The position numbers and the translations under genes are program-made. Shown in pieces: positions 1 through 64,000 of a DNA stretch of 64,000 nt. Positions within the stretch are counted from its first letter, which is position 1; the number at the start of each line of letters is the position of its first letter. The DNA comes from Flavobacteriales bacterium (GTDB lineage: Bacteria; Bacteroidota; Bacteroidia; Flavobacteriales_D; Sanyastnellaceae), in contig CANEVR010000005.1 of the NCBI GenBank assembly GCA_947442505.1, positions 1 through 64,000 on the forward strand, read 5' to 3'. The notes under the pieces are model-generated. The model worked only from the letters and a program-made list of their open reading frames with translations, was not told where the DNA came from and did not search any database.

Positions 1-269
1 GGATTTTTCATTTTTGGTGGTTGCTGAACCTACACCGAAGGTGTGAGTGAAGCAAGTGCAAAAATGGAAATCACGCAGCGAAGCGGAGTGAGCACATTTC
101 TTCTGAAGCCTCCCCCCATTAGAGAAAAGCGAAGCTAATCTCTCCGTCTCCGCCAGATTAAATGTGATCATCCCAACAAATGTTGGGATTTTTCATTTTT
201 GGTGGTTGCTGAAACTACACCGAAGGTGTGAGTGAAGCAAGAGCACAAGTGGAAATCACGCAGCGAAGC
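1..269. repeat. 185-bp-period direct repeat (two copies)
   Basis: Bases 1-84 and 186-269 are near-identical without gaps at an offset of 185 bp. Both begin at the T-rich tail of a hairpin and contain a small ACACC-GAA-GGTGT stem. Between them lies a segment with TTAGAGA...TCTCTAA-like symmetry that ends in CTCCGCCA, resembling the 3' end of a serine tRNA without a complete tRNA body. I infer debris or duplicated trailer sequence from a tRNA-like locus to the left of the window. No protein-coding gene is seen in 1-341. Confidence 0.6.
170..201 (+). terminator. Rho-independent terminator inside the repeat
   Basis: A 9-bp perfect stem (ATCCCAACA / TGTTGGGAT, loop AA) is followed by TTTTTCATTTTT. 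The repeat copy at base 1 starts with the same T-rich tail, so the preceding copy probably also carries this hairpin. Confidence 0.6.
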
Positions 270-289
270 TGTCAAAAATCATGACCCTG

Positions 290-323
290 TTTGTACTATT
301 GAATTGCCCAAACATTATATTTA
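290..323 (+). promoter_or_regulatory. Possible Bacteroidota-type promoter for the 342 gene
   Basis: TTTG at 290-293 and TATATTTA at 316-323 resemble the TTG / TAnnTTTG elements with a 22-nt spacer. The last base of the -7 element is off consensus, so this is tentative. Confidence 0.3.
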
Positions 324-341
324 CTCCGTAAACAAAATAAC

Positions 342-2219
342 ATGAAGAAAATTTTATTCTTTTTAAGTGCCATTGTGATTGGCAGTTCCTCTTTTGGCCA
401 AAACAAACACATCATGAAGAAGGAGCATATGAGCCCCATGATGAGTCAGCGACAATCCTTTCATCCGACAACAGCTTCAGGCAACCGCGTTGTAGTCTTG
501 CAAGAAAACTTTGAAGGTGCAATGGATGCATTGCCTGCGGCGATTCCCAATACATGGATGACCAATATGGTGACTGACAATACTGATATCACTGAGACTG
601 CGGCATTTAAAATTTTTGATGCCGAAACAGCCAACACCGGCGGTTATTGGCCTGTTCCTGAAATCAGCATGACCAATGCCAACAAATTTGCGGCCGCCAA
701 CGACGATCCTGAACCATGTGACTGCGACTTGACCACCGCATGGCTAGAGACCCCCATATTAGACTTTACTGGATTATCCAACATGGCTTTATACTTTGAT
801 ATTTTTCACGACCAAAACTTTGGCGGAGGCGATGCTGAGGTTGCGGTTTCAACCGATGGCGGAGTTACATTCAGCGTTGTTCCAGTTGTATTAAATGACA
901 CTACTACAACTTTGAGTGTCGACGAGCAATTTTGGCAGAGTGTAATCATTCCTTTGTTTCAGTTTGACAACATGAGCAATATTCAAATTCGATTCCAATG
1001 GTCCGACAATGGAGGATGGGTATCAGGATTTGCGGTTGACAACATTGTTGTACAAGAAATGATGGCCAACGATTTGGTAGCGAATAAAGTTGTTTTTGGC
1101 AATTGGGACAACCCAACCGTTGAAGGTGGATTATTGGACTACAAACAAATTCCATTGAACCAAGTAAGCCCCATTCAGGTGACAGCAGTCATCGGTAATG
1201 GCGGCGTTAATGAAGCCCAAGCCGTTAATGTATTGTGCTCTGTGACTCAAAACTTGGTATTGGCTCAATCCTTTGGAAGTGCAAATAGTGTCATCATTCC
1301 AACTTTGGGCAAAGATACTTTGGTTGCTATTTCCACTTTCACACCCAATGAATTGGGGGATATCATGATTACCGCTACTCCAATTTCTGACTCTTTGGTT
1401 GATGAGAATCCGGCGAATAACATGGCAGTGAACAATATGGAAATTACCGAATTCGTTTACGGAAGAGACAATGGCGTTTGTCAATTGTTCTATGGCAATA
1501 GCACCAACTATGAATTCGCGAATTTGTATGATATTCAAGCTGAAGATCAATTTGGTGCCATCGAAGTGGCATTGCGATTTGCCGCTGGAGCAGAAGGAAG
1601 TTTGATTAAAGGGTTGATTTATGAATTTCAAGGTGTAGACGCTGTTGGTGCTCCAGTATTGGTTGATACAGGCTTTGAGACCATTGAGTATGCCGTCACT
1701 ACTGAAGATGATAACATTGCGGGTGAAAGTAAAATCATCACTTTACCGATCCTTGCCACAGGAGGCGCAACATTAGAAGCAGGTAAAACCTATTTGGTTT
1801 CAGTACTTTCTACTGCGGAGACAGACATTGCAGTATCCGGATTCAACACATGGCCTGGATCATGGTTTCACGATGGAACATCTTGGGGATGGACATACGG
1901 TATTCCCATGGTTCGTTTGAACTCAGATGAGAGTTTGGCTGTTGGTGTTGATGAGCTTACAGTTGCTGAAGTTACTCAAATGCAGGTTGTACCAAATCCT
2001 GCCGCAGATCATTCGCAAATTCAAATCCAAACCAATGCTGGAGGAACAGCTTCATTGCACATCTGCAATGCATTGGGGCAAACAGTAATGATCGACAATC
2101 GCTTAACGATTCAAAAAGGGCTAACACTGGTATCCTTGCCTCAAGGGATCAGCAATGGCCTTTACCATATCTCTATGGATTTCAACGGACAACAGATTAC
2201 ATCAACGTTTGTGAAGTAA
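342..2219 (+). CDS. T9SS-secreted protein with a choice-of-anchor/MAM-like domain
   Basis: This 625-aa protein starts with a clear signal peptide (MKKILFFLSAIVIGSSSFGQ). Residues about 50-240 (VLQENFEG..., LETPILDFTGLS..., ALYFDIFHDQ) look like the jelly-roll choice-of-anchor J/MAM-like domain common in secreted Bacteroidota proteins. The middle (about 250-370) is CARDB/Ig-like. The last 75 residues (VVPNPAADHS..., ISNGLYHISM...) form a type A T9SS sorting domain. It is therefore probably exported through the T9SS and placed on the surface or released. No catalytic motif was recognised. It is monocistronic and ends at a strong bidirectional terminator. Confidence 0.8.
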   Translation: MKKILFFLSAIVIGSSSFGQNKHIMKKEHMSPMMSQRQSFHPTTASGNRVVVLQENFEGAMDALPAAIPNTWMTNMVTDNTDITETAAFKIFDAETANTGGYWPVPEISMTNANKFAAANDDPEPCDCDLTTAWLETPILDFTGLSNMALYFDIFHDQNFGGGDAEVAVSTDGGVTFSVVPVVLNDTTTTLSVDEQFWQSVIIPLFQFDNMSNIQIRFQWSDNGGWVSGFAVDNIVVQEMMANDLVANKVVFGNWDNPTVEGGLLDYKQIPLNQVSPIQVTAVIGNGGVNEAQAVNVLCSVTQNLVLAQSFGSANSVIIPTLGKDTLVAISTFTPNELGDIMITATPISDSLVDENPANNMAVNNMEITEFVYGRDNGVCQLFYGNSTNYEFANLYDIQAEDQFGAIEVALRFAAGAEGSLIKGLIYEFQGVDAVGAPVLVDTGFETIEYAVTTEDDNIAGESKIITLPILATGGATLEAGKTYLVSVLSTAETDIAVSGFNTWPGSWFHDGTSWGWTYGIPMVRLNSDESLAVGVDELTVAEVTQMQVVPNPAADHSQIQIQTNAGGTASLHICNALGQTVMIDNRLTIQKGLTLVSLPQGISNGLYHISMDFNGQQITSTFVK

Positions 2220-2240
2220 TTAAAAAATATTTTGGAAAGA

Positions 2241-2275
2241 AAAAGGGTTGTGATAAAACACAACCCTTTTTTTAT
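2241..2275. terminator. Bidirectional terminator
   Basis: A 12-bp stem (2241-2252 with 2259-2270, AAAAGGGTTGTG / CACAACCCTTTT) is flanked by A- and T-runs. It sits between the convergent 342 gene and the PspC-like gene and can serve both. Confidence 0.85.
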
Positions 2276-2505
2276 TCAACCAATCTATTCTTCCATTGCC
2301 AAGGTTTGAAAATCACCTGGTGCCTTTTCCAAAACAACAACACCAGGTACAAACCAACAGGAGAGCCTACAGCCAAGAAGCTGAGGTAGATAAAACTTAA
2401 CCGAACATTCTTGACCTTCACGCCCATTTTATGGGCAATAGAGGCACAAACCCCAAAGGCATACTTCTCGAAAAAAGATGAAATTTTCTGCAACATGAGA
2501 TTCAT
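2272..2505 (-). CDS. PspC-like small membrane protein
   Basis: Small protein of 77 aa starting MNLMLQKISS. It has the PspC domain pattern: a short amphipathic start, then a hydrophobic span (LSFIYLSFLAVGSPVGLYLVLLFW) and a basic tail. The open frame extends 60 codons further upstream, but that stretch overlaps the DUF2851 gene and reads as unrelated sequence. The ATG at 2505 is preceded by a TTGAGGAAA ribosome-site-like sequence, so I chose it. It lies 20 bp downstream of the DUF2851 gene and is probably co-transcribed. PspC proteins act at the inner membrane in envelope stress; the role here is inferred. Confidence 0.7.
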   Translation of the reverse strand: MNLMLQKISSFFEKYAFGVCASIAHKMGVKVKNVRLSFIYLSFLAVGSPVGLYLVLLFWKRHQVIFKPWQWKNRLVE

Positions 2506-2525
2506 TTTCCTCAAAGATGCAACAA

Positions 2526-3470
2526 CTATTTTTGAAAAGCAAGTTCCCAAATGGGAATCGTATTCATGAAAATGCCCTCTTGGGCGGTGGAACTGAGTTG
2601 GACTGAAGACTTGTAAGCAAGTCTTTGACCGAATCGGTAATGACTTTCCCAATAGGACATTCCTTGTATTTGTTTCAAAATACACCGAAACGCATTGGGT
2701 TGATTGAGTAAAGTAGCATAACCGCTGCCTCTAAGCAAAAAGTGAAGATGAATCAATTGAGAAACCTTTAAACATTGACGAGATGGAATGTTAACCTTGT
2801 TGTTCCATGGCAACGGGGCCAATTGTTGGATGTTGGCCTCACTGAACGCAGTCTTCCAAGATTGATAAAATGGCAAATCAATGTCATCATTCAACTGACC
2901 CGCAACACCATGGAAAAGAATTGAAATATCTCTTGTGTTCAAATTTTGATTCCCAATAAGCGGTAGTAATAGAATGGCCAACAACTCCATGGCATCCCCT
3001 TGCACGTGTCTGCCCAATGCTCTTGCCAAATGGATAAAAGCCGCATTCTCAAAACCATAAAGATCAGCCCATTGATGTAGTCTTTGCCTTTTGTAATCTT
3101 GATTGAAAGTTATGGGATTCCGAACATTTACCTTTTCAAGTGGATATGACGTCCAATCCGACGGAGCTTGAATATGCAGCATGTTATCACGAATTACGAC
3201 ATTGCAATCTGAGACAAAATGAATGGCCACATGATCAAAAGCTGGATCCTTATGATGACCATGTTTGAACCAATCTGAAGATTTGGTATGAATCTCAACA
3301 TCGCCAACGCTTATCACATCATTAATGGCGTATTGTACCATTTTGAAATCTGGACCTGAGTACATGTTCCATGTTCCTGAATTCAAGAAATCAATTCTTT
3401 TACCACAAAGCGACGAAAATGACATTTGGGTTGCGTATTGATAAAAGAAAAGTTGAAGATTGATTTCCAT
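2526..3470 (-). CDS. DUF2851 family protein
   Basis: A 314-aa protein matching the Bacteroidota-specific DUF2851 family: GTWNMYSGPDFKMVQYAIND, GDVEIHTKSSDWFKHGHHKD and DHVAIHFVSD are the family's conserved N-terminal blocks. Family members are often longer (around 400 aa), so this one is on the short side. There is no signal peptide, which fits a cytoplasmic protein. The function is unknown. It is followed at 20 bp by the PspC-like gene. Its ATG at 3470 is divergent from the PNGase F-like gene at 3521, and the 50-bp gap must hold promoters for both. Confidence 0.8.
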   Translation of the reverse strand: MEINLQLFFYQYATQMSFSSLCGKRIDFLNSGTWNMYSGPDFKMVQYAINDVISVGDVEIHTKSSDWFKHGHHKDPAFDHVAIHFVSDCNVVIRDNMLHIQAPSDWTSYPLEKVNVRNPITFNQDYKRQRLHQWADLYGFENAAFIHLARALGRHVQGDAMELLAILLLPLIGNQNLNTRDISILFHGVAGQLNDDIDLPFYQSWKTAFSEANIQQLAPLPWNNKVNIPSRQCLKVSQLIHLHFLLRGSGYATLLNQPNAFRCILKQIQGMSYWESHYRFGQRLAYKSSVQLSSTAQEGIFMNTIPIWELAFQK

Positions 3471-3520
3471 GGTGATGCCATAAATTTCCTATTTTAACGC
3501 ATTATTTATTCCTATAATTT

Positions 3521-6500
3521 ATGCGCAACGGTTATTCACTTTTTGTTGTATGGAGCATTTGTATGCTTTTACCATTTATTCATTCCAATCAATCTTTGGG
3601 TCAAGCCGGAGACACCACTGTTGTGCAAACTTTCACATTTGATGCCCAGAACAATCCGCAAACCGCTTATGACAGTCCTGGAAGAAGATGGTTTAACTTC
3701 CCAGCCTCTAACAATGGAAAAACATATCAAAAGATCTTGATGCTTCATACATTGAAATGTTTTTCAGATGGCACAGCTGGAGGATTGGGGTATCCGTGCG
3801 GAGAATGGGATTACCTAACCTACAATTACTTGTTTGAGAATACGGGGAATTTGGACTCCAACCTTTTGTCTCATCCGCATTACCTCTTGAATAATCAAAA
3901 TTTTGTAGCCACTGAATTCCAGTTTTTACCCACTTACTCCTATGTCCCCTATTCAGCCATTAATAGTTACAACGAAAACTGGTTAAACTTTAGTACAACA
4001 GCTCTCAATGAAAATGTAAGTTCAGCATTGAGCGCACTGGGAAATGGAAGAAGACAATTGAGTCAATTTATCATACCTGCCTCTCAACTCTCCAATTCCG
4101 GATTAGTAGCAGGATTTCTTCAAGGTATGTCCTGGTCACAGGACTTCTCGGAGAAAATGTTGTTTGAAGCTTCCATCTCCTTGGGCGCCACCAATGTAGC
4201 TCAATTGACTGGTAATTACAACGGGTTAATGACCGAAGTATATCACAACAATTTGGATTTGAGTGCTGGTAGTCAGATGTACTTGGTATTCAACACTCCC
4301 TATTATTGGGATGGTGTTTCTAATCTTGTTGTATCCTTTTACCATACTTATGCTTCCAATTCGACAATAGGTATTGATGCTATTGTCAACAACATGATTG
4401 AAGGACAAACCTCCATTAACGATCATTTCTTGAGATTGGACGGCGATGACAAAATTGAGATCCCAGCAGCGGCCTTTTCTAATCTGAGCGATGAAGTGAC
4501 CATCTCTTTTTGGTTGCGCGGCAATGCCGATTTTCAGCCTGAAAATGGCACTTGCTTTGAAGCGAAAAACGCCAATAATCAAAGGATATTGAATACTCAC
4601 ATACCTTGGAGTAATTCTCGTGCCTATTGGGATGCTGGTTTCTCAGGAAGCTATGATAGAATTGACAAAGCAGCCAACCCTGAAGATTATGAGGGCATTT
4701 GGAACCACTGGAGTTTTGTCAAAAACAACAACACAGGAGAAATGAAAATATACTTGAATGGCGTTCTTTGGCATTCTGGGACCAATCTAACCAAAAGCAT
4801 GGCCGGGATTGTGCAGTTCAGTATTGGATCCGCTTGCACTTGGAGCAATTACTACCGCGGAGACATGGATGACTTCCAAATATTTGGGGCTGCGCTTGAT
4901 GGAGCCACCATTCAAAGTTGGATGAACCAAAAAGTTAGCATGGATCACCCCAACTACAATGATCTATTGGTCTATTATGACTTTGACCATTTTGAAAACA
5001 CAGTGACTGATCAGTCACCCAACGGGCATGATGGCATTGTGCAAGGCAATCCAGAATTTGTATTGTTTGACAAATCAGAAATTTTTAAAAACTTTGAAAA
5101 TATTCAATTTCCCGCACTCACTTTTTATTCTGGAATAGGAGATGCCATGAATGACACAACTGAACAATACATTCCCTATGAACAATCCCCTGACTATCTG
5201 ACCAGCTTTGTTATCAATAACCATGCAGTTCAAATAGAGGGTTCTACAGCTTTATACACGCAGCCCTACTCCTACTATTACGATATGAACGGCAACATTA
5301 TTGACTCATTGGCCAATTCATTAACAGCCCTCAGCAATGATACGTTGTGGTATTATAGTGCCCCTGCAGAAGTCATCAATCGATACGAGCTCGGTCGATA
5401 CATTACTCCTTACGGAATCAATTTGGATTTGCAAGATGGTTGGACTTGGATTTTTGATGTAACAGATTTTGCTCCGTTGTTGCGTGACTCTGTGCAGTTG
5501 GAGGCCGGCAATTGGCAAGAATTGTTGGATCTTAAGTTCCTGTTTATCGAAGGGCCAGAAGCCCGACACGTCACAAGATTGCAGAATGTTTGGCAAGGCA
5601 ACTGGGGATTAAGCAATTTTGACAACTACGTTACAACGAAAAACATTTCACTGAACCCAAATGAGAGCGCTGTCAAATTGAGAACAACATTGACTGGACA
5701 TGGCTTTGGTAATGATGCCAACAATTGTGGAGAATTTTGTTACAATACCCATTATTTAAAGGTCAACGGACAAAATCAATTCCAATGGGAAATCATGGAA
5801 GAGTGCGACCAGAATCCATTGTATCCCCAGGGTGGCACTTGGATTTATGCGCGTGCAGGTTGGTGCCCAGGAAAAGAAGGAACCACAAAAGAATTTGAAC
5901 TGACCCCTTTCTTACAAAATGGAAATGTTGATGTCGATTATGACATCACTTATGACCCCTTTGGCAATTATGTCACCGAAAGTCAGGCTGTTTTCTACGG
6001 TCCTAATCTCCAGGGCAATGACGCTTCATTGGAGAGCATTCTTTCGCCCAGCACCACCAAAATATACAGCCGTTGGAACCCCATTTGCGACAACGCACAT
6101 GTTGTCATAAAGAACAAAGGCGAAAACAATATTCAAAGTCTCACTTTCCAATACGGATTCAGTGGTTCAGGAATTACAGAAATCTTTGAATGGACCGGTA
6201 ATCTAGCCTTTGATGAGCGTGCAGATGTTTTACTTCCTTTTGAGAATAGTCAATTGTGGAATTTGACACCAGGAGAGCAACAAGGTTTCTTTGTTAACAT
6301 TGTTCAGAGCGGTGACGAGAACGAAAGCAACAACCATGGATACTCCGCATTTTTTGCTCCACCTGTTTACACCTACTTGCCCAATACAGATGACAATCGA
6401 TTGATCATTTACATGCGCACCAATGCTGCATACAATGAATCCTCTTATCAATTGAAAGATATTGATGGCAACGTCATATTTGAGCGCAGTGGATTTGACA

Positions 6501-6982
6501 CTCCCAATTTTACTTACAAGGATACATTGCGATTGAACGCAGGTTGTTATACTTTTCATTTGAAGGACAGCGATGGAGATGGATTGAATTTCTTTGCCAA
6601 CAATGACGGCAACGGTTATTCTAAATTTGACCGTGTCTCAGGAGGAGACTTTATGATGTTTGAACGGGACTTTGGAGAAGACATTGTTCATTCTTTCAGA
6701 TTTGAAACCGATTTGATTCATGTAGATGAGGTAATGAAGGATTACTTTCCGATGCAAGTATTTCCAAATCCTGCGCAAGATCATTTTGAAATCAATTGGC
6801 CCATTCAAACAATTGATGCGCTCATGGTTGTATATGATGGTCAAGGGAAAATAATGATGAGAAAAGTAATACCAGCCGGAGCGCAGCGTGAAACATTGGA
6901 CATCAACTGGTCGCCTGGATTGTATGTGATTCAATTCCATTTGGGTGAAAAAACACATTACCGAAGATTGATTATAGAGTAA
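3521..6982 (+). CDS. PNGase F-like secreted deglycosylase with inserted LamG domain and T9SS signal
   Basis: This is an 1153-aa protein with a signal peptide ending near residue 28. Residues 30-290 resemble the first PNGase F jelly-roll domain, with CGEWDY (C93-D97) in the spacing of the Cys56/Asp60 active-site segment. Residues about 304-513 form a LamG/concanavalin-like domain (HFLRLDGDDKIEIP..., YLNGVLWHSG). The second PNGase F domain (about 600-840) contains NNCGEFC (C736-E738-C740), matching Cys204-Glu206-Cys208, then NPLYPQGGTWIYARAGWCPG. Asp60 and Glu206 are key residues of peptide-N4-(N-acetylglucosaminyl)asparagine amidase, so removal of N-glycans from glycoproteins is plausible. The C-terminus (FPNPAQDHFEINW..., YRRLIIE) is a T9SS sorting domain. 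Several related Bacteroidota proteins are uncharacterised, so the activity is inferred. Confidence 0.75.
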   Translation: MRNGYSLFVVWSICMLLPFIHSNQSLGQAGDTTVVQTFTFDAQNNPQTAYDSPGRRWFNFPASNNGKTYQKILMLHTLKCFSDGTAGGLGYPCGEWDYLTYNYLFENTGNLDSNLLSHPHYLLNNQNFVATEFQFLPTYSYVPYSAINSYNENWLNFSTTALNENVSSALSALGNGRRQLSQFIIPASQLSNSGLVAGFLQGMSWSQDFSEKMLFEASISLGATNVAQLTGNYNGLMTEVYHNNLDLSAGSQMYLVFNTPYYWDGVSNLVVSFYHTYASNSTIGIDAIVNNMIEGQTSINDHFLRLDGDDKIEIPAAAFSNLSDEVTISFWLRGNADFQPENGTCFEAKNANNQRILNTHIPWSNSRAYWDAGFSGSYDRIDKAANPEDYEGIWNHWSFVKNNNTGEMKIYLNGVLWHSGTNLTKSMAGIVQFSIGSACTWSNYYRGDMDDFQIFGAALDGATIQSWMNQKVSMDHPNYNDLLVYYDFDHFENTVTDQSPNGHDGIVQGNPEFVLFDKSEIFKNFENIQFPALTFYSGIGDAMNDTTEQYIPYEQSPDYLTSFVINNHAVQIEGSTALYTQPYSYYYDMNGNIIDSLANSLTALSNDTLWYYSAPAEVINRYELGRYITPYGINLDLQDGWTWIFDVTDFAPLLRDSVQLEAGNWQELLDLKFLFIEGPEARHVTRLQNVWQGNWGLSNFDNYVTTKNISLNPNESAVKLRTTLTGHGFGNDANNCGEFCYNTHYLKVNGQNQFQWEIMEECDQNPLYPQGGTWIYARAGWCPGKEGTTKEFELTPFLQNGNVDVDYDITYDPFGNYVTESQAVFYGPNLQGNDASLESILSPSTTKIYSRWNPICDNAHVVIKNKGENNIQSLTFQYGFSGSGITEIFEWTGNLAFDERADVLLPFENSQLWNLTPGEQQGFFVNIVQSGDENESNNHGYSAFFAPPVYTYLPNTDDNRLIIYMRTNAAYNESSYQLKDIDGNVIFERSGFDTPNFTYKDTLRLNAGCYTFHLKDSDGDGLNFFANNDGNGYSKFDRVSGGDFMMFERDFGEDIVHSFRFETDLIHVDEVMKDYFPMQVFPNPAQDHFEINWPIQTIDALMVVYDGQGKIMMRKVIPAGAQRETLDINWSPGLYVIQFHLGEKTHYRRLIIE

Positions 6983-7012
6983 AAGAAAGGCTCCCAAATG
7001 GGAGCCTTTCTT
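6983..7012. terminator. Strong hairpin terminator
   Basis: A 13-bp perfect stem (6983-6995 with 7000-7012, AAGAAAGGCTCCC / GGGAGCCTTTCTT, loop AAAT) lies directly after the stop codon at 6982. Confidence 0.85.
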
Positions 7013-7030
7013 ATTGATGTTCGATTTGAA

Positions 7031-7100
7031 TTAAACTCGAAACCCAATTGAATAGGCAATGCTTTTTGATTGACAATTATACCAAAATTGTTCACTGGAC
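7031..7100 (-). pseudogene. Possible C-terminal remnant of an outer-membrane protein
   Basis: On the minus strand, after the pirin stop and in another frame, about 22 codons read ESSEQFWYNC...SIAYSIGFRV and then stop. That ending is typical of a Bacteroidota outer-membrane beta-barrel. An in-frame TGA lies just upstream and no longer reading frame supports it. It may be the eroded tail of a lost gene or chance. Confidence 0.25.
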
Positions 7101-7838
7101 TCAAATCGTCAATGGCACTTCCATCACTAGGAGTTCAGCATCATGACTGGACTCAACAACAAACTGATCTTGATTCCATGCTCCAAGTCCATCACGACTC
7201 TTTAATACCTTTCCGTTTACAACAACCTCACCACTCAGTACAAAGAAATAAACTCCATTGCCGGCCTTTTTCAAATTGTAATTTAAAACTTTACTTGAAT
7301 CCAAATTTGTAAGATGAAACCAAGCATCTTGGTGAATCCACACCCCAGCATCGTCTGGATTGGGGGACAATATTTGTTGCCATTGATTGAGACGTTCTTC
7401 TTTTTTCAACGTCAATTGATCATAACGTGGCTGAACATTTTTCTTGTTCGGAAAAATCCAAATTTGTAAAAAACGACAATCTGCGTTTTGATCGTTATTG
7501 AACTCACTATGCTGAATTCCAGTGCCAGCGCTCATGACTTGAATATCTCCTTCGGCAATGATGGCGGTGTTACCCATGCTGTCCTTGTGTTTGAGGGCTC
7601 CCTCCAAAGGAATACTCACAATTTCCATGTTGTCATGGGGGTGGGTTCCAAAACCTGTACCACCCAAAATGTGGTCATCATTCAAGACCCGTAAAACCCC
7701 AAAGTGCATGCGCTCTGGGTTGTAATATTGGGCAAAACTAAAAGTGTGTCTAGACTTTAGCCAGCCGTGATCGGCCCTTCCTCTAGAATCTGCTTCATGA
7801 AAAACGAAATGTTCTTCCATCATATTTGCGGTTATCAT
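7101..7838 (-). CDS. Pirin family protein
   Basis: A 245-aa bicupin protein of the pirin/YhhW type. The N-terminal cupin carries the metal-ligand pattern (GFGTHPHDNMEIVS with H-x-H and E, then GTGIQHSEFN with a further H). The second cupin (ILSPNPDDAGVWIHQDAWFHL...) is less conserved, as usual for bacterial pirins, some of which have quercetinase activity. It is cytoplasmic, with no signal peptide. The start could be the ATG at 7838 or the MM pair six codons in; nothing in the upstream sequence decides it. It stands alone between the PNGase F-like gene and the S4-protein gene. Confidence 0.85.
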   Translation of the reverse strand: MITANMMEEHFVFHEADSRGRADHGWLKSRHTFSFAQYYNPERMHFGVLRVLNDDHILGGTGFGTHPHDNMEIVSIPLEGALKHKDSMGNTAIIAEGDIQVMSAGTGIQHSEFNNDQNADCRFLQIWIFPNKKNVQPRYDQLTLKKEERLNQWQQILSPNPDDAGVWIHQDAWFHLTNLDSSKVLNYNLKKAGNGVYFFVLSGEVVVNGKVLKSRDGLGAWNQDQFVVESSHDAELLVMEVPLTI

Positions 7839-7908
7839 TAAATAATTGAATCCAATATTGAAAACGGCCGACTAAGGCTAAGGCGAATGGAATGTAGCAA
7901 GATGTCAT

Positions 7909-8304
7909 TCATGATTCTCCCTCCAAATCCTCCTCATCAAACCAATCCATGAATGTGTCCATTTCTCTTCGGTCTTTTTTGGTTGGTCTTCCCGTTCCTC
8001 TATCTCGTGTTAACTTCAATTGCTCTTGAAGCAGCAACCACTTTTTTCTTTCTTCTTCACTGGTGGTATCCTGCATGTATGCGCTGACCAACTTGGCTCC
8101 TTGACGCGCTTTTGGAAAAGCCAATACTTTATATGAAAATAAGACAGGACCTCGCTTGATTTGAAACTCCTCCCCTATTTTGAGTTCTTTGGCTGGCTTT
8201 AATGCTTCACCGTGGCACAGCACCTTACCTAGCTTTACTTGCTCTGTAGCCAAAGAACGCGTTTTGAATAAACGCACACACCAAAGAAATTTATCGATAC
8301 GCAT
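7909..8304 (-). CDS. S4-domain RNA-binding protein, Hsp15-like
   Basis: A 131-aa protein beginning MRIDKFLWCVRLFKTRSLAT, the hallmark of the Hsp15/S4 family (S4 domain over about residues 1-65), followed by a basic tail (TGRPTKKDRREMD). E. coli Hsp15 binds free 50S subunits carrying a stalled peptidyl-tRNA; a ribosome-rescue role here is inferred from that family. Its ATG overlaps the TAA of the upstream TonB-receptor gene by one base (TAATG), so translation is probably coupled. Confidence 0.85.
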   Translation of the reverse strand: MRIDKFLWCVRLFKTRSLATEQVKLGKVLCHGEALKPAKELKIGEEFQIKRGPVLFSYKVLAFPKARQGAKLVSAYMQDTTSEEERKKWLLLQEQLKLTRDRGTGRPTKKDRREMDTFMDWFDEEDLEGES

Positions 8305-10706
8305 TATAGCTCAACTATGATCCCGATCGCAGGCTGGGTAAAGCCGTTGTTCTGCGGGATAACTTGAGGCAAATATCGCGACTTATCATTGGGATCCACA
8401 ATTGGACTTCCATTGGCATTGCGTTGCACATCCAATGCGGGTTTGGTTTGGGTGGCATAGCCATAAATGTTTTGAATGTCCAAGAAGGCATTCAATGTCC
8501 ATTTTTTAAAGAACCACTTTTTGTCTATTCGGATATCCAATTGGTGGTAAATACTGATGCGTTTGGTATTGACCAACTCCCAATTGGTTTGGGCAAAACC
8601 AAATTGATCCCAATAGAATGTTTGCATCGAAGCTTCCACATTGTCAGGCGTATAAGGCAATCCACCACTGAAAGCAAAACGGCCACCAATCTCCCAGTTC
8701 TTTCCCAACTTTTTACCACCTGTCAAAGAGATGATGTGGCGGCTGTCCCAACTAGAAGGAGCAAACTGACCATTGGCATTGGTGAACTCACTACGAACCC
8801 AGGTGTAGGCCAAGATTCCGTATGCGTTATTGAATAATTTCTGTTGAAACAAAAGCTCTGCACCATAAGCCCTGCCAAGACCATTGGAAGACAAGACTTC
8901 ATTTCCTACCACTCCAAAATCGGCTCCCAAATTGGCCAAGCTCACACCCAAATTCTGTGAAATGGGGTAACGGTCATAGCGCTTGTAAAATCCTTCCACT
9001 GAGATGACGGAGTTTCTTTTTTGCCAATCGTATTCGACACCAGCTACCCATTGTTTGTTTTGGATGTAACGGATGTCTTTATTGGCATATGCCCCTGAAT
9101 TATCTGTGTAAGCCAATGCTGTATATGCCGGCAACTGATAGTAAATACCGGTATTGGCATTCAAAGTCCATTGCGGCGCGAAACTGTATCGTGCGCTAAA
9201 ACGAGGGCTGAATTGTTCCAAAGGATTCTTCATATTATTACCCCAATCATTACCGTCTATTCTTGCACCATAAGACAACACCAATTTGTTCTCCAACATG
9301 ACTTTGCTCACTTGTGCAAAGCCCCCGTACTTGAACAAACCCGCATTGGTGTTGCTCACCAAATTGACCAAAGAATCTTGGGCCACAAGATAAACCTGCG
9401 TATAACTATTGTTGCGGTATTCAGCCCACTCACCAGCGACTCCATAACTCACTTTCCAACCTTTGTCACCAAAGATTCTTCTTTCCGCTCTGAACTTGTT
9501 TTCTGATTCATTGGATCGATAATCATACTTTTTTGGCAATGAAACATCGTTGTTGTAATGCTTGTAATTGTCATTTTGCAATTGGTTTCTGCTCAATACT
9601 ACCGTCCAATTGCCGTTGTCCTTGAGATGTTCATACTTGAGACCAGTGGAATAACTCCATTGCTCAAAAATGCCCAAGTAATCCAGAATGTATTTGTTCT
9701 CTAAGAAACTTTCGGCGCTTGTATCCTCAGCCGCTTTGAGATTCAATTCAAATTGATCGTAGGCACCGATGGCGATAAAAGTCAATTTGTTCTTTTTATC
9801 AATGTCCCATTTCCATTTGGCATTGATATCGTTGTATATCGGAAGAAAAGGCAAGCCCAAAATACTAAATAAACCCTGCAAATAGCTTCTCCTTGCGGAT
9901 AGCACTAAACCTGAATTTTTCCCTGTTGGCGTTTCCAAAGTGATGCCCAGATCACTGGTTCCGAGAACTGCGTTGACCGTAGCCTTGTCTCTTCTGGCCT
10001 CTTTGAAATCAAACTCAAAAACGGAACTCATTGCATTGCCGCGCATAGCGGGAAAAGCCCCAGAATAAAATTGAACTTTGCTAATCAAATCAACATTGAT
10101 CATTCCCACTGGGCCACCGCTAGCGCCTTGGGTCGCGAAGTGATTGATGTTTGGAATCTCAATCCCGTCGATGTAAAAGCGATTTTCAGAAGATGCGCCG
10201 CCTCGAATGATGATGTCATTTCTAAATGATGGAATGGCTGCTACACCCGGCAAACTGCGAATCGCTTTTGAAATGTCACGATTTCCGCCAGGATTTCTCT
10301 TGATCTCATTGGCGCCAATGCTGCGTACAGAAATGGGCGACTCATCCCGATTGGTAATATTGGAACCCACAATCTCCAAGGTCTTGCCCAATTTGACATC
10401 CGGACTCAGCGCAATGTTCAAAACAGCAGAACGAGCGTTGGTTACTTCTACTTCAAATTGAATGAATTTTTGGTAACCCAGAAAGCTGCATTCTACATTG
10501 TAAAGACCTGGTTTCAAATTGGTGATTTCATAATAACCAGAATCGTTGCTCAATGCGCCAAATCCGGTGCCTTGAATGGCCACTGGGGCAAATGCCAGAG
10601 GATTTCCTGTGATTTGATCGGTTACCTTTCCAAAGATTTTTCCAGATTGCGCTATGCCGCTAAATGACGATACAATGAATAAAAGTGAGATAAGAATTTT
10701 CTGCAT
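8304..10706 (-). CDS. TonB-dependent receptor with carboxypeptidase-regulatory-like domain
   Basis: An 800-aa outer-membrane receptor. The signal peptide (MQKILISLLFIVSSFSGIAQ) is followed by a CarboxypepD_reg-like domain at about 20-100 (GKVTDQITGNPLAFAPVAIQ). A plug domain covers about 120-230 (IRSLPGVAAIPSFRNDIIIR, GGASSENRFYIDGIEIPNIN), and a beta-barrel extends to the C-terminus (QPAIGIIVEL). It lacks the SusC-length N-terminal region and has no SusD partner nearby, so it is not a classic glycan-utilisation pair. The substrate is unknown. It is divergent from ccmB and probably co-transcribed with the S4 gene. Confidence 0.88.
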   Translation of the reverse strand: MQKILISLLFIVSSFSGIAQSGKIFGKVTDQITGNPLAFAPVAIQGTGFGALSNDSGYYEITNLKPGLYNVECSFLGYQKFIQFEVEVTNARSAVLNIALSPDVKLGKTLEIVGSNITNRDESPISVRSIGANEIKRNPGGNRDISKAIRSLPGVAAIPSFRNDIIIRGGASSENRFYIDGIEIPNINHFATQGASGGPVGMINVDLISKVQFYSGAFPAMRGNAMSSVFEFDFKEARRDKATVNAVLGTSDLGITLETPTGKNSGLVLSARRSYLQGLFSILGLPFLPIYNDINAKWKWDIDKKNKLTFIAIGAYDQFELNLKAAEDTSAESFLENKYILDYLGIFEQWSYSTGLKYEHLKDNGNWTVVLSRNQLQNDNYKHYNNDVSLPKKYDYRSNESENKFRAERRIFGDKGWKVSYGVAGEWAEYRNNSYTQVYLVAQDSLVNLVSNTNAGLFKYGGFAQVSKVMLENKLVLSYGARIDGNDWGNNMKNPLEQFSPRFSARYSFAPQWTLNANTGIYYQLPAYTALAYTDNSGAYANKDIRYIQNKQWVAGVEYDWQKRNSVISVEGFYKRYDRYPISQNLGVSLANLGADFGVVGNEVLSSNGLGRAYGAELLFQQKLFNNAYGILAYTWVRSEFTNANGQFAPSSWDSRHIISLTGGKKLGKNWEIGGRFAFSGGLPYTPDNVEASMQTFYWDQFGFAQTNWELVNTKRISIYHQLDIRIDKKWFFKKWTLNAFLDIQNIYGYATQTKPALDVQRNANGSPIVDPNDKSRYLPQVIPQNNGFTQPAIGIIVEL

Positions 10707-10716
10707 GAAGATGAAA

Positions 10717-10724
10717 CAAATCTA
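10717..10724 (-). promoter_or_regulatory. -7 element of the TonB-receptor gene
   Basis: TAGATTTG on the minus strand matches TAnnTTTG and ends 10 nt before the ATG at 10706, implying a very short leader. Confidence 0.5.
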
Positions 10725-10781
10725 ACCCAAGATTGTTCGGGCAGAACTGATAAAAAACATCCACCACAGCCCATGCATTCC

Positions 10782-10789
10782 TATCTTTG
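10782..10789 (+). promoter_or_regulatory. -7 element of the ccm operon, 4 nt before ATG
   Basis: TATCTTTG is a perfect TAnnTTTG element, then ACGC, then the ccmB ATG at 10794. Transcription would start at or next to the start codon, suggesting a leaderless mRNA. Confidence 0.6.
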
Positions 10790-10793
10790 ACGC

Positions 10794-11456
10794 ATGCAAA
10801 AGCATTGGGCTTTATTCTTGTGGATGTTGAAATTGGACTTCAAAAGCCAACAGACCATAATGGGCGTTTTGGTGTTTGGACTCAGTTCGATTTATACCGC
10901 TTATTTGCTGAACGGTGAAATTCAAGATGGTGCGTTTCTTTTGAGTTATTGGAGCATTGCCGCATTGTTTGCTGGGGTTCATAGCATTCAGAAAGATCAA
11001 TTCAATGCCCACAATGGCAGCGGTTCTTTGTATTATCAACTGACCTCATCCAGAATGTTTGCCACCGTTAAGTCCATCTACAATGGTTTGTTTCTAGCGG
11101 TTCTCTTTTTATTCCAATGGTTGATGCTTCTCTTTTACTTTGGAAGCGATTGGACTGAAATTCCCAATGCATTCACTTTGTTCTTGGCCATTTGTCTGAT
11201 TGGAATGGCCATGGGAATATCGCTGAGTTTTGTCGGCGGAATAGCACAAAAAACCAATCAGCCCGGAGGCATCACAGCGATTTTGAGTTTTGCTGTTTTG
11301 ATTCCCGTCCTGTATGCGGCGGTGGCATTGATGAAAAGAGAAGCATTGGCTGATCCTGGACAACAAGCGCAATGGGGTTGGCTCTTGATTGTGATGATGA
11401 ATCTATTGCCTTTTGGATTGTCAAACCTATTGTATCCTTACCTTTGGAAAGATTAA
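10794..11456 (+). CDS. ccmB: Heme exporter subunit CcmB
   Basis: A 220-aa inner-membrane protein with about six hydrophobic spans. It has the CcmB pattern of ABC exporter permeases in system I cytochrome c maturation (VGGIAQKTNQPGGITAILSF is a conserved CcmB segment). CcmB works with the ATPase CcmA and with CcmC to load heme onto CcmE. No ccmA is in this window, so the ATPase must be elsewhere. It starts an operon ccmB-C-D-E-F with 4-bp gaps or overlaps. Confidence 0.9.
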   Translation: MQKHWALFLWMLKLDFKSQQTIMGVLVFGLSSIYTAYLLNGEIQDGAFLLSYWSIAALFAGVHSIQKDQFNAHNGSGSLYYQLTSSRMFATVKSIYNGLFLAVLFLFQWLMLLFYFGSDWTEIPNAFTLFLAICLIGMAMGISLSFVGGIAQKTNQPGGITAILSFAVLIPVLYAAVALMKREALADPGQQAQWGWLLIVMMNLLPFGLSNLLYPYLWKD

Positions 11457-11460
11457 AGAA

Positions 11461-12489
11461 ATGATGAAAAATTGGTGGAAATTTCTTGCGGTTATCTTGC
11501 TCACATACGTAACCCTTTTCAGCTTGCTTACTCCTCTTGTGCCTGGAGGTTTATCCGTTGACATCAATGAAATCAACAAAGGGAAAAACACAATTTCATT
11601 TACCGGATACAACACCCATTTTCTAGAAGGGAAAACAGATTTAAGAGGGTTTATTTCTATTGGCACACAATGGATTGAAGGAAGAATCTTAAGCGTGACA
11701 GACAACGCTAAATTTCAATTCGAAGTAACGCTTCCTGACACATTGCCCTCTACGCAAGTTGCATTTTATGCCTACACACCCCAAGATGGCGCCATCTATG
11801 TTTCCAGTGCAGTTGGTTTCAAAGACATCACCATTGACGAAACAAAAAAGCTTCCTGCGATTCAAACGAACATCGAAAAAGAAGAACATCAACCATGGGG
11901 ATTTCCTTTTCAGCCCATTCTTTTTGAGACCATCCGCAATTTGATGTTCCATGTTCCCATGTGGTTCACCATGTTTTTTTTGATGGGCATTTCATTGGTG
12001 GCCAGCTTTAAGGTTTTGAATGGCAAATGGGAAAAAGACATTGTAGCAGTGGCCTCTGCAAAAGTGGGATTGGTGTTTTGTGTATTGGGGTTAATCACGG
12101 GTTCTATATGGGCCCGATTCACCTGGGGCACTTGGTGGACCCGCGACCCACAGTTGAATGGTGCCATGATTGTTTTTATTGTTTATGCTGCGTATGTTTT
12201 GTTGCGCAATTCCATTGAGGATGAACAAAAGCGCGCTCGACTTTCTGCGGTGTTCAACATCTTTGCCTTTATCTTGATGATTTTGCTTCTAATGGTGATG
12301 CCCCGAATGGTGGATACCAGTTTGCATCCCGGTAAAAGTGGCAATCCCGCATTTAGCAAGTATGATTTGGACTCCAGTTTGAGAACTGTTTTTTACCCAG
12401 CCGTATTGGGATGGGCCATGCTGGGGTATTGGATCTACACCATTCAGAAAAAATTCGAATTACTAAAACAAGACAAACATGCTCAATAA
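11461..12489 (+). CDS. ccmC: Heme handling protein CcmC with extra N-terminal periplasmic domain
   Basis: The start is the ATG at 11461, 4 bp after the ccmB stop; the upstream in-frame codons lie inside ccmB. The product is 342 aa. The core (from about residue 160) has the CcmC heme-handling signature WGTWWTRDPQLNG (WWD motif) and two flanking histidines (FHVPMW and SLHPG) that match the heme axial ligands. Unlike the roughly 240-aa proteobacterial CcmC, the first membrane segment is followed by about 100 residues of beta-rich periplasmic sequence (SFTGYNTHFLEG..., FYAYTPQDGAIYVSS). CcmC presents heme to CcmE. Its 3' end overlaps the next gene by 11 bp. Confidence 0.88.
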   Translation: MMKNWWKFLAVILLTYVTLFSLLTPLVPGGLSVDINEINKGKNTISFTGYNTHFLEGKTDLRGFISIGTQWIEGRILSVTDNAKFQFEVTLPDTLPSTQVAFYAYTPQDGAIYVSSAVGFKDITIDETKKLPAIQTNIEKEEHQPWGFPFQPILFETIRNLMFHVPMWFTMFFLMGISLVASFKVLNGKWEKDIVAVASAKVGLVFCVLGLITGSIWARFTWGTWWTRDPQLNGAMIVFIVYAAYVLLRNSIEDEQKRARLSAVFNIFAFILMILLLMVMPRMVDTSLHPGKSGNPAFSKYDLDSSLRTVFYPAVLGWAMLGYWIYTIQKKFELLKQDKHAQ

Positions 12490-12673
12490 AATCATTTGCA
12501 CTGTTGCGTTTCTTTTGACTTACCACTTGGGATTCTCGCAGTCGGTTTTAGAAGAAACTTTTTATCGTTCCGGAAAAATCAACGTGGTGATTGCAGTCAT
12601 CCTGGTTATTCTCGTTGGACTTTTTGTTTATTTGTTTCGATTGAACAAGAAAATTGATCAACTGAAAAAATAA
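12479..12673 (+). CDS. CcmD-like small membrane protein
   Basis: A 64-aa protein with a signal-like N-terminus (MLNKIICTVAFLLTYHLGFSQ) and a single transmembrane helix (VVIAVILVILVGLFVYLF) followed by a basic tail (RLNKKIDQLKK). Size, topology and position between ccmC and ccmE match the CcmD-family proteins of Bacteroidota, which stabilise the CcmABC-CcmE complex. Sequence similarity to proteobacterial CcmD is weak, so the call rests mainly on context. Confidence 0.7.
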   Translation: MLNKIICTVAFLLTYHLGFSQSVLEETFYRSGKINVVIAVILVILVGLFVYLFRLNKKIDQLKK

Positions 12674-12676
12674 GCC

Positions 12677-13072
12677 ATGAAAAAAACTGAAATCATATTG
12701 GCTGTCATCATTGCCCTTGTTGCGGGAATCATTATTATGACCTTTAATGCGAGCAATGAATCCGTCACTTTTGCGGAGTCAGCTCAGCAAACAGATAAAA
12801 AAGTCAAGATCGTTGGCAGCTTGGACAAAACACAAATGGTGGAATACAATCCAACCAAAAATCCGAATCGCACTGCCTTTTATGTGATCGATAAAAACGG
12901 TCAAAAGTGTCAAGTAGAATTGATACAGAAAGATGGAAAGCCGATGGGCTTGGAGCAAAGTGAATCGCTCACCATCGAAGGGAAAATGGGAAGTGACAAT
13001 ATTTTTCATGCTGACTACATGCTCATGAAATGCCCCAGCAAGTACAACGAACAACAACATTCCTTAAAATAA
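12677..13072 (+). CDS. ccmE: Heme chaperone CcmE, CxxxY type
   Basis: A 131-aa protein with one N-terminal membrane anchor (ILAVIIALVAGIIIMTF) and an OB-fold domain (VKIVGSLDK..., ESLTIEGKMG, FHADYMLMKCPSKY). Instead of the proteobacterial HxxxY heme-binding motif it has C119-P-S-K-Y123, the CxxxY variant known from other lineages. Heme attachment would therefore be through cysteine. It lies 3 bp after the ccmD-like gene and 4 bp before ccmF. Confidence 0.9.
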   Translation: MKKTEIILAVIIALVAGIIIMTFNASNESVTFAESAQQTDKKVKIVGSLDKTQMVEYNPTKNPNRTAFYVIDKNGQKCQVELIQKDGKPMGLEQSESLTIEGKMGSDNIFHADYMLMKCPSKYNEQQHSLK

Positions 13073-13076
13073 TTCA

Positions 13077-15917
13077 ATGGAAAACGTTCAATATTTAAAT
13101 GAACATCTCTGGCCCGGTGTATTGGGCCATTTTTTTGTAGCGCTATCATTTGCTGCTTCTTTGGTGAGTGCTATTGCCTACTATCTTTTTGAGAAAGAAG
13201 AACTAGCCCATTGGAAAAAGATTGCTCGTTATGGATTTTATCTCCACAGTTTTGCTGTGATTGGCATTATTGTGATGATGTTGAGCATATTATTTGGACA
13301 TTACTACGAGTACAAATACGCTTTTGATCATTTGAACAATGGCATGCCATGGAAGTACATGTTGGCTTGTTTGTGGGAAGGACAAGAAGGTAGTTTCATC
13401 CTCTGGATATTCTGGCATGTCGTATTGGGATTGTTACTAATGCGCACCGCCAAAGAATGGGAAGCCCGCACCATGACCGTAGTGGCAGGGGTGCAAGTAT
13501 TTCTTTCCTCCATGCTCTTGGGTGTCTATTTTGGAGATTTCCAATTTGGAAGTGACCCATTTATTCTGCTTCGCGATGTTGTATCCAATGCCAATTTGCC
13601 CTGGACAAAAAATCCTGATTACTTGTCTATACCCACCTTCCAAGATGGAAAAGGATTGAACCCTTTGTTGCAAAACTATTGGATGACCATTCATCCGCCC
13701 ACTTTATTCTTGGGATTTGCCTCTACCTTAATTCCCTTTGCTTTTGCGATTGCTGGATTATGGAAGCGCGATTTAAAAGGATGGATGAAACCCGCCATTC
13801 CATGGGCCTTCTTTGGGGTAATGATATTGGGCACGGGCATCCTTATGGGAGGAGCTTGGGCCTATGAAGCATTGGGATTTGGTGGATTCTGGGCTTGGGA
13901 TCCCGTGGAAAACGCTTCACTTGTGCCTTGGTTGACGTTGGTTGGTGGTGCGCATTTATTGTTAATCAACCGAAGAAAACCCATCAGTGCTTTCACTACA
14001 TTGTTGCTGATCTTGTCTAGTTTCATTTTGGTATTGTATTCTACTTTCCTCACCAGAAGCGGTGTCTTAGGTGACAGCAGTGTGCATAGTTTTGTCGATA
14101 GTGGTATTTTGGCACAACTTCTTGTTTATCTGTTGTTCTATGTCGCTTTGAGCACTTGGATGATGATGCCCAAGAATGCTTTTCGCATTGGGTATTTGGG
14201 GATCTGTGCTATCCTTCTGATCTTGGCTTTGGGCAATCTGCTTACTATGCCTGAAACCACGGACAAGGATTTATTGCCTGGAGAAGGTACATGGATACCG
14301 TCGCTTTGTTTGGTTTTCATTGGCGCCTCTGCTTTGTATTTGTGGATTGCGTATCGCAGATATTACAGAGCACCAGAAGATGAAGAAGCGTTGTCCAGCA
14401 GGGAGTTCTGGATGTACATTGGTTCAGTGGTGTTGATATTGATGTCCATTCACGTTACTGTTGTAACCTCGATCAATGTTGGGAACATCTTCCTGGTTCC
14501 GTTTGAGTCTTTCTTTAAATGGATGCATGAAACGGCAGGATGGGAATTTGCCAAGCAATTGGCCGATCATCAATTTACCGCGCCATCAGATACAGAACGA
14601 TTTGAAGTTTACCACAAAGTGCAAGTTCCACTTTCTATATTGTTGTTCAGCATTATTGCCATTGGACAATACTTGGCTTATAAGACAACCTCATTTAAAA
14701 AGTTCCTAGGGCAAATGGCACCCAGCTTCATCATTGCTTTGGTCATCACCGTTCTGCTTTATTTCTTCACGAGCTTCAACGATGAGCAATTGCCCATCCT
14801 TCTTTTGGTGTTCACTACTTTGTTTGCTTTGGTGGCCAATGCCATTTATTGGAGTAAGGTTTGGAAAGGTGGATTCAAATCCATTGGTGCGAGCATTGCA
14901 CACATTGGCTTTGCGATGCTCATATTGGGTGCAGTGGTTTCTACATCTAGAAACTTCTTCATCTCTGAAAACCGTGTAGGGAACGTTGCAGATCTGGACA
15001 AGGAGTTCAACAACATGGAGGATTTAATGATTCTTCAAGGGGATACCATGCCCATGGGAGATTACTTTATTATCTACAAGGAAAAATACAAAGATGGAGA
15101 TCACCTCAAGGTGAAAGTAGATTTTTATAACAAAGAAAAAATTCAATACCACGAAGGTGATTACCGCTCTATGCAAGGAATGATTTTCCGATGCATGGAA
15201 ACGCACCAAGCTTCTGACAATTTCTTGCACGATTGGAGTGAAGACTCTTTGTGGAGTGTTGTCCCCTCACCCCGCTACGATATCCAGCAAAAGGCCAAAT
15301 TGTGGCAGCCTGGCAGCGTTGGTGCATTTGCTTTCACATTAGAGCCTAGTGTGCTTCAATCCCCCAAAGGAAATTCAAGAGAGCCAAGCATCCAGCATCG
15401 CATAGACAATGACTTGTACACTTACATCAAGTACATCGCGATGGAAGAACCCAAAACAGATGAAAATGGATACTTGGAGCCTATCAAAGGCGATGTGGCA
15501 GAGGGTCAAAATGTGAAACTGACGGAGACCATTGATTTTAGAATTGACAGCATCGTTGATGCTGGTCCCATGCCTGAATCATTGCCAAAAGACATCGTTG
15601 CCAAAAGGGTATTTGTGACCTTAAAAGAAAACACAAAAGAAGAAAAAATCATTTTGGTAATGGCCAGTAAAAATGGCATCGGACAAATTTTCCCGAGTGA
15701 ATCCAAAACATTTGGGTTGCTATTGGGGCTGGTTGAAAAAGATGGTAAGCTTGAATTGCAAGCACAACAGCACAAAAGTCACAAGAAGGATTTGTTGATT
15801 TTGAGTGCAGAGATTTTCCCTTGGATCAACCTATTGTGGTTGGGGTGCTTCATCATGGTGATTGGAACTACCATTGCCATTTACAATCGAATCAAAGAAC
15901 AACAGCGGAAAAGCTAA
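13077..15917 (+). CDS. ccmF: Cytochrome c heme lyase CcmF
   Basis: A 946-aa polytopic membrane protein. The heme-handling WWD motif reads GGFWAWDPVENASLVPWL, with adjacent conserved blocks (TIHPPTLFLGF, STFLTRSGVLGDSSVHSF) typical of CcmF/CcsA-type synthetases. A large soluble region occupies about residues 640-900 before a final membrane segment. CcmF attaches heme from CcmE to apocytochrome CXXCH sites. It is long compared with the roughly 650-aa E. coli protein, as is usual in Bacteroidota. No ccmG or ccmH follows; a terminator ends the operon. Confidence 0.92.
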   Translation: MENVQYLNEHLWPGVLGHFFVALSFAASLVSAIAYYLFEKEELAHWKKIARYGFYLHSFAVIGIIVMMLSILFGHYYEYKYAFDHLNNGMPWKYMLACLWEGQEGSFILWIFWHVVLGLLLMRTAKEWEARTMTVVAGVQVFLSSMLLGVYFGDFQFGSDPFILLRDVVSNANLPWTKNPDYLSIPTFQDGKGLNPLLQNYWMTIHPPTLFLGFASTLIPFAFAIAGLWKRDLKGWMKPAIPWAFFGVMILGTGILMGGAWAYEALGFGGFWAWDPVENASLVPWLTLVGGAHLLLINRRKPISAFTTLLLILSSFILVLYSTFLTRSGVLGDSSVHSFVDSGILAQLLVYLLFYVALSTWMMMPKNAFRIGYLGICAILLILALGNLLTMPETTDKDLLPGEGTWIPSLCLVFIGASALYLWIAYRRYYRAPEDEEALSSREFWMYIGSVVLILMSIHVTVVTSINVGNIFLVPFESFFKWMHETAGWEFAKQLADHQFTAPSDTERFEVYHKVQVPLSILLFSIIAIGQYLAYKTTSFKKFLGQMAPSFIIALVITVLLYFFTSFNDEQLPILLLVFTTLFALVANAIYWSKVWKGGFKSIGASIAHIGFAMLILGAVVSTSRNFFISENRVGNVADLDKEFNNMEDLMILQGDTMPMGDYFIIYKEKYKDGDHLKVKVDFYNKEKIQYHEGDYRSMQGMIFRCMETHQASDNFLHDWSEDSLWSVVPSPRYDIQQKAKLWQPGSVGAFAFTLEPSVLQSPKGNSREPSIQHRIDNDLYTYIKYIAMEEPKTDENGYLEPIKGDVAEGQNVKLTETIDFRIDSIVDAGPMPESLPKDIVAKRVFVTLKENTKEEKIILVMASKNGIGQIFPSESKTFGLLLGLVEKDGKLELQAQQHKSHKKDLLILSAEIFPWINLLWLGCFIMVIGTTIAIYNRIKEQQRKS

Positions 15918-15940
15918 TCGACTTTATTTAATCCAAATTT

Positions 15941-15979
15941 AGAAGGCTGAGCGGAATTTTCCAATCAGCCTTCTTCTTT
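15941..15979. terminator. Probable terminator between ccmF and oxyR
   Basis: AGAAGGCTGA (15941-15950) pairs with TCAGCCTTCT (15965-15974) around a 14-nt loop, followed by TCTTTA. It is placed between convergent genes. The loop is large and the T-run broken. Confidence 0.55.
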
Positions 15980-16000
15980 ACATTGCCTGAAAAATGGAAA

Positions 16001-16930
16001 TCACTTCCACTTGATGCGCTTTACCTTCTTGGGCTGCAGGTAGTCTTTGGGTACAACTTTTTCAATTTGCAATTGCAGCCATTCTATGAATGCCGTTCTG
16101 GCAAAACTCTTGTGAACCACGATGGACACTTCACGAACTGGACGTGGTGTTTTAAAACAACGAATTTTACCTTCACCATTCTTGTGTCCTTGAACCATTG
16201 CAGGGACCATGGTATAGCCCAATCCTCTATCCACCAAACCCATCAACGCTTCCAATGACCCTCCTTGGTATTCAAACCCCTTGTTCATCTTCTTTCCTGC
16301 GCGCGCGCATATGGCCAAAGCTTGATCCCTAAAACAATGTCCCTCATCCAAGATGAGCATTTCATTGGACTCCAGATCTTGTGTCGACCAAGTTTCGATT
16401 TTTGCTTTGGGATGATCCGGATGAATGTAAATTTCAAATGGTTCGAAATAGACAGGAATCTCTTTGATCAAATCCTCCACCAATGGTGTAGCAGCTATTC
16501 CCAGGTCAATGGTTCCTCTTTTAAGACCATCGATGACTTCATCTGTACGCAATTCGTAGACCTTGATCTTCACTTTGCTATTGGCCTTGAGAACTTGAGG
16601 AATCAGTCGAGGCATGAGATAAGGAGCAATGGTAGGAATAACGCCGATGCGATAAATTCCTTCTACTTTGTCAATCTCATCATTGACCAATTGCTTCAAG
16701 CCTTCTACTTCTTTTAAAATGACCCTGGCGCGCTCCAAGAAGGCCTCTCCTAATGGTGTGGGTGTTACAGGAGATTTGTCTCGATTGAACAACAAACCGC
16801 CCACCTCTTCTTCCAGCTTCTGAAGTTGCATGGTGAGCGTGGGCTGGGTGACAAAACAGGATTCGGCAGCTTTTACAAATTGACCATACTGGGCCAAGGC
16901 TACGATGTATTGCAATTGTTGTAAAGTCAT
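16001..16930 (-). CDS. oxyR: Hydrogen peroxide sensor OxyR (LysR family)
   Basis: A 309-aa LysR-type regulator. The N-terminal helix-turn-helix covers about residues 1-60 (TLQQLQYIVALAQYGQFVKA) and the rest is the effector domain. GHCFRDQALAIC places cysteines at residues 199 and 208, the same positions and spacing as the redox pair of E. coli OxyR. Oxidation by peroxide is expected to form this disulfide and activate defence genes. None of the classic targets (katG, ahpC, dps) lies in the window, so targets must be elsewhere. Confidence 0.93.
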   Translation of the reverse strand: MTLQQLQYIVALAQYGQFVKAAESCFVTQPTLTMQLQKLEEEVGGLLFNRDKSPVTPTPLGEAFLERARVILKEVEGLKQLVNDEIDKVEGIYRIGVIPTIAPYLMPRLIPQVLKANSKVKIKVYELRTDEVIDGLKRGTIDLGIAATPLVEDLIKEIPVYFEPFEIYIHPDHPKAKIETWSTQDLESNEMLILDEGHCFRDQALAICARAGKKMNKGFEYQGGSLEALMGLVDRGLGYTMVPAMVQGHKNGEGKIRCFKTPRPVREVSIVVHKSFARTAFIEWLQLQIEKVVPKDYLQPKKVKRIKWK

Positions 16931-16946
16931 ATCAATAATATTGATA

Positions 16947-16954
16947 CAAACATA
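16947..16954 (-). promoter_or_regulatory. -7 element of oxyR
   Basis: TATGTTTG on the minus strand fits TAnnTTTG and ends 16 nt before the ATG at 16930. Confidence 0.45.
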
Positions 16955-16978
16955 GACAAAATCAGAAAAAATGATGGG

Positions 16979-19099
16979 TTAATCCCAATACAATTCATTC
17001 TGAAATGCCACTTCAGGGAGATTCCAATCGAAAAATCTGTTTTGAATTTCTAAATCATCAGGGTAAAGAACAAAGTTGCGTTCTACACCTCTAAGATGAC
17101 ACTTCAGGATGGATGTGCCTGGCCGCTTTGTGGGCACAACATGAATGTATGAATAGTGCTGTCTTCTATTTCCTTTGTACCCAAAATCAATGTCATGCTG
17201 TTGGTATAGATTGGATGGATAAAGATTCAATTGAATGGTCATTTTTGGGAAACGTTTGTTAAAAAGCATTGATAGCTGGTGGGAAGAATAAAAGTCTTCA
17301 CATTCCAGAAATCCATTCTGCCAAACATCAGATTTCTCAATATCTCTCGTCCATTTTAATCCTAGTGAATCAACAAAAAATTGAAATACCTTTTCACTAG
17401 AATCCTTTTGATCGATCCGGCGAATAATCTGATAAAGGAAAGGTGCTGATGCTTTGTCATCAAAACCCAATAATTCACCTTTCCATTCATCAGGCAAATA
17501 GGTCAATCCTCTTGAGGCCTCTTTGATCATCCACAGCAAACTGTCATGGCCAAGAAAGTTTCTTCCGCTTCTCGCTATGCTATACTTAATCAGCTCTTGC
17601 AGTTTTCGCTCCTCCAGATTGGACAATGGTCTTGACTTCCTTTTTGACTCACCCAAACAATCACCCAAGCGCAATCCATTCTGATAGTTGCATTGAACAA
17701 GCACCTTACCAGTACTATCATAGCTTTGATACAATCCATCCAAATTAAAATTGACCTTTCTAGTCATCAATTTTTTAATACCATTGTGGAAATAGTATTG
17801 CTCCACTGTTGTGTCTTTTGTTCTATCACTTTGACTTTGGAGATTGCCATTGGAATAATAGTTTTCAAAATGATAACGCACATAGTCCAACATCGTAGTA
17901 GCTTCAGACAACATTTTGAGCTTTCCATTTTCAAATTGCTCTCTCTGCATCTGGTAATGAATACCATTAATATTGATTTTCTGCAAAACACCATTGGGGT
18001 AATAACTGATGTAGGCTGTGTCCTTGCGGCCATTTAACTGCGTAAAATACTTGAGATGACCATCCGTATACCATTCTTTGCGGGCCTCTGGGTATTGCGG
18101 GTTGGGGCCATTCATGTAGGTTTCTTCGAAAATCATTACACCCATTTCGTTCCATTTCCGATTAAAACCCTGCCCGTTGGACTTGATCCACTTCTCCTGC
18201 AACAATTGACCATTTGCATTATAAAACAACTCATGTGGTGTAAAACAATTGTAAACATCGACATCATGGAAAGCTTCATAAGAGGTAATTCCATTCTCAT
18301 GATAAGAGCGCCAAGTGCCGATGGGCGTTCCGTTGTCAAATTGTTTTACCCCCGAAAGCTTTCCATTCAAATGGTACTGATTCCAAATGCCATGCTCTCT
18401 GCCCTCCATGTATTGCCCTTTGATGAGCAAATTCCCTTGTTCGTTCCAAAGTTCATAAGGGCCTTCCAGCGTGAACTTTCCACCATAAGAGGATTGGGTT
18501 TCGGCAACAATGGTGCGGTGGTATTTTTTACACATCAATTTCCCATTGGGATAATATTCATATTCCCAACCAAAAGGCATGATGTCATCGGCAAAACCTT
18601 CTGAATCGATGATGTGTTCAGGAGGAACAGGATTGCCTGCTGCTACAATTTCATCCACCCGAAACATGACATAGGAACTTTCTCGAATCTTGTTGCCGTT
18701 GGGATGAAAAGTTTGATTGAGCCAACAACGTCGCTTGTCCTTGTTCCAATAATAGGTCTTTCGTTCATGCAAACGCGCTGACTCGTCAAAATCCTCAGCG
18801 ATTCCAATAATGGAATCCCTGTCTTTTCGTTTATAGATAATTCGAGGCTTGGCATTCATGTAATGATGCAGTTCCTCTGATTGAATGATCCCATCTTTGA
18901 AAACACGTTTCTCGTATATCCTTCCATTCTGATCCAACATGGTACATTCCCCTTGCATGAGGGTTTTGGAGTAGTCAGAATAATAGGTGGAGAAATAATA
19001 GAGACTGCCCTTTTTCTTATAAGTATCAAACTGACAATTCTGCCCCCACAGTTGGCCAAATAATAAAAAAAGAGATAGCAAAAGACCTGTTCTAGTCAT
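16979..19099 (-). CDS. Exported MORN-variant/YwqK-repeat protein
   Basis: A 706-aa protein with signal peptide (MTRTGLLLSLFLLFGQLWGQ). Residues about 40-480 are a series of YwqK/MORN-like repeats with cores such as YPNGKL, HLNGKL, HENGITSY and YYPNGVLQK. The final 220 residues (from about LEERKLQELIKYS) have no recognised family. Such repeat proteins are frequent in Bacteroidota and usually uncharacterised. An upstream in-frame ATG at 19108 lies inside a TAnnTTTG promoter element, so I chose the ATG at 19099. It is transcribed alone. Confidence 0.75.
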   Translation of the reverse strand: MTRTGLLLSLFLLFGQLWGQNCQFDTYKKKGSLYYFSTYYSDYSKTLMQGECTMLDQNGRIYEKRVFKDGIIQSEELHHYMNAKPRIIYKRKDRDSIIGIAEDFDESARLHERKTYYWNKDKRRCWLNQTFHPNGNKIRESSYVMFRVDEIVAAGNPVPPEHIIDSEGFADDIMPFGWEYEYYPNGKLMCKKYHRTIVAETQSSYGGKFTLEGPYELWNEQGNLLIKGQYMEGREHGIWNQYHLNGKLSGVKQFDNGTPIGTWRSYHENGITSYEAFHDVDVYNCFTPHELFYNANGQLLQEKWIKSNGQGFNRKWNEMGVMIFEETYMNGPNPQYPEARKEWYTDGHLKYFTQLNGRKDTAYISYYPNGVLQKININGIHYQMQREQFENGKLKMLSEATTMLDYVRYHFENYYSNGNLQSQSDRTKDTTVEQYYFHNGIKKLMTRKVNFNLDGLYQSYDSTGKVLVQCNYQNGLRLGDCLGESKRKSRPLSNLEERKLQELIKYSIARSGRNFLGHDSLLWMIKEASRGLTYLPDEWKGELLGFDDKASAPFLYQIIRRIDQKDSSEKVFQFFVDSLGLKWTRDIEKSDVWQNGFLECEDFYSSHQLSMLFNKRFPKMTIQLNLYPSNLYQQHDIDFGYKGNRRQHYSYIHVVPTKRPGTSILKCHLRGVERNFVLYPDDLEIQNRFFDWNLPEVAFQNELYWD

Positions 19100-19105
19100 G
19101 ATGTA

Positions 19106-19113
19106 CAAAAATA
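19106..19113 (-). promoter_or_regulatory. -7 element 6 nt before the YwqK-repeat gene
   Basis: TATTTTTG on the minus strand, then TACATC, then the ATG at 19099. This decides the start of the gene and suggests a leaderless transcript. Confidence 0.5.
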
Positions 19114-19181
19114 TGACATCGGTACAGGGGAAAGTAGGAAAGGTTCAAAGTCCCACAATATAAATCAGCTGAAAATCGACT

Positions 19182-19457
19182 CTAGTCAATTAAAGCCTTG
19201 ATGTCTAGCCAGCCACCACCATTGGTTACCGCATTGAAACCGGCCTGTTCTAGAAAGGATTTGGCCATTTCGCTGCGCATTCCGCTTTTACAAAAAACCA
19301 CGATGTGTTGTTTGCCCTCCAGCTCCGACAAACGCTCCGACAGCTGATCCAATGGAATGTTCACCGATGCATTGACATGCCCTGCCGCAAATTCTTCTGG
19401 CGTTCTAACATCTAATAAAAACGCTCCTTTTTCTATGATATCCTTCATGTTGTTCAT
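19182..19457 (-). CDS. Single-domain rhodanese (sulfurtransferase)
   Basis: A 91-aa protein consisting of one rhodanese domain: LDVRTPEEFAAGHVNASVNI near the N-terminus and the active-site loop VVFCKSGMRSEMA with its catalytic cysteine. It would carry sulfane sulfur as a cysteine persulfide. It has no signal peptide and is cytoplasmic. It lies 13 bp downstream of the persulfide dioxygenase-rhodanese gene, so it is the last gene of the sulfur operon and probably passes sulfur to or from that enzyme. Confidence 0.88.
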   Translation of the reverse strand: MNNMKDIIEKGAFLLDVRTPEEFAAGHVNASVNIPLDQLSERLSELEGKQHIVVFCKSGMRSEMAKSFLEQAGFNAVTNGGGWLDIKALID

Positions 19458-19470
19458 TTCAATTCTGGTT

Positions 19471-20883
19471 TTATGCTTTCATCATTTTGCTTTGACAAAC
19501 AAAATCCGTTCTTGGAACATTGGTCTCTGCAATAGATTTAAAACCTCCATCCACTTCAGAAAAATTTCTAAATCCTCTGGCTTGTAAAATAGACGCTGCA
19601 ATCATGCTTCGGTATCCACCAGCGCAATGAATGAAGAAATGCTCGTCAGGGTTGATGTCCTTGGTCCACTCATTAATCAAATTCAATGGTCGATTGTAGG
19701 CCTCATCAACATGCTCTGCCGCATACTCTGTTTCCTTTCTCACATCAATTACCTTGGCATCCTTAGAAAACTGTTCTGCAAATTCTTGTGGTGTAATTCG
19801 ATTGATCATATCCACCTCTTTTCCATCATTTACCCATGCATCAAATCCGCCTTTCAAATGTCCCAATTGGTTATCAAATCCAACACGAGCCAATCGGGTA
19901 ACGGCTTCAGCTTCTTTCCCTTCTGTTGTAATCAATAACAACGGCTGATTAACATTAGCAATCAAGGCTCCCACCCAAGGGGCAAAATCACCATTTAATC
20001 CAATGTTGATGGACTGAGCGACAAAACCTTTCCAAAACTCTGTGCTGGGTCGTGTATCCAAAATCAAGGCACCCGCTGTTTCAGCGGCAGCCTCAAACTC
20101 TGTAGGAGTCAGAGCTCGCATCCCATTGTTCATTACTTCATTAAAACTGGAAATACCCTTCTTGTTCATCGCTACATTCATTCCGAAATAAGCAGGAGGA
20201 GGTGTCAACCCATCTAAAACAGCCGCTATAAAAGCCTCCTTGTTCGGTTGATTCAACGCGTAGTTCATTTTCTTTTGGTTGCCCAATGTGTCCACGGTCT
20301 CCTTCATCATGTTCTTCCCACAAGCGCTACCTGCGCCATGCGCTGGGTAAACCGTGACATCATCTGCCAAAGGCATAATCTTGGTCATTAAGCTATCATA
20401 CAAATGACCCGCCAATTCTTCTTGCGTCAAATGCGCTGCTTTCTGCGCCAAATCAGGACGACCAACATCACCCAAGAACAAAGTATCTCCGGAGAAAATT
20501 GCAATATCCTTTCCAGAAGCATCCTTCAATAAATAAGTCGTACTTTCCATGGTGTGTCCTGGAGTATGCAAAGCCACAATGGTGATCTCTCCAACTTGAA
20601 AGGATTGATTGTCTTTTGCAACAACACAAACAAACTCGGGATTGGCGTTGGGTCCATACACTATTGATGCTCCGGTTTGCTTGCTCAAGTCCAAATGCCC
20701 TGAAACGAAATCGGCATGAAAATGCGTTTCAAAGATGTACTTCAACTGAACGTTGTCTTTGGCCAAGCGGTCCATGTATGGTTGGGTCTCACGAAGCGGA
20801 TCAATGATGGCGGCCTCACCGTTGGAGGTGATGTAATAAGCTCCCTGAGCCAAACATCCGGTGTAAATTTGCTCGATATTCAT
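19471..20883 (-). CDS. Persulfide dioxygenase-sulfurtransferase fusion (CstB-like)
   Basis: A 470-aa fusion. The N-terminal metallo-beta-lactamase-fold dioxygenase domain (1-240) has THFHADFVSGH (H54, H56, D58, H63) and GDTLFLGDVGRPDL, typical of ETHE1/CstB non-heme iron persulfide dioxygenases. Two rhodanese domains follow: the first (about 260-350) lacks an active-site cysteine, and the second (about 365-460) has HCAGGYRS with the catalytic cysteine. The enzyme oxidises persulfides to sulfite or thiosulfate in sulfide detoxification. It sits between TauE and the small rhodanese in one operon. Confidence 0.9.
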   Translation of the reverse strand: MNIEQIYTGCLAQGAYYITSNGEAAIIDPLRETQPYMDRLAKDNVQLKYIFETHFHADFVSGHLDLSKQTGASIVYGPNANPEFVCVVAKDNQSFQVGEITIVALHTPGHTMESTTYLLKDASGKDIAIFSGDTLFLGDVGRPDLAQKAAHLTQEELAGHLYDSLMTKIMPLADDVTVYPAHGAGSACGKNMMKETVDTLGNQKKMNYALNQPNKEAFIAAVLDGLTPPPAYFGMNVAMNKKGISSFNEVMNNGMRALTPTEFEAAAETAGALILDTRPSTEFWKGFVAQSINIGLNGDFAPWVGALIANVNQPLLLITTEGKEAEAVTRLARVGFDNQLGHLKGGFDAWVNDGKEVDMINRITPQEFAEQFSKDAKVIDVRKETEYAAEHVDEAYNRPLNLINEWTKDINPDEHFFIHCAGGYRSMIAASILQARGFRNFSEVDGGFKSIAETNVPRTDFVCQSKMMKA

Positions 20884-20907
20884 TTTGTCTTTTATTTCAA
20901 TTAATAT

Positions 20908-21702
20908 TTATTTCAAAATTGTTTCTTTGATGATGATGTAAATTCCCATGACCAAAACAAACCACCCAAAGGCTGGTTTTAATTTGGCTCCGTCAATTTT
21001 CTTGGACAAATTACTGCCAAAGAAAATCCCCACGATTGCTGCTGCTGTTACAGTCAACAACAATGTCCAATCCAATTGAGTATGTCCCAACTCTCCGGTG
21101 AATCCAAAAAGCGACTTGGCTGCGATGATCAACAATGATGTACCTACTGCTTCTTTCATGGGCAATTTCGAGAGTACAACCAATGCTGGAATAATCAAAA
21201 ATCCACCACCCGCACCTACCAATCCTGTCAAAACACCCACTACCGATCCTTCTAGGAAAATAAGTGGATAATTGAAAACCTGTGGTCCTTGATCTTGTTG
21301 TTCTGACTTGCCTTTTTTAATCATGCTGTATGAGGCGGTAATCATTAACAAGGCAAACAGAATCATTAAAAAAATGGACTTTGTAACTTCCAAACTACCG
21401 ATGGTAAACAATGTACTTGGAATCAGCGGAACAATCAACGCTCGTGTTAGATAAACAGCGACAATAGAAGGAATTCCGAAAACAATGGCTGTCTTAATAT
21501 TGATTAATCCACTCTTAAAATATTGAACAGAACCCACAGCACTGGTAGCTCCCACAATGAACAATGAATAACCTGTCGCCAAAACAGCGTCCACTCCAAA
21601 AACATATACCAATACCGGAACGGTAAGTATACTTCCTCCTCCACCAATGAGGCCCAATGAAACACCAATAAGAACGGACAACAAGTAGCCTACAATCTCC
21701 AT
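20908..21702 (-). CDS. TauE/SafE-family sulfite exporter
   Basis: A 264-aa membrane protein with about eight hydrophobic spans and the internal duplication of the TauE/SafE family, each half carrying a glycine-rich signature (SLGLIGGGGSIL near the start, TGLVGAGGGFLIIPAL near residue 165). It is the first gene of the operon with the persulfide dioxygenase 24 bp downstream. Export of the sulfite made by that enzyme is a coherent role, inferred from context; the family also moves other sulfur compounds and organic anions. Confidence 0.85.
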   Translation of the reverse strand: MEIVGYLLSVLIGVSLGLIGGGGSILTVPVLVYVFGVDAVLATGYSLFIVGATSAVGSVQYFKSGLINIKTAIVFGIPSIVAVYLTRALIVPLIPSTLFTIGSLEVTKSIFLMILFALLMITASYSMIKKGKSEQQDQGPQVFNYPLIFLEGSVVGVLTGLVGAGGGFLIIPALVVLSKLPMKEAVGTSLLIIAAKSLFGFTGELGHTQLDWTLLLTVTAAAIVGIFFGSNLSKKIDGAKLKPAFGWFVLVMGIYIIIKETILK

Positions 21703-21756
21703 TTATTCTAATTTCTGGTTCTTCGGCAAATTTGTGTCAAATCCATTCGTTTTTTC

Positions 21757-21772
21757 TGTAACTGTTGTTACA
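21757..21772. promoter_or_regulatory. Inverted repeat, probable operator of the sulfur operon
   Basis: TGTAACTGTTGTTACA is a perfect 6-4-6 inverted repeat, 54 bp upstream of the TauE start codon. No TAnnTTTG element was found in this upstream region, consistent with an activator-dependent promoter. The spacing resembles Crp/Fnr-type sites; the regulator is not identified. Confidence 0.45.
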
Positions 21773-21783
21773 CCGAGAAAATA

Positions 21784-23946
21784 TTATCGAACAATTTTCA
21801 TTTCCTGAATCAAATGATCCGCATTGGCGTAAACATCCATGACCCACAAAACATAACGAATGTCCACCATAATGTTTCTGCAGATAGCCGGCTGAAACAA
21901 ATAATCACTCATGGTGCTTTCCCAAGAACGATCAAAGTTGATTCCCACCAAATGGCCTTCGGCGTTCAACGCAGGTGAGCCACTATTGCCGCCTGTGGTG
22001 TGATTGCTTCCAGTATAGCAAACGCGCAATTCGCCATTCTCTGCATAGTTGCCAAAGATGTCATTGCGGTACAATGAATCCAATGTATTGCTAATGTTGA
22101 AGTCGTAATTTCCTGATTGAAACTTCTGAATTATTCCATCAGTGGTGGTGTAATAATCATAGACCACACCATCGCGCGGCTTGCTGCCTTGAACTTTGCC
22201 ATAGGCAATTCTCAGGGTGCTATTGGCATCACACCAATTGACAGAGGGATGTTGGGCCACGGTTAGCACATTCACCCATTGCTGCAAAGCCTTGTCCATT
22301 TCTGCGTTGCACAACTGTACTTTGGGCTGGACCACCTTGGCGTGTTGTTCATACAATGCCATTGCTGTTTTATAAATGGGATCATTCTCTATTCTTTTAA
22401 AATCGCCTTTTAGGAATGCCGCCTTCAAAAGCTCGGCATCAACAAACAAACTGTTCTCCATTAAGGTGAACAATACGCCACCCCAATCATCTTCATTCTC
22501 TGCCAGTAAATCCCTAAATACTTGTCCTTCCAATCTTCCACTTACTTTTTTGGTTAACAAAGGAGCAAACTCAAACAACAAATCACGTTCTGTAATGGCA
22601 TCAAAATCTTTGTAGAACGCTTCAAACTCACTCCATTTATCAGCTGCTGTTGTTGACCAATTTTCTTTGGTCGCCAAAACTGTTTTCATGCGGTTGGCCA
22701 TTCTAAACAACTCCGGTCCACTGTTCATGAATTCAGAAAACGCTGCATTGGCCAACAAATAACTTCCGTATTCACGATACAAAGAATCAATCACCAAAGC
22801 AGGAGTAATGGGCATCATGGCAGCCAAATCCTCCTCTTGTTTCTTCTTCAAATTCACTGCATCAAACTTGTTCAATCCTTGCAAAGCCCCTTTCCACTTG
22901 ATGTATGCATTGGCCACGGTGCTCTGCTTAGCAGCATATTGAATGCGCACTTTGTCTGAAGAAAACATTCTGTCCTTGAGCACTTTCATTGCCGCTTCTC
23001 GCATCTCGATTCGCAATGGCAACATGCTCTCGGTGACAAATTGAATGGCTGATGAAGGTAGAAAATGTTCTGTGCGACCAGGAAAACCATAGATCATCGT
23101 AAAATCATTTTCATGCACCCCCTTGGCGTTGACCGTAAAGAATTTCTTGGGTTGATACGGTTGATTGGCCGCATTGAAAGCTGCAGGCTCATTGTTGGCG
23201 TTGGCATAAATCCTAAATACCGAAAAATCTCCGGTGTGTCTTGGCCAAACCCAATTGTCTGTATCACCTCCAAACTTACCGATGTCAGATGGAGGTGCTC
23301 CTACCCAACGAATATCGCTGTAGGTTTTTAATACAATGCGGTAAAATCTTGTTCCGTAATTGTAATCACGAATGAAGGAAGAAAACTCGCCATTCGCTGT
23401 TTGCCATTCCATTCCGAAAGGTCCTCTGTCCTCCTTGTTCCATTGAAATCCCTGTGGCAATTTGCCTTCCTTGGCCAACATCAATTTAACATCACTCAAT
23501 CGCTTGGCATATTCTTCTGTTTGCACGCCCACCATTTTACCGTTGACATCTGCGGTCACTTCCTCAATGCTTTGTACCATGGAGATGGTCAATCCAGGAC
23601 AAGGTTTTTCTTCTTGCTTGGACATGGCCCAATAACCTTTGGTGAGGTAATCATTCTCCACAGAACTATGCTGCTGGATGTATTCAAAACCACAATGGTG
23701 ATTGGTCAATAACAACCCTTCATTGGATACAATTTCACCTGTGCAGCCCATGTCGAACCAAACCACCGCATCCTTCAAACTGGGTTGATCCACGCTGTAC
23801 AAATCCTGACTTTGCAATTTGAGTCCTTTGGATTGCATGTCCGCAATTACCTTGTCCAACTCGGAAGGAATCCACATTCCCTCTTGCGCAAAAAACAAAC
23901 TGGTTGTCAAAGAAAACAACCACAACAAACTATATTTCATCTTCAT
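21784..23946 (-). CDS. dpp11: S46 dipeptidyl-peptidase, DPP11 type (Asp/Glu-specific)
   Basis: A 720-aa exported peptidase (signal peptide to about residue 20), the same length as Porphyromonas DPP11. The chymotrypsin-like triad is visible: H84 in TNHHCG, D228 in GGDTDNWVWP and S655 in GGNSGSPALN. Residue 673 is Arg (INFDRSWESTMSD). In S46 enzymes Arg673 defines DPP11 specificity for acidic P1 residues, whereas DPP7 has Gly. It should therefore release N-terminal dipeptides ending in Asp or Glu in the periplasm. It is last in an operon with a subtilase and an unknown protein. Confidence 0.92.
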   Translation of the reverse strand: MKMKYSLLWLFSLTTSLFFAQEGMWIPSELDKVIADMQSKGLKLQSQDLYSVDQPSLKDAVVWFDMGCTGEIVSNEGLLLTNHHCGFEYIQQHSSVENDYLTKGYWAMSKQEEKPCPGLTISMVQSIEEVTADVNGKMVGVQTEEYAKRLSDVKLMLAKEGKLPQGFQWNKEDRGPFGMEWQTANGEFSSFIRDYNYGTRFYRIVLKTYSDIRWVGAPPSDIGKFGGDTDNWVWPRHTGDFSVFRIYANANNEPAAFNAANQPYQPKKFFTVNAKGVHENDFTMIYGFPGRTEHFLPSSAIQFVTESMLPLRIEMREAAMKVLKDRMFSSDKVRIQYAAKQSTVANAYIKWKGALQGLNKFDAVNLKKKQEEDLAAMMPITPALVIDSLYREYGSYLLANAAFSEFMNSGPELFRMANRMKTVLATKENWSTTAADKWSEFEAFYKDFDAITERDLLFEFAPLLTKKVSGRLEGQVFRDLLAENEDDWGGVLFTLMENSLFVDAELLKAAFLKGDFKRIENDPIYKTAMALYEQHAKVVQPKVQLCNAEMDKALQQWVNVLTVAQHPSVNWCDANSTLRIAYGKVQGSKPRDGVVYDYYTTTDGIIQKFQSGNYDFNISNTLDSLYRNDIFGNYAENGELRVCYTGSNHTTGGNSGSPALNAEGHLVGINFDRSWESTMSDYLFQPAICRNIMVDIRYVLWVMDVYANADHLIQEMKIVR

Positions 23947-24715
23947 CTTTTTTCGACTTTTTGAATTTCCAAAAATTTAAGTTAATGCCCAATTGCCATC
24001 GCGCAAGCTCCGGTAATCGCGCTCCATTATAGATAAATGGACTAGATTTGAACAGGTTATTGGCCCGATACAAAATGTGCACCGCCCAAATGCCTCGCCC
24101 CATTCGCATCTCCATTTCATAACCCCATTTGTTGATGTAGGTCAATCGGTTGTAGGTGCTGGTGATACGTCGTGCTCCGAGGTTGGTACTGGGATCTGGA
24201 GCATCAGAAACAATCAATGCATTGGAAAAATTCCAAAAACCATTGCACCCCAGATCAATAAAAGTTCCTATTCTCCCACCATTATTGGACAACTTAAAAC
24301 GCACAAAGCATCCGAGGGGAACGGCAAACTGTTGCAATGTTTGAGAACGATGCACCGCTCCACCAGATAGGGGCTGCTGCACATTCTGCGCAATACTCAG
24401 CATGCTCCACTTGATTCCTGAGTTGTATCCAATGGCAACAGGACGCTGCTGCTTGAATACGACCCTATTCTCAGATTGCAATTGAAGGGATGCTCCAGGT
24501 GCTGTATAAAAAATGGCATCCTGACCAATGGGCAAATATGTGAGCATACAAAATGTGCGGGAATTAAAAGGCGTGGTCTTGTCGCCACCATCTTCCTCAT
24601 TGCGCTGCAAAACAGAAGGAACCCTTCGGTGCAACAAAATGTTTTGCGCTTCACCTGCCCATGCGCCGCACAACAGGATCAGTACCAATGCTATTCTATT
24701 CAATCGTATTTCCAT
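23930..24715 (-). CDS. Uncharacterised outer-membrane-like protein in peptidase operon
   Basis: A 261-aa protein starting MEIRLNRIALVLILLCGAWA with a signal peptide cut near AGEAQ. I chose the ATG at 24715, which overlaps the upstream subtilase gene by 16 bp; the next in-frame start is 13 codons further up, inside that gene. The body has alternating aromatic/polar strands (WGYEMEMRMGRGIWAVHILY, ARWQLGINLNFWKF) suggesting a small beta-barrel, ending in a lysine-rich tail. No family is recognised. Its 3' end overlaps dpp11 by 17 bp, so translation is likely coupled. Confidence 0.6.
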   Translation of the reverse strand: MEIRLNRIALVLILLCGAWAGEAQNILLHRRVPSVLQRNEEDGGDKTTPFNSRTFCMLTYLPIGQDAIFYTAPGASLQLQSENRVVFKQQRPVAIGYNSGIKWSMLSIAQNVQQPLSGGAVHRSQTLQQFAVPLGCFVRFKLSNNGGRIGTFIDLGCNGFWNFSNALIVSDAPDPSTNLGARRITSTYNRLTYINKWGYEMEMRMGRGIWAVHILYRANNLFKSSPFIYNGARLPELARWQLGINLNFWKFKKSKKDEDEI

Positions 24716-26181
24716 GTGGATATCTGTTTCTTGTTGCTTACGCGAACGATGCACGGTGCAAATTTCTTAAACTCATACATGCCCAAACTGCCTTCTTCAT
24801 CTGGCTGCGTTACCCAATACTCCTGCAGTACTCCGTGATGACCTTCAATATGAAAATAAAAAAGTTCATCATTCTGCGAGCTGTCCGCCAATAGAGGACT
24901 CCAATGCACTACTCGAATTTCTGTGAGCTGTTCAGAAACATCATCCAAAAAGAATTCATATTGAGTCGAATCCACTTCTTCTTGGTTATTGAAAAAATAA
25001 GACGCCTGAGGAATTCCATAACCATGGGCGTAGTCATAATAGGGATAAAGATCTGCAGCGATTTGCACTTGGTCAAACAAATCAGCAGCCGTCCACTCAG
25101 GATGTTGCTCTTTCATGCAAGCGACAAAACCTGCCACCAGCGGACATGAGAAGGAAGTACCTTGCTCATGAGACAACTCGTTGTTGGCCGTTACAAAAAC
25201 CACTCCTTTCGCTACAACGTTGGGCTTCATGCGCTTGTCATGTGTAGGGCCGACAGAACTAAAATCACACTTGAGACCATTGGGCTCGCAGGCGCCTACT
25301 GTCAACACATGAGGCGCATCACCAGGCGCACCAATGATTTCCCAGGGTCCTTGATCCGCATTCCCTGCGCTGTTCAACACCAATACATTCTTCTCTAAAA
25401 AAGCTTTCTCTGCAGCGGCAGAAATCAAGCTTGATCCGTTCATTTGTGTACGACGGTACAATTGGTTGCTGTAAATCAAAGAAGACGTGATGAGTTGTGC
25501 CCCTTTGGACACCGCCCATTCCAAGGCTTCTACCCACCTTGCTTCGCGAACCAATCTAGATGAAGTTGCCTGCTCCGCCCTTGCCAACAAGAATTGGCTA
25601 TTCACGGCCAATCCCAATTGTTGCACTTGATCCTTACCCGCCAGACATGCCATGACCTCGGTACCATGCGAACTTTGCCTTTCCACTATTTTGTCTTTTT
25701 CTACAAAATCATATTGGTCTAAAATTCTTCCCTCTTGGATGATGTGCTGAAACATAGAGTCATTGGAAAATCCAACAAATCCGGCATCCAACACACCAAT
25801 GACCACATTCTTTCCTGAAAAACCTTCACTGATCCAACGCTCGCCTTGCATCATGGTGAGCTGCTCGTAATAAATGATCGATGAAGAATCAGCGGTATCA
25901 ATCAGACTATCTTTCATAGTAAAAGACGCTGTATTCTCAAGGGCGATGATATCTGACGCATAGCACCAAGTAGAGTCCACCCACCAGGGTTGGGGTTGGG
26001 ACAAATCCCATTGATCGATGGCCGCTGCATGAAACCAAGCGGAGTAACCGATGGGCGATTGAACGCAAACAGTTTTCAATTCTTCTTTCGACAATTGTGG
26101 AGACAAAAACACCCAACAATCCTGCGCAAAAGTGACCAGTTGAACAAGCCAAAAAGAGAATATGAGGAGCAGACAACGCAT
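24700..26181 (-). CDS. Exported subtilisin-like (S8) serine peptidase
   Basis: A 493-aa protein with signal peptide (to about residue 20). The subtilase triad is present: D132 in GVLDAGF, H172 in SSHGTEV and S343 in GTSFSCPLVAG, with the oxyanion Asn in NSAGN. There is no T9SS sorting domain; the last 80 residues look like a small beta domain. It is the first gene of a three-gene peptidase operon. A role in degrading imported proteins before DPP11 trims the peptides is inferred. Confidence 0.88.
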   Translation of the reverse strand: MRCLLLIFSFWLVQLVTFAQDCWVFLSPQLSKEELKTVCVQSPIGYSAWFHAAAIDQWDLSQPQPWWVDSTWCYASDIIALENTASFTMKDSLIDTADSSSIIYYEQLTMMQGERWISEGFSGKNVVIGVLDAGFVGFSNDSMFQHIIQEGRILDQYDFVEKDKIVERQSSHGTEVMACLAGKDQVQQLGLAVNSQFLLARAEQATSSRLVREARWVEALEWAVSKGAQLITSSLIYSNQLYRRTQMNGSSLISAAAEKAFLEKNVLVLNSAGNADQGPWEIIGAPGDAPHVLTVGACEPNGLKCDFSSVGPTHDKRMKPNVVAKGVVFVTANNELSHEQGTSFSCPLVAGFVACMKEQHPEWTAADLFDQVQIAADLYPYYDYAHGYGIPQASYFFNNQEEVDSTQYEFFLDDVSEQLTEIRVVHWSPLLADSSQNDELFYFHIEGHHGVLQEYWVTQPDEEGSLGMYEFKKFAPCIVRVSNKKQISTWKYD

Positions 26182-26186
26182 TCAAG

Positions 26187-26194
26187 CAAATATA
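26187..26194 (-). promoter_or_regulatory. -7 element 5 nt before the subtilase ATG
   Basis: TATATTTG on the minus strand, then CTTGA, then ATG at 26181. It matches TAnnTTTG and suggests a leaderless mRNA for the peptidase operon. Confidence 0.55.
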
Positions 26195-26235
26195 CGGGGA
26201 TGCGAACAATAAAAAGGGGTCTTTGTTATATAAAC

Positions 26236-26703
26236 ATGCAAGTAAAAATGATCGAGACCAAGTGTTTCATACCCCAGCCATTGGAAAAAGTTTGGGATTT
26301 TTTTTCGTCCCCCATCAACCTCAATGCCATCACCCCTGATGATTTGCATTTTGAAATACTCACGGATTTGACCAACAAGAAGATGTATCCTGGGATGATT
26401 ATTCGCTACAAGATCAAACCCATGTTGAACATCCCCATGTCATGGACGACGGAGATTTCGCATTGTGAGGAGGGACGGATGTTTGTGGACGAGCAGCGCT
26501 TTGGGCCCTATGCCTTTTGGCACCACCAGCATTTCTTTGAAGCTGCGGAAGGCGGAGTTTGGATGACGGATACCGTGCACTACGCCGTGGGTTGGGGACC
26601 ATTGGGATGGTTGGCCTCTAAGCTATTTGTCGATGCCAAGTTGCAGCACATTTTTGATTATCGGGAGCGGAAGGTGGAAGAGTTGTTTGGGAGAAAGGGA
26701 TGA
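26236..26703 (+). CDS. SRPBCC (START/polyketide-cyclase fold) protein
   Basis: A 155-aa protein beginning MQVKMIETKCFIPQPLEKVW. The pattern (PLEKVWDFFSSPINLNAITP, GMIIRYKIKP, HHQHFFEAAEGGVWMTDTVH, FDYRERKVEELF) is the SRPBCC/ligand-binding cyclase fold. The open frame extends 82 codons upstream antisense to the subtilase gene; the ATG at 26236 is the first outside that gene and matches the family start. The ligand is unknown. It is divergent from the subtilase gene. Confidence 0.8.
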   Translation: MQVKMIETKCFIPQPLEKVWDFFSSPINLNAITPDDLHFEILTDLTNKKMYPGMIIRYKIKPMLNIPMSWTTEISHCEEGRMFVDEQRFGPYAFWHHQHFFEAAEGGVWMTDTVHYAVGWGPLGWLASKLFVDAKLQHIFDYRERKVEELFGRKG

Positions 26704-26738
26704 GGGGATGAAGGGATGAAGGGATGAGGGGATGATGT
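26698..26738. repeat. Tandem GGATGAAG-type octamer repeat
   Basis: Four to five degenerate 8-9 bp units (GGATGAAG / GGATGAGG) overlap the stop of the SRPBCC gene. The same unit recurs near 29296, 29788 and 58486. The rest of 26739-26899 holds no gene. Confidence 0.7.
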
Positions 26739-26808
26739 TAATGCCTGAATAAGGTTGACCGTTTTTTATCTCTTATTTCTGTTATTCATTTTTTTAAGAA
26801 TTCTCAAA

Positions 26809-26873
26809 GCTCCGGAGGAGCGATATCGTAATAGAAACGGCGATTGCAGATTGTAATAGAGCTCCAGCGGAGC
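26809..26873. repeat. Pair of short GCTCC...GGAGC palindromes
   Basis: GCTCCGGAGGAGC (26809-26821) and GCTCCAGCGGAGC (26861-26873) are two imperfect palindromes, each near GTAATAGA. They lie in the 196-bp gap before the MNT gene and look like one dispersed intergenic element. Confidence 0.5.
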
Positions 26874-26899
26874 GGCATCATTTTCCTTTTGGAAATGGT

Positions 26900-27193
26900 T
26901 TACCGCGCATAGATCAATTGTTTTTCGCTGTCTATTTTTTGCGTCATACAAGGAGACAAGCCATTGGAAGAAACCAAATCCACTTTTTGATTGAGCATCT
27001 TCTCCAAATCCAATTTCATCTGGATAAATTTTAAACCGATTCTTTGAGAATAATCCAAATCAACAAGGATGTCCACATCACTTTGATCATCGGCTTCATG
27101 GCGTGCAACAGAACCAAACAAATAAGCCTTCAGAACAGGACTTGTCGAAAAGTAATTCTTGAGTAAAGCTATTCCAGATTCATTGAGCTGCAT
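26900..27193 (-). CDS. MNT-domain nucleotidyltransferase (orphan antitoxin-like)
   Basis: A 97-aa protein with the minimal nucleotidyltransferase core: AYLFGSVARHEADDQSDVDI, giving the GSxxR and DxD catalytic motif, plus a further Asp in KVDLVSS. MNT proteins usually pair with a HEPN toxin and silence it by adding nucleotides, but no HEPN gene is adjacent. The frame opens seven codons earlier, but that start lies upstream of a TAnnTTTG element ending 5 nt before the ATG at 27193, so I chose MQLNESG. Confidence 0.85.
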   Translation of the reverse strand: MQLNESGIALLKNYFSTSPVLKAYLFGSVARHEADDQSDVDILVDLDYSQRIGLKFIQMKLDLEKMLNQKVDLVSSNGLSPCMTQKIDSEKQLIYAR

Positions 27194-27198
27194 AATAA

Positions 27199-27206
27199 CA
27201 AAGCTA
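27199..27206 (-). promoter_or_regulatory. -7 element 5 nt before the MNT gene
   Basis: TAGCTTTG on the minus strand, then TTATT, then ATG at 27193. It fixes the start codon and suggests a leaderless transcript. Confidence 0.5.
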
Positions 27207-27333
27207 CGAAACAAAACGAAATTAAGTTACGGACGAAACACATTAATTACAAAGCACATTGTCTTTTCTCTATTCCTCCTAAAAAAAACTATACCTCCAC
27301 TCCAGAGGCCGTCAACAAAATGATAAAGAGGAA

Positions 27334-27642
27334 TTAACCAATCATCAATCGAATGGGCTTGCCCAAACCTTGTTCAAAGATTCTGTACAAAGTAGAGAGT
27401 TGAATATCACTGTGCCCATTTTCAATTCTTGAAATAAAACTCTTCTTGGTTCCGGTTTTCTCCGCCAATTGTTGTTGGGTCATGGCCGCCAATCTTCTTT
27501 CTTCTTTTAGCACCTCACCAATGGCAAAAGCTTTGGCTTTGATTTCAAAATCAGTGCGCTTTTTGGTTCCTATTTTCCCGTAGCGTTCATCCAAATGCTC
27601 ATCAAACGTGGTGGGCTTACTTTTTTCTTTTTTTGTTTTCAT
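27334..27642 (-). CDS. HigA-type antitoxin, XRE family
   Basis: A 102-aa protein with an N-terminal basic segment and a C-terminal XRE helix-turn-helix (MTQQQLAEKTGTKKSFISRI, ENGHSDIQLSTLYRIFE). Its start lies inside the upstream toxin gene (26-bp overlap), the toxin-first order typical of higBA. It should bind and neutralise the toxin and repress the operon. Confidence 0.88.
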   Translation of the reverse strand: MKTKKEKSKPTTFDEHLDERYGKIGTKKRTDFEIKAKAFAIGEVLKEERRLAAMTQQQLAEKTGTKKSFISRIENGHSDIQLSTLYRIFEQGLGKPIRLMIG

Positions 27643-27994
27643 TTTGCTTCAATTTTAGTTTTTCATTGAAATATTCATTCATGATTTTCACGGCCTTATC
27701 CAACTCATTGGATGGTGTTTTCTGGGACTTCTTTTGAAATCCATTGAAAAGAACCACCAAATGACCATCATCAAAGCAGCAAAAAATACGGTAGATATTC
27801 CCTTGAAATTCCACTCTGATTTCATACAGCCCATTGGTACCTTCTAAATGCTGAAAAAATTTCTGAGGAATCCTCTCTGCAACAGAAACGACAAACAATA
27901 CATAATCTATCTTATCCTTTACTTTCTCCGGTTGCTGGTCAAAAAAGTCGAGATAATGATTTTTATAATAGATGATTTCTCTTTGTCTTTCCAT
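27617..27994 (-). CDS. HigB/RelE-family toxin
   Basis: A 125-aa protein with the RelE/HigB (Gp49-like) pattern: IPQKFFQHLEGTNGLYEIRV, GNIYRIFCCFDDGHLVVLFN and GFQKKSQKTPSNELDKA. Such toxins cleave mRNA at the ribosome. The C-terminal tail (KLKLKQNENKKRKK) is unusually basic and is encoded in the overlap with the antitoxin gene. It is first in the operon. Confidence 0.88.
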   Translation of the reverse strand: MERQREIIYYKNHYLDFFDQQPEKVKDKIDYVLFVVSVAERIPQKFFQHLEGTNGLYEIRVEFQGNIYRIFCCFDDGHLVVLFNGFQKKSQKTPSNELDKAVKIMNEYFNEKLKLKQNENKKRKK

Positions 27995-28007
27995 AAACTG
28001 ACTGAAT

Positions 28008-28015
28008 CAAAGTTA
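28008..28015 (-). promoter_or_regulatory. -7 element of higBA
   Basis: TAACTTTG on the minus strand ends 13 nt before the toxin ATG at 27994, matching TAnnTTTG. Confidence 0.45.
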
Positions 28016-28150
28016 ACGAATAATGGAACACGAATCCAAACTAAATTAGATTTTTAAACATGAAGAGAATGAATGGATTCAGGTCAGATTGCAATATAAC
28101 CCTTGCACCAATATTGAAATACCTTCCAAAAAATATTCCGGCCCTCCCTC

Positions 28151-28228
28151 GTTTCGGCTTTGGCCGAAACCTCCCCAAAACCGCTGGCTTTTAAATGCCA
28201 GCGGTGATGAACAAACCTAACGGTTTGT
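28151..28228. terminator. Cluster of three hairpins after the FISUMP gene
   Basis: Three perfect stems lie in tandem: ACAAACC/GGTTTGT (28211-28228), CCGCTGGC/GCCAGCGG (28181-28204) and GTTTCGGC/GCCGAAAC (28151-28170). Read on the minus strand, the second is followed by TTTT, so it could terminate the FISUMP transcript. The others may be processing sites or repeat elements. Confidence 0.5.
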
Positions 28229-28234
28229 ATGAAT

Positions 28235-29371
28235 CTAATCCCTTACGCAACGAACGCTAAAGCTGTCTCGGTTATCGTTGGCATAGCGGACCCCATCGGA
28301 ACCGTAGTAGTCCAGGCCACGGTACCAAGCGCCGTTATAATCGTACTCTGTACTACTCCACCAGCCGCCGAGGTAGCCAATGTCGCCGTATGATCCAAGG
28401 CTTTGGCGGAAACCGCCAGGGAGGCCTGTGAATCCGCTTTCGTTCGTGGCTTGCCCGTTGGGGGAATACCATAGGCCATCTCCATTCTCAATAGTACCGG
28501 TTGATTTCATTTTGCCTCCTGCCATATTGGGCCATACATCACCACCAGACGCATTGGGATCCAAATAATTGATCAAAGTCGTCCACTCTACATCACTGGG
28601 AACGTGCCATCCTGATGGGCAAAGACCTCTGCTATCATTCACCGCATACCAATTGTACAACTTGCCATAAGTGGTATTGTTGGCTGATTCATCGTTGTAA
28701 ATGGCATAGGCACCGCTCGTTGTACTTTGCCATGCGGCATTATCAAATCCCGTTGGAATTAGATCTCCGTTACCGTATTTGGATACCGCCAAATTCTTCT
28801 GCATCCATTCCTGTCCATTGATGATAATGCTGGGATAAAAATTGCCATCAATGTCCGTCACACCGCTTCCCATGGTGTACAATGTGGGAGGATTAGCCGC
28901 ACTAATCCCTGGAACAATCACACTGTTTCCTCCAATGGTCAAGGTATCACCTGTCTCACTCACACGCACTCCAACGCCATTGCTGTACAAGGCATACGGT
29001 ACACTCAACATTTGCTGCGTTCCCAAATCCGTACTGCCCATCATCACATGCAAAAACTTGGCGCCGCTGCCCCAATTGATGTTGGAAAAGTTGCCTTGCG
29101 AGACAGCACCATTTCCCACTACACAAGAAACCAATCCTTGAGCGTTGCTGGTTAAAGTATGGCTTTCTTGGTAAACCACAGTGCCCGCTGCTGAACCATC
29201 GTGGATCATGAAAGTCAAACTCACGGCACTACTGGCCATCACACTTCCGTCTGCATTGCGCATTACTGCTTGGTAAGGAATGCCTAAAGGTGATTGGGAA
29301 TGAAGGGATGAAGGGACGAGTATTAAAAAGGCTATAAGGAGTTGAAGGATTAAGGTTAAAAACGTTTTCAT
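28235..29371 (-). CDS. Exported FISUMP-domain protein
   Basis: A 378-aa protein with a signal peptide, an N-terminal beta region of about 110 aa (GIPYQAVMRNADGSVMASSA, common at the start of Bacteroidota surface proteins) and a C-terminal FISUMP domain (about 175-378: INGQEWMQKNL, YNWYAVNDSRGLCPSGWHVP, GGWWSSTEYD, FSVRCVRD). FISUMP domains are C-type-lectin/FGE-like folds of unknown function. Part of the signal peptide region (VPSSLHS) is encoded by a GGATGAAG-type repeat tract. No retroelement accompanies it. Confidence 0.85.
   Translation of the reverse strand: MKTFLTLILQLLIAFLILVPSSLHSQSPLGIPYQAVMRNADGSVMASSAVSLTFMIHDGSAAGTVVYQESHTLTSNAQGLVSCVVGNGAVSQGNFSNINWGSGAKFLHVMMGSTDLGTQQMLSVPYALYSNGVGVRVSETGDTLTIGGNSVIVPGISAANPPTLYTMGSGVTDIDGNFYPSIIINGQEWMQKNLAVSKYGNGDLIPTGFDNAAWQSTTSGAYAIYNDESANNTTYGKLYNWYAVNDSRGLCPSGWHVPSDVEWTTLINYLDPNASGGDVWPNMAGGKMKSTGTIENGDGLWYSPNGQATNESGFTGLPGGFRQSLGSYGDIGYLGGWWSSTEYDYNGAWYRGLDYYGSDGVRYANDNRDSFSVRCVRD
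29296..29320. repeat. GGATGAAG-type tract inside the FISUMP signal peptide
   Basis: GGGAATGAAGGGATGAAGGG within the coding region is the same unit as the tandem at 26698-26738, read antisense as part of LVPSSLHSQ. Confidence 0.5.
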
Positions 29372-29431
29372 GTTTTCTAATTTTAGGCTAATATATGAAA
29401 GGAGAGCGAGAATGAGAAAGAGGACGAATTT

Positions 29432-29505
29432 CCCCTCCTACTTTTTCGAAGAAAAAGAAAGGAGGGGTGGACAGACGAGCGATAGCGATGTATGGCCGGG
29501 GTGGT
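29432..29505 (-). repeat. Composite palindromic element, copy A
   Basis: CCCCTCCT (29432-29439) pairs with AGGAGGGG (29460-29467) around an inner CTTTTTC-GAA-GAAAAAG stem. A variable GC-rich segment follows and the element ends in GGGGTGGT. It has the same orientation as copy D in the adhesin gene. It lies in the 498-bp gene-free stretch 29372-29869. Confidence 0.7.
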
Positions 29506-29561
29506 CTCTTTTGCAAATCAAAAAATACAATCCTGAAATACGTTGACAATTTCGTCAAAAA

Positions 29562-29613
29562 ACCACCCCGTCACTTCGTGCCACCCCTCCTATCCACTGC
29601 GTGGCAGGAGGGG
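29562..29613 (+). repeat. Composite palindromic element, copy B
   Basis: ACCACCCC, a short CAC-TTC-GTG hairpin, then CCCCTCCT (29584-29591) pairing with AGGAGGGG (29606-29613) around CCAC-TGC-GTGG. It is opposite in orientation to copy A. Confidence 0.7.
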
Positions 29614-29705
29614 AGATAACACCTCCGGAGCTGGCCAAATTCTCAGAATGAAAATGAGAATGGGAATGAAAATGAATTTTTACTTGTCTCTTCCTCTGAA
29701 TTTTT

Positions 29706-29782
29706 GGGCGAATATCAATTCGCCCCTACAGATCATCGCCACGTCCCTTCCTGTTCATTAGGGCGAATATCAATTCGCCCCT
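29706..29782. repeat. Two copies of the GGGCGAAT...ATTCGCCC palindrome
   Basis: Copies at 29706-29727 and 29761-29782 are identical 22-mers 55 bp apart, each nearly palindromic (GGGCGAAT and ATTCGCCC arms). A third copy with one change is translated at 58792-58813. Confidence 0.75.
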
Positions 29783-29787
29783 ATCGT

Positions 29788-29821
29788 TCATCCCCTCATC
29801 CCTTCATCCCTTCATCCCTTT
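29788..29821. repeat. GGATGAAG-type octamer tract (reverse orientation)
   Basis: CATCCC/TTCATCCC units run directly after the palindrome at 29782; the same tract occurs at 26698, 29296 and 58486. Confidence 0.6.
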
Positions 29822-29857
29822 TTCACTCAATTCACCACGCAATCAAGAATACACCCT

Positions 29858-29865
29858 TATCTTTG
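29858..29865 (+). promoter_or_regulatory. -7 element 4 nt before smpB
   Basis: TATCTTTG, then CAAA, then ATG at 29870. The arrangement is identical to that of ccmB. Confidence 0.6.
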
Positions 29866-29869
29866 CAAA

Positions 29870-30313
29870 ATGGCTGTTGTAATACAAAACAAAAAAGCGC
29901 ATTTTCGCTATCACCTCACCGATCATTTTGTGGCGGGGATTGTTTTGTTTGGCCCTGAAATCAAAAGCATCCGCGCAGGAAAAGCCAACATCGCTGAAGC
30001 CTATTGCAGAATCATCAAAGGCGAGGTTTTTGTTTTTAATATGTACATCGCACCTTACTCCAATGCGGGGTATATCAAAATCTCTGACCGCAGAGAACGC
30101 AAGCTTCTGCTGAATGAAACCGAGATTCTCAAAATGTCGCGCAAACTAAAAGATACCGGCGTGACCATCGTTCCGGTTAAATTGTTCATCAACGAAAAAG
30201 GTTGGGCCAAGATGGAAATCGCCATCGCCAAAGGAAAAAACATTGGGGACAAACGCGAAGACGCCAAATCCAAAGACCTCAAACGAGAAATGGACAGGGG
30301 TCTTGCGGATTAA
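29870..30313 (+). CDS. smpB: SsrA-binding protein SmpB
   Basis: A 147-aa protein, the usual SmpB length, with the conserved blocks HFVAGIVLFGPEIKSIRAGK, SNAGYIKISDRRERKLLLN and a C-terminal basic tail (GKNIGDKREDAKSKDLKREM) that inserts into the mRNA channel. It delivers tmRNA to stalled ribosomes in trans-translation. No ssrA gene is seen in the window. Its 3' end overlaps the convergent aat gene by 35 bp. Confidence 0.95.
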   Translation: MAVVIQNKKAHFRYHLTDHFVAGIVLFGPEIKSIRAGKANIAEAYCRIIKGEVFVFNMYIAPYSNAGYIKISDRRERKLLLNETEILKMSRKLKDTGVTIVPVKLFINEKGWAKMEIAIAKGKNIGDKREDAKSKDLKREMDRGLAD

Positions 30314-31031
30314 ATCCCTTGGGCCACTCGGCTGATAATGGGTAAGCATCTTTTTGCAGCCAACTTCGGTCTTTTGACCAATCACCTAACACCGTTCTAA
30401 ATTTCATTTGCTCTTGGAGCAAATCCAAAAACCGATCCCGCTGAATTTCCACCGCTCCCATCTTGGACAGAAATGGCGTTAGCTTCTGCACATCTAAAAC
30501 CTTCCATTTTTTCTCCTTCAGAAAATGAATCAAATACTCCAAAGCATATTTGGAGGCATTGCTCTCCTCATGGTACATGGACATTCCGAAAAAGACCCTT
30601 CCCACCGCAACGCCCATCAATCCTCCCACCAATTCGCCATTGTGCAAAACCGATAAGGCATGGGCATAGCCATGTTGGTGCAATTGATAGTAGACAGACT
30701 GCACATCAGCGTGCAACCACGGCTTTTCTTCGTGGGGTCTGGCACAACCCTTCATGACCGCTTGAAAATGCTGATCCCACTGAAATGACCATCCCGCAGG
30801 GGCTTCCCAATCATCGAACTTCTTTTGTAAATGGGGAAAAATGACGGCTCTCTGTTCTGGTGAATACCACTGAATGTCCTCTCCTTCGGCATAATTGAGG
30901 TAGCAACCTTTTTCGAAACCCTTCAGCACGCGCACCCAATGCAGGTCTGCGCCAATCGCAACGCGATCACCATCCATTTCATTTTTGTAAGGGAACCAAA
31001 GTTCCTTTGGATCCAATACCCACAAAGACAT
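30279..31031 (-). CDS. aat: Leucyl/phenylalanyl-tRNA-protein transferase
   Basis: A 250-aa protein with Aat landmarks: WYSPEQRAVIFP (WWSPdpRavl block), VMKGCARP and HNGELVGGLMGVAVGRVFFG with SNASKYALEYL. It adds Leu or Phe to proteins with N-terminal Lys/Arg, marking them for ClpS-ClpAP degradation. The ATG at 31031 was chosen over the start at 31055 because a TAnnTTTG element ends 4 nt before it. It is convergent with and overlaps smpB, another protein-tagging system. Confidence 0.88.
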   Translation of the reverse strand: MSLWVLDPKELWFPYKNEMDGDRVAIGADLHWVRVLKGFEKGCYLNYAEGEDIQWYSPEQRAVIFPHLQKKFDDWEAPAGWSFQWDQHFQAVMKGCARPHEEKPWLHADVQSVYYQLHQHGYAHALSVLHNGELVGGLMGVAVGRVFFGMSMYHEESNASKYALEYLIHFLKEKKWKVLDVQKLTPFLSKMGAVEIQRDRFLDLLQEQMKFRTVLGDWSKDRSWLQKDAYPLSAEWPKGFNPQDPCPFLV

Positions 31032-31035
31032 AATG

Positions 31036-31043
31036 CAAAGGTA
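31036..31043 (-). promoter_or_regulatory. -7 element 4 nt before aat
   Basis: TACCTTTG on the minus strand, then CATT, then ATG at 31031. It decides the start of aat. Confidence 0.6.
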
Positions 31044-31064
31044 CAAGCACTTCACTGCCCTTCA

Positions 31065-31098
31065 TCCGCATAAATTATGCGGATTTATGCGCATAAAT
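31065..31098. promoter_or_regulatory. Overlapping palindromes between aat and the Nudix gene
   Basis: TCCGCATAAATTATGCGGA (31065-31083) is a perfect 9-1-9 inverted repeat. It shares its last base with ATTTATGCGCATAAAT (31083-31098), a perfect 16-bp palindrome. Together they hold four alternating copies of a GCATAAAT-like half-site in the promoter region of both divergent genes. A repressor or activator site is likely. Confidence 0.55.
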
Positions 31099-31113
31099 TT
31101 TTAGCTTCGCTCT

Positions 31114-31755
31114 GTGTTTATCCATTGGCTTCAGCGACGTCTAACCCGAGAATTGCCGGGACCTTCTGCCCATGCGCAGATTTGGTCCTATCCCAGAAAT
31201 AGCGTCGCAGAGGGACTCACATTGAATCCTCCGCCCCGTGCATCCGCAGTAGCGATGATTCTTCAACCCATATCGGATTTGCACTTTGAACTGCTTTACA
31301 TCGTGCGAAGTCCATTCGGCATACACGGCAGCCAAGTGGCTTTCCCAGGAGGAAAAATAGAAAAGGAGGAGGACGCATTGGGATGCGCATGCAGAGAGAC
31401 GCTGGAGGAAATTGGACTTGAACTGCAGAACAACCAGTGCATTGGACAGCTTTCCCCAGTCTTTATTCCGCCAAGCCACATGATTGTCTACCCGCATGTT
31501 TTTGTACTTCAGGACAAAATAGAAAAGTTCACCACCACCCATGAAGTGGACCATGTTTTCTGGATTGATCAACAAAAAATTATCCCGGAAAACATCATGG
31601 TCAAAGACCATTATTTAAAAGCCTTTGACGAAACCCGCCCCATCAAAGGCATTGACTTGAATGATCATTTTCTATGGGGAGCCAGCGCCATGTTGACCCA
31701 GGAACTGATGACGCTGCATCAAGAATTTTCAAATGAAATGAACGCTCAGCCCTAA
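31114..31755 (+). CDS. Nudix hydrolase, CoA pyrophosphatase-like
   Basis: A 213-aa protein with a complete Nudix box (GGKIEKEE near residue 77, then RETLEEIGL), preceded by the SQVAFPGG lead typical of CoA/ADP-ribose pyrophosphatases. The start is GTG at 31114; the N-terminal LPGPSAHAQ...PR pattern matches CoA-pyrophosphatase homologues and supports it, and the next in-frame ATG would remove this region. It would hydrolyse CoA-type or nucleoside-diphosphate substrates. It is followed 18 bp later by the sigma factor gene. Confidence 0.82.
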   Translation: MFIHWLQRRLTRELPGPSAHAQIWSYPRNSVAEGLTLNPPPRASAVAMILQPISDLHFELLYIVRSPFGIHGSQVAFPGGKIEKEEDALGCACRETLEEIGLELQNNQCIGQLSPVFIPPSHMIVYPHVFVLQDKIEKFTTTHEVDHVFWIDQQKIIPENIMVKDHYLKAFDETRPIKGIDLNDHFLWGASAMLTQELMTLHQEFSNEMNAQP

Positions 31756-31773
31756 TACTTGTACAGCACCGCA

Positions 31774-32373
31774 ATGAATCTCAAATCACTACAGCAATTC
31801 CACTTGTGGACCGATGAGCGGCTCATGGAGGCCATTGCGCAAAAGGAACACCGCGCATTTGAAGTCCTATATGCCCGTTATTCCAAACCAGTGTTTGGCT
31901 ATTTCTACCGCATGCTATGGAAAAACAAAGCGCAGGCCAATGATTTTACCCAAGATCTGTTTACCAAAGTCATCACCCATGCCGGTCAATTTGATACCAG
32001 TCGCCCATTCAAAACCTGGGTGTATAGCATGGCCAATAACATGTGCAAGAACGAATACGCCAAAGCTGAAGTTCGCCAAAAAGCGGTGATGAAAGTAGAA
32101 ACACAGCAAGATGCTGATCGCGTAGAAAGCATGGATTTGGCTCAATTCAAGATCAAGCTCAAGCAATTGATTCAAGCATTGGATCCTGTGAAAAAAGAGA
32201 CGATTGAATTGCGATTCTTTCAAGAATTGAGTGTGCCAGAGATTGCCGCAGCCATGGCTGTGAGTGAGGGAACGGTTAAGTCAAGAATCTTTTACATCCT
32301 CAAAGATTTTCAAAAAGAATTGGCTGTATTCAAGGAAATTTTGGGCATCCTGTTATTCACCTTTATCGCGTAA
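31774..32373 (+). CDS. ECF-type RNA polymerase sigma factor
   Basis: A 199-aa sigma-70 family protein with region 2 (AFEVLYARYSKPVFGYFYRM, NDFTQDLFTKV) and region 4 (LDPVKKETIELRFFQELSVP, EIAAAMAVSEGTVKSRIFYI). The ATG at 31774 is preferred over the upstream TTG. It lies 2 bp before a membrane protein that is probably its anti-sigma factor and then a PDZ protein, so it probably forms an envelope-response unit. Confidence 0.88.
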   Translation: MNLKSLQQFHLWTDERLMEAIAQKEHRAFEVLYARYSKPVFGYFYRMLWKNKAQANDFTQDLFTKVITHAGQFDTSRPFKTWVYSMANNMCKNEYAKAEVRQKAVMKVETQQDADRVESMDLAQFKIKLKQLIQALDPVKKETIELRFFQELSVPEIAAAMAVSEGTVKSRIFYILKDFQKELAVFKEILGILLFTFIA

Positions 32374-32375
32374 TC

Positions 32376-33431
32376 ATGGACAATAAAAATTACATCAGCG
32401 AAGATTTTGAAACCTTGATGATTCAAAAATCATTCGAGGAATTGCTTCCCGAAGAGAAGACCTTTGTCCTGCAACACGTCAAGGATCAGGCAGAATATGA
32501 TCAACTCAGAAACTTGTTTTTCCAAGTCATTGAAATGGGACAAGAAGACGACGACTTGGCTCCAGACCCAAAGGTGAAAGCCCATTTGGATCAATTGTTT
32601 GAAACCGGAACTAAAAAATCCGTTGTTCCATGGTACAACACGCCATTGTTCTGGTCCAGTATTTCTGGCATCGCTGCAGTTTTTGTACTCGCCTTTTGGT
32701 GGTTAAATGTACAGACCCCTGAAAAAGGACTGATGGCAGAAAACAGGCCTATTGAAACGGAAGAGAAGAGCGATGAACCTACGTTAAGTGCATCCAAGGA
32801 TAACTCATCTTCAGATAGCAATGGGGCCATGGTCAAACAAGAAAACTCCACTAATGAGGTGGCACAAGACAACATAGTCACGATGGAGGAAGTCTCTGCC
32901 TCCGCGAACTCTGACTATGATGCTGTTGAACCACCAGACCCTTCGGATAGATATCCTGCGCTTTTACCCACAGAAGAACGCGTTGAAGAAAAATCCATGA
33001 CTACCTCAGCGGGTTTGCCAAATGCCGTTAGCACGCCAATGGGCACAGCATTATACTCGAAAGGCCAAGATCAGTTGATCAAAGACATCCAATCCGCTGT
33101 ATTGTCTAATAAGAAAAAACCGCAAAGTCTTTCGGAATCAGACATGACCGATGCCGTGTTATCCAAGGAAAAGGCATCCAAAAAAGAAGCTGATGTCAAA
33201 ACGGTTGATTCGGAATTGGTGAGCGGAAAATACTATTTGCGACTTAAAGTGGATGCCAATGGAAAATTGGAGGATGTCATCATATTGCGCAGTCCCAATC
33301 CTGGATCTCAATGGGACAATCAAATGGTTAAAGCCATCCGCAATCAATTGGGGTCCTTTCAACCCAGCGTGATCAATGGCAATAAAGTCCCTTCTGATAT
33401 GGTTGTACCTGTGCAATTGACGTTTGATTGA
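32376..33431 (+). CDS. Putative anti-sigma factor with TonB-C-like periplasmic end
   Basis: A 351-aa protein. Residues 1-90 are cytoplasmic and acidic (EDFETLMIQKSFEELLPEEK resembles an anti-sigma N-terminus). One membrane helix sits near 95-112 (SSISGIAAVFVLAFWWL), followed by a long Ser/Glu-rich linker. The C-terminal 75 residues (YYLRLKVDANGKLEDVIILR..., MVKAIRNQLGSFQPS) resemble a TonB C-terminal/energy-transducer fold. It is co-transcribed with the sigma factor. Control of sigma release by periplasmic signals is inferred from the arrangement. Confidence 0.7.
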   Translation: MDNKNYISEDFETLMIQKSFEELLPEEKTFVLQHVKDQAEYDQLRNLFFQVIEMGQEDDDLAPDPKVKAHLDQLFETGTKKSVVPWYNTPLFWSSISGIAAVFVLAFWWLNVQTPEKGLMAENRPIETEEKSDEPTLSASKDNSSSDSNGAMVKQENSTNEVAQDNIVTMEEVSASANSDYDAVEPPDPSDRYPALLPTEERVEEKSMTTSAGLPNAVSTPMGTALYSKGQDQLIKDIQSAVLSNKKKPQSLSESDMTDAVLSKEKASKKEADVKTVDSELVSGKYYLRLKVDANGKLEDVIILRSPNPGSQWDNQMVKAIRNQLGSFQPSVINGNKVPSDMVVPVQLTFD

Positions 33432-33523
33432 TTTTGTGATCTTGAATTAACATTCCTTATCACGGAAAGGACTTGCGTTTTTGTGGCTGATTTTTACCTT
33501 AGCCAAAATCAAAAAGGACAACC

Positions 33524-34918
33524 ATGAAGAAGTATTATTTTTTAATGTTCATGACTTGTATGAGTGCTCTGGTATTGGCCCAATCCAAAGTACAAGTGAG
33601 AATGAAAAAAGAGGTGAATGGCGTCACCGTTGTGGAAGAAAAATCATTTGAATTAAAGCCTGGACAAGACATTGAAGAAGCCTTGATTGAGAACGGCATT
33701 GACAAAAAAGGGGCAAAGGAAATTTCGATATCCATTGAACAAATCCAAAACGATGATTCGGAAGGTGAATTAAACATGTTTCCACCGATGATGGGCATGG
33801 GACAAATCCCATTTGGACCACAACACAATTTCATGGAGCCCAAAGCTTATCTGGGCGTGACGTTAAAAAACGAAGAAAATACCCCAATCATTACTGATGT
33901 TCAACCGCAATCGCCTGCTGATTTAAGTAACCTCAAGGTGGGTGATCGAATCATCAAAATTGACGATCAAAAAATGGAGAATGCGCAAGAGGTTGTGACT
34001 TATATCCAACAAAAAAAACCAGGCGATCAAATCCATGTAAAAATCAAGAGAAACAAGGAAACTTTGAAAATGACTGTCCCCTTAGAAACATTGCCTATGT
34101 CGTTTCCATCCTTTCCTTTCAATGGTCAATTCACGCCTTTGACCCTCTCTCCGTTGACCATGGACAGCTTGTTTGAATCGCCCAAAGCCTTTCTTGGCGT
34201 TGTACCCAATAACAACTTCATTGAAGAGACAGGAGTGCAGGTCGACAGTGTGCTGTACGGCTCAAGTGCCGAAAAAATGGGGGTTCAAAAGGGGGATATC
34301 ATCATTGCATTGAATGGTCACAGCATTTCCAATTTCGAGACGTTAAGGGAAATTGTGGGCCAATCCGCACCTGGAACATCCTGTGAGGCCACCATTATCC
34401 GAAACGGAAAAACCGAAATATTGTCTGGTGTTTTTGGTGCACGAAACATGATCATCAAAGACGGTTACCGCATTTACCAAAACGACAAAGGGTTGGATGA
34501 TCAAGGAAACATCAACTTGGATTTTGAATTGGATTTTCAAGGTGGGGATTTGGACAGCTTGTTCAGGCAAGATTTCGATCTGGAATTTGGAAGTAACAAA
34601 ACAGATTTGGTCATCAAAAACTTCTCAGCGGATCAACTACAAACCATGGGAGTGCAGAAAAGTTTTGGATCTTATTCTTTCTTCACCAATCCTGAAAACC
34701 AGACGTTGGAATTGAGCTTAGAAGATGATATCCCTTTTGTTTATCGTGTAATTGTTGAAGATCAAAACGAAGGTATCATCTACTCTGACGAGAAGAACAA
34801 ACCAGTGAGTTCTCTTTCAAAAAAGATTGGTTATGACAGTTGGAAAAAAGGGGAATACACGTTGAAAGTATACACCAATGATCAGCTGACCATTGCCCAA
34901 CGCCTGATTATACAATAA
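33524..34918 (+). CDS. Exported protein with two PDZ domains
   Basis: A 464-aa protein with signal peptide (MKKYYFLMFMTCMSALVLAQ). Two PDZ domains are visible at about 105-190 (KAYLGVTLKNEENTPIITDV, LKVGDRIIKIDDQKM) and 222-305 (KAFLGVVPNNNFIEETGVQV, MGVQKGDIIIALNGHSI). No protease domain is present. The last 35 residues (GYDSWKKGEYTLKVYTNDQL) resemble the final strands of secreted-protein sorting domains. The position after the sigma/anti-sigma pair suggests a periplasmic or envelope role. The 3' end overlaps the convergent yigZ-family gene by 11 bp. Confidence 0.78.
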   Translation: MKKYYFLMFMTCMSALVLAQSKVQVRMKKEVNGVTVVEEKSFELKPGQDIEEALIENGIDKKGAKEISISIEQIQNDDSEGELNMFPPMMGMGQIPFGPQHNFMEPKAYLGVTLKNEENTPIITDVQPQSPADLSNLKVGDRIIKIDDQKMENAQEVVTYIQQKKPGDQIHVKIKRNKETLKMTVPLETLPMSFPSFPFNGQFTPLTLSPLTMDSLFESPKAFLGVVPNNNFIEETGVQVDSVLYGSSAEKMGVQKGDIIIALNGHSISNFETLREIVGQSAPGTSCEATIIRNGKTEILSGVFGARNMIIKDGYRIYQNDKGLDDQGNINLDFELDFQGGDLDSLFRQDFDLEFGSNKTDLVIKNFSADQLQTMGVQKSFGSYSFFTNPENQTLELSLEDDIPFVYRVIVEDQNEGIIYSDEKNKPVSSLSKKIGYDSWKKGEYTLKVYTNDQLTIAQRLIIQ

Positions 34919-35513
34919 TCTCGCTCCATTCAAAAGACAATTCCTGATCGGTCAGCCATTGGTTGACCGTTTCTTTTTGACCCAAATTGAAAGTATAGAT
35001 CAGTTTACAGTTGTCTTCCTGTACAATATCCACTTTCTCTGCTTGCTGTTGTTTGAGGAACTGAATCAACGCTGGGAACTGCGCGTAAGTACACTGAACT
35101 TTCAAGCTTACTCTCCATTCCTTTTGAATGACGCCAGCATCTTGAATGGCTTGTTCTGCAGCTGATTTGTAGGCTTGAATCAATCCTCCCGTGCCCAGTT
35201 TTGTCCCGCCAAAGTATCGAACCACCATCACCAAACATTGGGTTAAGTCGGCCGCCAAGATGGCTCCCAGAATGGGACGACCCGCGGTGCCTGAAGGCTC
35301 GCCATCATCACTGCTCTTGGCCAAAACACCATTCTTGCCCAGACGAAAAGCCCAACAAACATGGTTGGCATCGAAATAATCCGCTTTGTATTTTTTGACA
35401 ATGGCTTTGCACTCCTCTTCACTGTTGACTTCTAGTGCAAAACCCAAATGTTTACTCGCCAGAACGCGGTGATTGGATAAACCTGGCTTGGCCAAGGTTT
35501 GATATACCTCCAT
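34908..35513 (-). CDS. YigZ/IMPACT family protein
   Basis: A 201-aa protein with an N-terminal IMPACT (UPF0029) domain: NHVCWAFRLG, SDDGEPSGTAGRPIL and VMVVRYFGGTKLGTGGLIQA are diagnostic. A C-terminal ferredoxin-like DUF1949-type region follows. The family is linked to translation regulation in eukaryotes; the bacterial role is unclear. Its start overlaps the preceding gene's stop by one base. Confidence 0.9.
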   Translation of the reverse strand: MEVYQTLAKPGLSNHRVLASKHLGFALEVNSEEECKAIVKKYKADYFDANHVCWAFRLGKNGVLAKSSDDGEPSGTAGRPILGAILAADLTQCLVMVVRYFGGTKLGTGGLIQAYKSAAEQAIQDAGVIQKEWRVSLKVQCTYAQFPALIQFLKQQQAEKVDIVQEDNCKLIYTFNLGQKETVNQWLTDQELSFEWSEIIV

Positions 35514-35911
35514 TAAGAGATGGGATTGAGAATCACACTAAATACAATGATACTGTTGGGGTCGCGATCAAAGTACAATTTGTCCAAGGCTCCCAAAATG
35601 GTATTGGCCCGGAAATAACTGGTGTGCAATTGATCATCTCCAATCAGCGTCCATTGAATGGTATAGCTGCATTCTTCCTCTTTGTGGTACTGAACATATT
35701 TCAGCATTTGACGATAACACTCCTCTGGCGAATCAGCTTCGCATGCATGAAACAAAAATCGCTGATTGTGCAGGGGATTGAACGTAATCAGCTGCAACGT
35801 GGCCTTTCCTCTGCCTTTCTTCAACTGATAACTGAGGTTCTCCTTGCCAATGGTAATATACCTTGCAATCTTGGCTTTCAGTTCTTCTATTTCATCCAAT
35901 CTTTTGGCCAT
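35513..35911 (-). CDS. Conserved hypothetical protein
   Basis: A 132-aa cytoplasmic protein with a helical start (MAKRLDEIEELKAKIARYIT) and an alpha/beta body (RFLFHACEADSPEECYRQML, SYTIQWTLIGDDQLHTSYFR). No family is recognised. It overlaps wbpM by 20 bp upstream and yigZ by 1 bp downstream, so it is translated within the operon. Confidence 0.65.
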   Translation of the reverse strand: MAKRLDEIEELKAKIARYITIGKENLSYQLKKGRGKATLQLITFNPLHNQRFLFHACEADSPEECYRQMLKYVQYHKEEECSYTIQWTLIGDDQLHTSYFRANTILGALDKLYFDRDPNSIIVFSVILNPIS

Positions 35912-37775
35912 CTTCGTCTAGTTTTTCAAATTCTGAATTGTTGCTTTTGTACTCTGGAATAAATGCCTTGAGCTTAGCCACCATAAAGTTGTTGTCTTGT
36001 AAAACAAACAACTGAATCAACTCATCTACCCAGTTCTTTACTTCATTCCAATTGTAGTCTCTTACTTTAGCAATCATGATTTTCTCATGCTTGGTTGGGA
36101 GCGTCGTCTCCTGATCACTCAGCACCTCTTCAAACAACTTTTCACCCGGGCGAAGACCAGAAAATTGAATTTCCATATCTACATCCAATTCAAATCCTGA
36201 CAATTGAATCATCTTCTTGGCCAAATCTACAATCTTCACTTTCTCTCCCATATCAAAAACAAAAATCTCTCCACCCTCCCCCATGAACCCTGCCTGCAAT
36301 ACCAATTGAACAGCCTCTGGGATGGTCATAAAAAAACGGGTGATTTCAGGATGAGTAACTTTAACTGGTCCACCCGCTTCTATTTGCTTTTTAAAAATTT
36401 TGACTACCGAACCATTGGATCCCAAAACATTTCCAAATCGTGTTGTAATAAAAGACGTTGAGACACTTCCATTTAAACTTTGCACATAAATTTCTGCAGC
36501 TCTCTTTGAAGCGCCCATCACATTGGTGGGATTTACGGCCTTATCGGTGCTCACCATAACAAACTTATCGACCTGATGCTGAACCGCCAAATCAGCCAAC
36601 ACTTTGGTTCCCCAAACATTGGTCAATATGGCCTCTGAAGGATTGTTTTCCATCAAAGGCACATGCTTGTAAGCGGCGGCATGAAATACAACGTTGGGGT
36701 GAAAGGCTTCAAACACACGGCGCATGCGGTCTTCCTTTCGCACATCACCAATCACGTATTCCACCAAACTGTTCTGCAATTCTCCTTCCAACTCAAACAG
36801 AGGGGTTTCTCCCTGATCCAATGCGATAATCTTGGATGGATGAAAGGAAATCAATTGTCGTACGATTTCCGACCCAATGCTACCCGCCGCGCCGGTTACC
36901 AGGATGATCTTTCCTTGAATCCAATGGGCCACACCCGCATTGTCTATATTGATTTCGTTGCGATCCAACAGCTCCTCAATCGCGACCTCTTTGATTTGCT
37001 TGACACTCAATTGTCCATTGACCCAATGCTGAATACTGGGTACCTCGCTGATTTTACAGGTATGATCCAAGGCCCATCTTTTCCATTGATTCTTGATTGA
37101 TTTATCCTCCTCGCCCAAGGCCAACAAAATTTCATCTACTTTACCATCCGCCAAAAGCTGATGGGCCTCCTTTTGCGCGATAATCAACATGCCCTCCACG
37201 CGATTGCTGACCCACTTTCCGCTGGGGTCTGTCCAAAATTGGATGCGTTGAATGGCGTGATCATCGGCCTTGAGGGCGCGTTTGGTCATCCGAGCCAAAT
37301 CACCGCCACCCACCAGTAGGACACGCTTTCTATCACCATTAGCATCGACAATGGCAACCTGATAACTCCACTTTACACCAGCACGAAAAACAAACAATGA
37401 GAACAATGACAATAAATAGGCGATCAATAAAATACTGACAGGCACAGCATACAGCCCGTCGACAGCCCAATATTTTCTGGAGAAACTCCATGCAAAAAGC
37501 ACCGCTACAGCACCACTCAGGGTAACAAACAACCTCAGACTATCTTGGGCACTGGTATACCGAATGATGCCTTGATAGGTTTTACCTAACAAAAAAGCCA
37601 ATCCGCATCCAGTCAACCAAAAAGGTAAAAAGGAAAGCCCCTTAATCCATTCTTCTGCGGGGGGATGAAATTCAAATCGAAGTAGATAAGCCAACAAAAA
37701 AGCAAAACAAACCCCGATGAGATCGACTGAAAAAATGATCCATCGGGGTGTTGTATTTTGAGGCAATATTCGCAT
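35892..37775 (-). CDS. Membrane nucleotide-sugar 4,6-dehydratase (WbpM/FlaA1/CapD type)
   Basis: A 627-aa protein with four N-terminal membrane helices (to about residue 130), a degenerate Rossmann domain (about 145-270, RKRVLLVGGGDLARM), then the catalytic SDR domain (about 290-590) with GAAGSIGSEIVRQ and VSTDKAVNPTNVMGASKR. Large dehydratases of this type act on UDP-GlcNAc to start QuiNAc, FucNAc or bacillosamine pathways. It is 9 bp after the thiolase gene and functions with the nucleotide-sugar genes at 51-58 kb, although it is not adjacent to them. Confidence 0.88.
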   Translation of the reverse strand: MRILPQNTTPRWIIFSVDLIGVCFAFLLAYLLRFEFHPPAEEWIKGLSFLPFWLTGCGLAFLLGKTYQGIIRYTSAQDSLRLFVTLSGAVAVLFAWSFSRKYWAVDGLYAVPVSILLIAYLLSLFSLFVFRAGVKWSYQVAIVDANGDRKRVLLVGGGDLARMTKRALKADDHAIQRIQFWTDPSGKWVSNRVEGMLIIAQKEAHQLLADGKVDEILLALGEEDKSIKNQWKRWALDHTCKISEVPSIQHWVNGQLSVKQIKEVAIEELLDRNEINIDNAGVAHWIQGKIILVTGAAGSIGSEIVRQLISFHPSKIIALDQGETPLFELEGELQNSLVEYVIGDVRKEDRMRRVFEAFHPNVVFHAAAYKHVPLMENNPSEAILTNVWGTKVLADLAVQHQVDKFVMVSTDKAVNPTNVMGASKRAAEIYVQSLNGSVSTSFITTRFGNVLGSNGSVVKIFKKQIEAGGPVKVTHPEITRFFMTIPEAVQLVLQAGFMGEGGEIFVFDMGEKVKIVDLAKKMIQLSGFELDVDMEIQFSGLRPGEKLFEEVLSDQETTLPTKHEKIMIAKVRDYNWNEVKNWVDELIQLFVLQDNNFMVAKLKAFIPEYKSNNSEFEKLDEDGQKIG

Positions 37776-37784
37776 TGACCTTTA

Positions 37785-38957
37785 TTATCTTGAAATCACC
37801 ACTGCACTGGCACCACCGCCACCGTTGCAAATGGCTGCACCACCCCACTTGGCATTGTTTTGCTTCAATACATGAATCAAGGTAACCAAGATTCTAGCAC
37901 CTGAGCATCCCAGTGGATGACCCAAAGAAACAGCACCGCCATTTACATTGACGCGTGCAGGATCTAAATTCATTTTTTGAATGTTGGCCAAACCAACAAC
38001 CGAGAATGCCTCGTTCAACTCACAATATTCCAAATCCCTCACTTCAATTCCTGCTTTGTGTGCGGCAATGGGCAATGCCAATGCTGGGGTTGTTGTAAAC
38101 CACTCTGGCGCTTGCTCTGCATCAGCATATCCTGAAACCTCCGCCAATGGGGTTAAACCCAAAGACAACATTTTTTCTTCACTCATCAAAACCAAAGCGG
38201 CTGCACCGTCATTCATGGTTGATGCATTGGCTGCTGTAACAGTGCCTTCTTTGTCAAAAGCAGGACGCAATGAAGGAATCTTATCAAAAGAAACATTCTT
38301 GTACTCCTCATCTTCAGTCACTACAACATCGCCTTTCTTTCCTTTGACCGTTACCGATACAATTTCCTCATTGAACTTCCCATCAGCCCAAGCCGCCTGT
38401 GAGCGCTTGTATGATTCAATGGCAAAGGCATCTTGATCCTCACGACTAAAATTGCATTCCTTGGCACACAATTCAGCGGCATTTCCCATGGCGTAATTGT
38501 GATACACATCCGTCAATCCGTCCTTGGCCAAGCCATCAATCATTTGGACATTGCCATACTTGTTTCCCCAACGCATGTTGGGTGAATAAAAGGGAACTTG
38601 GCTCATGCTTTCCATTCCACCAGCAATGACCACATCACTGTCTCCACATTTGATGCTCTGTGCAGCCATCATGACCGCCTTCATGCCTGAGGCACAAACC
38701 TTGTTTACTGTGGTGCACTGAACCTGATCTGGCAAACCTGCAAACTTGGCGGCTTGACGAGCAGGAGCTTGACCCAAATTGGCCTGAAGCACACTCCCCA
38801 TGATTACTTCGTTGACAATGTTAAGATCCAAACCAATTCGATCTACCGCGCCTTTGATGGCAATGGCACCCAATTGTGTTGCAGAGATGGTGGACAATGC
38901 ACCACCAAAACTTCCCAAGGGAGTTCTAACTGCTGAAACGATGAAGACTTTTTTCAT
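37785..38957 (-). CDS. Acetyl-CoA C-acetyltransferase (thiolase)
   Basis: A 390-aa thiolase. The acylated cysteine is C88 in NKVCASGMKA; GGAVSLGHPLGCSG carries the active-site His and CNGGGGASA the second Cys. The open frame extends 22 codons upstream, but MKKVFIVSAVRTP at 38957 is the family start. It condenses or cleaves acetoacetyl-CoA or 3-ketoacyl-CoA. It is the first gene of the operon with wbpM-like, hypothetical and yigZ genes; the metabolic link is not obvious. Confidence 0.92.
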   Translation of the reverse strand: MKKVFIVSAVRTPLGSFGGALSTISATQLGAIAIKGAVDRIGLDLNIVNEVIMGSVLQANLGQAPARQAAKFAGLPDQVQCTTVNKVCASGMKAVMMAAQSIKCGDSDVVIAGGMESMSQVPFYSPNMRWGNKYGNVQMIDGLAKDGLTDVYHNYAMGNAAELCAKECNFSREDQDAFAIESYKRSQAAWADGKFNEEIVSVTVKGKKGDVVVTEDEEYKNVSFDKIPSLRPAFDKEGTVTAANASTMNDGAAALVLMSEEKMLSLGLTPLAEVSGYADAEQAPEWFTTTPALALPIAAHKAGIEVRDLEYCELNEAFSVVGLANIQKMNLDPARVNVNGGAVSLGHPLGCSGARILVTLIHVLKQNNAKWGGAAICNGGGGASAVVISR

Positions 38958-39088
38958 ATCATTATAATTGGCCCAAATTTCGCAAGGATTCATCCTGATA
39001 CCAAATATTAATGCGGTTAACAAGTATTTAATAAATCAGAAGTACGGAAACCGAGTAGTGAATTAAATTTAGAATCAAATAAAAACGC

Positions 39089-42000
39089 ATGAGAAAACAT
39101 CTTTTTTTGACCATTTCCTTTTTGTTTTTTATAACAACAATTGGATTCACGCAAAAGGTTGTTAATTTCTCGACAGACAAAGAGGAATTCATCAAGCAAT
39201 TGAGTAGCTTATTCAATGAGCAACGAAAAGGTACCGGCAAAGAAATCATTGAGAAACAGTTGGAACCCATTTGGGTAAAAAACCCTGTTTTCAGTGCAGA
39301 TCAGGAAAAGAAAATCATTGAAACCTTGGATTTAATGTTGGACATGAAAGTCAAGGTTTTTCCCGATTTTGAAAAATATGTATTGTGTCTCATCAGCTTG
39401 GGAGAAAAACCCATTGCGCCAAAATCATTTGAGAATTGGACTTCCACGTTGAATGCGATTCTCAAGGACAAAAAGAACAAAAGACATTTCACTGTATTTG
39501 TAGAAACTTCATTGGAATTGTTCCGGGACAACAAAATCTACGAGTCGGAATCTGTCACTTGGAAAATCTTTGGAGGCAGTTATCTTTTTGCTTTGGATTC
39601 CGTTGCCCACATCGACTTTGAAAACATCAAGCTCTCATGCTCTAGCAAAGGTGATAGCTCCATTATCTATAAAACAAAAGGAATATACTATCCGTCAACT
39701 GCTCGATTCTCAGGAGTTGGTGGCGTAATCAATTGGAAACGTGCAGGTCTAGATCCCAACACCACCTATGCTGAGATACCAAAGTATTTTATCAAAATCA
39801 AAACCAGCTCATTCATCGTTGACTCAGCAGTCTTTTACACCACCTACTTTGATAAGCCATTGTTAGGGAAATTAACAGAAAAGATTATTGCCGGAAAAGA
39901 TGAAGAGAGCGCCAGCTATCCCAAATTTGAATCATACTCTCAGCGTTTCGAAATAGAAAACATTGTTCCAGGCATCCATTATGAAGGCGGATTTACCATG
40001 AGTGGTTCCAAGTTTAACGCTTCAGGAACTCCAGAAAATCCTGCTCAACTGGTTTTCTTGAAAGACAACAAACCATTCTGTTACATCTCCGGATTGTTCT
40101 TCGAGTTAAAGCCAGAGAGATATCTTGCGAATCACGTTCGGGTGAAGTTCATCCTCGGAAATGATTCCATCACCCACCCAGATCTGAACATGAACTTCAC
40201 CATTAAAACGCGTGAATTGGTTTTGAATAGAACTGAATTGGGTCTATCCAAAAGTCCGTATTCTGATACTTACCATCAAACCGATTTGTACTTTGAATCA
40301 CTGCGGTGGATGATTGATGACCCTATGGTTTATTTTGGGAAAGCAAAAGGGAGCACACAGGTATTTGCTGCATTTGAATCCAGTACGTATTTCTCGAAAA
40401 AACGAATGAGTTCATTGAGTGGAATCAGCAGTACCAATCCACTTCATGACATTTATGCGTCATTCAAAAAACTAAAAGTGACGCAAATGACAACGCATGA
40501 TTTGTCCTATGATACGCGCTTTGCAGAAGAGGAATGGCATGTGGTTGTAATTGACTTGGCCAACAAAGGGTTTTTAAACTACGACATTGACAAGCGCATC
40601 ATAACACCGCTTCCCAAATTGGAGAACTATATTTTGAACTACGATGGTAAAAAGGATTACGACATCTTGCAGTTCAATAGTGAGAAATCAGATGGGATCA
40701 ATGCCAAATGGAATTTGTTAAACAATGATTTTGAGCTAAAAGGAGTCAGTAAGTTTTACATCAGCGACTCTCAAAAAGTAATGGTCTACCCACGAGGGCA
40801 AGAATTAACCTTAAAGAAAAACCGAGATTTGGTATTTGACGGAATGCTCAAAGCGGGCAACCTTGAATTCAAAGGGAGTAATTATTACTTTGATTACGAT
40901 AAGTTTCAGGTGGAAATGAATAAAATTGACTCGTGTCAAATTTACATCAACGATGAAACGCAGCCCAAAGATCAATTTGGAGAATACCCAAAGATCCGGG
41001 TGAAAACCACCATTAAAGACATTACAGGTGTGCTGTACATTGATGCGCCTACCAATAAAAGTGGAGCCAATTCCAAAAAGTATCCACAATATCCTTACGT
41101 GACCACCACCAAGAATTCTTATGTTGATTGGGAGAGTCCCAACATCCAGCAGGGCAGATATCCGAAAGATAAATTCTATTACAAACTAGAACCATTTACA
41201 TTGGACTCTTTGGACAATTTTAGAACGAGCAATTTGAATTTTAAAGGTCTACTGGTTAGTGCTGGAATCTTCGAAGACATCAATGAACCCCTCATCATGA
41301 TGGGCGACAAATCACTTGGTTTCAAGAGGTCTACAGGCCCTTCCGGATACCCCTCTTACCGCGGCTTTTCCAATGTGACTGCAGATTTAACCTTGAACCA
41401 TTCTGGTCTTCAAGGAAAAGGAAAGCTCACTTATTTGGGTTCCAAAACAGAATCCGATGATTTTGTATTTCTACCCGATGAAACCAAAGGGAAAACAACT
41501 TCTTATACATTGGCTGAAAAAGCGCAAAAACCAGAAGTTCCTAAAACCAAAGTCAATGTTGCCCAATTGAATTACTACCCCAAACAAGAACGCTTGGTGG
41601 TAACCACTTTGGATGAACCCATGGAGTTTTTTGAAAAAGAAGCGACCTTGAAAGGAGCAACAACGCTAAAGCCAGAAGGGTTAAGCGGCAAAGGATCTAT
41701 GGACTTCTATGGCGCAACTTTAAAGTCTGATCACTTTAATTACGAACGTCGAAAAATAAAGGCTGATACTTCTGCACTCAATATCGCTGGAAAGGACTTG
41801 GAAACAACGCTTGCCTTCTCCACGGATAACGTAAACGCCAATGTTAACTTTGATACTAACGTTGGTAAATTCATCAGTAATACCGGGGAAAACAAGATTA
41901 CGTTCCCCATCAATCAATACATCTGTTTCATGGATGAATTCACTTGGTTCATGAAACAAGACCAACTTCAAATGACCAGTTCCAGAGAAGCCAACGTGGA

Positions 42001-43567
42001 CGTGGTCATCAATGCAGAGGAACGAAAACGATTTTCCAATTTTTATAGTATTGCCTCTGGACAAGACTCTTTGAACTTCCTTTCACGCAATGCGAATTTT
42101 GATTTAAAACGCAACATTATTCGTTGTGAAAAAATAGACCACATTGTGGTTGGAGATTCCAAGATCGTTCCTGACAGTGGAAAAGTGGTGATTGAAAAAT
42201 ATGCCAACATGCGCAAGTTGCTGAGGGCCTCTTTGGTAACCAATATCGTTACACAGTATCACAGCCTGTTCAATGCAGAATTGAAAATTGAAGGTCGATT
42301 AAAATTCAATGGATTTGCAGACATGAACTATGTAGACGAAAATGGCCAAAAACAATTGATCCATTTTGAAACAGTAAAACTAGATACAGCGTTCAGGACC
42401 ATTGCAAAAGGCGAAATTGCCGAAGATGTCGGATTTCATTTGTCCCCGCAGTTTGCATATTATGGGAAGCTTTCCTTATTGTCCACTGACAAACTCATGA
42501 ACTTTGATGGCGGTGTTAAGATTGAACATACATGTGAGGACCTTGCAAAATCTTATTTCAAATTCAACTCACCCATTGATCCATTGGATATTTACATCCC
42601 TGTTGATACATTGATCAAAGATGTCAGCTCTGTAAAATTGGGTGTGGGTATGATGGTAAAGACAGCCAGTCCCATGCAAATTTATCCAGCTTTCCTGAGC
42701 CCAAAAATGGGAACTTATGACACGCCATTGATTGAGGCCAATGGGTATTTGCACTACGATAAAAACGCCAAGAAATTTTTGATCGGAAGCAAAGCCAAAA
42801 TCATTCAACCCAAAATGCCTGGCAATCTCATTGAGCTCAATGCACAGAGCTGCGATGTTGCAGGTGACGGTAAAATTGATTTCAAGGCCCGTTATGGTTT
42901 AATACAATTGAATAATTTCGGAAGAGGAATGCTCAAGCAGAGTGACAAAGCGTTGAACATTCAAACAGCATCTGTCTTGCACTTTCCATTCGACGAAAGT
43001 GCGCTAAAGAAAATTTCAGAGGCATTGGAAAAAAATACAGAGTTGCCTCCGTTAGACATCAACAATACGCCGTTTGAGAAAGCCATTGCAGAGATAATGG
43101 GCACTGAAAAATCTGACCGTTTGATTACAGAAATTAGCTTGTCAGGACAGTTTAAAAAAGTACCCGAAGAATTGCAAAAGAACTTTGTCTTTGCCGACCT
43201 GAAGTGGGTTTGGAACGCCAACTCAGAAACCTTCCATACGACAGGTCCTATTGGTATAGCGACAATGGATAAAAAACAAATCTTCAAGTATGTAACAGGG
43301 AAAATTGAAATTGAAAAACGCAAGACAGCGGATGTCATGCGCTTCTATTTGGAAATTGACCGCGGATTGTGGTATTACTTTGAATACAAATTGGGACAGT
43401 TAACCGTTATCAGTGGTGATGCTGATTTCAATAAAATCATCACTGACCTAAAAGACGATAAAAAACAATTTGAAGAAAACAAGGTGAAATTCAACTTTCA
43501 ACTTTTGTTGACCAAAAAGAAACGTGATGATTTCAAATCCAGATTCCCTGAGGATTTTCCTCAATGA
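39089..43567 (+). CDS. Giant exported beta-rich protein of unknown function
   Basis: A 1492-aa protein with signal peptide (MRKHLFLTISFLFFITTIGFTQ) and no T9SS domain or membrane helix. A helical N-terminal region (to about 150) precedes more than 1200 residues of predominantly beta, non-repetitive sequence with LptA/OstA-like strand pairs (GLSGKGSMDFYGATLKSDHF, GLQGKGKLTYLGSKTESDDF). It probably resides in the periplasm or outer-membrane inner face. It is convergent with tamB, overlapping by 7 bp. No family is recognised by eye; an envelope lipid or protein transport role is only a guess from fold and neighbour. Confidence 0.7.
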   Translation: MRKHLFLTISFLFFITTIGFTQKVVNFSTDKEEFIKQLSSLFNEQRKGTGKEIIEKQLEPIWVKNPVFSADQEKKIIETLDLMLDMKVKVFPDFEKYVLCLISLGEKPIAPKSFENWTSTLNAILKDKKNKRHFTVFVETSLELFRDNKIYESESVTWKIFGGSYLFALDSVAHIDFENIKLSCSSKGDSSIIYKTKGIYYPSTARFSGVGGVINWKRAGLDPNTTYAEIPKYFIKIKTSSFIVDSAVFYTTYFDKPLLGKLTEKIIAGKDEESASYPKFESYSQRFEIENIVPGIHYEGGFTMSGSKFNASGTPENPAQLVFLKDNKPFCYISGLFFELKPERYLANHVRVKFILGNDSITHPDLNMNFTIKTRELVLNRTELGLSKSPYSDTYHQTDLYFESLRWMIDDPMVYFGKAKGSTQVFAAFESSTYFSKKRMSSLSGISSTNPLHDIYASFKKLKVTQMTTHDLSYDTRFAEEEWHVVVIDLANKGFLNYDIDKRIITPLPKLENYILNYDGKKDYDILQFNSEKSDGINAKWNLLNNDFELKGVSKFYISDSQKVMVYPRGQELTLKKNRDLVFDGMLKAGNLEFKGSNYYFDYDKFQVEMNKIDSCQIYINDETQPKDQFGEYPKIRVKTTIKDITGVLYIDAPTNKSGANSKKYPQYPYVTTTKNSYVDWESPNIQQGRYPKDKFYYKLEPFTLDSLDNFRTSNLNFKGLLVSAGIFEDINEPLIMMGDKSLGFKRSTGPSGYPSYRGFSNVTADLTLNHSGLQGKGKLTYLGSKTESDDFVFLPDETKGKTTSYTLAEKAQKPEVPKTKVNVAQLNYYPKQERLVVTTLDEPMEFFEKEATLKGATTLKPEGLSGKGSMDFYGATLKSDHFNYERRKIKADTSALNIAGKDLETTLAFSTDNVNANVNFDTNVGKFISNTGENKITFPINQYICFMDEFTWFMKQDQLQMTSSREANVDVVINAEERKRFSNFYSIASGQDSLNFLSRNANFDLKRNIIRCEKIDHIVVGDSKIVPDSGKVVIEKYANMRKLLRASLVTNIVTQYHSLFNAELKIEGRLKFNGFADMNYVDENGQKQLIHFETVKLDTAFRTIAKGEIAEDVGFHLSPQFAYYGKLSLLSTDKLMNFDGGVKIEHTCEDLAKSYFKFNSPIDPLDIYIPVDTLIKDVSSVKLGVGMMVKTASPMQIYPAFLSPKMGTYDTPLIEANGYLHYDKNAKKFLIGSKAKIIQPKMPGNLIELNAQSCDVAGDGKIDFKARYGLIQLNNFGRGMLKQSDKALNIQTASVLHFPFDESALKKISEALEKNTELPPLDINNTPFEKAIAEIMGTEKSDRLITEISLSGQFKKVPEELQKNFVFADLKWVWNANSETFHTTGPIGIATMDKKQIFKYVTGKIEIEKRKTADVMRFYLEIDRGLWYYFEYKLGQLTVISGDADFNKIITDLKDDKKQFEENKVKFNFQLLLTKKKRDDFKSRFPEDFPQ

Positions 43568-46500
43568 GGATTTGTTTTTCTAAACCATGAGTTAAGCAAG
43601 TCTTTGAGGTGATTAAAATCTTGCTGATAAACCAATCCCACTCCTTGCGTGTATGGAGATTGCTGAGTAGTAATGTTTCGGTAATTGTTGCTTTCGTTGT
43701 AGACCATCAACTTTAGTTTGCCATCTTTTGTCAAAAGGTATTCTACTTTAACATCACCAATATAATTGCTGGGCTGTTGGTTGTTGGCATTGCCCTTAGA
43801 GACACCAAAATTTCCGCTCAACTGTACGCGATTATCAAACAATTGGGTACTCAAAGCCAAGGCTATTTCTTCATTGGAGATTTGATCACCAGACCGATAG
43901 TTAAAACCCAAATTAAAGTCGTCACTGATTTGACTGAGCCAATTGGAAATTTGACTAGACAGCAATTCCGTGGTATTGGCAGCTACACCATAGTTGGTTG
44001 CAGCATCAGCTGATTTTACAATATTAGGAGGACTCATGAACTGGCGCAACACCAATAACGAAAACGCTTGGCGATTTTTTTCTTGTTCGTTGGAGACAGT
44101 AGCTTCAAATCGGCTCCTGGTCATGGGATCTACGGATGGCAGTTTGATGTCAAAAGCCACATTGGGATTGAGCATTTTCCCAGTTAAATTCATGAGCAAA
44201 TCCACAGGAACACGCTGACCTGTTTGGTTGGCATCTACCAATATATCTGAAAGAGATGCATTGACCTTGTACACAGCAGACAATTTCAACTCTGCATTGT
44301 AGGGATTTCCATACCAAGAAATGGTTCCTCCTGGTTGGACACTAAAATCCTTGTTGATCAGATTGGCCAATGTAAACAAATAGTTCCCCGACACTATTTC
44401 AATTTGACCATACATGTCAAAGGTGGACAACTTGCTAATGCCCATGGTCAAGTGACCTTGTCCTCTACCCCTCATTACATCACCAACCGCTTCATCAAAA
44501 ATGATGCTCAGCTCGGCGTCTGGTGTAACATCAATCTGAATATTCAGTGAAATACCGGACAAGTCCAACGGAGGCTCCTCTTTGACTTGATTGGGCTTTA
44601 CAAATTGAATGAATTGTCCCATTTCTTCATCGCCTGATGAAGCCATAGGCATGTTCAATTTGGTTCCACTTTGGGTCTTTAATGCAATGTCAAAATTGAG
44701 CTTCTCCAAATCACCATTGATCTTAAAGTTCCCTGTTGCGTAGGCTTTCCCATAGTAATCACCATTCTGCTCCTCCGTGGTATTTAATACCAACAAAGGC
44801 TCTCTCTCTAAATCACCCAATAGATTGAAGTTCCAATCCCCAAAAGCCTCATGACTGATATAACCCCTAATCTGACCTTCATTATTTTTATGGTCCTTTA
44901 ACGTCAATTGATCAAAAACAAAACGATCGGGCTCAATCCAAATTCTATCCTTCAGTTGGTATTGCGTCCCTAAATAATCTGCGTAAAGACCACCATTGCT
45001 GATATCCGCATAACCCGTGAGTTGGGGATCTTCTGGGACACCACTCACGTGAATCAATCCATTCAATTGACCACTGACCAGAATTACTCCAGTATCAATG
45101 AAGGCTTTTAAAAACTGCAAATCCAAATCATGCACCTCGGCGTCCAAATCCAATGGAGAAACAGTATCATAAGGAAAATACATCCCCTCAAAACTCAAAT
45201 TCTTTTGCTCTTCATTCTCAATACCTCCGGCCAATTCGAAACCGGACAAATACTCTACCCATTGACTTTTGAGACAAATATCTCCGTAAACCACATCATT
45301 AATTCCAAAATCTGCAATGCTCAAATCACCAATTAAATCTGGATTATCCAAGATTTTATCAATTTCAACTGTTCCGTCCAACACACCTTCCATTCTCATG
45401 TCCTCTGGAAGAAACGCGTTGATTTGCTGGAAATTCACATGAGAAAACGCTATCATCAATGGTGCTTTGGCCATCTTGCCAATGGTCCCATAAAGGGCTA
45501 TACTCTGCAACGCGGAGGTAAAAGTGAGTGATTTGATTTGCCAATCATCACCCAATTTCAGAATTTGAGCTCCGGGATAAAGCGACCATTGATCATTGAC
45601 GATTCGAATATCTCCTCTGTAAAAATCAATGGCCATTGCATCTGTGCTTGGGAATGAAAACTGGGCTCCTACATCGCCCTTGTGCAAGGTTTGATCATTT
45701 CCCCAAACAAAATCTGAATAAATAACATCACCTTCCGATCGAGCATCCAAAGAAACATTGGGTACCGAACCCCATTCACCAGTAATACTATCCATCATGG
45801 CTGAGGCGTAAACAAACTCATCAGGTTTCTTAAAATCGACCAATAATTCATGAAAAGTGTTGCCATTCCATTCCACACGCTTTGCACTAAAAAGACCTTC
45901 AAAATAATCCTTACTCTCATCGACGCGCAATTGCAAAATGGCATTCTGAGAAATGGAAACATTTCCAAGGATGGCTTCTCCTATTTGAGAAAAGTCTAAT
46001 ATTTCCAAATTCAATGTGAAATTTTGGGGCTCATGTTTTGACAAATCCCATTGATAATTGGGGACAACTTCTGACATGATATTATTGAGTGCTGGCCATA
46101 GCCCCTCCGGATTGAAAGAACCGGATAGTTCTCCCATGGCAATGTCTGAATTCAAAATTACTTTCAACTCAGGATGACGCTCAACATTCAACGATAAATA
46201 ATCCAAAACATAATCCTTGGAGTTGGCGCAATAGATGACATTATTCAATTCAATTCCTCCCTCAATCTCATTCCAACCCAGCCCTTCCATATCAATACGC
46301 GCTTCGCCACTCAATGCGCTGTACGGCAAATCAGGAAACAATCCGATGGTTTTAAAATTCAGATTATCGACAATAAGGTCGCAGGAGATTTTAGGCTTTC
46401 GCGCATTGAAATCCACCAATCCGTCAAAGCTGAGTTGGGCATTGGGATCTGATACATTCACGGCTCCCTTAAAAAAACCATTGGACATTGAACCTTCAAT

Positions 46501-47883
46501 GTTTATTGGGCGATAGGTATAACCGTGATAATTCAAAGCATCGATTACCCCGCTGGCATCCATCTGCATGGTTTTAAGCACAAATCCCTTTCCCTCGACA
46601 TCCAACTGTGCCGTAATGGCTCCCCAATCTGGGGTTTGATAATAGGCACCCAAATCAAAATTTTCCGTTACAATAAATCCCGAATAAGCCATCTCTTCCA
46701 TGTCAATATCCATATCTCCCTTCACATCACCGATGTCCGTGTACAGATCGCCATAGGCCCTCCAAGTGTTCTTCTTCCCTGTCAACACACCCTCGAACTG
46801 AATTAATCCCAATGCGGATAGATTATTGGGCAATTTAACCTCAGGGTCAAACCGCGTGACCAAATCATTCAAATCAGCCCGATTGGTGGTTACATTTTTC
46901 ACCATTAAATTCACAGAACGAAGTTCCTTTTCTGTGATGTGCGACAATTCGCCATTTAAATTCAAACGCGTCATCGCGCCATAACCCAAATCCAATTGTT
47001 TGATTTGAATATCGTCAACATTACCGCTGGCTTGAACATTCACCCATGCTGACTCTTTCCAATTTCCCAAAGCAGGAACAATGTATTCAAACTCAGATAG
47101 ATTCAAAGGAAATCCTTGAACATCCAACTCCATTTGCATCGGCTGTCCCTGCGCAAATAGCAATTTGACATCTCCAGAAAGCTCATTCAATGTTGTCTTT
47201 AAATTCAACTCCGAAAAATGCACTTCGCCTTCGTTCCAACTTACATTCATCTTTGCATCATGGCAAGCCAATTGACCTATTGTTTCAAACTGAATTTCCT
47301 CCAGCTTGACACTGCCCGCACCTGGATGTAGCTCAATATCCCGCATGGTCACAAACAAATTAGACACATTTATTTCTTTGTGACTGGCCAATATGGGTTC
47401 CAATCCATGATAATGCAAATCCGTGTTTTCAATTTTAAAAGAAGACAATTTGATGGAGAAATCACCAGACTGAGTAGTATCTGACTGATTGAAATAATCG
47501 GCAATAAAATCATAGTTCCATGTGCTGTCTTGCCTCTGGGTAATGTGGATGCTACCTTCTTTGAGCACTACTCCATTCATTTGCCAATTACCATTGAACA
47601 AACCCGAGTAATCTTCTACAACCAGAGAGTGCACGTGAATCAAACTATCGTTGTTTTGATCCCAAATGTCCAAATCCTCCAAATAAAAATGCAATCCCCA
47701 ATCAAAGCCTACGGATTTCACCGCGACTTGGGTATTCAACTCGTAAGACAGCCAACCTGCAGCCTTGTGCGCCAGCCATGATTGCACCACAGAAAACTGC
47801 AAGGCCAAACCCAAGTAAAACAATGGCACCATGATCATGATGATCACATTCCTTACCATGTATTTTGGCCTCTTTATTTTCAT
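43561..47883 (-). CDS. TamB-like translocation/assembly protein
   Basis: A 1440-aa protein with one N-terminal membrane anchor (MIMVPLFYLGLALQFSVVQS) and a very long repetitive beta domain. The C-terminal 400 residues carry the TamB/DUF490 pattern (NLINKDFSVQPGGTISWYGN, PYNAELKLSAVYKVNASLSD). TamB-family proteins span the periplasm and take part in phospholipid transport and outer-membrane protein assembly. It is last in the natA-natB-ppx-tamB operon, starting 4 bp inside ppx. Confidence 0.88.
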   Translation of the reverse strand: MKIKRPKYMVRNVIIMIMVPLFYLGLALQFSVVQSWLAHKAAGWLSYELNTQVAVKSVGFDWGLHFYLEDLDIWDQNNDSLIHVHSLVVEDYSGLFNGNWQMNGVVLKEGSIHITQRQDSTWNYDFIADYFNQSDTTQSGDFSIKLSSFKIENTDLHYHGLEPILASHKEINVSNLFVTMRDIELHPGAGSVKLEEIQFETIGQLACHDAKMNVSWNEGEVHFSELNLKTTLNELSGDVKLLFAQGQPMQMELDVQGFPLNLSEFEYIVPALGNWKESAWVNVQASGNVDDIQIKQLDLGYGAMTRLNLNGELSHITEKELRSVNLMVKNVTTNRADLNDLVTRFDPEVKLPNNLSALGLIQFEGVLTGKKNTWRAYGDLYTDIGDVKGDMDIDMEEMAYSGFIVTENFDLGAYYQTPDWGAITAQLDVEGKGFVLKTMQMDASGVIDALNYHGYTYRPINIEGSMSNGFFKGAVNVSDPNAQLSFDGLVDFNARKPKISCDLIVDNLNFKTIGLFPDLPYSALSGEARIDMEGLGWNEIEGGIELNNVIYCANSKDYVLDYLSLNVERHPELKVILNSDIAMGELSGSFNPEGLWPALNNIMSEVVPNYQWDLSKHEPQNFTLNLEILDFSQIGEAILGNVSISQNAILQLRVDESKDYFEGLFSAKRVEWNGNTFHELLVDFKKPDEFVYASAMMDSITGEWGSVPNVSLDARSEGDVIYSDFVWGNDQTLHKGDVGAQFSFPSTDAMAIDFYRGDIRIVNDQWSLYPGAQILKLGDDWQIKSLTFTSALQSIALYGTIGKMAKAPLMIAFSHVNFQQINAFLPEDMRMEGVLDGTVEIDKILDNPDLIGDLSIADFGINDVVYGDICLKSQWVEYLSGFELAGGIENEEQKNLSFEGMYFPYDTVSPLDLDAEVHDLDLQFLKAFIDTGVILVSGQLNGLIHVSGVPEDPQLTGYADISNGGLYADYLGTQYQLKDRIWIEPDRFVFDQLTLKDHKNNEGQIRGYISHEAFGDWNFNLLGDLEREPLLVLNTTEEQNGDYYGKAYATGNFKINGDLEKLNFDIALKTQSGTKLNMPMASSGDEEMGQFIQFVKPNQVKEEPPLDLSGISLNIQIDVTPDAELSIIFDEAVGDVMRGRGQGHLTMGISKLSTFDMYGQIEIVSGNYLFTLANLINKDFSVQPGGTISWYGNPYNAELKLSAVYKVNASLSDILVDANQTGQRVPVDLLMNLTGKMLNPNVAFDIKLPSVDPMTRSRFEATVSNEQEKNRQAFSLLVLRQFMSPPNIVKSADAATNYGVAANTTELLSSQISNWLSQISDDFNLGFNYRSGDQISNEEIALALSTQLFDNRVQLSGNFGVSKGNANNQQPSNYIGDVKVEYLLTKDGKLKLMVYNESNNYRNITTQQSPYTQGVGLVYQQDFNHLKDLLNSWFRKTNPH

Positions 47884-48812
47884 CTGCTTTGCAATCGTTT
47901 GAGCACCCCCTCTTTCAACGCATAGGGTGAACGATATATTTGATTAAAAGGCTGCAAGTCCAAAACCAGTTTCATGAGGTACACGGCAATGGGCATGAAT
48001 TGCACCCGCAAATTGGGAATCGCGGGGTGCTTCAATCTATCTGCATAACTGGACCCCATCATGAACATGTATATCGAGGCAAATGCATCAACGGGAATTT
48101 CTTGGGCTGAATGATTGGACCATATTTTTTCTTTCTTGTTTGTATAATAATACAATTCCAACAAAGTATCGAAAGAACCACTAGCCCCTACCAAACGTTG
48201 ACAAGGGTATCGCGCCAATGCGTCCTTGAGCTCCTTGGTGTCCAAATCAAAAATCTGTTTTATCTGGTTCAATTCACTTTTCTGCGCTCGATCCATCAAT
48301 GGAACTTGCTCGAAAATTCTGCTGATTCCCAGCTGGGTACTCTGTTTGAATACAATCCCCTCTGCTGTGGTAATAATAAACTCCGTGCTGCCTCCACCAA
48401 TATCCATGAGCAATGTTGGCACTTCATGCAAATCCATTGTTTGCTGAACGCCCTCATAAATAAGCTGGGCCTCTTCATCCCCATCAATAACTGAAATGTC
48501 CCAATTGGTTAATGACTTGACATGTGATTTAAAAACGTCCGTGTTTCGTGCATCACGAAGTGCCGATGTTGCAAATACATGCACCTTGCCTACTTGGTAG
48601 GCTTGAACAATGGAGTAATAGTATTGCAAGGCGTCTAATCCTTTGGCCATGCGGGCATCCGTAATTTGCCGATCCTCAAAACCTCCCTCACCAATTTTCA
48701 CTGGCCACTTATTGGAAAACAAAGTCTCCCAATCTCCTTTATCGGACTGCTCCGCAATCAAGATATTAAAGGTATTGGTGCCGCAATCCACAATCGCCAT
48801 TCGTTGCCCCAT
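47880..48812 (-). CDS. Ppx/GppA phosphatase family protein
   Basis: A 310-aa ASKHA-fold protein: IVDCGTNTFNILIAE at the start (phosphate-1 motif), ATSALRDARN, and LMDIGGGSTEFIITT. It matches exopolyphosphatase/pppGpp phosphohydrolase of the short, single-module type. The ATG at 48812 is chosen because the earlier frame opens with a TTG overlapping the upstream stop. It lies between the ABC permease gene and tamB in one operon. Confidence 0.88.
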   Translation of the reverse strand: MGQRMAIVDCGTNTFNILIAEQSDKGDWETLFSNKWPVKIGEGGFEDRQITDARMAKGLDALQYYYSIVQAYQVGKVHVFATSALRDARNTDVFKSHVKSLTNWDISVIDGDEEAQLIYEGVQQTMDLHEVPTLLMDIGGGSTEFIITTAEGIVFKQSTQLGISRIFEQVPLMDRAQKSELNQIKQIFDLDTKELKDALARYPCQRLVGASGSFDTLLELYYYTNKKEKIWSNHSAQEIPVDAFASIYMFMMGSSYADRLKHPAIPNLRVQFMPIAVYLMKLVLDLQPFNQIYRSPYALKEGVLKRLQSR

Positions 48813-48814
48813 AC

Positions 48815-50167
48815 TCAAGGATTATATTTAATCCACTTCCAAATTTCTTTGTAACTGGCCTTTTTACCATACATCAATATACCAACCCGGTAAATTCTAC
48901 CCGCCAATGCAATGAAAGCAATGAAGGTGATGACCAAAATAACCATGGACAGCACTATCATTCCCACCGAGGTGGATGAAACTGTTGCCTTGACCATCAT
49001 CACTACAGGTGAAGTCAAAGGGAAGACTGAAAAGAAATTTCCAGCCCAACTTTCAGGGTTGTCAATCATCATTGCTGAAATGATGTAACCAAAAACCAGT
49101 GGCAAAGAAACGGGAGCCATGAACTGTTGCGTATCGGTCTCGCTATCCACCGCAGCACCAATGGCTGCAAACAAACTAGCATACAAGAAATATCCTCCGA
49201 TGAAATAAAACAAAAACAATCCAATCATCAATGTCCAATTGATTTGAAAGAACCAATTGATGGCTTGGTTATTCATCAATTCATTCATCATCACCGCTTG
49301 ATCCATTCCTGTCTGCATCACTTGCGCATTTTCAACCACCGCTGCTCCACTGGCGATATTGGAGGCAAAGAAGGACAATCCTACTGAGGAAACGACAAAT
49401 GACAACAAAACCCACATTAAAAATTGGGTCAATCCCACCAATCCAATTCCAATTACTTTGCCCATCATCAGCTGAAAAGGCTTTACAGAACTCACGATCA
49501 CTTCAACAATGCGGTTGGTCTTTTCTTCAATAACCCCCCTCATCACCTGAACGCCGTACATGAAAATAAACATGTATATCAAAATGGCAAAAATGAACCC
49601 TATAAAAGCTTTCTCTTGGGTTCTGTCCTCTTGCCCTAGGTTATCCACGTTGATGTCAGCAAAAGAAACGGAGACTTTGGCCCTTTTGTACTTTTCATAG
49701 TCCAATTGCAAACTGTCAATGACGCGGTGCTTTTCCAATGAGTTTTCCAAATCATCGCCCATTTTGCGTTGCACAAACTCACCCGGAAATTTTTTGTAAA
49801 AGAAATTGCATTTCCCATCATTGATGGTGGCCTCATCTACCTCCAACATCACCTCGTATTGACTTTCTTTGAAAGCCTCCGGGGGAACTGCCGTTCTGGA
49901 GAATGAGTACATTACCTTTTCTGAATCCTTAAAATGATTGGTAAACCGAGGATAAACAGCCCCTGTTGTTGAATCCTTTTGGGTAATTACTTCATAGGGA
50001 TCGACAATCAAAACCTGATAAACCGAGTTGTCGTTCATGGTTACCGCAATTGCGCCAAACATCAATGCCGCAAAAAGAATGGGCCCCAAGAAAGTCATGA
50101 TGATAAAACTCTTCTTCTTTACCCTACTCAAATACTCTCGTTTGATGATCAGTAATATTTTATTCAT
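48815..50167 (-). CDS. ABC-2 type transporter permease (NatB-like)
   Basis: A 450-aa permease with an N-terminal helix (KKKSFIIMTFLGPILFAALM), a large periplasmic domain (about 50-180) and five C-terminal membrane helices, including GVIEEKTNRIVEVIVSSVKP, the conserved NatB/ABC-2 coupling segment. It pairs with the ATPase encoded 8 bp overlapping upstream. The substrate is unknown; NatAB exports sodium in Bacillus, but related pairs differ. Confidence 0.88.
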   Translation of the reverse strand: MNKILLIIKREYLSRVKKKSFIIMTFLGPILFAALMFGAIAVTMNDNSVYQVLIVDPYEVITQKDSTTGAVYPRFTNHFKDSEKVMYSFSRTAVPPEAFKESQYEVMLEVDEATINDGKCNFFYKKFPGEFVQRKMGDDLENSLEKHRVIDSLQLDYEKYKRAKVSVSFADINVDNLGQEDRTQEKAFIGFIFAILIYMFIFMYGVQVMRGVIEEKTNRIVEVIVSSVKPFQLMMGKVIGIGLVGLTQFLMWVLLSFVVSSVGLSFFASNIASGAAVVENAQVMQTGMDQAVMMNELMNNQAINWFFQINWTLMIGLFLFYFIGGYFLYASLFAAIGAAVDSETDTQQFMAPVSLPLVFGYIISAMMIDNPESWAGNFFSVFPLTSPVVMMVKATVSSTSVGMIVLSMVILVITFIAFIALAGRIYRVGILMYGKKASYKEIWKWIKYNP

Positions 50168-51092
50168 GGGTCAATTGATTTTGGGTAACGGCTTTAATAA
50201 AAATTTCATTCATGTTGGGGATAATTTCACGTGCAGAAACAATCTCCAATTGCGGCATCATGGCGGATAGCAGGTGATTCAGATTGTGTCCTGGGGAAAT
50301 TCTAATCTTAGCAGTGTTGTATTCTGTAGCAACATCATTTTGAACCAATTCAAACTGATGGCCCATCAGGATGCCCAATTCCATGGCCGTTCCTTTGTAA
50401 GCTACTTCAAACAAATTCTCCTTGAATCGGGCCTTAACCTCAGCCACAGGACCGCTGATAATCAGGTGAGATTTATCAATCAATCCGATGTCATCACACA
50501 ATTCTTCGACACTTCCCATGTCGTGGGTAGAAAGAATAATGGTGGCACCTTTTGACTTTAAACGCAACATTTCCTCTTGAATCAACTTGGCATTGATGGG
50601 GTCAAAACCGCTGAAAGGTTCGTCCAGTATCAATAATTCAGGCTCATGCAAGATGGTGGTAATGAATTGCACCTTTTGGGCCATTCCTTTGGACAAATCC
50701 TCAATGGTTTTGTTCCACCACGCCATAATATCAAAACGTTCAAACCAATAAGTAAGTCTTTTCACAGCCTCCTGCTTGGACAAACCCTTCAATTGAGCTA
50801 AATAAATACACTGCTCTCCCACCTTCATTTTTTTGTACAAACCGCGCTCCTCCGGCAAATAGCCAATGTGCTCGATGTGTTCCGGACGCAATGACTCACC
50901 CTTGAAAAGTACCGAACCTTCATCTGGAGCGGTAATTTGATTGATGATACGAATCAAGCTGGTTTTTCCAGCTCCATTGGGCCCCAACAATCCATACACA
51001 GAACCAGATTTCACTGTCAAACTGACGGAAGAAAGTGCTTTGTGTTTTCCATAAGATTTCGAAACGCCCTGAATTTTCAATATTTCAGACAT
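50160..51092 (-). CDS. ABC transporter ATP-binding protein (NatA-like)
   Basis: A 310-aa ATPase with Walker A GPNGAGKT, signature LSKGMAQKVQ (an LSxGM variant), Walker B LLILDEPFSGFDP and the switch His (STHDMGS). The C-terminal extension is typical of the NatA/CcmA-like exporter group. It is the first gene of a four-gene operon ending in tamB. It is close to CcmA in family but paired with a NatB-type permease, so it is not the missing ccmA. Confidence 0.9.
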   Translation of the reverse strand: MSEILKIQGVSKSYGKHKALSSVSLTVKSGSVYGLLGPNGAGKTSLIRIINQITAPDEGSVLFKGESLRPEHIEHIGYLPEERGLYKKMKVGEQCIYLAQLKGLSKQEAVKRLTYWFERFDIMAWWNKTIEDLSKGMAQKVQFITTILHEPELLILDEPFSGFDPINAKLIQEEMLRLKSKGATIILSTHDMGSVEELCDDIGLIDKSHLIISGPVAEVKARFKENLFEVAYKGTAMELGILMGHQFELVQNDVATEYNTAKIRISPGHNLNHLLSAMMPQLEIVSAREIIPNMNEIFIKAVTQNQLTHE

Positions 51093-51096
51093 GAAG

Positions 51097-51104
51097 CAAA
51101 GCTA
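51097..51104 (-). promoter_or_regulatory. -7 element 4 nt before the natA-tamB operon
   Basis: TAGCTTTG on the minus strand, then CTTC, then ATG at 51092; a TTG lies 24 nt further upstream. This suggests a leaderless operon mRNA. Confidence 0.6.
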
Positions 51105-51167
51105 AAATGAATCCCATTTTTGACACCACAAAAACTCATAAAAATCTCACAAAATCATCTGGTCAAA

Positions 51168-51202
51168 TTTGCCTACAGAACCGCATGGTATGATTATATT
51201 TG
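51168..51202 (+). promoter_or_regulatory. Promoter of the nucleotide-sugar operon
   Basis: TTTG at 51168-51171 and a perfect TATATTTG at 51195-51202 are separated by 23 nt, the Bacteroidota promoter pattern. The ugd ATG is 25 nt downstream, so this transcript has an ordinary leader. Confidence 0.6.
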
Positions 51203-51227
51203 TCGCTTACACTTAAAATGAAAATAT

Positions 51228-52541
51228 ATGAATATTGCGGTGGTGGGAACAGGCTATGTTGGCCTTGTCACAGGGACTTGTTTTGCTGAAACTGGAAATA
51301 AGGTCATTTGCGTAGACATCAACGAGGAGAAAGTGAATGCCATGAAGGCAGGAAAGATTCCTATTTATGAGCCGCATTTGGATGTTTTGTTTGAACGAAA
51401 TATCAGAGAAGGACGACTGAAGTTTACCACCAATTTGCAAGAAGCCATTGAGCAAGCTCAAATTATCTTTTTGGCTTTGCCCACTCCTCCAGGTGAAGAT
51501 GGGAGCGCTGATTTGAGTTACGTTTTGAAAGTAGCAGACGATTTGGGATGGATCATCAAAGATTATAAAGTCATTGTCGACAAGTCAACCGTTCCAGTGG
51601 GTACTGCTGAGAAAGTAAGAGAAGCAGTAGCGCGCAAAGCGCAAGTCCCCTTTGACATTGTCAGCAACCCGGAATTCTTGCGAGAAGGATTCGCAGTGGA
51701 TGATTTCATGAAACCGGATCGTGTTGTCGTTGGAACATCCAGTGACCGCGCCAAAAAGGTCATGGAAGAGTTGTACAAACCCTTTATTCGTCAAGGCAAT
51801 CCATTAATTTTTATGGATGAGCGCAGCGCGGAATTAACCAAATATGCGGCCAACGCATTCTTGGCTACAAAAATTTCCTTCATGAACGAAATCGCCAACT
51901 TTTGCGAGAAAGTTGGAGCTGATGTGGATATGGTTCGTTTGGGCATTGGCACGGATGAGCGCATTGGCAAACGCTTTTTGTTTCCTGGAATCGGTTATGG
52001 TGGATCATGTTTTCCAAAAGATGTTCAAGCCTTGGCCAAGAGCGGCGTGGAGAATGGATATGAGTTTAGAATTCTGAAAAGTGTCATGAAAGTCAACGAC
52101 CGTCAAAAGACGACCTTGCTTTCTCCCATCATGGAACACTTTGGACAGCAATTGACCAAAAAGAAAATTGCCATCTGGGGATTGGCCTTTAAGCCTGATA
52201 CAGATGACATCCGTGAAGCTCCCGCATTGTATATGATCGAGCATTTATTGGAGGCAGGTGCCGATATCATTGCCTACGATCCAGAGGCCATGGAAAATGT
52301 AGAGAAGCAAAAAAATTACCCCATTCAATATTCGCAAGATCAGTACTCCCTGTTGGAAGATGCTGATGCATTATTGATCTGCACTGAATGGGGCATGTTC
52401 CGCAATCCCGACTTTGAATTGATGAAAAAATCAATGAAAACACCCGTCATCTTTGACGGCCGAAATCTATATGAGGTGGGCAAAATGAAAGAGACAGGGT
52501 GGAATTATTACAGCATCGGAAGACAAGCAATTACCCAATAA
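51228..52541 (+). CDS. ugd: UDP-glucose 6-dehydrogenase
   Basis: A 437-aa enzyme with the N-terminal NAD-binding motif [10 protein letters not shown], the central SNPEFLREG block and the catalytic cysteine C261 in [10 protein letters not shown]. It oxidises UDP-glucose to UDP-glucuronate. It is the first gene of the operon, and its product is the substrate of the decarboxylase encoded 1 bp downstream. Confidence 0.95.
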
Positions 52542-52542
52542 A

Positions 52543-53529
52543 ATGGCAAGAGTACTGATTACCGGAGCTGCCGGATTTTTGGGTTCACACCTTTGTGACC
52601 GTTTTATCAAAGAAGGATTTGATGTGGTGGGGATGGACAACCTGATCACTGGTGACCTCAAAAATATTGAGCACCTTTTCCCCTTGCCCCAATTTGAATT
52701 TTACAACCATGATGTTTCCAAATACATCCATGTACCCGGAAAGTTGGATTACATCCTGCATTTTGCCTCTCCCGCCTCTCCCATTGATTATTTAAAAATC
52801 CCAATACAGACTTTGAAAGTTGGTTCTTTGGGAACGCACAATTGCTTGGGATTGGCCAAGGAAAAAAAGGCACGAATCATTGTCGCCAGTACAAGTGAGG
52901 TATACGGGGATCCCCACGTGCATCCGCAAGTAGAAAGTTACTGGGGAAATGTAAATCCAGTAGGACCGCGCGGGGTTTATGATGAGGCCAAGCGTTTTCA
53001 AGAAGCCATTACCATGGCCTACCATACTTTTCATGGATTGGAAACCAGAATTGTTCGCATATTCAATACTTACGGCCCTAGAATGCGACTCAATGATGGA
53101 CGTGTTTTGCCAGCCTTTATTGGCCAGGCATTGCGCGGTGAAGATTTGACCATTTTTGGCGATGGATCACAAACGCGTAGTTTCTGCTATGTGGATGATT
53201 TGGTGGAGGGCATCTATCGATTGCTCATGAGTGATTACGCTCAGCCTGTAAACATTGGGAATCCGGATGAAATCACCATCAAGGACTTTGCTGAGGAGAT
53301 CATCAAGTTGACCCAAACCAATCAGAAAGTCATTTACAAAGAATTGCCCACAGACGATCCCAAACAGCGCAGACCAGACATTACGCTGGCCCAGGAAATA
53401 TTGGGATGGGAACCCAAAGTGCACCGCAGTGAAGGATTGAAAATCACGTATGACTATTTCAAAACACTTTCATTGGATGATTTGAACAAGATTGAGCATA
53501 AAAACTTTGAACTTTACAACAAAAAATAA
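52543..53529 (+). CDS. UDP-glucuronate decarboxylase (UDP-xylose synthase)
   Basis: A 328-aa extended SDR with [12 protein letters not shown] near the start, [24 protein letters not shown] and YDEAKR (YxxxK), the last two blocks being typical of UXS. It converts UDP-glucuronate to UDP-xylose. It directly follows ugd, completing the UDP-xylose route. Its stop codon overlaps the next start by one base (TAATG). Confidence 0.93.
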
Positions 53530-54101
53530 TGGGATATTACGCACATGAAACAGCTGTAATTGATCAGGGATGCGTGATCGGAGAAGGCACCAAAATATGG
53601 CACTTCTCCCACATCATGCCCAATTGTAAGATAGGAGATCGTTGTAATATTGGACAAAATGTTGTCATCAGTCCTGATGTCATTTTGGGAAACAATGTGA
53701 AAGTACAAAACAACGTAAGTCTATACACTGGAGTAATCTGTGAGGACGATGTTTTTTTGGGTCCTTCATGTGTTTTCACCAATGTCATCAACCCCCGCAG
53801 TGCGGTTGTCCGAAAAGATGAGTACCGACAGTCCATCATACGAAAGGGCGTTTCCATTGGAGCCAATGCAACAATAGTGTGCGGATATGAAATCGGTGAG
53901 TATGCCTTTATTGGCGCCGGCGCGGTGATTACCAAGCCAGTTAAAGCTTTTGCCCTCATGGTGGGCAACCCAGCAAGACACAAAGGATGGATGTCCAAAG
54001 CTGGACACAAATTAACTTTTGATCAAGATGGCATAGCCATGTGTCCTGAGACCCAAGAAAAATACAAATTAGAAAACGAAACTGTAACCTGCTTAAGATA
54101 A
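53529..54101 (+). CDS. Left-handed beta-helix N-acetyltransferase, WbpD/WlbB-like
   Basis: A 190-aa protein with hexapeptide repeats (IGEGTKIWHFSHIMPNCKIG, IGQNVVISPDVILGNNVKVQ, IGANATIVCGYEIGEYAFIG). The match to UDP-2-acetamido-3-amino-2,3-dideoxyglucuronate acetyltransferases includes GPSCVFTNVINPRSAV. It acetylates a 3-amino sugar nucleotide. The dehydrogenase, oxidase and aminotransferase steps WbpB/WbpE are not seen in the window. Confidence 0.88.
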   Translation: MGYYAHETAVIDQGCVIGEGTKIWHFSHIMPNCKIGDRCNIGQNVVISPDVILGNNVKVQNNVSLYTGVICEDDVFLGPSCVFTNVINPRSAVVRKDEYRQSIIRKGVSIGANATIVCGYEIGEYAFIGAGAVITKPVKAFALMVGNPARHKGWMSKAGHKLTFDQDGIAMCPETQEKYKLENETVTCLR

Positions 54102-54105
54102 TACC

Positions 54106-55404
54106 ATGATTTACCAAGATTTAATTGAAAAGAAAAAGAGCCTTTGTGTAGTTGGATTAGGCTATGTTGGACTTCCCATTGCATTGGAGTTTGCAAAGAA
54201 TTTGAAAGTGGTTGGTTTTGATATCAACCCCGAACGTGTCAATATGATGCAGAACAGCATTGACCCGTCCAATGAATTACCAAGCAGCGCATTTGAAGGA
54301 TGCGACATTACATTCACCCACAAGGTAGAAGATTTGGCTGAAGTAGGATTCTTCATTGTGGCTGTGCCAACACCCATCAACAACATGAACCTTCCTGACT
54401 TGGGTCCTGTTATCAGCGCATCAAGAACGGTGGGTAAAGTGTTGAAAAAAGGAGACTATGTTGTATATGAAAGCACTGTTTATCCCGGATGCACAGAGGA
54501 TGATTGCGTTCCCGTTCTTGAGGAAATCAGCGGACTAAAAATGGGTGTTGATTTTAAAGTAGGATACTCACCAGAACGAATCAATCCCGGTGATAAAGTC
54601 AATACACTTAGAAGCATCATCAAGATCGTTGCAGGTTGTGATGAAGAAAGTTTAAATGAAATCGATAAAGTTTATTCCGTGGTTATTGATGCTGGCTTGC
54701 ACAGAGCGGCAAGCATCAAGGTAGCTGAAGCAGCCAAAATCATTGAGAATACACAACGAGATGTAAACATTGCTTTGATCAATGAATTGTCCTTGATATT
54801 TAATAAAATGGGACTGAACACCTATGATGTTCTCGAGGCTGCAGGAACCAAATGGAATTTCTTAAAATTCCAACCAGGTCTGGTAGGCGGACATTGTATT
54901 GGTGTTGACCCCTATTATCTGGTTTACAAAGCCAAGAAAATGGGTTATTTCTCCAAAGTAATTTCTTCTGCGCGTTATGTGAATGATTCGATGGGTGCTT
55001 ATGTGGGTAAGCAGACGGTGAAGAAAATCATGGAGATGGGGAAAAACGCCCTAGAATCCAAGGTGCTGGTCATGGGAGCTACATTCAAAGAAAATGTAAG
55101 TGACATCCGCAATTCCAAGGTGATTGATATTATTCGTGAGTTGGAAAGTTTCTCTGTTCAGGTGGACATCGTGGATCCTCATGCTGACAGTGCTGAATTG
55201 CAACATGAATATGGTTGTTCTTTGGTACCACAACCGGCTCTCAATACATATGAAGCCATCATCATTGCGGTTGCACACAATGAATACTTGAATATGGATG
55301 AACAATATTTGACATCTTTGCTTAAAGATGGTCAAGGAGTATTGGTGGATATCAAAGGTACTTACCGATCTAAAATCAAACAGTTAAATTACTGGAGTTT
55401 ATAA
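54106..55404 (+). CDS. Nucleotide-sugar dehydrogenase (TviB/WbpO-like)
   Basis: A 432-aa UDP-glucose/GDP-mannose dehydrogenase-family protein: GLGYVGLPIALEFAKNLKVV, YESTVYPGCTEDDCVP, YSPERINPGDK and the catalytic GGHCIGVDPYYL cysteine. These blocks fit the UDP-N-acetylhexosamine 6-dehydrogenase branch (TviB, WbpO, WbpA), giving UDP-GlcNAcA or UDP-GalNAcA. It would supply the acidic substrate for the adjacent WbpD-like pathway. Confidence 0.88.
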   Translation: MIYQDLIEKKKSLCVVGLGYVGLPIALEFAKNLKVVGFDINPERVNMMQNSIDPSNELPSSAFEGCDITFTHKVEDLAEVGFFIVAVPTPINNMNLPDLGPVISASRTVGKVLKKGDYVVYESTVYPGCTEDDCVPVLEEISGLKMGVDFKVGYSPERINPGDKVNTLRSIIKIVAGCDEESLNEIDKVYSVVIDAGLHRAASIKVAEAAKIIENTQRDVNIALINELSLIFNKMGLNTYDVLEAAGTKWNFLKFQPGLVGGHCIGVDPYYLVYKAKKMGYFSKVISSARYVNDSMGAYVGKQTVKKIMEMGKNALESKVLVMGATFKENVSDIRNSKVIDIIRELESFSVQVDIVDPHADSAELQHEYGCSLVPQPALNTYEAIIIAVAHNEYLNMDEQYLTSLLKDGQGVLVDIKGTYRSKIKQLNYWSL

Positions 55405-55406
55405 AA

Positions 55407-55424
55407 TGCAAGTTACAACTTGCA
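55407..55424. promoter_or_regulatory. Inverted repeat before the TonB-receptor gene
   Basis: TGCAAGTTACAACTTGCA is a perfect 8-2-8 inverted repeat 13 bp upstream of the ATG at 55438. It may be an operator or an mRNA hairpin. Confidence 0.45.
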
Positions 55425-55437
55425 AAAAAGATTGATT

Positions 55438-57339
55438 ATGAAATACAACTTCATTGCCCTGATCATCCTTTGCGTGCAGGGCATTGTTGTCTTAGCGCAA
55501 CCCGTAAATCCGTTTTATTCGATTGAGCAAGACTTGAATCCATTGGACATCATTGCCGACAAGCGCACACCGCAATTGCCTCTGGCCAACCAAGGGGTTC
55601 AAATCATATCTGCCAAGGACATCCAAAAACTGCCTGTCCGAAATGTTTCCGAAGCCCTGCTTTTTGTCAGTGGCGTGGACGTCCGAAGCCGCAATACTTT
55701 CGCACAAAGTGACATCAGTTTGATGGGTTCTTCTTATGATCAAATACTCATCTTGATTGATGGAATCCCCATGCGCGACCCACAAACGGGTCACCACCAG
55801 ATGAATCTTCCCATTGATTTGAATCAAGTAGAGCGCATTGAAGTTTTCAAAGGCTCCGCTGCTCGCATGTTTGGTGCCGGCGCGTTAGCGGGAGCCATCA
55901 ACATCGTCACCAAAGCACCCGGCAGTCAAAAGCTGAATGTACTCTCCTACTGGGGAACCAATGGTGAGAAAGACACCGCAACCGGTGAGGCTTATACCCA
56001 AAATGTCCAACAAATAGCACTGGGAATTAGGAAAGAAAAATCAGGTCACACCATCCAATTAAGACGTTTGTTCACCAACGGATACCAATACAACTCAGGT
56101 GTTGAACAACAGAACGTTTTCACCAATAGTCAATTTGTATTTAAAAACAACCGAAAAATTCAATGGATCAATGGTCTATTCAACAACAGTTTCGGTGCCA
56201 AGGACTTTTATGCATCTCCTTACGACACCGATGCTTTTGAACAAGTGAAAACCATGTTCACCGGAATCAACGCTGACTTAACATGGAAAAGATGGCGAGT
56301 TGTCCCAAGGCTTTACCACCGATACAATGAAGACCATTACGTCTTTATCAAATCCAAACCGGAGGTTTACCAAAACTTTCATTTCGGATCAACCTCAGGA
56401 GCTGAGTTGCATTTGTCTAAGGCAAACAAATGGGGATTGGTAGCACTTGGTGGTGAGACCAGAATGGATTGGCTGCGCAGCAACAATTTGGGAAAACACC
56501 AACGTCAATTTTACAGTGGTTATATAGAACAACGTTTCAATCCTTGGAGCAACCTTAATGTGATTATCGGGAGCAATTTCCAATACACCTTATTGAGTGA
56601 TGAAGCTCAAAAAAATAATCAAGGATGGAAAGCTTATCCAGCGGTGGACATTGCCTACAAAACAGATTATGGCCAAGTGTATGTGCACACAGGCAAAGGT
56701 TCCCGATTACCCACTTATACCGATTGGTATTACAAGGATTCACGCAATCAAGGAAACCCTTTATTGGTAGCGGAAGATGGATTTATAGCAGAAACAGGTT
56801 TTTTGTATAAGAGTGTTGAATGGAATATTCAAGGTTGCTATTATTACAGAAAAGTCAACAATCAAATTGATTACATCCTAACCACAATGCCGGATCTCGC
56901 TCAAAAATGGACGCCATTGAACGTCGGGATTTCTACATTTACAGGATTTGACTTTGTTGCGCAATGGAACAACAAACCAACAACCGATCAATGGTTTTAC
57001 TTTCTAAACGCCGGCGTCAAGGCAACCCTTTTGAGCTCCATGATGGATACACAGGATCTTCCATCACGATATGCTGCGGAGCATTTGACGCAGCAATTCA
57101 TCGGTCAGTTGGCTGTAGGACAAAAAGGTAAAATTCAACATCAATTGATGGCGCGTCACTTCCAGCGCATGGGACAATCGACATACACGACCATTCTTGA
57201 TTGGAGGTCTCAATTGAATTTGGATAAGGTCAATGTGTTTTTTGATATCAATAACCTCAATAATCAACAATACATCCTCTCCGGCTTTGTTCAAATGCCA
57301 AGAAGATGGTTCAATGTGGGTGTTCAATTTCAAATGTAA
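55438..57339 (+). CDS. TonB-dependent receptor inside the sugar operon
   Basis: A 633-aa outer-membrane receptor with signal peptide (MKYNFIALIILCVQGIVVLA). It lacks the CarboxypepD domain; a plug covers about 45-160 (ISAKDIQKLPVRNVSEALLF, DQILILIDGIPMRDPQTGHH, GAGALAGAINIVTKAPG), followed by the barrel. This BtuB/vitamin-type architecture suggests uptake of a small metal complex or cofactor; the substrate is unknown. The start chosen is the ATG after a TTG-opened frame. Its place between TviB-like and rfbB genes is odd. Confidence 0.88.
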   Translation: MKYNFIALIILCVQGIVVLAQPVNPFYSIEQDLNPLDIIADKRTPQLPLANQGVQIISAKDIQKLPVRNVSEALLFVSGVDVRSRNTFAQSDISLMGSSYDQILILIDGIPMRDPQTGHHQMNLPIDLNQVERIEVFKGSAARMFGAGALAGAINIVTKAPGSQKLNVLSYWGTNGEKDTATGEAYTQNVQQIALGIRKEKSGHTIQLRRLFTNGYQYNSGVEQQNVFTNSQFVFKNNRKIQWINGLFNNSFGAKDFYASPYDTDAFEQVKTMFTGINADLTWKRWRVVPRLYHRYNEDHYVFIKSKPEVYQNFHFGSTSGAELHLSKANKWGLVALGGETRMDWLRSNNLGKHQRQFYSGYIEQRFNPWSNLNVIIGSNFQYTLLSDEAQKNNQGWKAYPAVDIAYKTDYGQVYVHTGKGSRLPTYTDWYYKDSRNQGNPLLVAEDGFIAETGFLYKSVEWNIQGCYYYRKVNNQIDYILTTMPDLAQKWTPLNVGISTFTGFDFVAQWNNKPTTDQWFYFLNAGVKATLLSSMMDTQDLPSRYAAEHLTQQFIGQLAVGQKGKIQHQLMARHFQRMGQSTYTTILDWRSQLNLDKVNVFFDINNLNNQQYILSGFVQMPRRWFNVGVQFQM

Positions 57340-57342
57340 AAG

Positions 57343-58395
57343 ATGGCAAGAAGAATTTTAATCACTGGTGGTGCTGGTTTCATTGGATCGCATGTCGTTA
57401 GAAGAATGGTGAACAATCACCCCAATGACACCATTTATAATTTGGATGCATTGACCTATGCAGGGAATTTAATGTCTCTTCAAGATGTTCAAAAAGCGCC
57501 CAATTACAATTTCATCAAAGGAGACATTTGTGATGAGGCGTTTGTATTAAAAACAGTCCTCGAAAACAATATTACCCACATCATACACTTGGCTGCAGAG
57601 AGCCATGTAGACCGATCCATTCATGATCCATTGGCATTTGTCAAAACCAATGTTGTAGGTACAGCTAACATGCTCAATGCAGCGCGCGTTGCATGGAAAG
57701 ACAACATGGAAGGAAAATTGTTTTACCACGTCTCAACAGATGAGGTATTTGGCGCCTTGGGTGAGGAAGGCAAATTTTCAGAAACAACACCTTACGACCC
57801 GCACAGTCCCTACTCTGCATCCAAAGCCTCCAGCGATCATATGGTCAGAGCCTATCATGACACCTACGGCATGCCGATTGTCATCAGCAATTGCTCCAAC
57901 AACTATGGGACACATCAATTTCCTGAGAAATTAATCCCACTGGTCATCAATAATATCCTTCATAAAAAACCCTTACCCATATACGGAAAGGGAGACAACA
58001 TCCGCGATTGGTTATGGGTAGAAGATCATGCCCGTGCCATTGAAATCATTTTGGAAAAAGGCCAACACGGACACACCTATTGCGTGGGTGGAAACAATGA
58101 ATGGAAGAACATTGATTTGGTCAAGTTGATTTGTAAGACAACAGACGAATTGCTGGAACGACCAGAGGGAGACGCGGAGCAATTGATCACCCATGTCACC
58201 GATCGCCTAGGACACGATCACCGCTATGCCATAGACGCGACCAAATTAGAAACCGAATTAGACTGGCATCCTACGCAAGACTTTCCAAAAGCACTCAAAG
58301 AAACCATTCAGTGGTATTTGCAAAATCAAAATTGGGTAGAGGCTGTTACTTCTGGAGAATACCTTACATTTTACAAATTAAACTACGGTAGTTAA
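57343..58395 (+). CDS. rfbB: dTDP-glucose 4,6-dehydratase
   Basis: A 350-aa extended SDR with GGAGFIGSHVVR, HLAAESHVDRSI, the catalytic STDEVFG triad and YSASKASSDHMVRAYHDTYG (YxxxK). The IRDWLWVEDHA block is characteristic of RmlB. It makes dTDP-4-keto-6-deoxyglucose, the entry to dTDP-rhamnose or amino-deoxy sugars. RfbA, C and D are not in the window. It is the last gene of the operon. Confidence 0.94.
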   Translation: MARRILITGGAGFIGSHVVRRMVNNHPNDTIYNLDALTYAGNLMSLQDVQKAPNYNFIKGDICDEAFVLKTVLENNITHIIHLAAESHVDRSIHDPLAFVKTNVVGTANMLNAARVAWKDNMEGKLFYHVSTDEVFGALGEEGKFSETTPYDPHSPYSASKASSDHMVRAYHDTYGMPIVISNCSNNYGTHQFPEKLIPLVINNILHKKPLPIYGKGDNIRDWLWVEDHARAIEIILEKGQHGHTYCVGGNNEWKNIDLVKLICKTTDELLERPEGDAEQLITHVTDRLGHDHRYAIDATKLETELDWHPTQDFPKALKETIQWYLQNQNWVEAVTSGEYLTFYKLNYGS

Positions 58396-58603
58396 ACCTT
58401 ACAAACCATCTAAAATACCCGTTAGCTATTCATCCCCAATGGCTGGCGGAATTTCAGAATGAAAAGGAAAATGAATACTCTTTTGTCTCCTCATCCCTTC
58501 ATCCCTTTATACCACCCCGTCCAGACAGCGCTAGCGCTCGTCCGGACACCCCTCCTATCCACTTCGTGGCAGGAGGGGAAATATCGGCCATTGCAATACG
58601 CTC
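58396..58603. other. Repeat-rich intergenic stretch
   Basis: This 208-bp gap between the convergent rfbB and adhesin genes holds an AGAATGAAAA-type tract also found near 29645, a GGATGAAG-type tract (58486-58508) and composite palindrome copy C. No gene or clear T-run terminator is seen. Confidence 0.6.
58511..58578 (+). repeat. Composite palindromic element, copy C
   Basis: ACCACCCC, then a long hairpin GTCCAGAC...GTCCGGAC around the palindrome AGCGCTAGCGCT, then CCCCTCCT (58549-58556) pairing with AGGAGGGG (58571-58578) around CCAC-TTC-GTGG. It is nearly the reverse complement of copy D, 310 bp away. Confidence 0.75.
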
Positions 58604-61600
58604 CTACTGAATGACTAATCTCATCCGCTCCTCTCCAACCAACACCACATAAATCCCACTCGCCAAATCACCAAATTTGATTTCAATAGGATTGCTATTC
58701 ACCACCACGTTGGTCTTAAATACAACCTTACCCGTAATGTCCATCATCACCAATTCCTGAGCGGAGGTCGATTCCGTTGTGTTTGGTTCCTGGGCGAATA
58801 TCCATTCGCCCCTACGAGAGCCTTTGTATTGTAGGACAAAACTTCCTGTTGCTGTTGGGTTGGGATAAATCGAATAACTCGCATTCATCTCCCCTCCTGC
58901 GCGAAGCGATAGGAGGGGTGTCCGGACGAGCGCTTGCGCTGTCTGGACGGGGTGGTTTTCAAGGATCATTCCCGCATTGCCAATTCTCAAACACTGCACC
59001 GTTCCCCAATTTCCGACAGTGCCGCTGGTATGAACCGGTCTCACTCTCACATTGTAGGTGTTGCCTGCAGCGATGCCCGGAATATTGCTCAAGAAGAAAG
59101 CACTGGCGTAGGCGCCACCTTGAACGACTTGCGCTGTCCCTGCTGTGGGCAACACTTGCGTGAATTCCCAATCATAGCGCATCGCACCGCAGACCGTTCT
59201 GTCTGGCGCGATGGTGCTGTTGATGGATTTACTGATGGGGCAACGATCAGAGTTGCGCAAAGCGATGGTGGGCTGGGCATTGAGTATCGTGGTGCAGGTT
59301 GATGTGGCCTGCGCATACAAGTTCTCAAAATTTCCTGCTGCATCAAAGAGCGAATAAAACACGGGGACACGCATCGTGTAGACAATGGGGCTCGTTCCTT
59401 GGTTCGGAGGCAACAAGGTTCCCAAACGTGCCACCACGGTGTTGGATGTTGGCGTGGTATACGTCCATGGCGTGATGTTTTGGTTCACCCCATTTTGTGT
59501 AGCTGACAATACTTCGAAAGTGTAAGCCACTGCATTGGCTCTGTATTGCGCCTTGAAGCTGTTGCAGACGCTGGTGTAGATTCCTGTATTGTTGCTGTAG
59601 TAATGATCACATGTTGATGAGGTCAAATGACTGAAACAAATCTTGGCGCTGGTATTCATGGGGCCGCTGATGTTGTGCACCGCGACGTAGTAAATTTGGC
59701 CGACGGTCAATTGGTCGGTCAACAACGTTTGATTTCCTGTTGTGGCTTCATGCTCGGTTTCTAATAGGGTAAGGCAACCTCCGGCAGAAACGGCAAACAG
59801 ACGGATGTCGTTGTCACCGGTGGCTGCAGAGAGACCGGCGCGGAAAGTATTGTATTGCGCGGTAAAGCTGTACCAAAGGTCGTTGCCATTTCCTTCAATG
59901 GCCGGTGAGTTGACGCCATTGTTCAGGTTTGCTGAACGAATGTTGTTTCCTACACAAACAGGATAGATGGAAGTGGTGAAGGCAACCGCGTTGACGGAGG
60001 TTGGAGCCAATCCTTCATCGATTTGGTTGTTGCAGTTGTTGTCCAAGCCGTCACAGATTTCGGGTTGTGGTAAAATACAACTGTTGTCATCAGTGTTGGC
60101 CAAGGGATCGAAGTTACAAGCGCCAGGATCGGTACAACCCAAGATGGCGCAGTTCTCGTCTACCTGGCCATCGCAATTGTCATCCATTTGATTGTCGCAG
60201 ATTTCTTCAGTGCCAGGATTGGCCTGTGCATCGTCGTCATTGCAATCGTTGGCATTGGATACATATCCAGGCGGAGCTAAACAAGGTGAAGAAATAGTAG
60301 TGCTTTGACTTCCTAGGTTAATACCTGTATTATATGCATATTCAAGCATCAATAATGTCGCAGATAAGTCCTCTGACTGGTACCAAAATTCAACTGTCAT
60401 ATTATTGACAGGAATAGTTTGGGTCCATCTCACGTAGTCATCAATGCCGTCAAAATATTGAGCGTTCCCGAACTTCCCAGATTGTAAACCCACATTTCCA
60501 TATCCAACAGCATTGCTACCTACTCCATTGATGATCGAATTTGAATTCTGTGACTCAAAATGAAACAGTCCTATCGTATTAGCGTCAGCAACATATGGCT
60601 GATTGGAATTGTATGAACCAATAATTTCAGCTTGTGATCTAACAACATTTGACACTCTGAGTTCATCAATTTTTCCAAGGAGATTTGGTACCGGGCTACA
60701 ATTGACACAACCTTGCGTTGCTCCCAAAAGTATGCTGTTCCATATGTAAGGTACATTTTCGAAATTGGCCGTTACCTTTAATATGCCATCAACGTAATAT
60801 TTGCCTTGACTACCATTTTTGGTAAGCGCAATATGATGCCAAGCATTGCTATTCTGAATCGCAGAAGTGCTTCCAGGAAGGTAAAAAACAAATGAATTCT
60901 GTACATTCAATGAACCGCTTCCGGCAGTAACAGGTTGTAATAAATCACCATAACCATCTCCATCGTTATCCAAGTAATAGGTATTGATGATTCCTTCATC
61001 GATATCGCCATCACAGTTATCATCCAAACTATTGCAAATTTCAGGTTGTGGTAAAACACAACTATTGTCATCAGTATTGGCCAAAGGATCAAAGTTACAA
61101 GCGCTTGGTTCGGTACAACCGAGGAGGGTACAGTTCTCATCCACTTGCCCATCGCAGTTGTCATCACGGTTGTTGTCGCAGATTTCTTCAGCACCAGGAT
61201 TTGCCTGTGCATCGTCATCATTGCAATCGGAATTATCCGTAACAAAACCGTCCAGTTGGTTGCAATCTTGTACAACATTGTTTGGGTCTCCAAAACCGTC
61301 TCCGTCTGCATCGGCATACCAATCGAGCAATGGATTCACCGTGATGGTGATGCTATCGGTGCAGGTTTGGGTTGCGGTGGTGACGGTGGCAGTGTAAGTT
61401 GTTGTTTCAGTTGGGGAGACGCTGATGGTTGGGGTTGTAGCGCCGGTGGACCAACCAAACTGATCGGAGCTACTATTCAGTAGTACTTCTGTTTCAACTA
61501 CTCCGCGTAAATAATACCCCTCTTGTACATCATTCCATTTCCCTATTCCATGCGCTGAATTTATCACGGCACAATTCTCGTTTCCACCTCCCGCAAAATG

Positions 61601-64000
61601 ATTGGGCTCGCCACCTCCCCAGTTTGTGTATGTCACAGCCGATGAATTTGACCATTCCCAGCCTCCGCTTGGTTCGCTGTAAAAAGGAGAATTCAAATTT
61701 TGATACAACCCAAACCACAACATTTCTCCATTAGTAAAATCTGCAATAGCACTATTTTCTTCCACGGTCGTGATTGTTGCCAAATAAACTTGATCACTAT
61801 TAATTGATTCAACCCAATTTCTCAATGCATTCCATCCACTAAAAAAATTCTGCGTTACATAGTAATAATGTCCTGAATATTCACCAACTAAAACCAATTC
61901 TGATATTTGCGGCAGATATGAATCAGTCAAATCAATCCCATTTTGACTGTATTCCAAATTCAAGATTTGAGTTTCACCTGAACAAGTTGAATCAGAAATT
62001 GCTGCAATCTCACAAGTCAACAATGGCTCCACCGACAAAGTCAAAGTCACTGTGGAATCACAACCTGTTGCTGAACTAAACACCTCCGTGTACGTTCCTG
62101 CGGTGGTCAAAGTTTGTGCCCCCAAAGTATAGGTTTCTCCTTCGATGATGGTAGCGCTGATGGCATTGGTAACACCAGGTGTGACCGTGATGGTTACTTC
62201 GTCAGTGCAACTGTTGGTGCCGTCACTAAAAACACAGCTGTAAGTAGTGGTGGTGTCCGGCGATAGCGTCACTGATGCATTGGATACTCCTGTTGACCAT
62301 GTATACTGGTTATCCGTCACCACACTTCCTCCCCCGCGATTCCACAACACAGCACTGGCGGAAGTTACACTCTCCCCTGCTATCGTTGCCGATCCTCCTA
62401 TTCCTCCATACAAAACAAAATCAGTTCCGTTGTGCACGACACTGTTCCAATAATCATCTGATGACGAACCCGCGTTGACCGATGAATGAACTGTGAGGTT
62501 GTCATTGAATTCAACAAATGAAGCGTCCAATCCGCCGTTGGTCTGGCCACTGTAGGTGCCCACAACACCCCATTTGCCATTCCCTCGGGCTAGACCATAG
62601 AAATAGGTATCGCCTGTACTCGTTTCATGCCCCACCACCTGCAAGGGAACCCCTGCTGGCGAATATTGGGCTAAAAAACCTCTGTACGTTGCCGCTGATG
62701 GCAATTCCAATGTTTGTCCATTGGTAGAATAGAATACTGCCGCATTTCCTTTGTAATAGCCGCAAATCCATGGATTGCCATTGGCATCAATGGCTACATC
62801 ACTGCCTTGTGTCAATGACCCGACACCATCTCCTACATTACCAAACGACTGTCCCCATTGGTAAACGCCATTGGTGTTCAATTTGATGATACAGCCCAAG
62901 CCGATTCCAGGATTGAAAATATTGGAGGCACTGCCATTGGCATCAATGTACTGAGCTGAGGTGCCGTTGCTCCATGAGCGGAAACTGGTGGTCATGTAAA
63001 TATTGTCGTTGTCATCTAATGCAATGCTTGCCAAACCTGTATCGCGGTTGTAGATGCTTCCTTTCCACAAAATATTGCCATTGGCATCAAATTTTACAAT
63101 CAAACCCGAACCATAATTGGAGCCAAAAGAACTAATGCCTGTACTACCATTGGGCCCAAAAATGGTGACCGCAAAGGAGGATGGGCAGCAACCGTTAAAT
63201 CCACCCGTAACAATAGGATTGCCGCTGTTGTCCAGCGCAACACCATTGAAACCATCATTGGAAGTCCCACGGCAAGAAGCTCCCCAAACTACTGCTCCAG
63301 CCGAATTGAGTTTAACCAAAAAACCATCTTGGTGGTTTACGTTGTTGGTAGAAGTGTAGGGAGCGGTAAAACTACCAGATGTTCCATTGATGGTAAAAGT
63401 TTGGTTGTAACGACCTACCCAATAAACATTGCCCGCGGCATCTACCGCCATGGAATATGGATAATCTTGTTCACCCGATGAACCACCTTTTATGGCCCAC
63501 TGAACAACCCCGCAACTGTTGTACTTCACCAAAAATGCATCCCGATTGCCAGAGCTGGTCAATGTTGTATTTCCAATTGTAATGGAACCGGTAAAGGTTC
63601 CAGTGGTGTAATAATTCCCTTGCTCATCATAAACCACTTTGTGCGCGCCTTGGGCATTGTTGCCACTGGATTTCACCGCAGGAGAGAAACAATTGGACTG
63701 ATTGGATTGCCCCGGCGTGGCGCTCAGGGTAATGCTTTGTCCAGCACAAATGGTGGTGGGCACAGTCGCTATTTGTCCCAAATTACAACCCACCGATGTT
63801 GAGGTGGTGGTGTAAAGTTGTTGGATTTCGTTTTCTGCAAGTGATCGATTATAAATGGAAACATTATCAATTACTCCATTAAAAAAAGCAGCGTTACTGG
63901 AAAAAGTGGAACCGAAAAATGCAAAATTAGAGGGATTAACTATCGTATTCACAACAGAAACATTGACTAAATTTCCATTTATATAAGTAGATAGTGTATT
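58604..64000 (-). CDS. Giant mosaic T9SS adhesin with lectin domains (5' end outside window)
   Basis: At least 1798 codons are open; the frame continues past the right edge, so the N-terminus is missing. In protein order: the end of a LamG domain (64000-63790); SBBP-like beta-propeller repeats (DGFLVKLNSAGAVVWG..., to about 62260); Ig/PKD-like segments. A C-type lectin domain follows (about 61910-61490) with EPN at 61602-61610 and WND nearby, the Ca2+ site of mannose-type lectins. Next is a MopE-type acidic motif (DCNDDDAQANPG), a permuted LamG (about 60925-60288), a second MopE-type motif and a PPC-like domain. Last comes a T9SS sorting domain (YSIYPNPTATGSFVL...). It is probably a surface adhesin. 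Two palindromic repeats are translated near its end. Confidence 0.88.
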   Translation of the reverse strand, partial: NTLSTYINGNLVNVSVVNTIVNPSNFAFFGSTFSSNAAFFNGVIDNVSIYNRSLAENEIQQLYTTTSTSVGCNLGQIATVPTTICAGQSITLSATPGQSNQSNCFSPAVKSSGNNAQGAHKVVYDEQGNYYTTGTFTGSITIGNTTLTSSGNRDAFLVKYNSCGVVQWAIKGGSSGEQDYPYSMAVDAAGNVYWVGRYNQTFTINGTSGSFTAPYTSTNNVNHQDGFLVKLNSAGAVVWGASCRGTSNDGFNGVALDNSGNPIVTGGFNGCCPSSFAVTIFGPNGSTGISSFGSNYGSGLIVKFDANGNILWKGSIYNRDTGLASIALDDNDNIYMTTSFRSWSNGTSAQYIDANGSASNIFNPGIGLGCIIKLNTNGVYQWGQSFGNVGDGVGSLTQGSDVAIDANGNPWICGYYKGNAAVFYSTNGQTLELPSAATYRGFLAQYSPAGVPLQVVGHETSTGDTYFYGLARGNGKWGVVGTYSGQTNGGLDASFVEFNDNLTVHSSVNAGSSSDDYWNSVVHNGTDFVLYGGIGGSATIAGESVTSASAVLWNRGGGSVVTDNQYTWSTGVSNASVTLSPDTTTTYSCVFSDGTNSCTDEVTITVTPGVTNAISATIIEGETYTLGAQTLTTAGTYTEVFSSATGCDSTVTLTLSVEPLLTCEIAAISDSTCSGETQILNLEYSQNGIDLTDSYLPQISELVLVGEYSGHYYYVTQNFFSGWNALRNWVESINSDQVYLATITTVEENSAIADFTNGEMLWFGLYQNLNSPFYSEPSGGWEWSNSSAVTYTNWGGGEPNHFAGGGNENCAVINSAHGIGKWNDVQEGYYLRGVVETEVLLNSSSDQFGWSTGATTPTISVSPTETTTYTATVTTATQTCTDSITITVNPLLDWYADADGDGFGDPNNVVQDCNQLDGFVTDNSDCNDDDAQANPGAEEICDNNRDDNCDGQVDENCTLLGCTEPSACNFDPLANTDDNSCVLPQPEICNSLDDNCDGDIDEGIINTYYLDNDGDGYGDLLQPVTAGSGSLNVQNSFVFYLPGSTSAIQNSNAWHHIALTKNGSQGKYYVDGILKVTANFENVPYIWNSILLGATQGCVNCSPVPNLLGKIDELRVSNVVRSQAEIIGSYNSNQPYVADANTIGLFHFESQNSNSIINGVGSNAVGYGNVGLQSGKFGNAQYFDGIDDYVRWTQTIPVNNMTVEFWYQSEDLSATLLMLEYAYNTGINLGSQSTTISSPCLAPPGYVSNANDCNDDDAQANPGTEEICDNQMDDNCDGQVDENCAILGCTDPGACNFDPLANTDDNSCILPQPEICDGLDNNCNNQIDEGLAPTSVNAVAFTTSIYPVCVGNNIRSANLNNGVNSPAIEGNGNDLWYSFTAQYNTFRAGLSAATGDNDIRLFAVSAGGCLTLLETEHEATTGNQTLLTDQLTVGQIYYVAVHNISGPMNTSAKICFSHLTSSTCDHYYSNNTGIYTSVCNSFKAQYRANAVAYTFEVLSATQNGVNQNITPWTYTTPTSNTVVARLGTLLPPNQGTSPIVYTMRVPVFYSLFDAAGNFENLYAQATSTCTTILNAQPTIALRNSDRCPISKSINSTIAPDRTVCGAMRYDWEFTQVLPTAGTAQVVQGGAYASAFFLSNIPGIAAGNTYNVRVRPVHTSGTVGNWGTVQCLRIGNAGMILENHPVQTAQALVRTPLLSLRAGGEMNASYSIYPNPTATGSFVLQYKGSRRGEWIFAQEPNTTESTSAQELVMMDITGKVVFKTNVVVNSNPIEIKFGDLASGIYVVLVGEERMRLVIQ
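58792..58813. repeat. GGGCGAAT...ATTCGCCC palindrome translated in the sorting domain
   Basis: The 22-mer differs by one base from the two intergenic copies at 29706 and 29761. Here it is read in frame as part of SRRGEWIFAQE within the T9SS domain of the adhesin. Confidence 0.75.
58891..58956 (-). repeat. Composite palindromic element, copy D, inside the adhesin gene
   Basis: The 66-bp copy (22 codons, frame-preserving) has the same parts as copies A-C. It is translated as HPVQTAQALVRTPLLSLRAG between the last extracellular domain and the T9SS sorting domain. Its inner stem CGC-GAA-GCG replaces the CCAC-TTC-GTGG type of copies B and C. Confidence 0.8.
60016..61229. repeat. Intragenic 233-bp direct repeat (MopE-type motif)
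   Basis: Bases 60016-60248 and 60997-61229 are closely similar without length change and encode the two copies of the DCNDDDAQANPG...DNCDGQVDENC...ACNFDPLANTDDNSC motif of the adhesin. Confidence 0.85.

What the first reader, a model, noticed from the sequence alone, without database searches (positions are those of the whole stretch)
58891..58956. A dispersed palindromic repeat is translated in frame inside a T9SS adhesin
Copy D of the composite palindrome is a complete, 66-bp (22-codon) element inside the coding sequence, just before the T9SS sorting domain. Nearly the same sequence in reverse orientation (copy C) lies in the noncoding gap only 310 bp away, and two more copies lie near 29.5 kb. 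Repeats that insert into genes in frame and are tolerated as linker peptides are known from Rickettsia palindromic elements, but I know of no such description for T9SS cargo. The site, between the folded domains and the export signal, would tolerate an extra peptide. It may be a mobile non-autonomous element that shapes surface proteins.
Basis: partly seen in the sequence, partly recalled or inferred. Interest (0 to 1): 0.8.

Follow-up and report, generated by a model that had tools for sequence, protein, structure and literature searches.

The report
Palindromic repeat inside secreted adhesin linkers
A short repeat that folds into two hairpins is scattered between the genes of a freshwater bacterial genus, and in one family of secreted surface proteins it sits inside the gene and is read as a flexible linker just before the export signal, so repeat DNA has become part of a surface protein.

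Summary
The 66-bp element at 58891-58956 is a complete double hairpin (P1), read in frame just before the T9SS sorting domain. P1 has a fixed scaffold, CCCCTCCT-hairpin-AGGAGGGGTG-hairpin-CGGGGTGGT, with interchangeable hairpins. This genome has 24 exact copies. Six of seven genus members carry the exact scaffold (all seven carry P1 by similarity); 107 other genomes of the family lack it.

Seven P1 copies in four species are in frame, all in one adhesin family and at the same linker. All seven have core lengths divisible by three (57, 63 or 66 nt), against 8 of 65 other copies. The coding reading is therefore real and selected. A second palindrome (P2, a GTAG-type REP) is also translated, in a loop of the sorting domain. 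AlphaFold gives low confidence at exactly these two insertions.

The idea of hopping into surface proteins is only partly supported. One or few ancestral insertions, spread and remodelled by recombination among paralogues, fit best. I found no clean empty site, target duplication or linked transposase. In-frame REPs are known from Rickettsia and elsewhere; T9SS cargo, module swapping with frame retention, and a scaffold recurring in several phyla appear new.

The parts
58891..58956 (+). P1 copy D: complete double-hairpin repeat, translated on the minus strand as NHPVQTAQALVRTPLLSLRAGGE
58511..58578 (-). P1 copy C, noncoding, just downstream of the adhesin stop codon; second hairpin module one base different from copy D
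29432..29505 (+). P1 copy A, noncoding
29562..29613 (-). P1 copy B, noncoding, short second module (GCACGAAGTGAC)
58604..63952 (-). adhesin ORF (frame continues past the window to contig position 64573); lectin-type, Laminin_G_3 and MopE-like domains, ending in a T9SS sorting domain
58628..58870 (-). T9SS type A sorting domain (PF18962 Por_Secre_tail)
58792..58815 (-). P2: GTAG-tagged palindrome GTAGGGGCGAATGGATATTCGCCC, translated in frame in a loop of the sorting domain (peptide RRGEWIFAQ)
29706..29729 (-). P2 copy outside the adhesin
29761..29784 (-). P2 copy, one mismatch
58586..58607 (-). degenerate GTAG palindrome (GTAGGAGCGTATTGCAATGGCC) that supplies the TAG stop codon of the adhesin
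   Evidence: sequence

Best explanation
P1 is a short, non-autonomous, dispersed double-hairpin repeat, analogous to a REP dimer or REPIN. It has a conserved scaffold and interchangeable hairpin modules. An ancestral copy entered the flexible linker between the last folded domain and the T9SS sorting domain of an adhesin, in frame. It was kept because that linker is disordered and tolerates sequence change, while frameshifts would destroy the export signal. Recombination among the adhesin paralogues then spread it and swapped its hairpin modules, always in multiples of three. It now serves as a translated spacer. Shown: repeat nature, frame retention, translated context, module variation, paralogue mosaicism, predicted disorder. 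Inferred: the insertion event itself, gene conversion as the spreading route, and the lack of any specific peptide function. The mobilising enzyme is unknown.
For: There are 24 exact scaffold copies in the genome and 0 in the control. Six of 7 genus genomes have exact matches, against 0 of 107 other family genomes; 72 copies were collected from the genus. Seven in-frame copies are at the same site. Core lengths 57/63/66 are all 0 mod 3, against 8 of 65 noncoding (Fisher p 4e-6; distinct alleles 5/5 against 7/60, p 1e-4). The stem-preserving changes TCG CTT CGC to TCT CTA CGA between G000_C22 and G005_C194 are all synonymous. P1 is 68/68 identical in C5, C26 and C62 with mostly 78-94% flanks; C22 against C194 is 93% with 67-71% next to it. 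Trees of the upstream domain and of the CTD disagree. pLDDT is under 50 at 208-237 (P1 peptide) and 261-275 (P2 peptide), with confident beta-sandwich domains on either side. Element-free paralogues exist (G003_C146, G005_C11, G002_C21, G000_C60). In P. gingivalis RgpB the IgSF-CTD linker is disordered and tolerates insertions and substitutions (PMC4804311).
Against: Element-free paralogues have a different linker, not a precise empty site. No intergenic empty site was found. The in-frame copies are not independent, so the statistics overstate the evidence. There is no expression or proteomic evidence. The genomes are metagenome assemblies, and several copies lie near contig ends.
Confidence: 0.72

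Rival explanations
1. Active mobile element: P1 still transposes as single-stranded hairpin DNA and has inserted repeatedly and independently into the same tolerant linker of several adhesins.
For: The G006_C103 copy has both hairpin modules different from the other six and uses a module type resembling others in G006. P1 presence is not one clade in either tree. The hairpins keep a C-GNA-G apex (32 of 42 distinct first modules, 4.9 expected), a DNA hairpin type known for high stability (own knowledge; class described in PMC10527192), as expected of a single-strand substrate.
Against: Identical site, orientation and reading phase in all seven. No target-site duplication, no clean empty site, and neither of the two Y1 transposase genes is flanked by P1.
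Confidence: 0.15
2. The palindrome has a cellular function at DNA or RNA level (recombination hot spot for swapping sorting domains, or 3' mRNA structure), and the peptide is a side effect.
For: P1 is more alike than its flanks between paralogues and species. Stems are kept through changes. The 3' ends of several adhesin genes also carry P2, a GTAG palindrome as the stop codon, and P1 just downstream. The sorting domains are mosaics.
Against: Many adhesin paralogues recombine without P1. No Rfam family matches. Palindromes can also be kept by template switching, without selection.
Confidence: 0.1
3. Chance or assembly artefact: repeat-driven misassembly placed P1 in the adhesin ORFs.
For: Several copies lie close to contig ends.
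Against: The window copy is well inside a 74-kb contig. The same junction occurs in four separately assembled species, with consistent frame and different modules.
Confidence: 0.03

Closest known systems
Rickettsia palindromic elements (RPE) and intragenic CGTC REPs (Ogata et al. 2002, Claverie & Ogata 2003, as cited in PMC3733652)
   Same: Short dispersed palindromes, some read in frame inside genes, adding 20-30 amino acids, with the rest of the protein intact
   Different: Here the coding copies are confined to one T9SS adhesin family at one linker; the scaffold and its ends do not show the GTAG/CGTC tag at a hairpin foot as a constant feature; within its family the element is restricted to one Flavobacteriales genus
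GTAG REPs and RAYT-borne REPINs
   Same: P2 has the GTAG tag, an 8-bp stem and a 4-nt loop; GTAG REPs are known to supply TAG stop codons (PMC3733652), as seen here. P1 resembles a REP dimer in having two hairpins
   Different: P1 lacks the GTAG tag at a hairpin foot, and neither of the two Y1 transposases of the genome is flanked by P1
MITEs
   Same: Small, non-coding, dispersed, self-complementary
   Different: No target-site duplication and no parent insertion sequence found

Membership tests
Rickettsia palindromic elements / intragenic REPs | short palindromic repeat dispersed in the genome, mostly intergenic | tested here: met
   24 exact copies in G000; 65 of 72 genus copies outside the confident in-frame genes
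Rickettsia palindromic elements / intragenic REPs | in-frame translation within an intact gene | tested here: met
   seven copies, all core lengths 0 mod 3, intact sorting domain after them
Rickettsia palindromic elements / intragenic REPs | insertion into many unrelated genes of one genome | tested here: not met
   only one adhesin family in this genus, plus the 3' end of one reverse transcriptase ORF
Rickettsia palindromic elements / intragenic REPs | sequence kinship with RPE consensus | not tested
   no RPE consensus was compared
GTAG REP (for P1) | GTAG tag at the foot of the hairpin | tested here: not met
   ends are CCCCTCCT and GGGGTGGT in the aligned copies
GTAG REP (for P2) | GTAG tag, short stem and loop, many copies | tested here: met
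   GTAGGGGCGAATNNNNATTCGCCC, 45 listed copies in 6 of 7 genus genomes, control 0
RAYT-mobilised element (REPIN) | a RAYT gene flanked by the repeat | tested here: not met
   two Y1_Tnp genes in the genome, neither with P1 within the flanks read
MITE | target-site duplication and clean empty site | tested here: inconclusive
   none seen; linkers and intergenic flanks too divergent
T9SS cargo | C-terminal sorting domain over the curated cut-off | tested here: met
   PF18962 32.9 bits, cut-off 27; five paralogues pass TIGR04183

The most novel reading that the evidence does not exclude
P1 belongs to a so far unnamed class of double-hairpin elements with one scaffold (CCCCTCCT...AGGAGGGGTG...GGGGTGGT) shared across phyla and with host-specific, swappable hairpins. 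It spreads by an unknown enzyme and repeatedly becomes translated linker or loop sequence: T9SS adhesins here, a methyltransferase in a Patescibacteria MAG, the DsbD inter-domain linker and a T7-like RNA polymerase elsewhere.
Probability: 0.3. Interest if true: 0.75.

Novelty: new variant of a known kind. Interest (0 to 1): 0.57.

Why it matters
It gives a multi-species case in which repeat DNA turned into protein while staying a repeat. The coding copies keep hairpins and reading frame together, and the intergenic copies of the same genomes are a built-in neutral control for frame. It also predicts that T9SS linkers and sorting-domain loops are safe landing zones. That is testable, because linker length affects cleavage and surface anchoring in Porphyromonas (PMC4804311). 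The same scaffold in distant phyla points to an undescribed class of elements.

Tried and rejected
(1) RAYT as mobiliser of P1: two Y1_Tnp genes were found, neither flanked by P1. (2) Known structured RNA: no Rfam match. (3) Clean empty sites: compared two intergenic P1 sites with relatives; homology stops before the repeat. (4) Other P1-bearing ORFs in the genus (139-273 aa) were treated as spurious: no Pfam match. One apparent N-terminal case is an over-extended start of an aspartyl-tRNA synthetase-like ORF. (5) Plasmid collection: only weak chance matches. (6) Literature: a text search for the motif returned only unrelated papers among those listed, and none of the papers listed described T9SS-linker palindromes; subscription journals are mostly not held.

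Full report
**Observation.** The window lies on contig C5 of a 2.64-Mb, 106-contig genome (G000). Its closest relatives in the collection with titles are Flavobacteriales assemblies, by their isolate names probably from lakes (the habitat is my inference). The element at 58891-58956 is real and complete. It folds as single-stranded DNA into two hairpins and lies in frame in an adhesin ORF on the minus strand, directly before the T9SS sorting domain (PF18962).

**What the repeat is.** Aligned copies show three conserved blocks, CCCCTCCT, AGGAGGGGTG and CGGGGTGGT, separated by two self-complementary modules that vary in sequence and length. Among 72 copies from seven genus genomes there are 42 distinct first modules and 51 distinct second modules. 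On average both fold better than shuffles. 32 of the 42 first modules carry a C-GNA-G apex, against 4.9 expected. GCGAAGC-type DNA mini-hairpins are known for unusual stability (own knowledge; PMC10527192 for the class), so selection or copying as folded single-strand DNA is plausible but not shown.

**Distribution.** By similarity to the window copy, P1 occurs in all seven genus members and in none of 53 other genomes of the family and order. The scaffold pattern has 24 exact matches in G000 and hits 6 of 7 genus genomes, with none in 107 others of the family and none for the reversed control. A scan of about 85,000 species found 93 stretches. A large part of those listed are from this genus. 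The rest come from other Bacteroidota, Acidobacteriota, Patescibacteria, a Gammaproteobacteria MAG and others, with other hairpins in the same scaffold. Simple base counting predicts well under one match by chance (my estimate).

**Coding copies.** Seven copies are in frame, four in G000 and one each in G001, G005 and G006. All are in one adhesin family, at the same place after a conserved GM and before YPNP/FPNP. Their core lengths are 57, 63 and 66 nt, all divisible by three, against 8 of 65 noncoding copies. Copies related by descent are not independent; with distinct alleles the contrast is still 5 of 5 against 7 of 60 (p 1e-4). Between G000_C22 and G005_C194 the stem changed on both sides, and all three codons changed synonymously. 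Over the 57-nt alleles of three species I count five synonymous and two amino-acid changes, which is suggestive only (binomial p 0.013).

**How it got there.** Three G000 paralogues share P1 at 68/68 while most of their flanks are 78-94% identical and parts of the sorting domain 62-80%. C22 and C194, from different species, share 93% of P1 but about 70% next to it. Trees of the upstream domain and of the sorting domain disagree, and P1 is not one clade in either, though support is low. The window gene pairs with C62 upstream and with P1-free G003_C146/G005_C11 in its sorting domain. The GTTCTGC-type second module occurs only in coding copies. The AGCGC-type second module of C5, C26 and C62 is one base from the noncoding copy C nearby, so the module was probably swapped in place, adding nine bases. 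I infer few insertions plus conversion. P1-free paralogues have unrelated linkers, not a clean empty site. Nor was a clean empty site found at two intergenic sites.

**A second palindrome.** P2 (GTAGGGGCGAAT-N4-ATTCGCCC) has the features of a GTAG REP. It is translated in a loop of the sorting domain in several paralogues and absent in others. Related GTAG palindromes supply the TAG stop codon of some of these genes, as reported for REPs (PMC3733652). The 3' end of these genes is thus a landing zone for several repeat families.

**Protein consequence.** An AlphaFold model of the last 330 residues (mean pLDDT 70.6) has stretches below 50 at 208-237 and 261-275, which hold the P1 and P2 peptides; the only others are the N-terminal end and residues 54-59. 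Beta-rich domains lie on both sides, with weak FN3-like and PorU matches. In RgpB the linker before the sorting domain is disordered and accepts insertions, and its length affects LPS attachment (PMC4804311). A tolerated spacer is the best reading; a change in cleavage or anchoring is possible and untested.

**Beyond the genus.** The same scaffold lies in frame in a Patescibacteria methyltransferase, where 16 residues are missing at that position in the homologue 2igt. It also lies between the N-terminal and membrane domains of a DsbD, and in a T7-like RNA polymerase where the T7 enzyme also has a divergent stretch. These are single cases and were not pursued.

**Comparison and verdict.** It works like intragenic REPs and Rickettsia palindromic elements. 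Membership in the GTAG class fails for P1 (no tag) and holds for P2. RAYT association was tested and not met for P1. It is a new variant of a known kind: real and under frame selection, with mobility and peptide function unproven.

Noticed in passing
L178:1059-1110, L132:534-583, L146:2010-2062: The same scaffold occurs in frame in a SAM methyltransferase (Patescibacteria UBA926; extra peptide absent from homologue 2igt), between the N-terminal and membrane domains of a DsbD (Gammaproteobacteria MAG), and in a T7-like RNA polymerase (Acidobacteria).
   Followed up: partly
L056:53-122 (G002:C104): A P1 copy forms the last codons of a 415-aa reverse transcriptase ORF (RVT_1); generic and UG-type reverse transcriptase profiles match, so it could belong to a retroelement or defence system.
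   Followed up: partly
window 26688-26736, 29776-29834, 58479-58513: 8-bp tandem repeats (GGGATGAA / TTCATCCC type) lie next to several P1 copies, here and in other contigs.
   Followed up: no
L111 (G000:C60) and L049 (G003:C146): Two adhesin genes from different species are 100% identical over about 317 nt upstream but only 66-93% nearer the end, which suggests recent recombination between species.
   Followed up: no
L009:1150-1500 (G000:C22): A Y1 (IS200/RAYT-like) transposase gene is preceded by an array of short palindromes of other types (e.g. GCTCCTACGGAGC, CCCCGTAGGGG).
   Followed up: partly
L247:1851-2741 (G003:C40:6350-7240): A 297-aa ORF contains two translated P2 copies with repeated peptides (RRGELIFAPDKPNLAFDADT); it may be real or spurious.
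   Followed up: no
L125 (CAMCTV010000016.1): The record titled Chryseobacterium gleum isolate TE-11nov19-150 corresponds to genus member G002 and looks mislabelled.
   Followed up: no
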